A stretch of 64,000 bases of DNA from Ypsolopha sequella. Taxonomy: Eukaryota > Arthropoda > Insecta > Lepidoptera > Ypsolophidae. The first letter of the stretch is position 1; the number at the start of each line of letters is the position of its first letter. Both the position numbers and the translations under genes were made by a program. The DNA is taken from assembly GCA_934047225.1 (NCBI GenBank), contig OW203983.1:1054001-1118000 (forward strand). Reading direction: 5' to 3'. Of the stretch, positions 1 through 64,000 are shown piece by piece. The notes below the pieces were generated by a model. It ran no database searches, was not told where the DNA came from, and saw only the letters and a list, made by a program, of their open reading frames with translations.

Positions 1-162
1 ACGCGCCAGTGAGGCCGAAGGCCGAGTTCACATAACCCCGAGAGCATTACAATACCATTTCACTTGGACATGTCTCCCGAACGGCTGAGGCTGGGCTTAG
101 CGGGATTCAACTTCGTAGAAACTTGGTTCAAGCACACTTAGACCGTTGACAGTTTGGACACT

Positions 163-174
163 TGACAGCTGTCA
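163..174 (+). promoter_or_regulatory. Palindrome TGACAGCTGTCA (representative)
   Basis: This 12-base palindrome closes most internal repeats (for example 163-174 and 699-710). The copy before each tail often reads TGACAACTGTCA. The sequence matches the two-site motif known for TALE homeodomain proteins of the TGIF/Meis group. Binding here is an inference. The repeat is rich in TTGACA words, so the match could be incidental. Confidence 0.3.
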
Positions 175-1072
175 GAGGAAACATTTCGCGTTAACGATCC
201 CGGCGAGGCCGAAGGCCGAGCCTACAAGTGTCTTTCCAGCGAGGCCGAAAAACGAGCATGGGAGGACGGAGAACGCGCCAGTGAGGCCGAAGGCCGAGCT
301 GGCAGCGTTCGGAGTCCGAACATGCGAGTTTTTCGGCCGAGCACGACACCGCGGCTACCAGAGTCATATCTGATGTCATCCTAGGGAGGCCGAAGGCCGA
401 CCACGGAGGACGATTCCAGAGGAATCGTCCGGAGGCCAAACAGTACCAAGCGGCGAGGCCGGAGGCCGAGCCTGTGAGGCCGAAGGCCGAACCGAGTATA
501 AGCGAGGCCGATGAACGAACATACGAGGCCGAAGGCCGAGTATGTGAGTTCATGAGGACGAGTTCACTTTACCCCGAGAGCATTACAAGACTGTTTCTTT
601 TGGACCTATCTCGAAAACGTTTGAGATTGGGCTTAGCGGGATTCGACTCCGTTGAAAGTTTGTTCAAGCACATTTCGACCGTGTACATTTTGGACCTTTG
701 ACAGCTGTCAGAGTACACAATAGCAAAATATTAGTCCACTTCAATGGAATCAAAGTTACCACACGTATTTCAACGCGCTATTACGGTTACGACGATGACA
801 ATTTTGAAAACTGATCATGACCGATGACTTTTTTTCCCACCCGATCATGACCGATGACATTTCGTGATACAATTGACTTCTGCCCATTACTTGAATGTCG
901 TCTGATCACCTGTTTCAACTCAATTAGCTTCCAAACGTGTTTTTAACTCGAAACCTCCTCAATCCTGTCACGTAAACGAAAAAGTTTAAACAACATGTAC
1001 ATACAACCAACAACAACAGGTAACAACAAATAACAATACAAATCAATTAGTAACAATAGCGTTTACCACACA

Positions 1073-1112
1073 CGCGGGCTGCCTGCAGCCCGCGCACCAC
1101 GCAAAACACTAG
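1073..1112 (+). other. Helitron 3' terminus (representative of 14)
   Basis: A 10-bp stem, CGCGGGCTGC paired with GCAGCCCGCG around a CT loop (1073-1094), is followed by an 18-base spacer ending in CTAG. By eye, the 40 bases are identical in all 14 copies, while the (CAA)n-like DNA just upstream changes by many substitutions and indels. A hairpin shortly before CTRR is the termination signal of known Helitrons. Confidence 0.8.
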
Positions 1113-1358
1113 TCTATATATTATAAAGATACAAAACGGTGACTCACTGACTGACTCATTGACATGGTTGTTTAGTTGGAAGGAGTTGTCTGACATTGTA
1201 GTGTTGTATGTATGAAATGTTCGGTGTCTAATACTGACTGGGGAAAAATTATGACATTTGACATTTTTTGACATTTGACATTTTTATGTCAATTCTTGTG
1301 GAAAGTGGCAGAATGTATGGGGATTTGTATGGGATTTTTGCGAATTTTTTTTTTCCCT

Positions 1359-1399
1359 CGAACGAGCACGCGAGCGCGAAGCGCGAGCGTGCGAGTTCG
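1359..1399 (+). other. Nested GA/GAA hairpin, subtype-a 5' region (representative)
   Basis: Read from the outside: CGAAC pairs with GTTCG, GA faces GA, GCACGC pairs with GCGTGC, GA faces GA, GCGC pairs with GCGC, and the loop is GAA. All stems are perfect. Copies in units 2, 9 and 12 have GGAAC with GTTCC in place of the outer pair. d(GCGAAGC)-type GAA loops and tandem G-A pairs are known to be unusually stable in DNA. Confidence 0.75.
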
Positions 1400-2242
1400 C
1401 ATGGACCATTCTAGCCACTAGGGATGTACCTACTTTGACATTTTTGACATTTTTTTGACATTTTCCCTTATCTCCCGAACCGTAAGTCCTAGCGAGTTGC
1501 GGTTTGGACTATAGTGATGGGCTCGTCATGGGGGTTGGTATAGGGATGTCCCCCGGCACTAGGGATGGGACATTTTTTTTTTTTTTCTTAAATTTACTAC
1601 AAAAAAAATTTGTTTTGGCCATATCTTCGGAACGGAGGGTGGTACAACACTAAGGGTCGGCTCATAGGGTGCCAAAAAAGTATCTTTTTTTTTTTTTAAA
1701 TGTCAAAACTTTAACCGACCGTATCTCCTAGACGGCTTGAGTTAGACCCATGTTGATGGGTGTCTAAGAAAAGGTCTCGCCGAGATCTATCCACCCCCGG
1801 TGTCAAAACTTCAACGGCCCGTATCTCCCAAACGGCTGGAGCTAGACCCATGTTCATGGTACTCTAAGAAAAGGGCTCGGCGAGCTCTACCTGGAAATCA
1901 AATAAAAAAAAAAAAAAGTCGAAAAAAAAAAATTTTTTTTGCCAAAACTTTGATCGGCCATATCTTCCGAACCGTAGTTCCCAGCGAGTTGCGGTTTCGA
2001 CTTTAGTGATCGGTTGGCCGAGCGCTACCCGACCGCATAAAAAAATTTGACATTTGACATAATTTGACATTTTTTTGACAGGTCCAAAAAAGTGCTCCGA
2101 TTCGCTTGAAACTCGGTATCCAGGAGTAAATGGGGTCGCTGATTACGAATTTGTTGTCAAATTTGACACTTTTTGACAACCGACAGGGACTTTGACACTT
2201 TTTCGAAAAAAAAAAATGATCGGACGTTTCTTCGGATCTAAC

Positions 2243-2778
2243 GGCGAGGCCGAAGGCCGAGCTTACAAGTGTCTTTCCAGCGAGGCCGAAAAACGAGCAT
2301 GGGAGGACGGAGAACGCGCCGGCGAGGCCGAAGGCCGAGCTGGCAGCGTTCGGAGTCCGAACATGCGAGTTTTTCGGCCGAGCACGACACCGCGGCTACC
2401 AGAGTCATATCTGATGTCATCCTAGGGAGGCCGAAGGCCGACCCCGGAGGACGATTCCGGAGGAATCGTCCGGAGGCCAAACAGTACCAAGCGGCGAGGC
2501 CGGAGGCCGAGCCTGTGAGGCCGAAGGCCGAACCGAGTATAAGCGAGGCCGATGAACGAACATACGAGGCCGAAGGCCGAGTATGTGAGTTCATGAGGCC
2601 GAGTTCACATAACCCCGGGGGCATTACAATACCTTTTCACTTGGACATGTCTCCCGAACGGCTCAGGCTGGGCTTAGCGGGATTCAACTTCGTAGAAAGT
2701 TGGTTCAAGCACACTTAGACCGTTGACAGTTTGGACACTTGACTGCTGTCAGAGGAAACATTTCACGTAACGGATCCC
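2243..2778 (+). repeat. ~535-bp internal tandem repeat (representative copy)
   Basis: About 33 copies lie in the window, in blocks of 2-4 per Helitron unit. Each starts with a GGC-GA-GGCC hairpin. It then holds the 104-base nested hairpin, a GGA-loop hairpin, a 64-base nested hairpin, a module with TGTCTCCCGAACGG, and the palindrome TGACAGCTGTCA or its variant. The period of 534-536 bp is not a multiple of three, so no reading frame continues from copy to copy. Confidence 0.85.
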
Positions 2779-2815
2779 GGCGAGGCCGAAGGCCGAGCCT
2801 ACAAGTGTCTTTATA

Positions 2816-2919
2816 GCGAGGCCGAAAAACGAGCATGTGAGGACGGAGAACGCGCCAGTGAGGCCGAAGGCCGAGCTGGCAGCGTTCGGAGTCCGAACAT
2901 GCGAGTTTTTCGGCCGAGC
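2816..2919 (+). other. 104-base nested hairpin inside each internal repeat
   Basis: Stems from the outside: GC/GC, GGCCGAAAAAC/GTTTTTCGGCC, GCATG/CATGC, GGAC/GTCC, GAACGC/GCGTTC, GCCAGT/GCTGGC and GGCC/GGCC, capped by GAA. Between stems lie GA opposite GA (three times), TGA opposite GAA, GGA opposite GGA, and a single A. That is about 38 pairs in 104 bases. Most internal repeats keep it. Partial losses are seen in units 10, 12 and 13. Confidence 0.75.
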
Positions 2920-2979
2920 ACGACACCGCGGCTACCAGAGTCATATCTGATGTCATCCTAGGGAGGCCGAAGGCCGACC

Positions 2980-3012
2980 CCGGAGGACGATTCCGGAGGA
3001 ATCGTCCGGAGG
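2980..3012 (+). other. GGA-loop hairpin (variant of the same plan)
   Basis: GGACGATTCC pairs perfectly with GGAATCGTCC around a GGA loop. Outside this stem GGA faces GGA, then CC pairs with GG. The plan matches the GA/GAA hairpins, but with GGA as the unpaired word throughout. It is present in nearly every internal repeat and absent in both repeats of unit 13. Confidence 0.75.
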
Positions 3013-3613
3013 CCAAACAGTACCAAGCGGCGAGGCCGGAGGCCGAGCCTGTGAGGCCGAAGGCCGAACCGAGTATAAGCGAGGCCGATGAACGAACATA
3101 CGAGGCCGAAGGCCGAGTATGTAAGTTCATGAGGCCGAGTTCACATAACCCTGGGGGCATTACAATACTGTTTCACTTGGACATGTCTCCCGAACGGCTG
3201 AGGCTGGGCTTAGCGTGATTCAACTTCGTAGAAAGTTGGTTCAAGCACATTTCGACCGTTGACAGTTTGGACACTTGACTGCTGTCAGAGGAAACATTTC
3301 ACGTAACGGATCCCGGCGAGGCCGAAGGCCGAGCCTACAAGTGTCTTTATAGCGAGGCCGAAAAACGAGCATGTGAGGACGGAGAACGCGCCAGTGAGGC
3401 CGAAGGCCGAGCTGGCAGCGTTCGGAGTCCGAACATGCGAGTTTTTCGGCCGAGCACGACACCGCGGCTACCAGAGTCATATCTGATGTCATCATAGGGA
3501 GGCCGAAGGCCGACCCCGGAGGACGATTCCGGAGGAATCGTCCGGAGGCCAAACAGTACCAAGCGGCGAGGCCGGAGGCCGAGCCTGTGAGGCCGAAGGC
3601 CGAACCGAGTATA

Positions 3614-3677
3614 AGCGAGGCCGATGAACGAACATACGAGGCCGAAGGCCGAGTATGTGAGTTCATGAGGCCGAGTT
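3614..3677 (+). other. 64-base nested hairpin inside each internal repeat
   Basis: Stems from the outside: AGC/GTT (one G-T pair), GGCC/GGCC, TGAAC/GTTCA, ACATAC/GTATGT and GGCC/GGCC, capped by GAA. Every junction has GA facing GA except one (GA facing TGA). It is preserved in nearly all copies. Unit 1's second repeat has AA for one GA (3123-3124), and unit 9's second repeat loses one arm. Confidence 0.75.
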
Positions 3678-4227
3678 CACTTAACCCCGGGAGCATTACA
3701 AGACAGTTTCTTTTGGACCTATCTCGCAAACGTTTGAGCTTGGGCTTAGCGGGATTCGACTCCGTTGAATGTTGGTTCCAGCACATTTCGACCGTGTACA
3801 TTTTGGACCTTTGACAACTGTCAGAGTACACAATAGCAAAATATTAGTCCACTTCAATGGAATCAAAGTTACCACACGTATTTCAACGCGCTATTACGGT
3901 TACGACGATGACAATTTTGAAAACTGATCATGACCGATGACTTTTTTTCCCACCCGATCATGACCGATGACATTTCGTGATACAATTGACTTCTGCCCCT
4001 TACTTGAATGTCGTTTGATAATTAGTTACACTTCAATTTCAGCTTCCAAATGTGTTTCAAACTCCAAACCTCCTCAATCCTGTCACGTAAACGAAAAAGT
4101 TTCAACAACAACTATGTACAACCAACAACAACAGGTAACAACAACCAACAACCAATAACAATTAGTAACAATAGCGTTTACCACACACGCGGGCTGCCTG
4201 CAGCCCGCGCACCACGCAAAACACTAG

Positions 4228-6771
4228 TCTATATATTATAAAGATACAAAACCGTCACTCACTGACTCACTGATTGACATGGTAGTTTAGTTGGAAGGAG
4301 TTGTCTGACATTGTAGTAATGTATGAATACAATGTCAGGTGTCTAATACTGACTGGGGAAAAATTATGACATTTGACATTTTTTGACATTTGACATTTTT
4401 ATGTCAATTCTTGTGGAAAGTGGCAGAATGTATGGGGATTTGTATGGGATTTTTGCGAAAATTTTTTTTTATTGGAACGAGCACGCGAGCGCGAAGCGCG
4501 AGCGTGCGAGTTCCTATGGACATGTCCAGCCACTAGGGATGTACCTACTTTGACATTTTTGACATTTTTTTGACATTTTCTTATATCTCCCGAACCGCTG
4601 GTCCTAGCGAGTTGCGGTTTGGACTATAGTGATGGGCTCGTCATAGGGGTTTGTATAGGGATGTCCCCCGGCACTAGGGATGGGACATTTTTTTTTTTTT
4701 TATAAATTTACTACAAAAAAATTTTGTTTTGGCCATATCTTCGGAACGGAAGGTGGTACAACACTAAGGGTCGGCTCATAGGGTGCCAAAAAAGTTTCTT
4801 TTTTTTTTTTAATGTCAAAACTTTAACCGACCGTATCTCCTAGACGGCTTGAGTTAGACCCATGTTGATGGGTGTCTAAGAAAAGGTCTCGCCGAGATCT
4901 AGCCCCCCCCGGTGTCAAAACTTTAACCGCCCGTATCTCCCAAACGGCTGAAGCTAGACCCATGTTCATGGTACTCTAAGAAAAGGGCTCGGCGAGATCT
5001 TTCTGGAAATAAAATAAAAAAAAAAAAAAGTCGAAAAAAAAAAAAATTTTTTACAAAAACTTTGGTCGGCCATATCTCCCGAACCGTAAGTCCTAGCGAG
5101 TTGCGGTTTCGACTTTAGCGATCGGTTGGCCGAGCGCTACCCGACCGCATAAAAAAATTTGACATTTGACATAATTTGACATTTTTTTGACAGGTCCAAA
5201 AAAGTGCTCCGATTCGCTTGAAACTCGGTTTACAGGAGTAAATGGGGTCGCTTATTACGAATCCACTGTCAAATTTGACACTTTTTGACAACCGACAGGG
5301 ATTTTGACACTTTTTCGAAAAAAAATTGATCGGACATTTCTTCGGATCTAACGGCGAGGCCGAAGGCCGAGCTTACAACTGTCTTTCCAGCGAGGCCGAA
5401 AAACGAGCATGTGAGGACGGAGAACGCGCCAGTGAGGCCGAAGGCCGAGCTGGCAGCGTTCGGAGTCCGAACATGCTCGTTTTTCGGCCGAGCACGACAC
5501 CGCGGCCACCAGAGTCATATCTGATGTCATCCTAGGGAGGCCGAAGGCCGACCCCGGAGGACGATTCCGGAGGAATCGTCCGGAGGCCAAACAGTACCAA
5601 GCGGCGAGGCCGGAGGCCGAGCCTGTGAGGCCGAAGGCCGAACCGAGTACAAGCGAGGCCGATGAACGAACATACGAGGCCGAAGGCCGAGTATGTGAGT
5701 TCATGAGGCCGAGTTCACATAACCCCGGGGGCATTACAAGACAGTTTCTTTTGGACCTATCTCCTAAACGTTTGAGATTGGGCTTAGCGGGATTCGACTA
5801 CGTTGAATTGGTTCAAGCACATTTAGACCGTTGACAGTTTGGACACTTGACAGCTGTCAGAGGAAACATTTCGCGTAAAGGATCCCGGCGAGGCCGAAGG
5901 CCGAGCCTACAAGTGTCTTTATAGCGAGGCCGAAAAACGAGCATGGGAGGACGGAGAACGCGCCAGTGAGGCCGAAGGCCGAGCTGGCAGCGTTCGGAGT
6001 CCGAACATGCGAGTTTTTCGGCCGAGCACGACACCGCGGCTACCAGAGTCATATCTGATGTCATCCTAGGGAGGCCGAAGGCCGACCCCGGAGGACGATT
6101 CCGGAGGAATCGTCCGGAGGCCAAACAGTACCAAGCAGCGAGGCCGGAGGCCGAGCCTGTGAGGCCGAAGGCCGAACCGAGTATAAGCGAGGCCGATGAA
6201 CGAACATACGAGGCCGAAGGCCGAGTATGTGAGTTCATGAGGCCGAGTTCACTTTACCCCGAGAGCATTACAAGACAGTTTCTTTTGGATCTATCTCGCA
6301 AACGTTTGAGATTGGGCTTAGCGGGATTCGACTCCGTTGAAAGTTGGTTCCAGCACATTTCGACCGTGTACATTTTGGACCTTTGACAGCTGTCAGAGTA
6401 CACAATAGCAAAATATTAGTCCACTTCGATTGAATCAAAGTTACCACACGTATTTCAACGCGCTATTACGGTTACGACGATGACAATTTTGAAAACTGAT
6501 CATGACCGATGACTTTTTTTCCCACCCGATCATGACCGATGACATTTCGTGATACAATTGACTTCTGCCCATTACTTGAATGTCGTCTGATCACCTGTTA
6601 CAACTCAATTTCAAACGTGTTTTTTACTCGATACCTTATCCTGTCACGTTAACGAAAAAGTTACAACAACAGCTACATTACAACAAAACAAACAACAATA
6701 ACGAAGCCCAACCAAGAACAATTACCACACACGCGGGCTGCCTGCAGCCCGCGCACCACGCAAAACACTAG
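4228..6771 (+). mobile_element. Helitron unit 2, subtype a, 2 internal repeats
   Basis: 2544 bp. Internal repeats start near 5353 and 5887. The 5' hairpin arms are GGAAC/GTTCC (4484-4514) where unit 1 has CGAAC/GTTCG. The stretch ~4880-6240 is nearly identical to unit 4 at ~10510-11870 (offset about 5628), including otherwise rare variants such as AACCGCCCG and CTGAAGCTAG. Confidence 0.85.
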
Positions 6772-9700
6772 TCTATATATTATAAAGATACAAAACGGTG
6801 ATTGACTCACTCACTCATTGACATGGTAGTTTAGTTGGAAGGAGTTGTCTGACATTGTAGTAATGTATGAATACAATGTCAGGTGTCTAATTGGGACTGG
6901 GGAAAAATTATGACATTTGACATTTTTTGACATTTGACATTTTTATGTCAATTCTTGTGGAAAGTGGCAGAATGTATGGAGATTTGTATGGGATTTTTGT
7001 GAAAATTTTTTTTATTGGAACGAGCACGCGAGCGCGAAGCGCGAGCGTGCGAGTTCGCATGGACCATTCTAGCCACTAGGGATGTACCTACTTTGACATT
7101 TTTGACATTTTTTTGACATTTTCTTGTAACTCCCGAACCGTTGGTCCTAGCGAGTTGCGGTTTGGACTATAGTGATGGGGTCGTCATTGGGGTTGGTATA
7201 GGGATGTCCCCCGGCACTAGGGATGGGACATTTTTTTTTTTTTTCTTAAATTTACTACAAAAAAATTTTGATTTGGCCATATCTTCGGAACGGAAAGTGC
7301 TACTTCCCTAGGGGTCGGACCATAGGGTGCCAAAAAAGTTTCTTTTTTTTTTTTTAATGTAAAAACTTTAACCGACCGTATCTCCTAGACGGCTTGAGTT
7401 AGACCCATGTTGATGGGTGTCTAAGAAAAGGTCTCGCCGAGATCTATCCACCCCCGGTGTCAAAACTTCAACGGCCCGTATCTCCCAAACGGCTGGAGCT
7501 AGACCCATGTTCATGGTACTCTAAGAAAAGGGCTCGGCGAGCTCTATCTGGAAATAAAATAAAAAAAAAAAAAAGTCGAAAAAAAAAAAATTTTTTTTTC
7601 CAAAACTTTGATCGGCCATATCTTCCGAACCGTAAGTCCTAGCGAGTTGCGGTTTCGACTTTAGTGATCGGTTCGCCGAGCGCTACCCGACCGCATAAAA
7701 AAATTTGACATTTGACATAATTTGACATTTTTTTGACAGGTCCAAAAAAGTGCTCCGATTCGCTTGAAACTCGGTATCCAAGAGTAAATGGGGTCGCTTA
7801 TTACGAATCCACTGTCAAATTTGACACTTTTTGACAACCGACAGGGATTTTGACACTTTTTCGAAAAAAAATGGATTGGACATTTTTTCGGATCTAATGG
7901 CGAGGCCGAAGGCCGAGCCCACAAGTATCTTTCAAGCGAGGCCGAAAAACGAGCATGGGAGGACGGAGAACGCGCCAGTGAGGCCGAAGGCCGAGCTGGC
8001 AGCGTTCGGAGTCCGAACATGCGAGTTTTTCGGCCGAGCACGACACCGCAGCTACCAGAGTCATATCTGATGTCATTCTAGGGAGGCCGAAGGCCGACCC
8101 CGGAGGACGATTCCGGAGGAATCGTCCGGAGGCCAAACAGTACCAAGCGGCGAGGCCGGAGGCCGAGCCTGTGAGGCCGAAGGCCGAACCGAGTATAAGC
8201 GAGGCCGATGAACGAACATACGAGGCCGAAGGCCGAGTATGTGAGTTCATGAGGCCGAGTTCACTTGACCCCGGGAGCATTACAAGACAGTTTCACTTGG
8301 ACGTATCTCCCAAACGTTTGAGATTGGGCTTAGCAGGATTCAACTACGTTGAATTGGTTCAAACACATTTCGACCGTTGACAGTTTGGACACTTGACAGC
8401 TGTCAGAGGAAACATTTCGCGTAAACGATCCCGGCGAGGCCGAAGGCCGAGCCTACAAGTGTCCTTCCAGCGAGACCGAAAAACGAGCATGGGAGGACGG
8501 AGAACGCGCCAGTGAGGCCGAAGGCCGAACTGGCAGCGTTCGGAGTCCGAACATGCGAGTTTTTCGGCCGAGCACAACACCGCGGCTACCAGAGTCATAT
8601 CTGATGTCATCCTAGGGAGGCCGAAGGCCGACCCCGGAGGACGATTCCGGAGGAATCGTCCGGAGGCCAAACAGTACCAAGCGGCGAGGCCGGAGGCCGA
8701 GCCTGTGAGGCCGAAGGCCGAACCGAGTATAAGCGAGGCCGATGAACGAACATACGAGGCCGAAGGCCGAGTATGTGAGTTCATGAGGCCGAGTTCACTT
8801 GACCCCGGGAGCATTACAAGACAGTTTCACTTGGACGTATCTCCCAAACGTTTGAGATTGGGCTTAGCGGGATTCAACTTCGTAGAAAGTTGGTTCAAGC
8901 ACATTTAGACCGTTGACAGTTTGGACACTTGACAGCTGTCAGAGGAAACATTTCGCGTAAACGATCCCGGCGAGGCCGAAGGCCGAGCCTACAAGTGTCT
9001 TTGTAGCGAGGCCGAAAAACGAGCATGGGAGGACGGAGAACGCGCCAGTGAGGCCGAAGGCCGAGCTGGCAGCGTTCGGAGTCCGAACATGCGAGTTTTT
9101 CGGCCGAGCACGACACCGCGGCTACCAGAGTCATATCTGTTGTCATCCTAGGGAGGCCGAAGGCCGACCCCGGAGGACGATTCCGGAGGAATCGTCCGGA
9201 GGCCAAACAGTACCAATCGGCGAGGCCGGAGGCCGAGCCTGTGAGGCCGAAGGCCGAACCGAGTATAAGCGAGGCCGATGAACGAACATACGAGGCCGAA
9301 GGCCGAGTATGTGAGTTCATGAGGCCGAGTTCACTTTACCCCGAGAGCATTACAAGACAGTTTCTTTTGGACCTATCTCGCAAACGTTTGAGATTGGGCT
9401 TAGCGGGATTCGACTCCGTTGAAAGTTGGTTCCAGCACATTTCGACCGTGTACATTTTGGACCTTTGACAACTGTCAGATTACACAATAGCAAAATATTA
9501 GTACACTTCAATGGAATCAAAGTTACCACACGTATTTCAACGCGCTATTACGGTTACGACGATGACAATTTTGAAAACTGATCATGACCGATCCCTTTTT
9601 TCCCACCCGATCATGACCGATGACATTTCGTGATTCAATTGACTTCTGCCCATTACTTGAATGTCGTCTGATCACCTGTTTCAACTCAATTTCAAACGTG

Positions 9701-9853
9701 TTTTTTACTCGATACCTTTTCCTGTCACGTTAACGAAAAAGTTTAAACAACAAGTAAATAACAACAACAACAAACAACAATAACAAAGTACAACTTGGAA
9801 CAATTACAACTCACGCGGGCTGCCTGCAGCCCGCGCACCACGCAAAACACTAG
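6772..9853 (+). mobile_element. Helitron unit 3, subtype a, 3 internal repeats
   Basis: 3082 bp. Internal repeats start near 7899, 8433 and 8969. This is the one subtype-a copy whose outermost 5' hairpin pair does not match (GGAAC on the left, GTTCG on the right, near 7017-7060). Confidence 0.85.
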
Positions 9854-12800
9854 TCTATATATTATAAAGATACATAACCGTCACTCACTGACTCACTGAT
9901 TGACATGGTTGTTTAGTTGGAAGGAGTTGTCTGACATTATAGTGATGTATGTATGAAATGTTCAGTGTCTAATACTGACTGGGGAAAAAGTCTGACATTT
10001 GACATTTTTTGACATTTGACATTTTTATGTCAATTCTGGTGGAAAGTGGCAGAATGTATGGGGATTTGTATGGGATTTTTGCGAAAATTTTTTTTTCCTC
10101 GAACGAGCACGCGAGCGCGAAGCGCGAGCGTGCGAGTTCGCATGGACATGTCCAGCCACTAGGGATGTACCTACTTTGACATTTTTGACATTTTTTTGAC
10201 ATTTTCCCATATCTCCCGAACCGCTGGTCCTAGCGAGTTGCGGTTTGGACTATAGTGATGGGGTCGTCATGGGGGTTGGTATAGGGATGTCCCCCGGCAC
10301 TAGGGATGGGACATTTTTTTTTTTTTTTCTTAAATTTACTACAAAAAAATTTTGTTTTGGCCATATCTTCGGAACGGAAGGTGCTACAACCCTAGGGGTC
10401 GGACCATAGGGTGCCACAAAAGTTTCTTTTTTTTTTTTAATGTCAAAACTTTAACCGACCGTATCTCCTAGACGGCTTGAGTTAGACCCATGTTGATGGG
10501 TGTCTAAGAAAAGGTCTCGCCGAGATCTAGCCCCCCCCGGTGTCAAAACTTTAACCGCCCGTATCTCCCAAACGGCTGAAGCTAGACCCATGTTCATGGT
10601 ACTCTAAGAAAAGGGCTCGGCGAGATCTTTCTGGAAATAAAATAAAAAAAAAAAAAAGTCGAAAAAAAAAAAAATTTTTTACAAAAGCTTTGGTCGGCCA
10701 TATCTCCCGAACCGTAAGTCCTAGCGAGTTGCGGTTTCGACTTTAGCGATCGGTTGGCCGAGCGCTACCCGACCGCATAAAAAAATTTGACATTTGACAT
10801 AATTTGACATTTTTTTGACAGGTCCAAAAAAGTGCTCCGATTCGCTTGAAACTCGGTTTACAGGAGTAAATGGGGTCGCTTATTACGAATCCACTGTCAA
10901 ATTTGACACTTTTTGACAACCGACAGGGACTTTGACACTTTTTCGAAAAAAAATGGATTGGACATTTTTTCGGATCTAATGGCGAGGCCGAAGGCCGAGC
11001 CTACAAGTTTCTTTCCAGCGAGGCCGAAAAACGAGCATGTGAGGACGGAGAACGCGCCAGCGAGGCCGAAGGCCGAGCTGGCAGCGTTCGGAGTCCGAAC
11101 ATGCTCGTTTTTCGGCCGAGCACGACACGGCGGCTACCAGAGTCATATCTGATGTCATCCTAGGGAGGCCGAAGGCCGACCCCGGAGGACGATTCCGGAG
11201 GAATCGTCCGGAGGCCAAACAGTACCAAGCGGCGAGGCCGGAGGCCGAGCCTGTGAGGCCGAAGGCCGAACCGAGTACAAGCGAGGCCGATGAACGAACA
11301 TACGAGGCCGAAGGCCGAGTATGTGAGTTCATGAGGCCGAGTTCACATAACCCCGGGGGCATTACAAGACAGTTTCTTTTGGACCTATCTCCTAAACGTT
11401 TGAGATTGGGCTTAGCGGGATTCGACTACGTTGAATTGGTTCAAGCACATTTAGACCGTTGACAGTTTGGACACTTGACAGCTGTCAGAGGAAACATTTC
11501 GCGTAAAGGATCCCGGCGAGGCCGAAGGCCGAGCCTACAAGTGTCTTTATAGCGAGGCCGAAAAACGAGCATGGGAGGACGGAGAACGCGCCAGTGAGGC
11601 CGAAGGCCGAGCTGGCAGCGTTCGGAGTCCGAACATGCGAGTTTTTCGGCCGAGCACGACACCGCGGCTACCAGAGTCATATCTGATGTCATCCTAGGGA
11701 GGCCGAAGGCCGACCCCGGAGGACGATTCCGGAGGAATCGTCCGGAGGCCAAACAGTACCAAGCGGCGAGGCCGGAGGCCGAGCCTGTGAGGCCGAAGGC
11801 CGAACCGAGTATAAGCGAGGCCGATGAACGAACATACGAGGCCGAAGGCCGAGTATGTGAGTTCATGAGGCCGAGTTCACTTTACCCCGAGAGCTTTACA
11901 AGACAGTTTCACTTGGACGTATCTCCCAAACGTTTGAGATTGGGCTTAGCGGGATTCAACTACGTTGAATTGGTTCAAGCACATTTAGACCGTTGACAGT
12001 TTTGACACTTGACAGCTGTCAGAGGAAACATTTCACGTAACGGATCCCGGCGAGGCCGAAGGCCGAGCCTACAAGTATCTTTCAAGCGAGGCCGAAAAAC
12101 GAGCATGGGAGGATGGAGAACGCGCCAGTGAGGCCGAAGGCCGAACTGGCAGCGTTCGGAGTCCGAACATGCGAGTTTTTCGGCCGAGCACGACACCGCG
12201 GCTACCAGAGTCATATCTGATTTCATCCTAGGGAGGCCGAAGGCCGACCCCGGAGGACGATTCCGAAGGAATCGTCCGGAGGCCAAACAGTACCAAGCGG
12301 CGAGGCCGGAGGCCGAGCCTGTGAGGCCGAAGGCCGAACCGAGTATAAGCGAGGCCGATGAACGAACATACGAGGCCGAAGGCCGAGTATGTGAGTTCAT
12401 GAGGCCGAGTTCACTTAACCCCGGGAGCATTACAAGACAGTTTCTTTTGGACCTATCTCGCAAACGTTTGAGATTGGGCTTAGCGGGATTCGACTCCGTT
12501 GAAAGTTTGTTCAAGCACATTTCGACCGTGTACATTTTGGACCTTTGACAACTGTCAGAGTACACAATAGCAAAATATTAGTCCACTTCAATGGAATCAA
12601 AGTTACCACACGTATTTCAACGCGCTATTACGGTTACGACGATGACAATTTTGAAAACTGATCATGACCGATGACTTTTTTTCCCACCCGATCATGACCG
12701 ATGACATGTCGTGATACAATTGACTTCTGCCCATTACTTGATTGTCGTCTGATCACCTGTTTCAACTCAATTTCAGCTTCCAAACGTGTTTTAAACTCGA

Positions 12801-12960
12801 AACCTTATCCTGTCACGTTAACGAAAAAGTTACAACAACAACTAAATGCAACAACAAACAACAACAGGTAACAACCAGTAACAACAAAGAACAATAAGTA
12901 ACAATAGCGTTTACCACACACGCGGGCTGCCTGCAGCCCGCGCACCACGCAAAACACTAG
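9854..12960 (+). mobile_element. Helitron unit 4, subtype a, 3 internal repeats
   Basis: 3107 bp. Internal repeats start near 10981, 11515 and 12049. The first two repeats match those of unit 2 almost exactly. The first repeat carries the fully paired GCCAGC/GCTGGC arm (about 11056) where most copies have GCCAGT with a T-G pair. Confidence 0.85.
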
Positions 12961-12998
12961 TTGCGAGCATAGCGAGCGCGAAGCGCGAGCATGCGAGC
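12961..12998 (+). other. Subtype-b 5'-terminal hairpin insertion
   Basis: Subtype a begins T-CTATATA. Subtype b begins T, then ~36 bases of hairpin, then CTATATT. The insert has GC/GC, GA facing GA, GCATAGC against GCATGC (one bulged A), GA facing GA, GCGC/GCGC, and a GAA loop. It occurs in units 5, 6, 10 and 11, and the loop is GTA in 6 and 11. Unit 13 has only TGA at this point. Confidence 0.7.
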
Positions 12999-13240
12999 TA
13001 TATTATATAAAATTACAAAACGGTAACTGACTCACTGACTCATTGACATGGTAGTTTAGTTGGAAGGAGTGTTCTGGGGTGTTAGTGATGTATGTATGGA
13101 ATGTTGGGTGTCTAATACTGAGTGGGGAAAAAATCAGACATTTGACATTTTTTGACATTTGACATGGGTTTTTGACATTTTAGTGAGGCGGGTCGTTGTA
13201 TGGGATTTTGTATGGGAGTTTTGAAAAATTTCGCGAGTGA

Positions 13241-13267
13241 GTAGGCGAGCCCGAAGGGCGAGCCTAC
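13241..13267 (+). other. GA/GAA hairpin with GCCC/GGGC inner stem
   Basis: GTAGGC pairs with GCCTAC, GA faces GA, GCCC pairs with GGGC, and the loop is GAA. All stems are perfect. It is found only in subtype-b units. Both stems differ from the GCGC and GGCC versions, yet the unpaired GA and GAA words are the same. Confidence 0.75.
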
Positions 13268-13376
13268 GAACGAGCACGAACGAGCACGCGAGCGCGAAGC
13301 GCGAGCGGGCGATGTTCGTAGTGATGTACCTGGGTACTAGGGATGGGAAAAATTGTCATTTTTGACATTATTGACA

Positions 13377-13461
13377 GAACGAGCCCGCGAGCGCGAAGCG
13401 CGAGCGGGCGAAGTTCGCCGGAACAAGCCCGCGAGCGCGAAGCGCGAGCGGGCGCAGTTCC
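13377..13461 (+). other. Two adjacent GA/GAA hairpins with GCCCGC/GCGGGC stems
   Basis: The first (13377-13416) pairs GAAC/GTTC, GCCCGC/GCGGGC and GCGC/GCGC around GAA. The second (13420-13461) pairs GGAAC/GTTCC, GCCCGC/GCGGGC and GCGC/GCGC around GAA. Compared with the subtype-a hairpin, the middle stem has swapped an A-T pair for C-G on both arms. Present in units 5, 6, 10 and 11, partial in 13. Confidence 0.75.
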
Positions 13462-15583
13462 TAGGGATGTCCCAGGTCACTAGGGACGGGAATTTTTTTT
13501 TTTTCTAAAATTTACTACAAAAAAAATTTGATTTGGCCATATCTTCGGAACGGAAGGTGGTACAACCCTAGGGGTCGGACCATAGGGTGCCTAAAAAGTT
13601 TCTTCTTTTTTTTTTTAAATGTCAAAACTTTAACCGACCGTATCTCCTAGACGGCTTGAGTTAGACCCATGTTGATGGGTGTCTAAGAAAAGGTCTCGCC
13701 GAGATCTAGCCCCCCCCGGTGTCAAAACTTCAACGGCCCGTATCTCCCAAACGGCTGGAGCTAGACCCATGTTCATGGTACTCTAAGAAAAGGGCTCGGC
13801 GAGCTCTATCTGGAAATAAAATAAAAAAAAAAAAAAGTCGAAAAAAAAAAAAAATTTTTTTCCAAAACTTTGATCGGCCATATCTTCCGAACCGTAGGTC
13901 CCAGCGAGTTGCGGTTTCGACTTTAGTGATCGGTTGGCCGAGCGCTACCCGACCGCATAAAAAAATTTGACATTTGACATAATTTGACATTTTTTTGACA
14001 GGTCCAAAAAAGTGCTCCGATTCGCTTGAAACTCGGTATCCAGGAGTAAATGGGGTGGTTGATTATGAATCCGATGTCATATTTGACACTTTTTGACAAC
14101 CGACAGGGATTTTGACACTTTTTCGAAAAAAAATGGATTGGACATTTTTTCGGATCTAATGGCGAGGCCGAAGGCCGAGCCTTCAAGTGTCTTTCTAGCG
14201 AGGCCGAAAAACGAGCATGGGAGGACGGAGAACGCGCCAGTGAGGCCGAAGGCCGAGCTGGCAGCGTTCGGAGTCCGAACATGCGAGTTTTTCGGCCGAG
14301 CACGACACCGTGGCTACCAGAGTCATATCTGATGTCATCCTAGGGAGGCCGAAGGCCGACCCCGGAGGACGATTCCGGAGGAATCGTCCGGAGGCCAAAC
14401 AGTACCAAGCGGCGAGGCCGGAGGCCGAGCCTGTGAGGCCGAAGGCCGAACCGAGTATAAGCGAGGCCGATGAACGAACATACGAGGCCGAAGGCCGAGT
14501 ATGTGAGTTCATGAGGCCGAGTTCACTTGACCCCGGGAGCATTACAAGACAGTTTCATTTGGACGTATCTCCCAAACGTTTGAGATTGGGCTTAGCGGGA
14601 TTAGACTACGTTGAATTGGTTCAAGCACATTCAGAACGTTGACAGTTTGGACACTTGACAGCTGTCAGAGGAAACATTTCGCGTAAACGATCCCGGCGAG
14701 GCCGAAGGCCGAGCCTACAAGTGTCTTTCCAGCGAGGCCGAAAAACGAGCATGGGAGGACGGAGAACGCGCCAGTGAGGCCGAAGGCCGAGCTGGCAGCG
14801 TTCGGAGTCCGAACATGCGAGTTTTTCGGCCGAGCACGACACCGCGGCTACCAGAGTCATATCTGATGTCATCCTAGGGAGGCCGAAGGCCGACCCCGTA
14901 GGACGATTCCGGAGGAATCGTCCGGAGGCCAAACAGTACCAAGCGGCGAGGCCGGAGGCCGAGCCTGTGAGGCCGAAGGCCGAACCGAGTATAAGCGAGG
15001 CCGATGAACGAACATACGAGGCCGAAGGCCGAGTATGTGAGTTCATGAGGCCGAATTCACTTTACCCCGGGAGCATTACAAGACATTTTCTTTTGGACCT
15101 ACCTCGCAAACGTTTGAGATTGGGCTTAGCGAGTTTCGACTCCGTTGAAAGTTGGTTCCAGCACATTTCGACCGTGTACATTTTGGACCTTTGACAGCTG
15201 TCAGAGTACACGATAGCAAAATATTAGTCCACTTCAATGGAATCAAAGTTACCACACGTATTTCAACGCGCTATTACGGTTACGACGATGACAATTTTGA
15301 AAACTGATCATGACCGATGACTTTTTTTCCCACCCGATCATGACCGATGACATTTCGTGATACAATTGACTTCTGCCCATTACTTGAATGTCGTCTGACC
15401 ACCTGTTTCAACTCAATTTCACCTTCCAAACGTGTTTTAAACTCGAAATCTTATCCTGTCACGTTAACGAAAAAGTTACAACAACAACTAAATGCAACAA
15501 CAAACAACAATAACGAAGTACAACTTGGAACAATTACAACTCACGCGGGCTGCCTGCAGCCCGCGCACCACGCAAAACACTAG

Positions 15584-18198
15584 TTGCGAGCATAGCGAGC
15601 GCGTAGCGCGAGCATGCGAGCTATATTATATAAAATTACAAAACGGTAACTCACTCACTCACTCATTGACATGGTTGTTTAGTTGGAAGGAGTCGTTTGG
15701 GGTGGTAGTGATGTATGTATGGAATGTCGGGTGTCTAATACTGAGTGGGGAAAAAATCAGACATTTGACATTTTTTGACATTTGACATGGGTTTTTGACA
15801 TTTTAGTGAGGCGGGTCGTTGTATGGGATTTTGTATGGGAGTTTTGAAAAATTTCGCGAGTGAGTAGGCGAGCCCGAAGGGCGAGCCTACGAACGAGCAC
15901 GAACGAGCACGCGAGCGCGAAGCGCGAGCGGGCGAAGTTCGTAGGGATGTACCTGGGTACTAGGGATGGGAAAAATTGACATTTTTGACAGAACGAGCCC
16001 GCGAGCGCGAAGCGCGAGCGGGCGAAGTTCGCCGGAACAAGCCCGCGAGCGCGAAGCGCGAGCGGGCGCAGTTCCTAGGGATGGCCCCGGTCACTAGGGA
16101 TGGGAATTTTTTTTTTTTTTCTAAAATTTGTTACAAAAAAATTTTGTTTTGGCTATATCTTCGGAACGGAAGGTGGTACAACCCTAGGGGTCGGACCATA
16201 GGGTGCCAAAAAAGTTTCTTTTTTTTTTTTTAATGTCAAAACTTTAACGGCCCGTATCTCCTAGACGGCTTGAGTTAGACCCATGTTGATGGGTGTCTAA
16301 GAAAAGGTCTCGCCGAGATCTAGCCCCCCCCGGTGTCAAAACTTCAACGGCCCGTATCTCCCAAACGGCTGGAGCTAGACCCATGTTCATGGTACTCTAA
16401 GAAAAGGGCTCGGCGAGATCTTTCTGGAAATAAAATAAAAAAAAAAAAAAGTCGAAAAAAAAAAAAATTTTTACGAAAACTTTGGTCGGCCATATCTCCC
16501 GAACCGTAAGTCCTAGCGAGTTGCGGTTTCGACTTTAGTGATCGGTTCGCCGAGCGCTACCCGACCGCATAAAAGAATTTGACATTTGACATAATTTGAC
16601 ATTTTTTTGACAGGTCCAAAAAAGTACTCCGATTCGCTTGAAACTCGGTATCCAGGAGTAAATGGGGTCGCTGATTACGAATTTGTTGTCAAATTTGACA
16701 CTCTTTGACAACCGACAGGGACTTTGACACTTTTTCGAAAAAAATTGATTGGACATTTCTTCGGATATAACGGCGAGGCCGAAGGCCGAGCTTACAAGTG
16801 TCTTTCCAGCGAGGCCGAAAAACGAGCATGGGAGGACGGAGAACGCGCCAGTGAGGCCGAAGGCCGAGCTGGCAGCGTTCGGAGTCCGAACATGCGAGTT
16901 TTTCGGCTGAGCACGACACCGCGGCTACCAGAGTCATATCTGATGTCATCCTAGGGAGGCCGAAGGCCGACCCCGAAGGACGATTCCGGAGGAATCGTCC
17001 GGAGGCCAAACAGTACCAAGCGGCGAGGCCGGAGGCCGAGCCTGTGAGGCCGAAGGCCGAACCGAGTATAAGCGAGGCCGATGAACGAACATACGAGGCC
17101 GAAGGCCGAGTATGTGAGTTCATGAGGCCGAGTTCACATAACCCCGGGTGCATTACAATACTGTTTCACTTGGACATGTCTCCCGAACGGCTGAGGCTGG
17201 GCTTAGCGGGATTCAACTTCGTAGAAAGTTGGGTCAAGCACATTTCGACCGTTGACAGTTTAGACACTTGACAGCGGTCAGAGGAAACATTTCGCGTAAA
17301 CGATCCCGGCGAGGCCGAAGGCCGAGCCTACAAGTGTCCTTCCAGCGAGGCCGAAAAACGAGCATGGGAGGACGGAGAACGCGCCAGTGAGGCCGAAGGC
17401 CGAGCTGGCAGCGTTCGGAGTCCGAACATGCGAGTTTTTCGGCCGAGCACGACACCGCGGCTACCAGAGTCATATCTGATGTCATCCTAGGGAGGCCGAA
17501 GGCCGACCCCGGAGGACGATTCCGGAGGAATCGTCCGGAGGCCAAACAGTACCAAGCGGCGAGGCCGGAGGCCGAGCCTGTGAGGCCGAAGGCCGAACCG
17601 AGTATAAGCGAGGCCGATGAACGAACATACGAGGCCGAAGGCCGAGTATGTGAGTTCATGAGGCCGAGTTCACTTAACCCCGGGAGCATTACGAGACTGT
17701 TTCTTTTGGACCTACCTCGCAAACGTTTGAGATTGGGCTTAGCGGGATTCGACTGCGTTGAAAGTTGGTTCAAGCACATTTCGACCGTTTACATTTTGGA
17801 CCTTTGACAACTGTCAGAGTACACAATAGCAAAATATTAGTCCACTTCAATTGAATCAAAGTTACCACACGTATTTAAACGCGCTATTACGGTTACTACG
17901 ATGACAATTTTGAAAACTGATCATGACCGATGACTTTTTTTCCCACCCGATCATGACCGATGACATTTCGTGATACAATTGACTTCTGCCCATTACTTGA
18001 ATGTCGTCTGATCACCTGTTTCAACTCAATTTCAGCTTCCAAACGTGTTCTTAACTCGAAACCTTATCCTGTCACGTTAACGAAAAAGTTAAAACAACAG
18101 CTACATTACAACAACCAACAACAACAAATAGAGTACAACAAGGAACAATTACAACTCACGCGGGCTGCCTGCAGCCCGCGCACCACGCAAAACACTAG
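15584..18198 (+). mobile_element. Helitron unit 6, subtype b, 2 internal repeats
   Basis: 2615 bp. Same plan as unit 5, but the loop of the 5'-terminal hairpin reads GTA, not GAA. Internal repeats start near 16772 and 17308. In the second repeat the palindrome TGACAGCTGTCA is altered (near 17270, GACAGCGGTCAG). Confidence 0.83.
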
Positions 18199-21100
18199 TC
18201 TATACTCTATAAAGATACAAAACCGTCACTCACTCACTCACTGATTGACATGGTAGTTTAGTTGGAAGGAGTTGTCTGACATTGTAATGTTGTATGTATG
18301 GAATGTTCGGTGTCTAATACTGACTGGGGAAAAATTATGACATTTGACATTTTTTGACATTTGACATTTTTATGTCAATTCTGGTGGAAAGTGGCAGAAT
18401 GTATGGGGATTTGTATGGGATTTTTGCGAAAATTTTTTTTTCCTCGAACGAGCACGCGAGCGCGAAGCGCGAGCGTGCGAGTTCGCATGGACATGTCCAG
18501 CCACTAGGGATGTACCTACTTTGACATTTTTGACATTTTTTTGACATTTTCCCATATCTCCCGAACCGCTGGTCCTAGCGAGTTGCGGTTTGGACTATAG
18601 TGATGGGCTCGTCATAGGGGTTGGTATAGGGATGTCCTCCGGCACTAGGGATGGGACATTTTTTTTTTTTTTTTTTTAATTTGGCCATATCTTCGGAACG
18701 GAAGGTGGTACAACCCTAGGGGTCGGACCATAGGGTGCCAAAAAAGTTTCTTTTTTTTTTTTAAATGTCAAAACTTTAACCGACCGTATCTCCTAGACGG
18801 CTTGAGTTAGACCCATGTTGATGGGTGTCTAAGAAAAGGTCTCGCCGAGATCTATCCACCCCCGGTGTCAAAACTTCAACGGCCCGTATCTCCCAAACGG
18901 CTAGAGCTAGACCCATGTTCATGGTACTCTAAGAAAAGGGCTCGGCGAGCTCTACCTGGAAATCAAATAAAAAAAAAAAAAAGTCGAAAAAAAAAAAATT
19001 TTTTTTTGCCAAAACTTTGATCGGCCATATCTCCCGAACCGTAAGTCCTAGCGAGTTGCGGTTTCGACTTTAGTGATCGGTTCGCCGAGCGCTACCCGAC
19101 CGCATATTAAAATTTTACATTTGACAGAATTTGACATTTTTTTGACAGGTCCAAAAAAGTGCTCCGATTCGCTTGAAACTCGGTGTCCAGGAGTAAGTTG
19201 GGTCGCTGATTACGAATCCGTTGTCAAATTTGACACTTTTTGACAACCGACAGGGATTTTGACAAATTTTCGAAAAAAAATTGATCGGACATTTCTTCGG
19301 ATCTAACGGCGAGGCCGAAGGCCGAGCTTACAAGTGTCTTTCCAGCGAGGCCGAAAAACGAGCATGGGAGGACGGAGAACGCGCCAGTGAGGCCGAAGGC
19401 CGAGCTGGCAGCGTTCGGAGTCCGATCATGCGAGTTTTTCGGCCGAGCACGACACCGCGGCTACCAGAGTCATATCTGATGTCATCCTAGGGAGGCCGAA
19501 GGCCGACCCCGGAGGACGATTCCGGAGGAATCGTCCGGAGGCCAAACAGTACCAAGCGGCGAGGCCGGAGGCCGAGCCTGTGAGGCCGAAGGCCGAACCG
19601 AGTATAAGCGAGGCCGATGAACGAACATACGAGGCCGAAGGCCGAGTATGTGAGTTCATGAGGCCGAGTTCACATAACCCCGGGGGCATTACAATACCCT
19701 TTCACTTGGACATGTCTCCTGAACGGCTGAGGCTGGGCTTAGCGGGATTCAACTTCGTAGAAAGTTGGTTCAAGCACATTTAGACCGTTGACAGTTTGGA
19801 CACTTGACAGCTGTCAGAGGAAACATTTCGCGTAACGGATCCCGGCGAGGCCGAAGGCCGAGCCTACAAGTGTCTTTATAGCGAGGCCGAAAAACGAGCA
19901 TGGGAGGGCGGAGAACGCGCCAGTGAGGCCGAAGGCCGAGCTGGCAGCGTTCGGAGTCCGAACATGCGAGTTTTTCGGCCGAGCACGACACCGCGGCTAC
20001 CAGAGCCATATCTGATGTCATCCTAGGGAGGCCGAAGGCCGACCCCGGAGGACGATTCCGGAGGAATCGTCCGGAGGCCAAACAGTACCAAGCGGCGAGG
20101 CCGGAGGCCGAGCCTGTGAGGCCGAAGGCCGAACCGAGTATAAGCGAGGCCGATGAACGAACATACGAGGCCGAAGGCCGAGTATGTGAGTTCATGAGGC
20201 CGAGTTCACATAACCCCGGGGGCATTACAATACCCTTTCACTTGGACATGTCTCCCGAACGGCTGAGGCTGGGCTTAGCGGGATTCAACTTCGTAGAAAG
20301 TTGGTTCAAGGACATTTAGACCGTTGACAGTTTGGACACTTGACTGCTGTCAGAGGAAACATTTCGCGTAAACGATCCCGGCGAGGCCGAAGGCCGAGCC
20401 TACAAGTGTCTTTATAGCGAGGCCGAAAAACGAGCATGTGAGGACGGAGAACGCGCCAGTGAGGCCGAAGGCCGAGCTGGCAGCGTTCGGAGTCCGAACA
20501 TGCGAGTTTTTCGGCCGAGCACGACACCGCGGCTACCAGAGCCATATCTGATGTCATCCTAGGGAGGCCGAAGGCCGACCCCGGAGGACGATTCCGGAGG
20601 AATCGTCCGGAGGCCAAACAGTACCAAGCGGCGAGGCCGGAGGCCGAGCCTGTGAGGCCGAAGGCCGAACCGAGTATAAGCGAGGCCGATGAACGAACAT
20701 ACGAGGCCGAAGGCCGAGTATGTGAGTTCATGAGGCCGAGTTCACTTTACCCCGAGAGCATTAAAAGACTGTTTCTTTTGGACGCATCTTCCAAACGTTT
20801 GAGCTTGAGCTTAGCGGGATTCGACTCCGTTGAAAGTTGGTTCCAGCACATTTCGACCGTGTACATTTTGGACCTTCGACAACTGTCAGAGTACACAATA
20901 GCAAAATATTAGTCCACTTCAATTGAATCAAAGTTACCACACGTATTTCAACGCGCTATTACGGTTACGACGATGACAATTTTGAAAACTGATCATGACC
21001 GATCCCTTTTTTCCCACCCGATCATGACCGATGACATTTCGTGATTCAATTGACTTCTGCCCATTACTTGAATGTCGTCTGATCACCTGTTTCAACTCAA

Positions 21101-21261
21101 TTTCAAACGTGTTTTTTACTCGATACCTTGTCCTCTCACGTTAACGAAAAAGTTACAACAACAACTAAATGCAACAACCAACAACAACAAATAGAGTACA
21201 ACAAGGAACAATTACAACTCACGCGGGCTGCCTGCAGCCCGCGCACCACGCAAAACACTAG
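18199..21261 (+). mobile_element. Helitron unit 7, subtype a, 3 internal repeats
   Basis: 3063 bp. The 5' end reads TCTATACTCTATAAAG. A short deletion near 18660-18680 removes the TTTACTACAAAAAAATTTT stretch present in sister units. Internal repeats start near 19308, 19844 and 20380. Confidence 0.83.
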
Positions 21262-24200
21262 TCTATATATTATAAAGATACAAAACGGTCACTGACTGAC
21301 TCACTCATTGACATGGTAGTTTAGTTGGAAGGAGTTGTCTGACATTGTAGTGATGTATGTATGAAATGTTCGGTGTCTAATACTGACTGGGGAAAAAGTC
21401 TGACATTTGACATTTTTTGACATTTGACATTTTTATGTCAATTCTTGTGGAAAGTGGCAGAATGTATGGAGATTTGTATGGGATTTTTGCGAAATTTTTT
21501 TTTCCTCGAACGAGCACGCGAGCGCGAAGCGCGAGCGTGCGAGTTCGCATGGACATGTCCAGCCACTAGGGATGTACCTTCTTTGACATTTTTGACATTT
21601 TTTTGACATTTTCCCTTATCTCCCGAACCGCTGGTCCTAGCGAGATGCGGTTTGGACTATAGTGATGGGCTCGTCTTGGGGGTTGGTATAGGGATGTCCC
21701 CCGGCACTAGGGATGGGACATTTTTTTTTTTTTTTTAAGAATAGACGGAAAAAAATTTTGATTTGGCCATATCTTCGGAACGGAAGGTGGTACAACCCTA
21801 GGGGTCGGACCATAGGGTGCCAAAAAAGTTTCTTTTTTTTTTTAAATGTCAAAACTTTAACCGACCGTATCTCCTAGACGGCTTGAGTTAGACCCATGTT
21901 GATGGGTGTCTAAGAAAAGGTCTCGCCGAGATCTATCCACCCCCGGTGTCAAAACTTCAACGGCCCGTATCTCCCAAACGGCTGGAGCTAGACCCATGTT
22001 CATGGTACTCTAAGAAAAGGGCTCGGCGAGCTCTACCTGGAAATCAAATAAAAAAAAAAAAAAGTCGAAAAAAAAAAAATGTTTTTTCCAAAACTTTGAT
22101 CGGCCATATCTTCCGAACCGTAGGTCCCAGCGAGTTGCGGTTTCGACTATAGTGATTGGTTCGCCGAGCGCTACCCGACCGCATTAAAAAATTTGACATT
22201 TGACATAATTTGACATTTTTTTGACAGGTCCAAAAAGTGCTCCGATTCGCTTGAAACTCGGTATCAAGGGACAGGTGGGTTCGCTGATTACGAATTTGTT
22301 GTCAAATTTGACACTTTTTGACAACCGACAGGGATTTTGACACTTTTTCGAAAAAAAAATTGATCGGACATTTCTCCGGATCTAATGGCGAGGCCGAAGG
22401 CCGAGCCCACAAGATTCTTTCAAGCGAGGCCGAAAAACGAGCATGTGAGGACGGAGAACGCGCCAGTGAGGCCGAAGGCCGAGCTGGCAGCGTTCGGAGT
22501 CCGAACATGCGAGTTTTTCGGCCGAGCACGACACCGCGGCCACCAGAGTCATATCTGATGTCATCCTAGGGAGGCCGAAGGCCGACCCCGGAGGACGATT
22601 CCGGAGGAATCGTCCGGAGGCCAAACAGTACCAAGCGGCGAGGCCGGAGGCCGAGCCTGTGAGGCCGAAGGCCGAACCGAGTATAAGCGAGGCCGATGAA
22701 CGAACATACGAGGCCGAAGGCCGAGTATGTGAGTTCATGAGGCCGAGTTCACATAACCCCGGGGGCATTACAATACCGTTTCACTTGGACATGTCTCCCG
22801 AACGGCTGAGGCTGGGCTTAGCGGGATTCAACTTCGTAGAAACTTGGTTCAAGCACATTTCGACCGTTGACAGTCTGGACACTTGACAGCTGTCAGAGGA
22901 AACATTTCGCGTAAACGATCCCGGCGAGGCCGAAGGCCGAGCCTACAAGTGTCTTTAAAGCGAGGCCGAAAAACGAGCATGCGAGGACGGAGAACGCGCC
23001 AGTGAGGCCGAAGGCCGAGCTGGCAGCGTTCGGAGTCCGAACATGCGAGTTTTTCGGCCGAGCACGACACCGCGGCTACCAGAGTCATATCTGATGTCAT
23101 CCCAGGGAGGCCGAAGGCCGACCCCGGAGGACGATTCCGGAGGAATCGTCCGGAGGCCAAACAGTACCAAGCGGCGAGGCCGGAGGCCGAGCCTGTGAGG
23201 CCGAAGGCCGAACCGAGTATAAGCGAGGCCGATGAACGAACATACGAGGCCGAAGGCCGAGTATGTGAGTTCATGAGGCCGAGTTCACTTTACCCCGACA
23301 GCATTACAAGACAGTTTCTTTTGGACATGTCTCCCGAACGGCTGAGGCTGGGCTTAGCGGGATTCAACTTCGTAGAAAGTTGGTTCAAGCACACTCAGAC
23401 CGTTGACAGTTTGGACACTTGACAGCTGTCAGAGGAAACATTTCGCGTAAACGATCCCGGCGAGGCCGAAGGCCGAGCCTACAAGCGTCTTTAGAGCGAG
23501 GCCGAAAAACGAGCATGTGAGGACGGAGAACGCGCCAGTGAGGCCGAAGGCCGAGCTGGCAGCGTTCGGAGTCCGAACATGCGAGTTTTTCGGCCGAGCA
23601 CGACACCGCGGCTACCAGAGTCATATCTGATGTCATCCTAGGGAGGCCGAAGGCCGACCCCGGAGGACGATTCCGGAGGAATCGTCCGGAGGCCAAACAG
23701 TACCAAGCGGCGAGGCCGGAGGCCGAGCCTGTGAGGCCGAAGGCCGAACCGAGTATAAGCGAGGCCGATGAACGAACATACGAGGCCGAAGGCCGAGTAT
23801 GTGAGTTCATGAGGCCGAGTTCACTTTACCCCGAGAGCATTAAAAGACTGTTTCTTTTGGACGCATCTTCCAAACGTTTGAGATTGGGCTTAGCGGGATT
23901 CGACTCCGTTGAAAGTTGGTTCCAGCACATTTCGACCGTGTACATTTTGGACCTTTGACAACTGTCAGAGTACACAATAGCAAAATATTAGTCCACTTCA
24001 ATGGAATCAAAGTTACCACACGTATTTCAACGCGCTATTACTGTTACGACGATGACAATTTTGAAAACTGATTATGACCGATCCCTTTTTTCCCACCCGA
24101 TCATGACCGATGACATTTCGTGATACAATTGACTTCTGCCCATTACTTGAATGTCGTCTGATCACCTGTTTCAACTCAATTTCAGCTTCCAAACGTGTTT

Positions 24201-24360
24201 TAAACTCGAATTCTCCTCAATCCTGTCACGTAAACGAAAAAGTTACAACAACAACTAAATAACAACCAATAACAATAAACAACAACAAGTTACAATAGGA
24301 ACAATAGCGTTTACCACACACGCGGGCTGCCTGCAGCCCGCGCACCACGCAAAACACTAG
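21262..24360 (+). mobile_element. Helitron unit 8, subtype a, 3 internal repeats
   Basis: 3099 bp. Internal repeats start near 22387, 22923 and 23459. The poly-T/A block near 21720-21760 differs from other units (TTAAGAATAGACGG), a private change useful for ordering duplications. Confidence 0.83.
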
Positions 24361-27300
24361 TCTATATATTATAAAGATACAAAACGGTGACTCACTGACT
24401 GACTCATTGACATGGTTGTTTAGTTGGAAGGAGTTGTCTGACATTATAGTGATGTATGTATGAAATGTTCGGTGTCTAATACTGACTGGGGAAAAATTAT
24501 GACATTTGACATTTTTTGACATTTGACATTTTTATGTCAATTCTTGTGGAAAGTGGCAGAATGTATGGGGATTTGTATGGGATTTTTGCGAAAAATTTTT
24601 TTTATTGGAACGAGCACGCGAGCGCGAAGCGCGAGCGTGCGAGTTCCTATGGACATGTCTAGCCACTAGGGATGTACCTACTTTGACATTTTTGACATTT
24701 TTTTGACATTTTCCCATATCTCCCGAACCGCTGGTCCTAGCGAGTTGCGGTTTGGACTATAGTGATGGGCTCGTCATTGGGGTTGGTATGGGGATGTCCC
24801 CCGGCACTAGGGATGGGACATTTTTTTTTTTTCTTAAATTTACTACAAAAAAATTTTGATTTGGCCATATCTTCGGAACGGAAGGTGCTACAACCCTAGG
24901 GGTCGGACCATAGGGTGCCAAAAAAGTTTCTTTTTTTTTTTTTAATGTCAAAACTTTATCCGACCGTATCTCCTAGACGGCTTGAGTTAGACCCATGTTG
25001 ATGGGTGTCTAAGAAAAGGTCTCGCCGAGATCTATCCACCCCCGGTGTCAAAACTTTAACGGCCCGTATCTCCCAAACGGCTGGAGCTAGACCCATGTTC
25101 ATGGTACTCTAAGAAAAGGGCTCGGCGAGCTCTACCTGGAAATCAAATAAAAAAAAAAAAAGTCGAAAAAAAAAATTTTTTTTTTGCCAAAACTTTGATC
25201 GGCCAAATCTTCCGAACCGTAGGTCCCAGCGAGTTGCGGTTTCGACTTTAGTGATCGGTTCGCCGAGCGCTACCCGACCGCATTAAAAAATTTGACATTT
25301 GACATAATTTGACATTTTTTTGACAGGTCCAAAAAAGTGCTCCGATTCGCTTGAAACTCGGTATCCAGGAGTAAATGGGGTGGTTGATTATGAATCCGAT
25401 GTCAAATTTGACACTTTTTGACAACCGACAGGGATTTTGACACTTTTTCGAAAAAAAAATGGATTGGACATTTTTTCGGATCTAACGGCGAGGCCGAAGG
25501 CCGAGCCTACAAGTGTCTTTCCAGCGAGGCCGAAAAACGAGCATGCGAGGACGGAGAACGCGCCAGCGAGGCCGAAGGCCGAGCTGGCAGCGTTCGGAGT
25601 CCGAACATGCTCGTTTTTTGGCCGAGCACGACACCGCGGCCACCAGAGTCATATCTGATGTCATTCTAGGGAGGCCGAAGGCCGACCCCGGAGGACGATT
25701 CCGGAGGAATCGTCCGGAGGCCAAACAGTACCAAGCGGCGAGGCCGGAGGCCGAGCCTGTGAGGCCGAAGGCCGAACCGAGTATAAGCGAGGCCGATGAA
25801 CGAACATACGAGGCCGAAGGCCGAGTATGTGAGTTCATGAGGCCGAGTTCACATAACCCCGGGGGCATTACAAGACAGTTTCACTTGGACGTATCTCCCA
25901 AACGTTTGAGATTGGGCTTAGCGGGATTCGACTCCGTTGAAAGTTGGTTCAAGCACAATTAGACCGTTGACAGTTTGGACACTTGACAGCTGTCAGAGGA
26001 AACATTTCGCGTAAACGATCCCGGCGAGGCCGAAGGCCGAGCCTACAAGTGTCTTTATAGCGAGGCCGAAAAACGAGCATGGGAGGACGGAGAACGCGCC
26101 AGTGAGGCCGAAGGCCGAGCTGGCAGCGTTCGGAGTCCGAACATGCGAGTTTTTCGGCCGAGCACGACACCGCGGCTACCAGAGCCATATCTGATGTCAT
26201 CCTAGGGAGGCCGAAGGCCGACCCCGGAGGACGATTCCGGAGGAATCATCCGGAGGCCAAACAGTACCAAGCGGCGAGGCCGGAGGCCGAGCCTGTGAGG
26301 CCGAAGGCCGAACCGAGTATAAGCGAGGCCGAAGGCCGAGTATGTGAGTTCATGAGGCCGAGTTCACATAACCCCGGGGGCATTACAATACCGTTTCACT
26401 TGGACATGTCTCCCGAACGGCTGAGGCTGGGCTTAGCGGGATTCAACTTCGTAGAAAGTTGGTTCAAGCACATTTAGACCGTTGACAGTTTGGACACTTG
26501 ACAGCTGTCAGAGGAAACATTTCGCGTAAACGATCCCGGCGAGGCCGAAGGCCGAGCCTACAAGTGTCTTTATAGCGAGGCCGAAAAACGAGCATGGGAG
26601 GACGGAGAACGCGCCAGTGAGGCCGAAGGCCGAGCTGGCAGCGTTCGGAGTCCGAACATGCGAGTTTTTCGGCCGAGCACGACACCGCGGCCACCAGAGT
26701 CATATCTGATGTCATTCTAGGGAGGCCGAAGGCCGACCCCAGAGGACGATTCCGGAGGAATCGTCCGGAGGCCAAACAGTACCAAGCGGCGAGGCCGGAG
26801 GCCGAGCCTGTGAGGCCGAAGGCCGAACCGAGTATAAGCGAGGCCGATGAACGAACATACGAGGCCGAAGGCCGAGTATGTGAGTTCATGAGGCCGAGTT
26901 CACATAACCCCGGGGGCATTACAATACCGTTTCACTTGGACATGTCTCCCGAACGGCTGAGGCTGGGCTTAGCGGGATTCAACTTCGTAGAAAGTTGGTT
27001 CAAGCACATTTAGACCGTTGACAGTTTGGACACTTGACAGCTGTCAGAGGAAACATTTCGCGTAAACGATCCCGGCGAGGCCGAAGGCCGAGCCTACAAG
27101 TGTCTTTCTAGCGAGGCCGAAAAACGAGCATGGGAGGACGGAGAACGCGCCAGTGAGGCCGAAGGCCGAGCTGGCAGCGTTCGGAGTCCGAACATGCGAG
27201 TTTTTCGGCCGAGCACGACACCGCGGCTACCAGAGTCATATCTGACGTCATTCTAGGGAGGCCGAAGGCCGACCCCGGAGGACGATTCCGGAGGAATCGT

Positions 27301-27956
27301 CCGGAGGCCAGACAGTACCAAGCGGCGAGGCCGGAGGCCGAGCCTGTGAGGCCGAAGGCCGAACCGAGTATAAGCGAGGCCGATGAACGAACATACGAGG
27401 CCGAAGGCCGAGTATGTGAGTTCGTGAGGCCGAGTTCACTTAACCCCGGGAGCATTACAAGACTGTTTCTTTTGGACCTATTTCGCAAACGTTTGAAATT
27501 GGGCTTAGCGGGATTCGACTCCGTTGAAAGTTGGTTCCAGCACATTTCGACCGTGTACATTTTGGACCTTTGACAACTGTCAGAGTACACAATAGCAAAA
27601 TATTAGTCCACTTCAATGGAATCAAAGTTACCACACGTATTTCAACGCGCTATTACGGTTACGACGATGACAATTTTGAAAACTGATCACGACCGATGAG
27701 TTTTTTTCCCACCCGATCATGACCGATGACATTTCGTGATACAATTGACTTCTGCCCATTACTTGAATGTCGTCTGATCACCTGTTTCAACACAATTTCA
27801 AACGTGTTTTTTACTCGATACCTTATCCTGTCACGTTAACGAAAAAGTTACAACAACAACTAAATGCAACAACCAACAACAACAAATAGAGTACAACAAG
27901 GAACAATTACAACTCACGCGGGCTGCCTGCAGCCCGCGCACCACGCAAAACACTAG
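24361..27956 (+). mobile_element. Helitron unit 9, subtype a, 4 internal repeats (longest)
   Basis: 3596 bp. Internal repeats start near 25487, 26023, 26538 and 27074. The second lacks 21 bp near 26330, joining two GAGGCCGA words and removing one arm of the 64-base hairpin. The first ~1.4 kb (24361-~25800) is nearly identical to unit 12 (33041-~34480, offset 8680), with a few scattered differences. Confidence 0.84.
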
Positions 27957-30402
27957 TTGCGAGCATAGCGAGCGCGAAGCGCGAGCATGCGAGCTATATT
28001 ATATAAAATTACAAAACGGTAACTGACTGACTGACTCATTGACATGGTAGTTTAGTTGGAAGGAGTCGTTTGGGGTGGTAGTGATGTATGTATGGAATGT
28101 TGGGTGTCTAATACTGAGTGGGGAAAAACCTCGACATTTGACATTTTTTGACATTTGACATGGGTTTTTGACATTTTAGTGAGGCGGGTCGTTGTATGGG
28201 ATTTTGTATGGGAGTTTTGCGAATGAGTAGGCGAGCCCGAAGGGCGAGCCTACGAACGAGCACGAACGAGCACGCGAGCGCGAAGCGCGAGCGGGCGAAG
28301 TTCGTAGGGATGTACCTGGGTACTAGGGATGGGAAAAATTGATATTTTTGACAGAACGAGCCCGCGAGCGCGAAGCGCGAGCGGGCGAAGTTCGCCGGAA
28401 CAAGCCCGCGAGCGCGAAGCGCGAGCGGGCGCAGTTCCTAGGGATGGCCCCGGTCACTAGGGATGGGAATTTTTTTTTTTTTCTAAAATTTGTTACAAAA
28501 AAATTTTGTTTTGGCTATATCTTCGGAACGGAAGGTGGTACAACCCTAGGGGTCGGACCATAGGGTGCCAAAAAAGTTTCTTTTTTTTTTTTTAATGTCA
28601 AAACTTTAACGGCCCGTATCTCCTAGACGGCTTGAGTTAGACCCATGTTGATGGGTGTCTAAGAAAAGGTCTCGCCGAGATCTAGCCCCCCCCGGTGTCA
28701 AAACTTTAACGGCCCGTATCTCCCAAACGGCTGGAGCTAGACCCATGTTCATGGTACTCTAAGAAAAGGGCTCGGCGAGATCTTTCTGGATATAAAATAA
28801 AAAAAAAAAAAAGTCGAAAAAAAAAAAAATTTTTTTACGAAAACTTTGGTCGGTCATATCTCCCGAACCGTAAGTCCTAGCGAGTTGCGGTTTCAACTTT
28901 AGTGATTGGTTCGCCGAGCGCTACCCGACCGCATAAAAAAAATTGACATTTGACATAATTTGACATTTTTTTGACATGTCCAAAAAAGTGCTCCGATTCG
29001 CCTGAAACTCGGTATCAAGGGGCAGGTGGGGTCGCTGATTACGAATCCACTTTCAAATTTGACACATTTTGACAACCGACAGGGACTTTGACACTTTTTC
29101 GAAAAAAAAAATGATCGGACGTTTCTTCGGCCGAGCACGACATCGCAGCCACCAGAGTCATATCTGATGTCATCCTAGGGAGGCCGAAGGCCGACCCCGG
29201 AGGACGATTCCGGAGGCCAAACAGTACCAAGCGGCGAGGCCGGAGGCCGAGCCTGTGAGGCCGAAGGCCGAACCGAGTATAAGCGAGGCCGATGAACGAA
29301 CATACGAGGCCGAAGGCCGAGTATGTGAGTTCATGAGGCCGAGTTCACTTGACCCCGGGAGCATTACAAGACAGTTTCACTTGGACGTATCTCCCAAACG
29401 TTTGAGATTGGGCTTAGCGGTATTCAACTTCGTAGAAAATTGGTTCAAGCACATTTCGACCGTTGACAGTTTGGACACTTGACAGCTGTCAGAGGAAACA
29501 TTTCAAGTAACGGATCCCGGCGAGGCCGAAGGCCGAGCCTACAAGTGTCTATATAGCGAGGCCGAAAAACGAGCATGTGAGGACGGAGAACGCGCCAGTG
29601 AGGCCGAAGGCCGAACTGGCAGCGTTCGGAGTCCGAACATGCGAGTTTTTCGGCCGAGCACAACACCGCGGCTACCAGAGTCATATCTGATGTCATCCTA
29701 GGGAGGCCGAAGGCCGACCCCGGAGGACGATTCCGGAGGAATCGTCCGGAGGCCAAACAGTACCAAGCGGCGAGGCCGGAGGCCGAGCCTGTGAGGCCGA
29801 AGGCCGAACCGAGTATAAGCGAGGCCGATGAACGAACATACGAGGCCGAAGGCCGAGTATGTGAGTTCATGAGGCCGAGTTCACTTTACCCCGAGAGCAT
29901 TACAAGACAGTTTATTTTGGACCTATCTCGCAAACGTTTGAGCTTGGGCTTAGCGGGATTCGACTCCGTTGAAAGTTGGTTCCAGCACATTTCGACCGTG
30001 TACATTTTGAACCTTTGACAGCTGTCAGAGTACACAAAAGCAAAATATTAGTTCACTTCAATTTAATCAAAGTTACCACACGTATTTCAACGCGCTGTTA
30101 CGGTTACGACGATGTCAATTTTGAAAACTGATCATGACCGATGACTTTTTTTCCCACCCGATCATGACCGATGACATTTCGTGATACAATTGACTTCTGC
30201 CCATTACTTGAATGTCGTCTGATCACCTGTTTCAACTCAATTTCAAACGTGTTTTTTACTCGATACCTTTTTCTGTCACGTTAACGAAAAAGTTACAACA
30301 ACAACTAAATGCAACAACAACCAACAACGTATACAAGTCCAACCAAGAACAATTACAACTCACGCGGGCTGCCTGCAGCCCGCGCACCACGCAAAACACT
30401 AG
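27957..30402 (+). mobile_element. Helitron unit 10, subtype b, 2 internal repeats (first truncated)
   Basis: 2446 bp. The first internal repeat is broken. Near 29127 the sequence jumps from TTCTTCGG straight to CCGAGCACGAC, removing the start of the repeat and the 104-base hairpin. Near 29210 the GGA-loop hairpin has lost one arm between two CCGGAGG words. The second repeat starts near 29519 and is intact. Confidence 0.83.
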
Positions 30403-33040
30403 TTGCGAGCATAGCGAGCGCGTAGCGCGAGCATGCGAGCTCTATATATATAAAATTACAAAACGGTAACTCACTGACTGACTCATTGACATGGTTGTTT
30501 AGTTGGAAGGAGTCGTTTGGGGTGGTAGTGATGTATGTATGGAATGTTGGGTGTCTAATACTGAGTGGGGAAAAAATCAGACATTTGACATTTTTTGACA
30601 TTTGACATGGTTTTTTGACGTTTTAGTGAGGCGGGTCGTTGTATGGGATTTTGTATGGGAGTTTTGTGAGTGAGTAGGCGAGCCCGAAGGGCGAGCCTAC
30701 GAACGAGCACGAACGAGCACGCGAGCGCGAAGCGCGAGCGGGCGATGTTTGTAGTGATGTACCTGGGTACTAGGGATGGGAAAAACTGACATTTTTGACA
30801 TTATTGACAGAACGAGCCCGCGAGCGCGAAGCGCGAGCGGGTGAAGTTCGCCGGAACAAGCCCGCGAGCGCGAAGCGCGAGCGAGCGCAGTTCCTAGGGA
30901 TGGCCCCGGTCACTAGGGATGGGAATTTTTTTTTTTTTTCTAAAATTTGTTACAATAAAATTTTGTTTTGGCCATATTTTCGGAACGGAAGGTGGTACAA
31001 CCCTAGGGGTCGGACCATAGGGTGCCAAAAAAGTTTCTTTTTTTTTTTTAATGTCAAAACTTTAACGGCCCGTATCTCCTAGACGGCTTAAGTTAGACCC
31101 ATGTTGATGGGTGTCTAAGAAAAGGTCTCGCTGAGATCTAGCCCCCCCTGGTGTCAAAACTTCAAAGGCCCGTATCTCCCAAACGGCTGGAGCTAGACCC
31201 ATGTTCATGGTACTCTAAGAAAAGGGCTCGGCGAGCTCTACCTGGAAATAAAATAATAAAAAAAAAAAGTCGAAAAAAAAAAAATTTTTTTTACGAAAAT
31301 TTTGGTCGGCCATATCTCCCGAACCGTAAGTCGTAGCGAGTTGCGGTTTCGACTTTAGTGATCGGTTCGCCGAGCGCTACTTGACCGCATAAAAAAATTT
31401 GACATTTGACAGAATTTGACATTTTTTGACAGGTCCAAAAAAGTGCTCCGATTCGTTTGAAACTCGGTATCCAGGAGTGAATGGGGTCGCTGATTACGAA
31501 TTTGTTGTCAAATTTGACACTTTTTGACAACCGACAGGGACTTTGACACTTTTTCGAAAAAAAAAATGATCGGACGTTTCTTCGGATCTAACGGCGAGGC
31601 CGAAGGCCGAGCTTACAAGTGTCTTTCCAGCGAGGCCGAAAAACGAGCATGTGAGGACGAAGAACGCGCCAGCGAGGCCGAAGGCCGAGCTGGCAGCGTT
31701 CGGAGTCCGAACATGCTCGTTTTTCGGCCGAGCACGACACCGCGGCCACCAGAGGCATATCTGATGTCATTCTAGGGAGGCCGAAGGCCGACCCCGGAGG
31801 ACGATTCCGGAGGAATCGTCCGGAGGCCAAACAGTACCAAGCGGCGAGGCCGGAGGCCGAGCCTGTGAGGCCGAAGGCCGAACCGAGTATAAGCGAGGCC
31901 GATGAACGAACATACGAGGCCGAAGGCCGAGTATGTGAGTTCATGAGGCCGAGTTCACTTTACCCCGAGAGCTTTACAAGACAGTTTCACTTGGACGTAT
32001 CTCCCAAACGTTTGAGATTGGGCTTAGCGGGATTCGACTACGTTGAATTGGTTCAAGCACATTTAGACCGTTGACAGTTTTGACACTTGACAGCTGTCAG
32101 AGGAAACATTTCACGTAACGGATCCCGGCGAGGCCGAAGGCCGAGCCTACAAGTGTCTTTATAGCGAGGCCGAAAAACGAGCATGTGAGGACGGAGAACG
32201 CGCCAGTGAGGCCGAAGGCCGAGCTGGCAGCGTTCGGAGTCCGAACATGCGAGTTTTTCGGCCGAGCACGACACCGCGGCTACCAGAGCCAAATCTGATG
32301 TCATTCTAGGGAGGCCGAAGGCCGACCCCGGAGGACGATTCCGGAGGAATCGTCCGGAGGCCAAACAGCACCAAGCGGCGAGGCCGGAGGCCGAGCCTGT
32401 GAGGCCGAAGGCCGAACCGAGTATAAGCGAGGCCGATGAACGAACATACGAGGCCGAAGGCCGAGTATGTGAGTTCATGAGGCCGAGTTCACTTAACCCC
32501 GGGAGCATTACAAGACAGTTGCTTTTGGACCTATCTCGCAAACGTTTGAGATTGGGCTTAGCGGGATTCGACTCCGTTGAAAGTTGGTTCCAGCACATTT
32601 CGACCGTGTACATTTTGAACCTTTGACAGCTGTCAGAGTACACAAAAGCAAAATATTAGTTCACTTCAATTTAATCAAAGTTACCACACGTATTTCAACG
32701 CGCTATTACGGTTACGACGATGACAATTTTGAAAACTGATCATGACCGATGACTTTTTTTCCCACCCGATCATGACCGATGACATTTCGTGATACAATTG
32801 ACTTCTGCCCATTACTTGAATGTCGTCTGATCACCTGTTGCAACTCAATGTCAGCTTCCAAACGTGTTTTAAACTCGAATTCTCCTCAATCCTGTCACGT
32901 AAACGAAAAAGTTTAAACAACAACTAAATAACAACCAACAACAACCGGTAACAACAAAGAACAATACAAATCAATTAGTAACAATAGCGTTTACCACACA
33001 CGCGGGCTGCCTGCAGCCCGCGCACCACGCAAAACACTAG
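30403..33040 (+). mobile_element. Helitron unit 11, subtype b, 2 internal repeats
   Basis: 2638 bp. The 5'-terminal hairpin has a GTA loop, as in unit 6. Internal repeats start near 31593 and 32127. The first carries the fully paired GCCAGC/GCTGGC arm. The tail carries private changes (ACACAAAAGC, TTCACTTCAATTTAATC) shared only with unit 10. Confidence 0.83.
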
Positions 33041-36000
33041 TCTATATATTATAAAGATACAAAACGGTGACTCACTGACTGACTCATTGACATGGTTGTT
33101 TAGTTGGAAGGAGTTGTCTGACATTATAGTGATGTATGTATGAAATGTTCGGTGTCTAATACTGACTGGGGAAAAATTATGACATTTGACATTTTTTGAC
33201 ATTTGACATTTTTATGTCAATTCTTGTGGAAAGTGGCAGAATGTATGGGGATTTGTATGGGATTTTTGCGAAAAATTTTTTTTATTGGAACGAGCACGCG
33301 AGCGCGAAGCGCGAGCGTGCGAGTTCCTATGGACATGTCTAGCCACTAGGGATGTACCTACTTTGACATTTTTGACATTTTTTTGACATTTTCCCATATC
33401 TCCCGAACCGCTGGTCCTAGCGAGTTGCGGTTTGGACTATAGTGATGGGCTCGTCATTGGGGTTGGTATGGGGATGTCCCCCGGCACTAGGGATGGGACA
33501 TTTTTTTTTTTTCTTAAATTTACTACAAAAAAATTTTGATTTGGCCATATCTTCGGAACGGAAGGTGCTACAACCCTAGGGGTCGGACCATAGGGTGCCA
33601 AAAAAGTTTCTTTTTTTTTTTTTAATGTCAAAACTTTATCCGACCGTATCTCCTAGACGGCTTGAGTTAGACCCATGTTGATGGGTGTCTAAGAAAAGGT
33701 CTCGCCGAGATCTATCCACCCCCGGTGTCAAAACTTCAACGGCCCGTATCTCCCAAACGGCTGGAGCTAGACCCATGTTCATGGTACTCTAAGAAAAGGG
33801 CTCGGCGAGCTCTACCTGGAAATCAAATAAAAAAAAAAAAAAGTCGAAAAAAAAAAAATTTTTTTGCCAAAACTTTGATCGGTCATATCTTCCGAACCGT
33901 AAATCCTAGCGAGGTGCGGTTTTTACTTTAGTGATCGGTTCGCCGAGCGCTACCCGACCGCATAAAAAAATTTGACATTTGACATAATTTGACATTTTTT
34001 TGACAGGTCCAAAAATGTGCTCCGATTCGCTTGAAACTCGGTATCCAGGAGTAAGTGGGGTCGCTGATTACGAATCCGTTGTCAAATTTGACACTTTTTG
34101 ACAACCGACAGGGATTTTGACACTTTTTCGAAAAAAAAATGGATTGGACATTTTTTCGGATCTAACGGCGAGGCCGAAGGCCGAGCCTACAAGTGTCTTT
34201 CCAGCGAGGCCGAAAAACGAGCATGCGAGGACGGAGAACGCGCCAGCGAGGCCGAAGGCCGAGCTGGCAGCGTTCGGAGTCCGAACATGCTCGTTTTTTG
34301 GCCGAGCACGACACCGCGGCCACCAGAGTCATATCTGATGTCATTCTAGGGAGGCCGAAGGCCGACCCCGGAGGACGATTCCGGAGGAATCGTCCGGAGG
34401 CCAAACAGTACCAAACGGCGAGGCCGGAGGCCGAGCCTGTGAGGCCGAAGGCCGAACCGAGTATAAGCGAGGCCGATGAACGAACATACGAGGCCGAAGG
34501 CCGAGTATGTGAGTTCATGAGGCCGAGTTCACTTGACCCCGGGAGCATTACACGACAGTTTCACTTGGACGTATCTCCCAAACGTTTGAGATTGGGCTTA
34601 GCGGTATTCAACTTCGTAGAAAGTTGGTTCAAGCACATTTCGACCGTTGACAGTTTGGACACTTGACAGCTGTCAGAGGAAACATTTCAAGTAACGGATC
34701 CCGGCGAGGCCGAAGGCCGAGCTTACAAGTGTCTTTATAGCGAGGCCGAAAAACGAGCATGTGAGGACGGAGAACGCGCCAGTGAGGCCGAAGGCCGAGC
34801 TGGCAGCGTTCGGAGTCCGAACATGCGAGTTTTTCGGCCGAGCACGACACCGCGGCCACCAGAGTCATATCTGATGTCATCCTAGGGAGGCCGAAGGCCG
34901 ACCCCGGAGGACGATTCCGGAGGAATCGTCCGGAGGCCAAACAGTACCAAGCGGCGAGGCCGGAGGCCGAGCCTGTGAGGCCGAAGGCCGAACCGAGTAT
35001 AAGCGAGGCCGATGAACGAACATACGAGGCCGAAGGCCGAGTATGTGAGTTCATGAGGCCGAGTTCACTTGACCCCGGGAGCATTACAAGACAGTTTCAC
35101 TTGGACGTATCTCCCAAACGTTTGAGATTGGGCTTAGCGGGATTCAACTTCGTAGAAAGTTGTGTCAAGCACATTTAGACCGTTGACAGTTTGGACACTT
35201 GACAGCTGTCAGAGGAAACATTTCGCGTAACGGATCCCGGCGAGGCCGAAAAACGAGCATGTGAGGACGGAGAACGCGCCAGTGAGGCCGAAGGCCGAGC
35301 TGGCAGCGTTCGGAGTCCGAACATGCGAGTTTTTCGGCCGAGCACGACACCGCGGCTACCAGAGTCATATCTGATGTCATCCTAGGGAGGCCGAAGGCCG
35401 ACCCCGGAGGACGATTCCGGAGGAATCGTCCGGAGGCCAAACAGTACCAAGCGGCGAGGCCGGAGGCCGAGCCTGTGAGGCCGAAGGCCGAACCGAGTAT
35501 AAGCGAGGCCGATGAACGAACATACGAGGCCGAAGGCCGAGTATGTGAGTTCATGAGGCCGAGTTCACTTAACCCCGGGAGCGTTACAAGACTGTTTCTT
35601 TTGGACCTACCTCGCAAACGTTTGAGATTGGGCTTAGCGGGATTCGACTCCGTTGAAAGTTTGTTCAAGCACATTTCGACCGTGTATATTTTGGACCTTT
35701 GACAACTGTCAGAGTACACAATAGCAAACAATTAGTCCACTTCAATGGAATCAAAGTTACCACACGTATTTCAACGCGCTATTGCGGTTACGACGATGAC
35801 AATTTTGAAAACTGATCATGACCGATGACTTTTTTCCCACCCGATCATGACCGATGACATTTCGTGATACAATTGACTTCTGCCCATTACTTGAATGTCG
35901 TCTGACCACCTGTTTCAACTCAATTTCACCTTCCAAACGTGTTTTAAACTCGAAACCTTATCCTGTCACGTTAACGAAAAAGTTCTAACAACAGCTACAT

Positions 36001-36114
36001 TACAACAACAAACAACAACAAATAGAGTACAACAAAGAACAAGAAACAATAGGAACAATAGCGTTTACCACACACGCGGGCTGCCTGCAGCCCGCGCACC
36101 ACGCAAAACACTAG
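33041..36114 (+). mobile_element. Helitron unit 12, subtype a, 3 internal repeats
   Basis: 3074 bp. Internal repeats start near 34167, 34703 and 35239. The third lacks ~36 bp at its start, joining two GCGAGGCCGAA words. The first 1.4 kb duplicates unit 9. Confidence 0.84.
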
Positions 36115-38426
36115 TTGACTATATATAAAGCTACATAACGGTAACTGACTGACTGACTCATTGACATGGTTGTTTAGTTGGAAGGAGTCGTTTGGGGTGG
36201 TAGTGATGTATGTATGGAATGTTGGGTGTCTAATACTGAGTGGGGAAAAACCTCGACATTTGACATTTTTTGACATTTGACATGGTTTTTTGACGTTTTA
36301 GTGAGGCGGGTCGTTGTATGGGATTTTGTATGGGAGTTTTGAAAAATTTCGCGAGTGAGTAGGCGAGCCCGAAGCGCGAGCGGGCGAAGTTCGTAGTGAT
36401 GTACCTGGGTACTAGGGATGGGAAAAATTGTCATTTTTGACATTTTTAACAGAAAGTTCGCCGGAACAAGCCCGCGAGCGCGAAGCGCGAGCGGGCGCAG
36501 TTCCTAGGGATGTCCCCGGTCACTAGGGATGGGATTTTTTTTTTTCTAAAATTTGTTACAAAAAAAATTTGTTTTGGCCATATCTTCGGAACGGAAGGTG
36601 GTACAACCCTAGGGGTCGGACCATAGGGTGCCAAAAAAGTTTCTTTTTTTTTTTTAAATGTCAAAACTTTAACCGACCGTATCTCCTAGACGGCTTGAGT
36701 TAGACCCATGTTGATGGGTGTCTAAGAAAAGGTCTCGCCGAGATCTAGCCCCCCCCGGTGTCAAAACTTTAACGGCCCGTATCTCCCAAACGGCTGGAGC
36801 TAGACCCATGTTCATGGTACTCTAAGAAAAGGGCTCGGCGAGCTCTACCTGGAAATGAAATAAAAAAAAAAAAGCCGAAAAAAAAAATTATTTTTTTGCT
36901 AAAACTTTGATCGGTCATATCTCCCGAACCGTAAGTCCTAGCGAGTTGCGGTTTCGACTTTAGTGATCGGTTTGCCGAGCGCTACCCGACCGCATAAAAA
37001 AATTTGACATTTGACATAATTTGACATTTTTTTGACAGGTCCAAAAAAGTGCTCCGATTCGCTTGAAACTCGGTATCCAGGAGTAAGTGGGGTCACTGAT
37101 TACGAATTTGTTGTCAAATTTGATACTTTTTGACAACCGACAGGGATTTTGACCCTTTTTCGAAAAAAAATTGATCGGACATTTCTTCGGATATAACGGC
37201 GAGGCCGAAAAACGAGCATGGGAGGACGGAGAACGCGCCAGTGAGGCCGAAGGCCGAGCTGGCAGCGTTCGGAGTCCGAACATGCGAGTTTTTCGGCCGA
37301 GCACGACACCGCGGCCACCAGAGTCATATCTGATGTCATCCTAGGGAGGCCGAAGGCCGAACCGAGTATAAGCGAGGCCGATGAACGAACATACGAGGCC
37401 GAAGGCCGAGTATGTGAGTTCATGAGGCCGAGTTCACTTTACCCCGAGAGCTTTACAAGACAGTTTCACTTGGACGTATCTCCCAAACGTTTGAGATTGG
37501 GCTTAGCGGGATTCGACTACGTTGAATTGGTTCAAGCACATTTAGACCGTTGACAGTTTTGACACTTGACAGCTGTCAGAGGAAACATTTCACGTAACGG
37601 ATCCCGGCGAGGCCGAAGGCCGAGCCTACAAGTGTCTTTATAGCGAGGCCGAAAAACGAGCATGGGAGGACGGAGAACGCGCCAGCGAGGCCGAAGGCCG
37701 AGCTGGCAGCGTTCGGAGTCCGAACATGCGAGTTTTTCGGCCGAGCACGACACCGCGGCTACCAGAGCCATATCTGATGTCATTCTAGGGAGGCCGAAGG
37801 CCGAACCGAGTACAAGCGAGGCCGATGAACGAACATACGAGGCCGAAGGCCGAGTATGTGAGTTCATGAGGCCGAGTTCACATAACCCCGAGGGCGTTAC
37901 AAGACAGTTTCTTTTAGATCTATCTCGCAAACGTTTGAGATTGGGCTTAGCGGGATTCGACTCCGTTGAAAGTTGGTTCCAGCACATTTCGATCGTGTAC
38001 ATTTTGGACCTTTGACAACTGTCAGAGTACACAATAGCAAAATATTAGTCCACTTCAATGGAATCAAAGTTACCACACGTATTTCAACGCGCTATTACGG
38101 TTACGACGATGACAATTTTGAATACTGATCATGACCGATGACTTTTTCCCACCCGATCATGACCGATGACATTTCGTGATACAATTGACTTCTGCCCATT
38201 ACTTGAATGTCGTCTGATCACCTGTTTCAACTCAATTTCAGCTTCCAAACGTGTTTTTAACTCGATACCTTGTCCTGTCACGTTAACGCAAAAGTTAAAA
38301 CAACAGCTACATTACAACAACAAACAACAACAAATAGAGTACAACAAAGAACAAGAAACAATAGGAACAATAGCGTTTACCACACACGCGGGCTGCCTGC
38401 AGCCCGCGCACCACGCAAAACACTAG
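36115..38426 (+). mobile_element. Helitron unit 13, subtype b interior, terminal and shortest unit
   Basis: 2312 bp. The 5' end reads T-TGA-CTATATATAAAG: the subtype-b hairpin is gone and TGA remains in its place. The GTAGGC and GCCCGC hairpins near 36360-36390 are fused into one. Both internal repeats (37198 and 37606) share the same ~90-bp deletion between GAGGCCGAAGGCCGA words, and the first also lacks its opening hairpin. The unit ends at 38426, and LINE sequence begins with the next base (T). Confidence 0.83.
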
Positions 38427-39705
38427 TCTTATTGTAAAGGTAAATTGATTGTATACCAAATTGGTTTTGAGCAAACAAAGTGCTTAAGGTAACGCATTTA
38501 ATATCTGAATGGGGATTCCGTTTATTGAGAATTTTAGGGTCTATAGAGATGTTTTTATGAATTTTAAGCACACATTGCAGTATGTATAACTGTCTGACGG
38601 TAAGAACATTTGCATCTTTATATAATTTCGTTTTTGCGCAGCATTACTTTTAAAATAGTTCTCTGTGCAATTTAGATGCTAGTAAACTAAGTTTTGGATG
38701 CACCACCCCAAACAGTTATGCCATACAGTAAAATAGACTGAACAAGAGTTGTGTAAATGTATGTAATAAGTTGCTTGTTTGATATATTACGTTAATAGTT
38801 AAACAGCTATATTAATTTTCTTGCTCTCGTTGCTACTGCTTCAAGCTGAGGGTACCAAGAGAGATTTTTGTCAATTATAATGCCTAGGTATCTGGTGGAG
38901 TTAACTCTATTAATATTGGTACAGTTGCAATTTTCATTGTTAAAGTTTGTACACGTGTGAGCAGTTAGTTTAAAGTCATTGCCGGGTTGCGAAGAGTCAT
39001 AAATAGAGAATGGCATGTAGTTGGTTTTTGTCATATTTAATGTGAGTAAGTTGAGTTTTAACCATTTAATAATACTACGCAACCTAGTTTCAGCATTAGC
39101 GAAAGTCCCTGCCCAGTCGTTTCCGTGAAAGAGCAACGCAGTATCATCTGCGTATGAAAATATATGTCCATTAGCTATATTTAAATCAGTCAGGTCGTTA
39201 ATATAAATAAGAAAAAGGGTAGGTCCTAAGACACTACCCCGTGGAACGCCATAATTAGTGCTCGAAAGATCAGTGCTGAAAGTGTTGTTATCAAGTTTAA
39301 CTCTATGAGGCCGTTTCTTAAGATAGTCAGTTAGGAGAGATAAAAAAAGTTCCTCTAACACCCACCTTTTCTAGTTTGCGGAGGGGGATAGGAGCAGAGA
39401 CGGTATCAAAAGCTTTTTTTAGGTCCAGAAATATACATAGAGTTTTTTTTTATCGTCATGATGTTTAGTTATATTTTTTGTTAGGTCTAGAATAGCATTT
39501 TAAGTTCCAATGCCGTACTGTGTATTTGATAGTGTGCCATTTGAATTTAAGAATTTAATAAGTCGGCTATTGATTTATTTTTCAATGATTTTAAAGATAA
39601 CTGTCAGCACAGCAATGGGTCTATAGTTGTTGATATCGTCTCTGCTCCCACTCTTAAAAATTGCATGTATAATAGATCTCTTCAAGTATAGAACTAGGGA
39701 GTGAC
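38427..39705 (-). mobile_element. Decayed LINE reverse transcriptase, split by the Helitron array
   Basis: Read on the minus strand from ~39690, the translation gives IIHAIFKSGSRDDINNYRPI, then frameshifts and stops, then an open stretch at 39361-38807 with GVPRGSVLGPTLFLIYINDL, the catalytic FSYADDTALL and STRYLGIIIDKNLSWYPQLE. Beyond stops it continues as LVQSILLYGITVWGGASK and LTVRQLYILQCVLKIHK, ending near IYLYNK at 38430. This order is that of non-LTR retrotransposons (Jockey/CR1/R1-like; clade not settled). The Helitron array begins inside its 3' end at 38426/38427. It is not functional: a poly-T frameshift near 39340 and several stops break it. Confidence 0.8.
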
Positions 39706-39858
39706 CTGTCTCATGGCAGTGAGGAACCCTTGCGGGTTGAAGAAGCCGGTCATCCAGAAGGCGACGGGACGTCCATTCCGAAGCCAGGTGCGGTACTGAT
39801 GGTCACGCTCCAACAACTCTGTGTACCAGAAACCGAGTGTCGCCGACTCCCACGACAC
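39706..39858 (-). CDS. DNAH5/8-like: Dynein exon M: C-terminal domain, last exon in the window
   Basis: 153 bp, 51 codons, phase 0. Encodes [51 protein letters not shown]. Relatives continue with about 125 more residues (E.TR.HKGW... onward), none of which follow here. The donor CAG|GTCACT has C at +3, which is unusual. If unspliced, the frame reads three codons and stops at TAG (39694-39696). LINE homology starts within tens of bases. Confidence 0.9.
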
Positions 39859-42800
39859 CTGCCAAAACACACATTATAACTATACGGTTCCGCTTCTTGA
39901 CGGTACCTAAGCCGTGGAGTGACAACTCACCTTGAGCCAACTGCCCGGAATGCGCGCATCGTACATAGCGTCAAGGGACTCCCGAAGTCCTTGACTCATC
40001 ACGATAGTTCCGTCAATAGCGAGCTTCAGGTCGCATAGCGTAGACTGGACAGTCTCTATCACGCGCTGGATGCGGTCTATTTCTTGCCTAGAACATACAA
40101 AAAATTCAACTAACGTAGGAACTAAATGGATATGTCGTAGGGGATGAAATACTGAGACAATTGATCCAGTGACAAAGTGTATTCAATATATTGGCAAGAA
40201 AGAATGTGCTGATTTCTGTATTTATTAGATAGCGTCATTAAAATACCTCAAAAAGATGTTCATCGGCAAGAACGCACCCATCTTCTGCAACGCTTCCTTG
40301 ACCTCAAAGCTGATGTACTGTTTTGGAAGTTTCTCCAACATGTCTTCGGCCAACCGGTACACGATGCTTTCCCGCGTCTCTCCCCCCTGACTCCCCCCCT
40401 CTTTCGGCTGCACACTCAATATTGTGTCCAGAATATCCTTAGCGCTGTTTATTTGATAAGTGATATCGGCATTGCCATGTAATCCAAACACTTCTGGAGT
40501 ATCCGTCAGAGGCAGCTGGTTAATGTAATCGACGTATCCTTGGAGATTTCTCGTCTGCGGCACTTTGTAGCCCTTGTAGAACTCGAACCCTGGTCTGAGC
40601 AGCACGTCGCAGAACCAAACGTTGGTGAAGGTGGTCAAAAGTCGTTTGTCAAAGTCGTCAGTCACTCGGCCGCCGTAATTTACCTCCCCAAGCATGTAGC
40701 AGATAGTCGGCCAGGATATGCCTTTCTTGGGGTCAATTTCGTCGAGATGATTTTGTATGAACTGCACACTGGCTGCGTAATCGGCTTGGTTGAACTCATA
40801 GGGTACATTCCATCCTAGAGGGCCGAATTTTCTCCGTTCTTGAACGATCGTGTGTAGGAAAGCCACCGCGTACAGCAATGGAGGCCACTGATGCAATGAG
40901 GAGTAGTCCAAGGTGTCTTGGGTAATGTTCTGATAGGTCCTCTTGAGACTGGCCCTGATGCCCTGTGGTGGCTCGTTTGTGAACTTGATAGCCATCTGGA
41001 GGAGGCCAATGGGAAAGTCTGTGTGTACTTCAGTGGTCAACCAGAGCCGGAAGCTCTCTTGTATGTGCTCAGTCTCGATAAGTGCGTCCATCGCTTCGAC
41101 ACAGAACGGCAGAGACAAATGAATGTTTTGAAGCAACACCCAGCCGCCTTCGTTCATTGAGTCTGATATCATCTTGCGAGCCACTATCTCTTGACCTTGT
41201 CCCATTGATACAGCTTTCAATGCTAAAAAAATGTATTAAAGTATTTAATTTATTTGTATTAACGCTGGGGGCCCTTGACTGTATAAGTATCTTGCACCCT
41301 GCAGACTCGCCTCTCGATAATCTTAACTGCTTACATATATTGCCCCCTGGCCGCCCCATAGTGGCTAGATAAGAGGCGTACAACGGCTATCCTGCTGTGT
41401 AGTTATCAAGCAGCAAGTCACAAGGTGGTGGGGCGGCAACACTATGTAAGCAGCTAAGGTTGTCGAGAGGTGAGTCTGCGGGGCGCAAGATCCTTATACA
41501 ATCAAGTGCCCCCGGCGTTATGACATTTTACACTTCCAACCTGGAGCATAGGTTCCGCTCATAATAGCGACTCAACTGCTTCTGTTTTAAAACTTCAAAA
41601 TACAGTGATAATTTGATAACTGATGTATGATAATTATATTTATTTGTATTTACTAATATATTATTTATTTTTGAATTGATTAGTTATTCAGTATGTTATG
41701 TGGAAATTGTGGAATATTGCAACGGCAATATTCCTGCGGCTGTGGTTTGTCGCGCTGACTCGCGGTAATACTTTATATTCTCTGCTCGCGGCGAGCGCGA
41801 AACCACGCCCATCAAACACTGATTTCGCCACGGTATATCCTCTTAAGGCCCCAGACTCTCTTTGCAACATTTCGCTTTCATCTTACCTGAGGCTTTAGAA
41901 GTGGCGCTCCCCCCGCTGCATTAAGTTGTTAGAGACCGCACCTGAATGTTGCTCTACTTCGTTAAATGAGTGTACGATTACTTAAAATTTGACATGTGAA
42001 GATTTTTAATTATTCAAGTAACGGTAATTTACAAAGTTTGGTTTGTTTATCGGAACAAACAAAATGAATTTGCAAAAGCAAAATAAACAAAAGTAAATCT
42101 ACCTGGAATAGATGGCTTATTGGTAGCGGTAAGAGTGATTAGTATTTAGACACAATACATCTTATAGGTCATGCAATTATTTGCAGATTTTTACCGAAGG
42201 GGTGTCAAGAGGTGTTCCGAGTGTGAACTGTGAGATGCAAGTCATAAGTCCACCCATACTTGTACCTATAAGTACACCCGCGTTTCTCTGACGATTATTA
42301 CGTCTCAACGTGATGAGCCCTATCGCTCTAAGGAAACCTGCATGCCCTAAAAAGCGGGTAGTTGTGCCAGAAAATTTTTCATTTAACTAATGCCTGACAT
42401 AAAAAATACCTTTATAAAATTTGGAAATGTAGAAAATTAATAATCAAATCGTAACAATGAAAACATTTAAAATTATGTATTCCTAATACTCACACACATA
42501 TTACAATCAGTTCTTTAAGTAATATAATATCAAAAATAGAAACTCTTACGGTAATTAAGTGTCTGTCAGTTTGTGTGTCCATGATTATGACTAAGGTGCA
42601 ATAAAAAAGGTAAAAAATTTTGTTTTAGAAATGTGATGTTTTAATGATAAGAACCGCAGCTGCGTACGTTCTTTTGTTTTGATGCATTATTGTCTAGCAC
42701 GTTGTTATCTCGACTGTCGGTTTTAGTGACTTCGATAGCTTTTTAAGATATTTTAAATAAAAGTAAGTAAAGTAATAAAAAGGATGTAGCTTCGGCTTTA

Positions 42801-45800
42801 GTTATTCCAAAAAGTGGCGACAGCGGTGCTGGTATAAAATTTTTGTCACGCCATCCCCGTGGGTTTTTAGACCACAACTTCTAAAATACGGCTTTACGGG
42901 TTTTCGAATTAACACACTTTAACATAACTTAATCTAAGCGAATTAGGGCATGCAAATATTCGCAGATTTTTACTATCCGGATAACCGGATACTTATGGTA
43001 AAAGTTAAGGGTAGTAATAAAAGCTCCGAAAACTAAATTAAAACCGCCCAAAAAAACGGCCTACCGCAAACATCTTGAAAAAAAAACCGGCCAAGTGCGA
43101 GTCAGACTCTAGTCAGAACCTAGGGTTCCGTATTGTGGATGATAAATTTAGTTTTATCATTTTTTTCGTGAATTTCTCAACCGCTTTATTTTTTCTGTAA
43201 TTCTTACGTAAACGCATATTACCATGATTTTTTTCATATTTTTCGGTCCACCAGTTTTGGAGATAAGAGGGGGACATACATTTTTTTATAGATTCTCAAA
43301 GATTTCTCGAAATATATGCAATTAAATATAGAAAAACCATATATTATTATAATAAGCTTTTTAATACCTACAATGTGATACCCATATTGTATTTTTATAA
43401 ATATTTTTTTTTATTTATTTTACTTTTTTATATTTTTAAATCACTATAGTTTTCCCGGTTATTGGTCAGTTATGATCTATAATGGACATTTTTTTCATAT
43501 TTTTCGGTCTACCAGTTTCGGACATACATACTATATTATTGTAGTTTTTTTCAAGATTTCACAAAACCAGTGCCAGTAAATATAGTAAAAGTATATATTT
43601 TTACAAGACACCTTTTTAGTGTCTACAGTTTGATACCCATATTAAATTTTTTTGGATATTTTTTATTGTTCTCACTTTTCATATTTTTTTTACAATGTAA
43701 TATGTAGGCAAATTAATGCTATTTTTGTGCCAAATTTCATGTCTTTATCTTTACGGTGCTAAAGTTATGATGCTGTGAAATACGGACGGACGTAGATTAG
43801 ACTTAATTTTATCGAAACAGGGATTTCTTAAAATATTCAAAAAATATTTTATCCATTGTTGTTTACTTATTAAATGATAAGTGCAATATTCAAGTAGAGC
43901 AACTTTCATGATACAGTTCGCCTCTCCATAAGAATCTACGCGAGGGAAAGGGAGCAACCGTGCGAGCGGGAGGTAAAATGACGTCGAGCTACACAACACA
44001 CGTCTGAACGCTGCGATGTCCCGGCGAAACTGAGGGAAATATCGACGCGTTTTGTGTTTTAAACTCTCGATAAGTTTCGATTTGATAAATGTTCTTAAAA
44101 TATTTTTTTAAATACCGTTTTTCGTTATTTCACTTATTAATAGTTCTATTCTACGTGTTTCAAATTTGACTACGCTAAAGGATAGTTTTCTAGTAGAAAA
44201 AAAATATTTTATCAGTGGTTGAATTCATAAAATCACAACTACTTAAAGCACTCGAAATAAGAAAACTAAAGTATTATCCAAAAAAGTAACCAGGTAAGAT
44301 TATTGTTGAAGATATGGGAATAAATGTTACCTGAATAAATTTCTTGTTTTTGTCATAATTTTTACGTGACGTGTGCATGAATGAGACTCTCAACGCGTAG
44401 AACATAAATAAAGGTATGTTTAAAGCCTAAAAAACTTATTAAAAGTAGCATCAAAGTAAATGAAAAAATTAGTTTTGAAATCTTCAAATTCCACACTATA
44501 AATTAACGTAAAAGGTATTTTATTTATTGCTTTCTTACTAACTAAAATAAAATCTTTCTTTTCTGATAATTCTGCAAGAATACTGATTTTTAGCGGACTG
44601 GAGCCTTAATGGCAATAGTAAGTTTCACAAGATGTTGCAAAATAGGTCATTCCCACGACTGACACCTGACACCACGTCAAAAGAAATGCCGCTGTCTTGA
44701 CTCTAGAAACAAAAGGACCCGCCGCCGGCCTCAGACTGCTCATTACCTGACCCTCGAATCACATGGAGTTGCATTTTATAATAGAAGTCATATACAGGGT
44801 GGAAAAAATTAAAGGGCTCTGGAGGGGAACTACCTTAAATCCTTTAGTTAGCTCATTTTACTGAAAGGAAACATTCCTTTATTTTTTAAAAGAAACAAAA
44901 CTGCATTCAAAGATCTTCTAAAATTTGCTTGTCTCACCTGGGAATAGAACCAACTAAAAATAAAAAAAACAAACCCTCGCTATTTTTTATACGAATCGGT
45001 AGGATTATTGTTCAGGATAAAATTTGTCTACTAAACATTTGGTCTTACACTCATCTGTTGAAAGTTATCGTTCAAATTTCAAATTTGTTGCTCCGCGTTG
45101 CAAAAAAAATACGTTCACTTTTTAAACTTTTCGTCGGTACATAGATTTATTATTACCATTTAACGATTTTCTTATCGAATTCCTCAACAAGTACTTAAGA
45201 TAAATAACATTAGCCAGCTTGTACTTCATACGATGTCTTTTGATGTTAGATATATAAAACAATTATAACGTGTCATTTACTTGTTACAAGTGAACAGTAC
45301 TAGGTATTGTTAATAAAGAACTTGTAATAAATGTTCAATTTCATGGGTATCTCGTACAACAGATGAGTGTAAGACGAAATGTTTATTGGACAAATTTTAC
45401 CCTGAACAATAATCCTACCGATTCTTATAATAAAATAGCGAGGGTTTATTTTTTTAAGTTTTGGTTGGTTCGATTCCTGGGTGAGACAAGCGAATTTTAG
45501 AAGATCTTTGAATGCAGATTTGTTTCTTTTGAAAAATAAAGGAATGTTTCCTTTCAGTAAAATGAGCTAACTAAAGGATTTAAGGTAGTTCCCCTCCAGG
45601 GCCCTTAAATTTTTTCCATCCTGTATAGCGGAAGTATCGTTTTCTAAAAACAAGTATATACTGAGTGAGGGGTGAATAGATCGCTTGGCATCATCTCGCT
45701 AAACAGCGTATAAGACGCCGCAACAAGAGCTGTCAATAGGGAGCCTATCATATTGGCGTCGGTACATAATTGAACTAGAGCTAATGTAACTCACGTATCT

Positions 45801-48800
45801 CCTTGGCCTTGGCGAGCAAAGCGATCTGTCCGAAGGGGTCCGAGCCGATGGAGAGGATGCAGATGAGCGGCGTCCGTGGCTCCGACTCGTCCCACGTGGT
45901 CTCCAAGTTCAGGATCTGGCCCTCGCCATACTCCGGGCCGAGCGAGTCTGCGGACACTTAATGTTTCATAACACTCTCATCATTCCATTGGACATCTTGC
46001 ATACATATCACGCTTGCAGGGGGTAGGCAAATTTTCCGCTTGTTTAACATTCAACAAGCCCTTCTATTCTGAGTGCTCATAATATGAATTTTTTCATCTG
46101 TTCTGAGTGTCACTATTATGAAAAATTAGACCAGGATGGCGGGAAAAATAAAATACTTCTATACCTGAGATAGGACCTTGTCGTTCCCATGACGTTTTAA
46201 ACTCACCACAGCGTTTTGGCAATGAACTCTATAAAAACCAACTTTATCGCTTACATTTAATTAAGTTAGGGTCATCTAGATCCGAATCAACTTAATGGAA
46301 CCGATAGGATTGCAGCCCACCTATAGTCAAAGGCAGATTAGTCATCTTGGGAGACCTAGGCCATTTAGTACCATCCATCTTTTTCTCCGAACTACAACTA
46401 CCGCCGCACCGGCCTCGGGCACAGAATTGGCCTTCCCTATTATCTGGCCGCCCACCCTATTCGGCCTCACAGGAAATCCGCCACTGTATAGTGATAAACA
46501 GATAGTAAGATGTATTATAGAAAAGTTAAGATGAAAGATTCGTACCGACGATATACTTGCGCGCCTGCGACAAGGTCCGGTCCGGACTCCAGGACCGGAT
46601 GAGCAGCAATTTCCGGAACACGTCGAGTGACTCCTGATAGCCACTCGGGATCGTCTCCTCTTCCGGTTTCGCTTTCTCGTACCAGACACGCCATTCCTTC
46701 TCGTTCGTTGATATCTGACCGGGAATTTTCGTAAGAATAGATGGGGTTTTGATAATAATTATAGTATCCCAGCGACCCAGCTCCGCTCGATATAAATGCT
46801 TGGGACACAAATATAAACTTAACAAAGAAAACCGTTCATGCAAGTGCGAGTAGGACTCGCCCCCTGAGGGTTCCGTACCATTTATTTAATAATTGATAAA
46901 CTTTAATAATGTAAACAGAAATTACAGACTAATCACTACCTATAAATTTTCTGAAACAAAACTGCAACATTAATTTGGTTGAGTATTCGGGAACGTAACC
47001 CTAAAAATACATTATAAATCGGCGTTTTCAGTATTTGTTGTTTAAATATAGCATATGATACATAATATATAGAAATAACTAATTCCTAACTACTTTTGTC
47101 TTTGAGATTAACAAACAAACATGGTCGTAAGAAAAATGGTCTAAAAATTACAACTTTGATAGTACCCCATTTCTTTATTTTTAAACGACAGCAAAAAGTT
47201 ACCACCACTAAACACACCCCTATATATATATATATCAATATATGTAAAGTCTATTCCGAGGGCAGCTGGAAAACTGTACGCATCAAAATAAAACGATACG
47301 TCAATCTCACCATACAATATCGCTTGACGAAATTACTTATGTGTATATATTGGGTCCTTACATAATGGAATCGGCATTTTATCAAACTGGACACTTTGAA
47401 CTCAAATATCTAGCGATTTGCTAGAAATTCCAAATTCAAATAAATTTAGGCTTGTGTATTTGTGTTTCGAATTTAGTGATTCATTTTTTTTCACGCCATT
47501 TGATTGTTCTCGAAATATCATTTTTCAAATATTCAAAACATGTCGCAGATCGCGATAACACAAATGTTTGTAAATAATGACGTCACTCACCCTGGTGAGC
47601 ACGTCGTTGAAAGTGCTGAGCTTGCTGATCTCGACAAGGTTGAGCCACGTGATGTCCAGTATCCAGCGGAACGGCTTTGGAGTGACTGCATTCAGGTCCA
47701 GCGACGCGCCACCCTTCACGAACGCCATGAACTCGTCGTGAGATATCAGACCCCGCTGGCAGTCGATCTTCATGGCGAGCATTAGAGTGAACAACGCCTT
47801 GTGTCTTTCGTACAGACTTCGCGATGTAAACGACCACACTTCGTGGGTCAGGTATTTGAGGATTATATTGATGCGCTCATCTGTGACGTTCGTTTTCGTG
47901 GACTTAGTAATTGAATTATCGAATATTGTCAAGAATTGTTTCAAAGAGTTCTGGTACATTTGGTTTACGTCACTCATCTCTACGATCAAGAAGTAAAGTA
48001 TGGATCCTCTGGCCGCAACCGCTCTGAACTCCTCTCGAGCTTTGATGATCTTCTTTTCTGTCACTTCTGCCACTTTTAGCTTTTCATTGACTTCTTCTGC
48101 GGTAGTTTTCGTTATCTGTAAGACTTGAATTAAGGCTTCATCGTCCACTAGAGATCCTTCCGATGAGGTCAAGCGACTGAGCAAGTTGCTTTCTAGCTCC
48201 TTCATGCTTCTTTGATTCTTCATCACGGATTCAAAGAGAGCTACTCTTTCTTCCTCCAAATCTGATTTTTCCATCAGAATAACTCTGCCAAGGAGCTGAT
48301 CTTCGAGACCTTGCATCGTCACTGTGAAGTCGATAATGGAAGTCTTTGCACTTATTTCAGGAGAATACGCTGGGTTCGGTAGTTTGGTCGTAATATAGAG
48401 CATGAAACCAGGCATTACGTCGCACTCTTTGTCTCCAACGATGACCTTCTCTATGGACCCTGACTTAATGAAGTTCTTCTCGAGAACGTTGTCTATGACC
48501 GGATCCAGATCGACAGCGACGTCCTCTATGAGCAGCGGCCTGCCCAGTGACAGGCTGTCCTCCAGGTGTGTCCGGAAGTACTTGTGGTTCAATGATGTGA
48601 TTTGTAGTTCGTTCGAACTCTCTTTGTTTTTAATCCAGTTTTTCCCTTGACTCTGCGGGTCAACGAGCAGAGGATACGAGCTCGATTTTGTCACAATCAG
48701 CGCGTTCTGTACTGACAGATCATCGTTTGGCAGTCCCTGCAACGTCCACTCGGATATCGTCGCATTTTCTACCAACATATTAGTTATGTTGAGACTATCC

Positions 48801-51800
48801 GTAACAGGGATCTGCTTGCTTTTCAGAATGCTCATCCAAGTGCTGAGTAGACTGTTTCTGAACTCCTGGTTGTACGGTCCACAGTAGGACAGGAATCCCG
48901 TGGCCAGGACGACGTCCCCGACCAGTCTGCCAAGTTGTTCTTTGAAGTCCTTACTCTGTTGCGTCCAGCGGATCTTCTCCCCACCGAGTCCGTTGATCAG
49001 CGCCGTGGCCGCCGTCATCTTCCTCAAACAGACGTTGGCGGCATCGGTCAACTGCTGCTTCTCTGAGACAGCGGATTCATATTGCTCCTTCACTTTGCGT
49101 AACGACATCTCTCGCTCTTCCAGCTGCCTTTCTGCTCCTGCCAAGTCGTCCATGGCCACCTGGGAGTAACCAATAAAGACTTATTAATCATGCACAATTG
49201 AAAAACACAGCTGTGTGAAAGGGAGGCGAAGGTGGCAACCGCCCGGGTGCCTTATCTAGGGGGTGCCAAAATCATCTAGACGACAGTCAAGTGTCGATTT
49301 GCGTACAGGGGGTTTCATAACAAACATTTCTCTCACCCAAAATACCAAAAATGTATTTAAAAAAATCCATCTATTATACAGCAGTAAGTGTCAGAAGCAG
49401 TAGCTCAGTGGTGAGAAGTTCTATCTCAAACATTTTATTCCAATTAAAAGTATTATGAGTTATAAGTTAAATGAAACAATCATTTTTAAAGAAAGTATCA
49501 CATGTTAATAATAATATTCATTGTCGATCATTGATCGACAATGAATTCGATCATTCGATCGACAATTCGATAATTGTCGCACTGTTTGTGTAATATTCAT
49601 CGTCAACAAATGTGAATCGGCAACAAACGAACATCAACGATTGAAAAAAAACAATATCGCAGCCGATGGAAAATTCGAAAATTAAACATCGGACCTTCCT
49701 TGTCTATTATATCATATCTAAACATCGTTGTCGCCATGGCACAAACAATTCTTAGAGTAATGAAAGAAAATACTGTATAATCTGTATAGTAAGATAAAAG
49801 AGGTTTGTATAAATACTTAATTCAAATTCAAATTCTTTCTTATCTATCTAGAAAAATCTCTTTTTCTTACTTTTATTGAAATCTCACGTTGTTTTTGTTT
49901 TTAATATGTCACAGCAGCTTACAAATAAATAATATATTTTGGAAATAAAGATATCTCAATTAATTGTGGATATGTTCGAGAAATCTGTTACTTTTTGAAT
50001 GAAAAATTCAAAATTCAAAAATGTCCATCTGACAAATAAATTATTACTGCCAACCTCCGCCAGCCAATGTCAGTAAACATGTGAGCAAAGAAAATCTAAC
50101 CTACAGCATGAAGCTGCAGCTAGTACTAAGCATAGATAAGTATAATGGTACTAAGCATAAATTCTCCGAGAGTGGGAACTTATTTAGGTATTCAGATACT
50201 AATTGTCTGCTTTAGATAGTAATCTTTGACTTGCTCATTAGTGCTTTGGCGATAACGAAGTTTAATCATATCTATTCTATCACGGCCTTTACAAGGAGAC
50301 AAATATTGACAGCTTAGCTATGTCTATAAATGACTTAGGATACTGCGTATAGACAAACATAGCATGCTAGGGAGAAAAAAATCCCTTCTGGCAATAAAGC
50401 AAGAGTGAGAAGGAAAGCGAATCTAATGGAGTTGTAACCGCTTTTGAATGACAGGTCATCACAAGCCGGCACGCAAGGAATGAGCTCATTAGATTTTTGG
50501 ATTTATTTGTGTTTACTCTTAGTTACTACAGGTCTTCAACAATGGTTACTTGTTCTGTGAGTGGCTGTGGGGGTATTCAAAGAAATAACCCTGATAATTG
50601 CACATTTCACAGGTAAATTCTCAGGACGTAGTCATTTCTACGACGCTTTTATACACCTTCACTCACACACTTGTTTGTCTCTAACTTTAAGCTATGGATT
50701 TGTTTCATTGTGAACATTTTTTCATTTTCATTTTCATTTTATTTTTTGGTTTAATTTCTGTTATTCTGTTTAAAATACGAAATAATATCAATTGTATTGT
50801 GAATTTTTATATTCTGTATGGAAAAAAGTCACGTTGTACAAGTTTGCATGATTTTGGTGCAAATATTTTTCATCATCATAATGTACGTTAGAGTTTGAAA
50901 TTATCTAAAATGTTATCGATATCGATGTCGCAGAGTAATCGGAAAAAACGAATTAACGTGAAAATTTTAGGATTTTTGCAAAAAGGTCCCGATAATTGCA
51001 AACTTTCTGTTAAGAGCCCTCTAGCAGGCATATTGTAAAAACCCGCCTTTTTGTAATTAATGGACCACCAAGGTGGCGAAATCCCGGAAAGGCCCATGTC
51101 CAGCGGTGGACAAACTTGGCCATGGATGGAATTGCACATACATATGCATATTGTATACTATATACAGGTTGGAAAAAATGTAAGGGCCCTGAAGGGGAAC
51201 TACCTTAAATCCTTTAGTTAGCTCATCTTACTGAAAGGAAACATTCCTTTATTTTTTAAAAGAAACAAAACTGCATTCAAAGATCTTCTAAAATTTGCTC
51301 ACCCCGGAACTGAACCAACTAAAAATTAAAAAATAAACCCTCGCTATTTTATTATACAAATCGGTAGGATTATTGTTCAGGATAAAATATGTCTAATAAA
51401 CATTTAGTCTTAAACTCATCTGTTGTGCGAGATACCCATGAAATTGAATCACTTAAAAAATGTGGACAGGCATAAATAAAAGTTTTATAAAAGTAGTAGA
51501 GCACAGCGCTGGATGCTGATGGAGAAAATTAGTTGGACAGAGAAAATAACCAATGAGGAAGTGCTGAAACGCGTTAAAGGGAAAAGAAACATCATGAATG
51601 TAATTGAAAACAGAAGAGGGAAGACATTTGGGCACCTTCTTAGGCAAGATCCTCTAATAAAAATCACCGACGAAGGGAAAATAGAGAGAAAAAGAGGATG
51701 AGGCAGACCGAGGATCAAGTACAGTGATCAACTTAAAGCATAGAGGCAGGAATCGAGGATTTGGGTCTGGACAGATAACGATGGCAGATACTACACCGAC

Positions 51801-54800
51801 AAGAGCAAGGCTCTTAAATAATTGATGATGACGTATGTAACGTTTGTATGATTATTTATTTTATTAAAATTTCTCTTTTCCGTAAATGTTTGCTGAAAAA
51901 TTTGTTTTAAAGATTAGCTTGCCTGTTTTATTTCCTATACTTTTCTATATATTCTGTGTATAAAAAAGAAAAAAGCAATTATAGGTATAATTAGGAAAGT
52001 ATACCTTCAGCCTGGCTTCCTGCATCAACAGATTGGCCTTCAACGGCAGCACTTCCTTGTTGACGCTATGGAAGAAGGCCATGGCCTTGGTCCAGGAGAG
52101 GAGGCCAGCCACATCGCCGCACACGCGCTTGGCCGTGTCCATGTTATAGTCTTCCATCTCGAAGTAAGGGTTCAAGTGTTCCACCATCTCGTTGTTGATT
52201 ATGTCTTTCGGGTAATTCTGGAGCTGCAGCAGGAAAGTTGTGGAAGCCATCATCTGGAAATATTAATTTAATTCTGCATTACTATTAATATAGGTATGTA
52301 CCATTCCTGTAGGTTCATTTATACAGGGCTTTATATAGGTAAATAAGAATTATTTATGACCAATAGTTAACGAAATCAAGGTGGACGGGATATATGTGAG
52401 GTAATACAACAGACATATACAAAAAGTAAGCTAAACCCTGAAGCCTGAAGACGTCTACCATCTACCAAGCTGTATGTGACAGAGAGCTAAAACTTTACAT
52501 TGCAGCAGAACCGAACTTTTCGATATCCAAACATAACATTACAGCATTATGCTGGCAGTCGTTACTTGAAACTTGAAAAATATTGTGCTAGAAACATCAG
52601 CGGTACAGGAGAAATAGTAATCTAGCAAGTACCTTTATATAAAGACAAGTGACTCACCTTCAGAGACTCAGCCCAGGACGGTTTGGGACAAGGACACGCC
52701 GTATCCAGGATGACCGGATGAAGTCTCCTCTGAAAGAGGATCAGCACGCAGTCCATGATCCTCATAATGAGATGCGGAGGTCGACCCAACTTACGCACCG
52801 TCGCTATGTGAGCCGGCTTTATTGTATTCAGGGCCGATTCCGCTTCCTCCAGAGCTGGTTTAGCCGCTTCTAACTTCATTTCTGCCTTTTCCTTTTCCTC
52901 TGCAATGTAAGCCACTAATGCCTCAGCCTTTTCCTTGACAATCTGCACTTGGTTCTTAACAATCTCCGCTTGCATCGCTCTCTCCGTGACCTCTGTGAGC
53001 ACTCTACCAGCCTTCTCTGAAGCGAGCGCTAAGTCTAGCTCCATTACAGCCAAGTCCTTCTTCAGCACTTCCACTGAAATGGACGCTTCACGTAACTTCT
53101 CCAAACCAGTATCCATTCTGAGCGCACCGTCTCCCAGCTCCTTCTGTTTCATCTGGTAAATTGTCTTGTATCCGCCGATGAAGTTGAGATAAGATTTGGG
53201 AGTGACATGGGAGGACCGCCGGAACCTCTGGAAGTATTCGGCGGAGACTTTGGAGACCTCATCCTGAATGGTCCCTAGAACGGTAACAAGTTCCTTCTTG
53301 ACGTTGGCGGTGCACTCGATCTCGAACTCTGCGAGGAAGTGGTCCGCGACGGAGACGAGCGCGTCCTTGGGCCACGGCTGGAACCAGTCGATGGTGCAGC
53401 CGGAGATCAGCGCTGGGAAACGCAGCGCGCGGTACCGGAACGCTTCGCTCACCTGTTGTTGCCAAATTAACAATATTGGGAAATTGTCGTAAATCAAGTA
53501 TAACTCGTGAATAACGTGTTTGGTTACAATAGACAAAAAAAAAATGGGGCGGTATATATACAAGGTGAATTTTTGATCATCGTCCAAATTCATACTGGTG
53601 GCTTGGTAAGTGATCAGTATCATGGATCAATAATAATTTTGGTGAAATTCGTAAAATGAAATTTCGACTCCCCATAGTGATTCACTCGGGAGTAGAACTG
53701 AATTTATATGGGAAGCCGAAATTTCAATTTACGAATTTCACAAAAATTGTTACTGATCCAAGATACTGATCACTTATTAAGCCCCCAGTATGAATTTAGA
53801 CGATGATTAAAAAGTCACCTTGTATAAAATGTTTTTTTTTTACCATTTCCGTAGTTTCTTTATGTTAATAGAGGTAAAACCAAAGCTATTAAAGAATAGT
53901 GAATCCGACAAAAATAGTTAGTTTAAGCACTAAATAGCTAATTCAAGGTTTAGACGTAAGGATTTATACGTTTACCTCAAACAGGGCCAACAACCCAGCT
54001 TTCGTTAAAAGAATTGATTTTTTGACGGAACGTGGACGCTATTAGACTTTTATCAATATCAGATCAGTCAATATCCGATAGACATTAACGTTTACCTAGA
54101 ATTACAGAATTAAAATAAAAAAGTAAATATAAATAAAATTAATCTCTTACCGGCGAGAAACATAAAACGACGTGAAGATTCTGGCAAGTTCTGTTCAGGA
54201 AATACTCCATCACGAGCTCGTTGGTGAGCGAGCGTTTCTGGTTCTCTCTCTTCATGATCGGAGTCAGCTCGGAGATGATCTCTTGTTGCTCGTCCTTCGT
54301 GAACAGGTTCGATATCACCCCCGAAGACAGGATATTGTTCAGGTACTCCAAGAACCCCTCCTCTTTTATATCCAGGTCCGTGAATATAAACGTAGTCCCC
54401 TTTCCCTGGACGCCACAGGACCTGTACAGCAGCTTCAGATCCTCTAGGAAGTTCCCAACGTTGTAGGAGCGGGTTAGCGCGATCTGGAAGGACCTGTAGC
54501 CAGCTATAAAGGTGGACAGTTTGGTCAGGGATTGCTTCCCCGAGCCGCCGACTCCGACGAGCATGACGTTGCCCCTCGGGTGGCGGATGACGCGGGAGAT
54601 CTTGACAAGATGCAGCATGGCGTCGGGAAAGAAGACCAAGTCCATGCCAGAACCACGCACCATCTCGTTGAATTGCGAGAGGAACATATCGAGTCGTTCC
54701 CGCAGCTCGCTGTAGTCGAACACCGGCTCGTACACTTTGGGTAGCTCCATGTCTGCATCCTCCCCCTCCTCGCCTGTCGGCTCCGGCGCGTCTCTGTCAC

Positions 54801-57800
54801 ACAAAAGCCATCACTTCACATCATTTCTTTAGACCGGCTGTAAATGGACAGTATCTTTAAATGAAACTCATATAATAAAAGAGTAGAACTTGGCGTGTCT
54901 GTAAATTAAAAAAGTAATGAAAATCGAAAAGTAGTAACTAAAAAAGAAAAACAGAACACAAATTTTTAGAATTCTTTTCTGTCTGTCTATCTGTCTGTTT
55001 GTTCGCGCACATCTCCGAAACTACTAAACGGATAGTCTTTACAGGTGGACAGAACATAATTTAAATTAAAATATAGGCCCTTATTTTAATCGGGTGTCGG
55101 AAAAAGAAGAAAATTTAAAATGAAGGTCATAAAATCTAAAATACCAAGCTTTGAAGGCAATATTACTAAAATTGAAGTCCAAGCTGCGTTTCCCAACGAA
55201 ACATTTCTTGTTTCCTAAATTGATCCTCTGCTCAAGTATCTTTGGCGAAGCTAACGGCCGAGTCACGTTTCCGAACAAAATTACACTTTGATCCATTGCT
55301 AAAGTGGCTTTGGTGAGACCGAAGGCTACGCCACGTTTCCAGACGAAATTATATCTTGATTTTAATTTGATCCCCAGGTAAAGTGTATTGGCGAGGTCAA
55401 AGGGTAAAACGGCGTTTCCAAACGAAACAATTACTTGTTCACTGAATTGCTTCTCTGCTAATGTATCTTTTTTGAGGCCAAAGGCCGAGCCGCGTTTTGA
55501 AACGGAACTATATCTTGATCTCTAATTTGATCTCCGGGTAAAGTGTCTTTGGCGAGGCCAAACGCCTTGAACAATATCCGAACGAATTTTTTCTGTTTTT
55601 TGTTCTCTGACTTGATCCTCTCGTTAAGTGTGTTTAGCAAAGCCGAAGGCTTTTAAGTAGTATAAGTACTTGAACTTATCAATTATTAATTTATTTTGTG
55701 TATTAGCATGTAATTTAATATAATTTATTGAGTGTTTAAGTATTATATATATATATAAAATATATATATGGAAATCATGGCATTACCCCAACAACTTCCC
55801 CAATGCCAAAGGTTAGCTGGTAGAAAATACTTAATTTATTATTATTATTATTAAGGCTGAGCTGCAGTTTCGGACAAAATTATATCTCATTCTCTAATTT
55901 GATCCCCAGGTAAAATGTCATTTCTGAATTGATACACCGAAGGCTGAGCCGCATACATTCATAAACATAGATAATTAAATTAACCCTAAAATCAGTACTT
56001 ACATTCTGTTTTATTTTTTTTCAGTTGTGCAAGATTTCATTCTTAGGTTAACGGAATTCAGAAACAAACTTTCATCCTCTGTTTTAACCCCCTAGGGGAT
56101 GATTTTTCAAGAACGCTGAAACAGGTTATTCTTAATTTCTTACAAAAATTCGTCATACAAATTTTGATGGTTTTAATTAAAAAATTCAAGAAATTGATTT
56201 ACAAAAACTTATCCCTTTTTAAAAAACGCTGAAAATGTCTTATTTTCTAACCTTAAAATCAATTTTCATTATTTTTATGCTAACAAATTTTCCGTTTAAA
56301 TTTTCATCCCTTTTCTATCCCTTAAGGGGATGGTTTTTAAAACGCTGACACACGTCGTTTTTTATTTCTAACCAAAAGATTTCATATCAATTTTCATGGT
56401 TTTATTTTCATAAACAACTAAATTTCTATTCAAACTTTCTTTTCATATTTTAATAATATATAGGTCAATGTTTTAAGACAGCGTTCCATATTGATCTAGT
56501 TAATTAATTAACCTAACTTTAGTCAGTTCAACACCTCGTGCCATCACTCACCTCATGAAGTCAACGAACACGGGCTCCTGGTCCATCATCTTGCGGTACT
56601 GCGGTCCGAGAGTCGTGTCGGCGGTATCGAACAGCGCCTCGTGAAACCACCGCTGGTCCGACTCGTGCGTGAACCGGTCACTGAATACGCGCGAGCACTC
56701 GTGCTTCCACAGCAACATGAGGCACTTCTCCGACTCTATCACTGTCGGAAGGGTGCCCACCATGCCTGACGACAAACAGCCATCACTTTACTGCACACAA
56801 ATTGTTGTACAGTACAATACATTGTATACAAGTGAACCCAATATAACTATATAATATCTTATCAGCCGAACCCGATTTTAGGACAAATTAAGTAGTTTGG
56901 CCTAGGCTAAGATGGTTCCAGGTTGTCATGAAAAATAATCACGAAGTTTAGATATGGCGAGTCGCACCATGTAGTTTTAATCTAACCTATCGGCTCTCCT
57001 AGCGCTGAAGGATTTCCGAAAAAGTAGTTTGTCCTAAAATCGGGTTTGGCTAGTTACAAATACAAGTTGGATCATAGTTGCTGTAAAGTCGAAAACTAGA
57101 TACATTTTTAGACATTCTGACGATGGAATTTTTTTTAAGAAATTGTGAAAAAAAAACTTTTCCATGAATTTTGGTAAAGTAAGGCCTTTTTTATGAAACG
57201 TTTGTGTTTTTGTTTCTAATTCAGTGTTGGCTCCTTAGTTTGTAATTTCGTATAGACGAGGACTATTTCTAGTTTTCGAGTTTTTAGCGGCAAAAAAACA
57301 GCCTGATAATATCAGATTGTAATACTTTAAACAACTTATGTACAACAATTTAAGCAAATAAATATCTTTATCTTTATCTTTAATATTCGTTTATTTCTTT
57401 TAATAAGAGTAACTGCATTTATAGACATTCGAGTGTTGTTTCTTCAAAACATTTATTTCTTATTATTGTTCCTGTCGATTAATGCCATAAGAGTGATAAT
57501 TTTGGATTTTTTACTGGTTCCATTTACATTAGAAGACATTAAAATCCCTATGAGATCTGTGGTATTCCTGCTATATCCTAGTTCCAGGATTCCTTCGGTA
57601 TTGGGTTCAATGAAATGACGTCTGTATCTCACAACGATTAATTTGGGACTAAGCACCACCCCGCGGCTGACACGCAACTCACTTAGTACAAGCGTTTAGT
57701 ACCTACATACATATCAAAATCTACAATGAGAACGAGGAGCAAATTACACAATAACACCGACCAACAAGTAAGAGTAAGGAAGCGATACCTTGCCACACTC

Positions 57801-59167
57801 TCGATAGATCCCTCAATGAGAAGACGTAGTGAAACTTGGCAGGGGTCGGCAGCAAGTTGGCTCTGGTTTTCTGCCACAGCTCGCGGGTTAGAGGAATTAC
57901 CTTCTTGATCAAACTGCGCACTTCCGAGGTAAATCCACGCTTTATGTTGTAGTGCCCTTAAATATAAACGCTACTTTGGTCAAGTCTGCTACAACTCAAT
58001 GTACCTTGTAAATGATAGTTTAGCCATTCATCCGCATATGCTACAACTCAGTAAACTTTATAAATGATAGTTTAGTTTAGCCATCCATCCGCAGACTATC
58101 TGTCTCAGAAGTTTAAACGTTTCATATTCCCGTCTGTAAAACCCTAGTAACAAATCCTTGGAATACCTTCACCAATAACTTTGAAGATTTTGTCAATGGC
58201 CTCATCGTTGGGCAGTGGACAGTTAAATATAGCAAACTGTCGCTTTAGTCGAGATGGGATGTCGTTCCTACCGCCCCCTAGAAAACAAAACAGACAGTTT
58301 ATATTTGTTCGTTCATGTACAATAATTACTTATTTGCTTTTTCCTCACCTGGTTGTCCCATTGCCGCGAGAAACTGAATATCAACAATGGTAGTGAAGTC
58401 TCCAGGCTTCTCTAGACTGTAGAAACCACCCATTCCCATAGTTTGTCTGACAATCTCATTAGTTATCTGATCACCCCACTCGTTGATCTGGGGCAGATTT
58501 ATGTCATCTATGAAGACGAGCATCTTTTTACCCCCCGGGGGGCCGAATGTCATGCCGCTGCGTTTCTCTACGTAGCTTTCGATCGTCTTTTGAAACTGAT
58601 ACGGACTGGTTGCCGAAGAGAAGTTGAAAGATCTTCCCATAAACTGTTCTGGATTCGCGTTCTTCATATACGCTTTCATCATCACAGTTTTAGCTGATCC
58701 CTGCTCGCCTAGCAGGAGGACAGCTTTGTTCTGCTTCGCTATACAGTGTATCAGATAGTTGATCCTTACGTTATCGACAATAGGGACTAAAATGCTAGCG
58801 TAGTCCGGGGTTGACGTATCGGGGTATTGATAGTTGGTGACCATAGCGTCCCACAGCTCCCATTTTCCCGGTTGTTTCACGTAAAAATCGAAAGAAATAC
58901 TTGGTTTATTATTAGGATGTTTCGGGAGCTCTAATATTTCTGCAAAGTTCTGTTTCAAATAGGTATCGAAGCGAACTCTATCGTTAGTCTCTAGCAAGGA
59001 GCCGAACCCCCAGACAAGGGTGAAAACGTAGACTTTGTGCAGATGTTCCGGAGTGTAGAGTATGATCTCCTCCTTTTGTTCCTTCTCATCATCATCATCA
59101 ACGTCTCCGTTGACCGACTTGCTGGCTGACGAGTCTTCGGTCTCCTCTACTTGCGGAGGCACAAGAC
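39706..59167 (-). CDS. DNAH5/8-like: Axonemal dynein heavy chain, DNAH5/DNAH8 type (13 exons, both ends missing)
   Basis: Motor heavy chain of the ciliary/flagellar outer dynein arm; it hydrolyses ATP to slide doublet microtubules, in insects mainly in sperm tails and sensory cilia. The thirteen exons join to ~2058 codons with no stop, all splice sites are GT-AG, and all phases agree. In order they encode AAA3 (GEQGSAKT Walker A), AAA4 (GVGGSGKQS), the stalk coiled coils with the microtubule-binding tip, AAA5, AAA6 and part of the C-terminal domain. Motifs such as ETREAIVYRL-like [19 protein letters not shown] and [16 protein letters not shown] place it with DNAH5/DNAH8 rather than DNAH9/11 or cytoplasmic dynein. 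A full protein is ~4600 residues: the N-terminal half should lie right of the window, and the last ~125 residues are not found. Confidence 0.93.
39931..40087 (-). CDS. DNAH5/8-like: Dynein exon L: C-terminal domain
   Basis: 157 bp, one base then 52 codons. Encodes [52 protein letters not shown]. The LR.SL..L..AI.G...MS..L...... D.R.P..W pattern is conserved. Donor AAG|GTGAGT is strong. Confidence 0.92.
40247..41222 (-). CDS. DNAH5/8-like: Dynein exon K: C-terminal domain, first part
   Basis: 976 bp, 2+972+2. Encodes [116 protein letters not shown] and [19 protein letters not shown]. All are hallmarks of the dynein C-terminal region, closest to DNAH5/DNAH8. A MITE starts 38 bp upstream of its acceptor. 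Confidence 0.95.
41260..41520. mobile_element. MITE-like element with ~90-bp inverted ends
   Basis: Starts TAACGCTGGGGGC and ends with the complement of TAACGCCGGGGGC. The inverted arms (about 41260-41350 and 41430-41520) share long stretches such as CTGCAGACTC...CTCTCGA. The TA at each end would fit a Tc1/mariner-type TA target. No transposase. Confidence 0.75.
43086..43793 (+). repeat. Interspersed repeat with CCGGCCAAGTGCGAGT head and internal duplication
   Basis: Starts ACCGGCCAAGTGCGAGT and soon has GGGTTCCGTA, a phrase I recognise from abundant lepidopteran repeats, and ends near TACGGACGGACG. Inside, a ~260-bp segment is duplicated: CATATTTTTCGGTCCACCAG at about 43235 and its near copy at about 43495. 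A second head-like piece lies at 46838. Confidence 0.6.
44791..45627. mobile_element. 837-bp foldback element
   Basis: Two arms of ~270 bp (44791-45060 and 45357-45627) are inverted copies of each other, starting TATACAGGGTGGAAAAAAT. A 296-bp AT-rich centre separates them. No coding capacity is seen. A single arm of the same family lies at 51161-51451. Confidence 0.85.
45795..45947 (-). CDS. DNAH5/8-like: Dynein exon J: AAA6 to C-terminal domain
   Basis: 153 bp, 2+150+1. Encodes [39 protein letters not shown] and [12 protein letters not shown]. The [14 protein letters not shown] motif is conserved in dynein heavy chains. Found by splice phase and motif; it is too short to stand out as an open frame. 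Confidence 0.93.
45948..46545. other. Dynein intron I-J, no recognised content
   Basis: About 600 bp of unique-looking AT-rich DNA between two exons. Open frames here lack motifs and run into exon I out of frame. Confidence 0.6.
46546..46714 (-). CDS. DNAH5/8-like: Dynein exon I: AAA6
   Basis: 169 bp, phase 0 in, one base over. Encodes [56 protein letters not shown]. The LLLIR(A/S)W.PDR motif is a signature of AAA6 in axonemal dyneins. Overlapping open frames on this strand (to 46843) extend into introns and are not used. Confidence 0.94.
46715..47590. other. Dynein intron H-I with a repeat fragment
   Basis: Contains GCAAGTGCGAGTAGGACTC and GGGTTCCGTACC near 46838-46880, a fragment of the same repeat type as at 43086, and a short (AT)n run near 47221-47240. 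Nothing else is recognised. Confidence 0.6.
47591..49159 (-). CDS. DNAH5/8-like: Dynein exon H: stalk coiled coil 2, AAA5, start of AAA6
   Basis: 1569 bp, 523 codons, the largest exon here. Coiled coil 2 (residues 1-60: [20 protein letters not shown]) leads to [20 protein letters not shown] and AAA5 ([57 protein letters not shown]). AAA6 begins near [20 protein letters not shown] and the exon ends in [23 protein letters not shown]5 and AAA6 are structural in known dyneins, and no P-loop is seen, as expected. Confidence 0.95.
49516..49546. repeat. Perfect 15-bp inverted repeat, one-base loop
   Basis: ATTCATTGTCGATCA is followed by T and its exact complement. Further ATCGACAAT words follow to about 49580, so the locus is a cluster of ATCGAC palindromes. 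Confidence 0.8.
50542..50612 (+). CDS. Possible first exon of a THAP zinc-finger protein
   Basis: ATG opens [20 protein letters not shown] followed by TFHR, then the frame meets AG|GTAAAT, a fair splice donor. THAP domains begin M-x-x-C-x(2-4)-C and reach FHRFP about 25 residues in, which fits: Cys4, Cys9 and the FHR. A second exon beginning with FP was not found downstream in this intron. It may be a nested gene, a piece of a P-element-like transposon, or chance. It lies on the strand opposite the dynein. Confidence 0.4.
51161..51451 (+). mobile_element. Solo arm of the 44791-45627 foldback family
   Basis: Begins TATACAGGTTGGAAAAAATG and follows the arm of the foldback, then runs a further ~30 bp (GATACCCATGAAATTG) into what is the centre of that element, as in its right arm. 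No matching inverted arm follows. Confidence 0.8.
51480..51835 (+). mobile_element. LINE 3' end fragment
   Basis: Translation gives [27 protein letters not shown] and [15 protein letters not shown], then a stop, then [12 protein letters not shown] and later KSKALK. The order WTEK(I/V)TNEEVL..., GH.LR, EGKIE.KRG.GRPR is the C-terminal tail common in insect LINEs. It ends in a TGATGATGA tail. 5' truncated and interrupted by stops. Confidence 0.65.
52005..52253 (-). CDS. DNAH5/8-like: Dynein exon G: microtubule-binding tip and return helix
   Basis: 249 bp, phase 0. Encodes [20 protein letters not shown], the tip helices ([40 protein letters not shown]) and [15 protein letters not shown], the start of the second stalk coiled coil. 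The SWT.AM...Y/H.VN.EVLPLK pattern is typical of axonemal dyneins. Confidence 0.93.
52254..52657. other. Dynein intron F-G, nothing recognised
   Basis: About 400 bp of AT-rich DNA with canonical splice ends and no repeat or gene that I can identify. Confidence 0.6.
52658..53452 (-). CDS. DNAH5/8-like: Dynein exon F: stalk coiled coil 1
   Basis: 795 bp, phase 0 at both ends. Begins [19 protein letters not shown] and [12 protein letters not shown] (end of AAA4), then [15 protein letters not shown] long charged heptad segment follows, from about [14 protein letters not shown] through [20 protein letters not shown]. It ends at the entry of the microtubule-binding tip with [17 protein letters not shown] and PSWAESLK. 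The stalk carries the signal between the ATPase ring and the microtubule. Confidence 0.94.
53557..53826. mobile_element. 270-bp palindromic MITE-like element
   Basis: Arms of ~115 bp are inverted copies: TATACAAGGTGA...CATCGTC(C/T)AAATTCATACTGG on the left and its complement ending TCACCTTGTATA on the right, with a ~40-bp centre. It lies in the intron between exons E and F. Confidence 0.8.
54151..54793 (-). CDS. DNAH5/8-like: Dynein exon E: AAA4
   Basis: 643 bp. Encodes [20 protein letters not shown] and the AAA4 module: [20 protein letters not shown], the P-loop GVGGSGKQS followed by [19 protein letters not shown], and Walker B-like [15 protein letters not shown]. It ends [12 protein letters not shown]4 binds nucleotide with a regulatory role in known dyneins. 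The reading frame is intact and both splice sites are canonical. Confidence 0.94.
54794..56551. other. Dynein intron D-E (1.8 kb) with decayed tandem repeats
   Basis: Contains the ~80-bp repeat at 55180-55655, an (AT)n run near 55740-55770, a (TTA)n run near 55838-55853, one more repeat-like piece at 55850-55960, and a ~115-bp triplicated segment at about 56068-56415 marked by CCCCTAGGGGATG and AACGCTGA words. Confidence 0.65.
55180..55655 (+). repeat. Decayed ~80-bp tandem repeat resembling the array's internal repeat
   Basis: Six diverged monomers show the core AAGTGTCTTTGGCGAGGCCA followed by AAGGCCGAGCCGCG and TTTCCGAACGAAA. Cores sit near 55232, 55303, 55379, 55462, 55538 and 55627. The words AAGTGTCTTT, GCGAGGCC and GGCCGAGCC are those that open the internal repeats of the Helitron array. 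Confidence 0.65.
56552..56765 (-). CDS. DNAH5/8-like: Dynein exon D: AAA3-AAA4 linker
   Basis: 214 bp, 2+210+2. Encodes [20 protein letters not shown], then [11 protein letters not shown] and EPVFVDFMR. The W(K)HE..RV..DRF motif is conserved at this point in dynein heavy chains. The Arg codon is split across the next intron (AG|A). Confidence 0.92.
56766..57788. other. Dynein intron C-D (1.0 kb)
   Basis: Contains the MITE at 56864-57051 and a short TATCTT repeat near 57362-57383. No coding signal recognised. Confidence 0.6.
56864..57051. mobile_element. 188-bp MITE-like element
   Basis: Terminal inverted repeats of ~24 bp: AGCCGAACCCGATTTTAGGA at the left and the complement of AGCCAAACCCGATTTTAGGA at the right. 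Interior is non-coding. Confidence 0.75.
57789..57956 (-). CDS. DNAH5/8-like: Dynein exon C: AAA3 C-terminal part
   Basis: 168 bp, 2+165+1. Encodes [19 protein letters not shown], then [20 protein letters not shown] and [18 protein letters not shown]. The FHY.F.LRDLSR.WQG motif is nearly invariant in axonemal dyneins. The acceptor is chosen by phase: TTTAAG at 57957-57962 follows an in-frame TAA. Confidence 0.92.
57980..58096. repeat. Two-copy ~58-bp tandem repeat in the short intron B-C
   Basis: GCTACAACTCA...AATGATAGTTTAG...GCCATCCATCCGCA occurs twice in a row with small differences. It fills much of the 210-bp intron between exons B and C. Confidence 0.65.
58167..58277 (-). CDS. DNAH5/8-like: Dynein exon B: AAA3 sensor region
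   Basis: 111 bp, 2+108+1. Encodes [20 protein letters not shown] and [16 protein letters not shown]. The RNDIP..LKRQF...N motif is the conserved post-Walker-B segment of the dynein AAA3 module. It is separated from exon A by a 71-bp intron. Confidence 0.93.
58349..59167 (-). CDS. DNAH5/8-like: Dynein exon A: AAA3
   Basis: Enters in phase with two bases completing a Gly codon. Encodes residues ~1-273 of the fragment: GLVPPQ, a very acidic insert with a DVDDDDEKE run, the P-loop GEQGSAKT near residue 160, and the Walker B-like MLVFIDDIN near 218. It continues through [11 protein letters not shown], ending one base into a codon after MGQP. The acidic insert varies between dyneins. Upstream exons were not found between 59168 and 64000. 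Confidence 0.93.
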
Positions 59168-60221
59168 CTGACAATAAAAAGAAGGATTCGTTCGTTAACA
59201 TTTCGTATAGGCAGGCCTATTCAAAACTTGCTTGCGAAATTTCGGATTATAGATTAAAATGCTTTTTTAGTCGTTCATTATTAGTGATAATATTTTATTA
59301 CATAATTATAATATCTATGGCCGCCATCTGTGATTGAGTAAAGAGTCTATACTCTTTTCACCGACGATTTTTACGTTTACGTTTACATACATGGAGCACA
59401 AATACACGCTTTTTAGGGCAGCAGGTTTACTTTACTATTTTTTTCTTCACCGTTCAGCAAGTGGAAGTAAGAACACAAATTCTATGCACGTAAAACTAAT
59501 AGGCTTTTTCTTTTTTTTGTCAATATTTACAAATCAAAAACCATTATGAGGAATAGCTTTCCTTATCTGTTTTCAGTTGAAAGAGTTTAAAATAAGCATG
59601 TGTATCCTTTATTAATTAAAAATAGTCAAATCGCCGAGCCTTGTAACCTTGAATGAGGGTACAACTAATATGTTATGATTATTTCTAGTTTTGTTTGACA
59701 CACTGAACCATAATCTGCAGGGTGCTGGAGCGGCACCTTTGGGCAATTTAAAATATTGAAGGTTAAAGGTCAAAGGAGTCAAAAAAGCTGAACCACCCAT
59801 TTTGTTAGACCCAAATACTATATTTGTAATTTATTTTTAAATTATTATGTGCAGATAACTGTGCCGATAGCTTTGTAACGGTACATTACATTTTTTCTAC
59901 ACTTAAAAAATAGCAATTCTGTATAAAATTTGTTTCAGATATGTATAAAATAATTTTACTTTTCAGAAAGTATATTTATGTTTTTTATAGTTACCTTTTA
60001 CTAAAAATAAAATCCAGGATATTTTAAAGGATACAGACTACAGTATGCATATAAAATTCCAGGATGCTGATCATGATTATCAATAATTTAAAAGCCTGGC
60101 TCTTGTTGGTGTTCTGTCTGTCATCGTTCCCTTTCTAGACCTTTTAATTAAGGATTGTGATACCAATAGATGTTACAAAATATTACTCACAATGTAACAA
60201 ATTACTCTAACACTTTTATGT
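59168..60221. other. Dynein intron upstream of exon A, nothing recognised
   Basis: About 1 kb of AT-rich DNA. No further dynein exon was found here, so the upstream intron must extend beyond the window. Small open frames show no motif. Confidence 0.6.
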
Positions 60222-60676
60222 AATATCATAAGCGAAGCACATTACAAATTTACGAAAAAGGTTAATTTGTAGCGTGTTCATAGTTCAATCACTAAAAGGT
60301 GAAAGAACTTTGTCTATTCAGAGCCAGAAGTGGACATTTCACTCTAACTGCCATTAAATTGAGCTTTCTGAATTTTTACATAGCCACACAAGTCTCAGCC
60401 TCCTAACTAACAAAATTCTTTACAATGAAGACTTACATGGACACAGCTGCACTTTGCTGTGGAACATTGCTTGTCTTCCTCGTAAAGAATTTTGCTCGTG
60501 TGGAGGTGGTGATATCTGTGGCAATGTGAAAACTCAGAAAGCTTAAAATGACAATGAGAGTAAAAGGTTCATTTCTGACTCTGAATAGACATAAAGTTGT
60601 TTCATTTTTTAGTAACTGAACAACGAACACGCTATAAATTAACCTTTTTCCTAGTGTGCTTCGCTTATAATGTAAC
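60222..60676. mobile_element. 455-bp foldback element with ~200-bp arms
   Basis: The left arm (ATAAGCGAAGCACATTAC...AAAATTCTTTAC) and right arm (GTAAAGAATTTT...GTGTGCTTCGCTTATAATG) are inverted near copies. They share GGTTAATTT(G/A)TAGCGTGTTC and CTATTCAGAG among others. The centre, about 60434-60475, is only ~40 bp. Confidence 0.8.
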
Positions 60677-60699
60677 AATGATGAAAAATTTTAATACTT

Positions 60700-61352
60700 T
60701 AAAAAGCTATGCAATCACATTACTAGGATATATAGGGACGCAAAGAGATGCCTTATTTATAATTCCATTGACAACTTCAACCCTGCTCAAGTTTGGAAAT
60801 TCTTGAAAACGCTTGGGATTGGCAAATCTCCAAAATCTCATACCGGAAGTATTGACTTCAATGCACTTAAATGTGCACTTTTCCTCCACTTCAGTCACTT
60901 TGGTAGACAACATCAAAAATACAACGCTCCATAACTTAGCCAATAACCCAAAACCCACATCCATTCCATTGTCTTTCGTACTTAATTTACTGTCATTCTT
61001 TTGTTAAGAAGGCCATCCTTTCCATTTCCTCCAAAACAGATTTGGTGATGGTCAAATCTGCTCACAAATGCTCCTGTCAATCCTTGATGAACTTGTTTCT
61101 ACCATCTCTCACTTATTAAATCACTCACTAGTGGCAAGTTCCTTTCCTGTAGCATGGAAACGGGCTCATGTCTTTGCATTGCCCAAAAAATCCAATCCTA
61201 GTTTGTTTACAGATTACCGACCAATTTCCATTCTTCCCATTCTGTCCAAGGTCCTCGCATCCATTGTTCTTAATCAATTATCAACCTTCTTCTCCTCAAA
61301 TAACTTATTAAAACCTTGCCAATCTGGGTTTCATCCTGAGCACAGTATATAA
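60700..61352 (+). mobile_element. CR1/Jockey-like LINE fragment (reverse transcriptase start)
   Basis: Early part: DNFNPAQVWKFLKTLGIGKS, then frameshifted pieces including SSTSVTLVDNI and KKAILSISS. From 61068 one open frame reads LLSILDELVSTISHLLNHSL, SFPVAWKRAHVFALPKKSNP, TDYRPISILPILSKVLASIV and KPCQSGFHPEHSI, which is the RT fingers region of insect LINEs. It stops before the catalytic YxDD block, so it is truncated, and frameshifts make it inactive. Confidence 0.8.
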
Positions 61353-61553
61353 ATTACTTACAAAAAAGTATTTACGTCTGATCAACGTTTTTTTTATCCT
61401 AGAATTGTCTCATTAACATTTTAAACATTTCATATTGCATTTAATAATTGTATTTTAATCGTATTTGAATTTTTTCGTTTCATATCGTATGTTGTACAGA
61501 TCTACACGAATATTGACTTAAGTATTCGAAGTGGTTGACAATTATTTCGAAAA

Positions 61554-61862
61554 TGTTGTTAACCCGTATACAATGTTTTCCGATTTATTTCCGATGCTCG
61601 CAGATTACAACTATGACAAAGTCGAACATACGGTATCCTGAAAGCTGTTTGTATGAAGGAACCTTAGTTAAGCCCCAATACAGAGTGTGCACTTAGAATC
61701 AATAACAACTAGCTTTTGTGTACATCATAGCGTAAACAATGGACACAATGTATTTTCGCAAGACAATCAGTAAGTCATATCTACAAACATGTCATTCTAT
61801 TCGTTTTACAAATTGTGCTGCAAGCTGCCAATGGTGTGATTGCCAATATAAAACCTTCAACA
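61554..61862 (-). repeat. Probable 3' LTR of the Copia element
   Basis: On the minus strand it begins TGTTGAAGG directly after the purine-rich GAGGGGGCG and would end CAACA, giving TGTTG...CAACA over 309 bp. An AATAAA lies inside. The partner LTR is outside the window, so the ends are inferred. Confidence 0.55.
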
Positions 61863-64000
61863 CGCCCCCTCAATTCAATATTGCAGCCCTAGGCTACCTA
61901 TGCACTTGTAGTGCTTACGCACAAGCAACGCTTTCGTTAAAACGTCAGCCAGCATCAAATCTGTCGACATGTGTTTCAATTCCAAAATTTAATCTCTGAG
62001 TACGTCCTTGATAAAGTAGTGCTTAGTACGAGCATGATAGATGGAATCCTTAGCAAGGTAAATCACCCCCTGATTGTTAGCATAGACAGTAGTTTATGAT
62101 AGTCCAAATAGACCTATCTCCTTTAATAAACTACTCAAGTAGAGAGCTTCTTTTACTACTGATGAGGATGTGGCTACAGTTCTCTGCTTTTGAGATCGCC
62201 ATGCAGTGGCTGCTCCTCCCTAAATAAAAGCATAGCCGAAATACGAACGCTTATTTCCTAAGCAATTCCCCCAACCTGCATCTGAATATTTTATTAACGT
62301 TTGCCATGTCTTTCTAAAAGTAAGGCGGTAGTCGATAGTTTTCTTTAAATATCGAAGAACTCTTTTGGCCGAAATCCAATTAACATGTGTGGGGCATTTC
62401 GTAAACTGCACCAATTTTGAAACTGTATTGCAAATGTCAGGTCTGGTATCCACGCTTAGGTACATCAAAGTCCTAATCAGTTCACGATACTGCCATTTTT
62501 CATGTCCTTTGCACACTTTATCCTGGCTTTCTTCCTTTGGTGCTACAAAGTTCAGCTCAACTTTAAATGGTGTGGACACGGTTTTGCATTCTTCTTTACC
62601 AAATTTCTTCAATGTATTCCTTATGTACTTCTTCTGCGACAAGCTTATTTCACCATATTTCTTCTCAATTTCAATACCCATGACAGTATCTCGCTGGTCC
62701 AAAGTCTTTGAGCTCAAAATCTTCACCTAAATTATTCTTAAATTGTTCTATCCACTTGACATCCTGTGATGCTACCAAGATGTCATCCACATCAATGAGA
62801 ACTATCAAAATGTATCCATCACTTCTCCGCTGGTGATAAAGACATAGTTCATTTACAGTAGGCATTAAGTTCATCTGGCGAAGTTTTTCATCCAACCTGA
62901 GATACCGCTGTTGCCGTGCCTGCTTCCAACCATATAAAGATTGCTTTAATAATCAAGAGTCCTCCAGCTTTAAGGTCCCCGACTGCCAAACTCTTGTCTT
63001 TTCTCTGGGTTAACTCAATAAGGCTCTCTTCAAGTAACTCCAGTATTTGCATATACACTTCTTCATCAAGATGTCCATATTATGTATGCTGTATTTATGT
63101 CAAGCTGGTGTACCTCAAGGTTCAACTCTACAGTAAGTACTATTAGCAGCCTGATTGTCTCAAATCTTGCAACTGGAGTATACGTCTGGTGATAGTCGAT
63201 ACCATAGCGTTAATTAAAACCTTTTGCTACTAACCGAGCCATTTTCTTTGTAGTTATGTTTACATTTAATTTTGTCGTCAATACATAGGGACAGCCAATA
63301 ATGTCTCGATCTTTAAGCTATTTTACAATCTCCCAAGTCTCATTCTTGATTAAGCTTCGAATCCCAGACAGGATTGTCTCTCACCAGCCTTCGTGATCTT
63401 CGCTTGATAAGGCTTGTTTTAAAGATATTTCTGCCACCACACAGAAAAACACTCCAACATATCCGATTTGTTGTTCCATCTCTTCCTTTGGCTCGTTTTA
63501 AAGTCAATTGTTTGAATTGTCTCTCAACCATTTCTTCAACGTCATTCAGATCCCTATTGCAACCTGAAATCTTCCCACTACTGAAATGTTCGCTTTCACC
63601 TGAATGCTCGCCTCCTCCCGAGTGTTTGTGCTCATCAGTGGGGTCTCCAGGACCTGTGAGTGGTATCTGTTTTACTGCACTAGGTGCGTCAAACACGAAC
63701 TTTTGAACTTGTAAATCATCTTTTGGTTGTGTTTCTTCAATTGAAGGCTCTTCTCGCATTTTAACTCCTTCACTTCCGTTTGAAATTGAGTATCTCGAGC
63801 TTTACTCGAGCTATCATCTTATATTTAGTGGGTATCCAGATGCGACATACTTTGCTTGATTTCGGGTATCCGACAAGGATCCCCTCTCTGGCACGTGTAT
63901 CGAATTTATTCTTCCCTGTCGTCTTATCCAACACATACGTTTTTGTCCCGAAGCTTTAGATTTTATTTAAACTTGGTAAAACGGTAGTGGGTAGTTTTCT
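61863..64000 (-). mobile_element. Degenerate Copia (Ty1-type) retrotransposon, 3' part
   Basis: Minus strand, entering from the right edge. Pieces in order: integrase tail FGTKTYVLDKTTGKNKFDT and ILVGYPKSSKVCRIWIPTKY (63960-63790); a Ser/Gly-rich linker (63759-63340); RT pieces YVLTTKLNVN, LVAKGFN and RYGIDYHQTYTPVARFET; the YVDD-like VLIDVDDILVASQ (62895-62671); GEISLSQKKYIRNTLKKFGK; RYLKKTIDYRL; and RNase H pieces WRSQKQRTVATSS and HARTKHYFIKDVLRD, then LTKALL. Several stops and frameshifts show that it is dead. It lies beyond the dynein exons seen and may be in an upstream intron. Confidence 0.88.

Follow-up and report, generated by a model that had tools for sequence, protein, structure and literature searches.

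A tandem non-autonomous Helitron in Ypsolopha sequella with nested, GA-punctuated hairpins on its 5′-to-CTAG strand

The closest described counterparts of the element analysed here are the insect non-autonomous Helitrons Hel-2, Lep1 and Hel1, which share with it a CTRR 3′ end and a stem-loop just upstream, as given in the relevant passages of three papers (PMC4344730, PMC4038834, PMC6544945). Hel-2 likewise ends in CTAG, and internal tandem repeat arrays are mentioned for it; those passages describe it with a 5′ inverted repeat, subterminal inverted repeats and a 3′ stem-loop, whereas nested GA-punctuated hairpins are a feature of the element in our window. Unlike Hel-2, Lep1 and Hel1, the units in the window are tandem and 2.3-3.6 kb long, and in their head-to-tail order they resemble the plant and bat Helitron arrays cited in PMC5876387, whose passages on those arrays leave internal hairpin arrays unmentioned. 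For Helraiser, sections of the published work report that the transposase cleaves only the plus strand of the end junction (PMC5876387), that circles are made, that the 3′ hairpin is the terminator and that head-to-tail arrays are known from plants and bats (PMC5876387, PMC4778049). A search of the open-licence literature for Helitron hairpins, Helitron arrays and the literal core sequences returned no description of nested, GA-jointed hairpins in a Helitron.

Outside Helitrons, the loops are like those of d(GCGAAGC)-type mini-hairpins, with C-GNA-G loops on G-C stems; unlike in these laboratory oligonucleotides, the GNA loops here cap natural nested hairpins (passages of PMC4686876). Bacterial REPs, which unlike the Helitron hairpins are prokaryotic palindromes of 20-40 bp that often occur as inverted pairs, offer a further parallel, in that the HUH enzyme TnpA_REP takes folded single-stranded DNA as its substrate. 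According to the sections concerned, the unpaired joint of E. coli REPs, AA/GC as against GA/GA here, is required for TnpA_REP activity, and a G-A mismatch reduced the cleavage of one REP that is a perfect palindrome (PMC8266576).

In the window, by which we mean the whole 64,000-nt stretch analysed, positions 1-38426 (+) are a head-to-tail array of a non-autonomous Helitron, as read from its 3′ ends and unit structure: a partial unit at 1-1112 is followed by 13 complete units of 2312-3596 bp, each with a 536-bp hairpin domain in one to four copies, inside which most of its hairpins sit. The genome comprises 867 Mb in 151 contigs, and the array lies on contig C30 from 1054001 onward. The unit 3′ end CGCAAAACACTAG, located by a search word that itself contains CTAG, occurs at 14 places in the window, and after the first 13 the next unit starts without a gap; the last reads GCGGGCTGCCTGCAGCCCGCGCACCACGCAAAACACTAG. 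At 38387..38426 (+), and also in dispersed copies, this end consists of a 10-bp hairpin CGCGGGCTGC/GCAGCCCGCG, 14 nt and CTAG; the hairpin spans 22 nt and ends 14 nt ahead of CTAG, in keeping with the hairpin of ~16-20 nt near the 3′ end by which Helitrons are recognized. The CTRR ending is CTAG at the 14 unit ends and, by alignment, at 11 of 12 3′ ends of dispersed or dimer copies, where it is followed by a flanking T (11 of 12). The Helitron setting raised by the sequence-only reading is thereby borne out by the 3′ hairpin and CTAG, and the GA-hairpins run on the strand that leads from the 5′ end to CTAG. No open frame of at least 200 aa was found in the array, so its units look non-autonomous; the 14 array frames listed at 150 aa or above measure 151-196 aa, and 13 lie on the minus strand.

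At the 5′ side, where a Helitron starts with TC, the 13 complete units begin with TCTATA (8), TTGCGAGC (4) or TTGACTATATATAAAG (1), that is, with TC in 8 and TT in 5. Dispersed copies match an array unit at 81-92% identity over more than 1 kb. Among dispersed or dimer 5′ ends, 14 of 18 read T before TGACTATATA (also given as T before TGACTATATATAAAG), with an ambiguous first base; a T precedes the element wherever the 5′ end is clear (14 of 14), and ahead of that T there is sometimes a base other than the A expected of Helitrons, which insert between A and T without target duplication.

Five dispersed copies (L039, L041, L042, L055 and L057) start with the 5′ half and continue with part of that half in inverted orientation (unit positions ~1113 to 490); these are foldback-like elements derived from the Helitron. 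Tandem segments of 100 bp with the words TATCTCCCAAACGG / TATCTCCCGAACGG stand at 1701-1889 and are repeated across the array. Just past the array end, at 38807-39370, a fragment with a YADDT motif resembles, by eye, the reverse transcriptase of non-LTR elements, and pieces downstream of the array are what we take, by eye, to be a dynein heavy chain gene.

The hairpins had first been placed at 2816-3677, where they do lie, although the feature recurs through the whole 38-kb array. The GCCAGY/GCTGGC hairpin noted at the outset is present too, but as the mere tip of a 104-nt nested hairpin at 3352..3455 (+), which reads GC-GA-GGCCGAAAAAC-GA-GCATGT-GA-GGAC-GGA-GAACGC-GCCAGT-GA-GGCC-GAA-GGCC-GA-GCTGGC-A-GCGTTC-GGA-GTCC-GA-ACATGC-GA-GTTTTTCGGCC-GA-GC and which, from sequence, folds and 77 aligned copies, has seven stems, four GA/GA joints, one GGA/GGA joint and one A bulge; further copies lie at 2280, at 2816 and throughout the array. 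Downstream of it on the same strand are the nested hairpin GGCC-GA-TGAAC-GA-ACATAC-GA-GGCC-GAA-GGCC-GA-GTATGT-GA-GTTCA-TGA-GGCC at 3619..3672 (sequence, folds, 79 aligned copies) and the hairpin CC-GGA-GGACGATTCC-GGA-GGAATCGTCC-GGA-GG at 3516..3548 (sequence, fold, 78 aligned copies). Simpler forms, also on the plus strand, are GGC-GA-GGCC-GAA-GGCC-GA-GCC at 3315..3335 and GGC-GA-GGCC-GGA-GGCC-GA-GCC at 3565..3585, both read from sequence and found by the descriptor scan described below. Outer stems of 2 bp only occur in two types, namely GG-GA-GGCC-GAA-GGCC-GA-CC at 3497..3516 (+, from sequence) and a hairpin at 3583-3609.

Other types, read from sequence on the plus strand, depend on the unit. 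Units starting TCTATA carry GAAC-GA-GCACGC-GA-GCGC-GAA-GCGC-GA-GCGTGC-GA-GTTC (1360..1398), and those starting TTGCGAGC carry GTAGGC-GA-GCCC-GAA-GGGC-GA-GCCTAC (13241..13267), whose inner core occurs 457 times in the genome. To these are added GAAC-GA-GCCCGC-GA-GCGC-GAA-GCGC-GA-GCGGGC-GAA-GTTC at 13377..13416 and a 5′-terminal hairpin, GC-GA-GCATAGC-GA-GCGC-GAA-GCGC-GA-GCATGC-GA-GC, at 12963..12998, the loop of which is GTA in the units at 15584 and 30403. In a two-unit dimer elsewhere in the genome (L051), the inner junction has its own 5′-terminal GA-hairpin with a GTA loop, and the outer 5′ end is without one. Counted by sequence, the array holds ten hairpin types with 15 GA/GA and 2 GGA/GGA joints. 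The claim that joints are always GA/GA describes most of them; besides GGA/GGA, the departures are two A bulges (in the large and the 5′-terminal hairpins), GA/TGA near 3666 and GA/GAA at 13377.

These words are far in excess of chance. A descriptor with an inner stem of at least 4 bp, a loop of 3-6, a 2x2 junction and an outer stem of at least 3 bp finds 142 matches in the array (1-38426), of which 125, in 10 of the 20 distinct sequences, have GA/GA junctions, and the loops are GAA or GGA; 20 dinucleotide shuffles of the array give 5-21 matches in all and 0-2 with GA/GA each, and the other 25.6 kb of the window give 14 matches, none with GA/GA and none with TC/TC. The nested GA/GA-jointed hairpins, which can be read directly, are thus confirmed. 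Loops were counted with the pattern GA-stem4-NNN-stem4′-GA for inner stems of this family, in the array (GAA 197, GGA 33, GTA 2) and in 37 other loci, including two with an overlap of ~400 bp (GAA 316, GGA 38, GTA 4, GCA 1, TAA 1, AAA 1). Pooled over the window and the 37 loci, the counts are GAA 513, GGA 71, GTA 6, GCA 1 and two others, so that GAA, at first taken as constant, is dominant within a wider rule, GNA. On the plus strand of 3314-3680, GA occurs 46 times vs 13 for TC. The array's unpaired words correspond to known sheared-G.A words of DNA; stable sheared motifs in DNA include tandem pairs of the form Y-GA-R as well as (GGA)2, which belongs to the human centromere repeat.

Density itself suggests another explanation, in which the motifs would be double-stranded protein-binding sites, or extruded cruciforms that drive array amplification or silencing. 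The 203 copies of GAGGCCGNAGGCCGA in the 38-kb array would suit it, yet duplex binding should have no need of complementary variable arms, and TC/TC on the other strand would make any cruciform asymmetric; we consider this very unlikely.

Folding of 3300-3700 under both DNA and RNA parameters gave z-scores of -9.3 (DNA +), -7.3 (DNA -), -12.0 (RNA +) and -7.9 (RNA -), with 0 of 100 shuffles as good for each strand and parameter set. The large hairpin at 3352..3455 (A) folds at -38.4 kcal/mol on the plus vs -35.2 on the minus strand with DNA parameters and at -72.4 vs -59.3 with RNA parameters, and large hairpin B at -16.6 vs -14.9 (DNA) and -35.0 vs -29.1 (RNA), which amounts to plus-strand advantages for A and B of 3.2 and 1.7 kcal/mol (DNA) and 13.1 and 5.9 (RNA). 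Short hairpin C favours the minus strand, at -11.5 (+) vs -11.9 (-) for DNA and -19.1 vs -23.6 for RNA.

The same calculations bear on whether the structure acts in RNA, a plus-strand transcript folding with tandem sheared G.A internal loops and being selected for stability, protein binding or processing. The RNA plus-strand z-score of -12.0 would agree with this, as would the ranking of junctions, in which GA/GA is joint best among 100 unpaired 2x2 junctions in 10 of 10 stem contexts with RNA parameters and ranks 6-10 of 100 with DNA parameters, a set that seems to hold no bonus for sheared pairs. The loops, however, are GNA triloops, and with RNA parameters a GAAA tetraloop beats the GAA triloop by ~2.1 kcal/mol, although a like preference, of 1.0 kcal/mol, exists in the DNA set; furthermore, the window has no match to any Rfam family at gathering thresholds, and we regard action in RNA as unlikely. 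Experiments on DNA run contrary to the GAAA preference of the energy sets, GNA mini-hairpins and likewise GNNA loops being exceptionally stable and nuclease-resistant, as reported in passages of PMC4686876.

That the stems change together was the central claim of the sequence-only reading, and it holds between hairpin types. A paralogous set of eight 27-nt hairpins represents seven of the ten types, one as two variants, and omits the hairpins at 3497 and 3516 and the 5′-terminal one, which do not fit the 27 columns. In this set 90% of cells are paired, both sides have changed in 8 of 10 pairs, a number matched in 1 of 500 shuffles, and covariation scores 0.582 vs 0.221 when shuffled (reached by 0 of 500). 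The count of additional pair types stands out less (46 of 500 shuffles), and slid versions of the alignment pair at most 37.5%. Within variants of one type the conclusion rests on few rows. A set of 14 distinct 35-nt rows, thirteen of one hairpin type plus the GTAGGC hairpin, is 96.4% paired and has both sides changed in 4 of 10 pairs; neither this number nor the covariation score is reached by any of 500 shuffles, and three of its four double-changed pairs depend on the single paralogous GTAGGC row. Across 70 copies of that type, outer stems are GCCCGC/GCGGGC in 40, GCACGC/GCGTGC in 11, GCACGC/GCGGGC in 10 and others in 9. Their outer pair 3 is C-G in 47, A-T in 12, A.G in 10 and C.A in 1, and the A.G state may be an intermediate in the exchange of C-G for A-T.

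Among near-identical copies, by contrast, joint change is weak and many changes are uncompensated. Single stem changes kept or broke pairing in 29/23 cases in hairpin A (31 distinct rows, one T/C site dominant), 5/5 in B, 2/7 in C, 2/3 in E and 1/2 in F2. Both partners changed and remained paired once in A, once in F2 and six times in E (the E cases being F-type hairpins aligned to E), and two rows of hairpin B changed both partners with pairing broken. In the 77 copies of the large hairpin, one GA/GA joint reads GA/TC, now paired, in 10 copies and GA/GC in another 7; 33 copies have a one-sided change in one A-T pair, with G or C in place of T. On the refuting conditions set out in the sequence-only reading, the outcome is mixed: covariation exceeds the shuffled and slid controls, which fall short of a full phylogenetic null because they leave relatedness in. 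Since a number of rows represent paralogous positions, part of the signal may come from gene conversion between adjacent hairpins. Hairpin segments also diverge less than their surroundings. In 30 dispersed loci, 161 of 9502 hairpin letters differ from the majority vs 401 of 8562 outside, and when 23 mostly-hairpin and 23 mostly non-hairpin blocks of 20 nt are compared (mixed blocks omitted), hairpin divergence is 2.4 times less (0 of 10000 permutations reach this); gene conversion could also account for this. A relative ~75% identical (L300) has part of the large hairpin's 5′ arm without the partner arm within 421 bp.

These observations also bear on a purely mutational origin, in which template switching and tandem duplication would make and re-make palindromes without function, the GA/GA joints marking inverted repeats that escaped deletion and recombination keeping copies alike. 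The inner parts of the hairpins can indeed be tandem heptamers (AGGCCGA, AGCGCGA), the GA-to-TC changes in 10 of 77 copies tell of palindrome-perfecting changes that do happen, uncompensated changes are common, and near 37346 a deletion joins two GAGGCCGAAGGCCGA words. Such an origin nevertheless predicts GA opposite TC or arbitrary mismatches, whereas GA faces GA at one joint after another; neither GCCC/GGGC nor the outer stems are tandem repeats, and the same words recur in unrelated bacterial palindromes, as described below. We find this origin rather unlikely.

A search of this genome for independent hairpin families, with A or T in the second inner pair, gave 177 matches vs 183 for the reversed control, and hence no indication of families of this kind. 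With A or T at the fourth flank position, the core GAGGCCGNAGGCCGA gave 1920 matches vs 0 for its control; among 100 such places listed, the two commonest flanks, which this Helitron also has, account for 62, and TGAC/GCTA, with only one outer pair forming, accounts for 21. One TGAC/GCTA place (L298) belongs to an 80-bp repeat family that is found also at window position 55300, and this family was dropped as an independent one because it has ~20 nt in common with the Helitron (by eye). Near dynein-like exons, at 55170-55650 of the window, the 80-bp-period repeat shows decayed hairpins, GGC-GA-GGCC-AAA-GGCC-AA-GCC; its more intact relatives (L298 and L299) include one unit with the inner stem GACC/GGTC for GGCC/GGCC and one with a GTA loop.

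A candidate partner enzyme was sought with PF14214, for which 150 of 455 candidates in the genome were scored. The matches listed include nine places with frames of 2239-2549 aa (on C12, C13 twice, C15 twice, C27 twice, C29 and C30), at six sites at most 100 kb from Helitron arrays and in the array's orientation in 9 of 9, which suggests that these array-adjacent frames of RepHel, an HUH Y2 enzyme with a helicase, may encode a partner of the Helitron; also among the matches are three places on C22 with similar scores and frames of 590-1077 aa, with no listed array nearby. Around the RepHel gene at C30:991975 (three stretches, 10 kb), only decayed matches of 69-71% to the internal hairpin segment were found. 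In the RepHel frame at L059:1447-3999, the N-terminal part (~850 aa) seemingly consists of repeated domains, one of which matches Herpes_teg_N below the curated cut-off.

The same words occur in bacteria. The exact core CGAGGCCGAAGGCCGAG, searched in prokaryote contigs (at least 118 stretches) and viral contigs (75 stretches), has an outer stem of at least 4 bp in 15 of 122 prokaryote matches listed vs ~2 expected from base pairing alone, and in 3 of 79 viral matches vs ~1 expected; among the 15 prokaryote cases, TGTCATCCC-GA-GGCC-GAA-GGCC-GA-GGGA accounts for eight and TGTCATTTC...GAAAT for two. The short core GA-GC-GNA-GC-GA was counted on 118 prokaryote loci (L137-L254) that had been picked for a related core and are hence a non-random sample: there the outer stem is paired for 19 of its 48 occurrences, which fall in 12 loci, comprise nine different stems and include every possible middle loop base, vs 2 of 77 for nine control cores in which joints or loops differ. 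The first viral set (75 contigs) has 27 occurrences of the short core, 0 of them with a paired outer stem. The word CCGAGCGNAGCGAGG has 676, 81, 89 and 4 copies in four bacterial genomes vs 0 for the reversed control, many of the listed copies being inverted pairs ~40 bp apart, and TCCCGAGCGNAGCGAGGGA is found in 42 viral stretches vs 1 for a joint-swapped control. One viral contig (L290:8462-8678) has three TCCCGAGCGNAGCGAGGGA hairpins at an exact 99-bp spacing, and viral loci L062-L136 hold two related hairpins, ATTGCGAAAGGACGAAGTCCTTGAGCAAT and ATTGTGAAAGGGCGAAGCCCTTGAACAAT, that keep GA/GA and GAA but differ in both stems through changes that preserve pairing.

By resemblance, the bacterial palindromes look like REPs of the CGTC/TGTC-tagged kind, the nearest described group, whose CGTC families are described with 4-5-nt loops and without a flanking transposase (sections of PMC3733652). 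A motif search of the loci for a Y1 transposase beside the palindromes yielded one unconvincing frame. PF01797, searched in three of the bacterial genomes (G001, G002 and G004), matches in G001 and G004 and not in G002; the G004 match lies ~20 kb from a listed palindrome copy, and the listed copies include none from G001. These palindromes have the form stem-GA-GC-GNA-GC-GA-stem with a variable, complementary outer stem, and beyond the short core they have no homology to the Helitron. REPs are short, high-copy prokaryotic palindromes with a 5′ tetranucleotide tag, whereas the Helitron hairpins lie within a mobile element of an 867-Mb genome and share the GA/GNA grammar alone. The assertion that no described element has this architecture was accordingly too strong, given 676 core copies in a single bacterial genome.

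On the earlier suggestion that selection or copying acts on a folded strand or on RNA, the cause we infer, among folded DNA, RNA and copying, is selection for a strand-specific single-strand DNA fold of the transferred plus strand in rolling-circle transposition, a reading to which we give a probability of about 0.5. The plus strand, from the 5′ end to CTAG, would be the one displaced and transferred as single-stranded DNA by the Helitron transposase, and the hairpins would be its strand-specific folding program, in which Watson-Crick arms alternate with joints that are nearly all tandem (GA/GA) or triple (GGA/GGA) steps, presumably of sheared G.A pairs, and end in GNA triloops. If the GA, GGA and GNA words of this strand stack almost like paired DNA, long composite hairpins should form on it; the same joints are TC/TC mismatches on the minus strand, where the long hairpins should fold less well, and the double-stranded form would hold no long perfect palindrome. 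At the single-stranded stage, the fold would likely protect or compact the displaced strand, hold it for the Rep/helicase or start second-strand synthesis.

In favour of selection on the transferred strand are the CTAG ends, the head-to-tail units, the position of the hairpins on the 5′-to-CTAG strand, the GA/GA excess and GNA loops, the covariation, the 2.4-fold lower divergence, plus-strand folding of the two large hairpins and the RepHel orientation (9 of 9), together with the passages on Helraiser plus-strand cleavage (PMC5876387) and GNA stability (PMC4686876), and the bacterial grammar. Against it stand the uncompensated changes in near-identical copies, the two broken hairpin-B rows, the GA/TC and GA/GC joint conversions, the dependence of the 14-row set on a single row, the strand bias of hairpin C, the DNA energy ranks, the lack of an A/T-second-pair excess, the lone arm in L300, possible gene conversion, the unpaired viral short cores (0 of 27) and the lowering of REP cleavage by a G-A mismatch in the section cited (PMC8266576).

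This is a Helitron with an unusual internal fold, in an architecture less unique than had been held, and the presence of the same words in REP-like palindromes of bacteria may, by analogy, indicate that both make hairpins specific to one strand by a common physical solution. Whether this punctuation (Y-GA-R, GGA/GGA, GNA) amounts to a general, convergently evolved sheared-G.A code for one-strand hairpins in HUH-moved elements is a tentative and doubtful idea. If true, an insect-type Helitron would use for composites of a hundred nucleotides a code that bacterial REP-like palindromes use in miniature, and the code would let the element tell the transferred strand apart, protect it and restart synthesis on it. 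To our knowledge, the mechanism of Helitrons beyond their two ends is poorly understood. Much of this element's 3′ half would be a designed-looking fold on the transferred strand, and it may thus offer a test of the role of internal single-stranded DNA structure in rolling-circle transposition.
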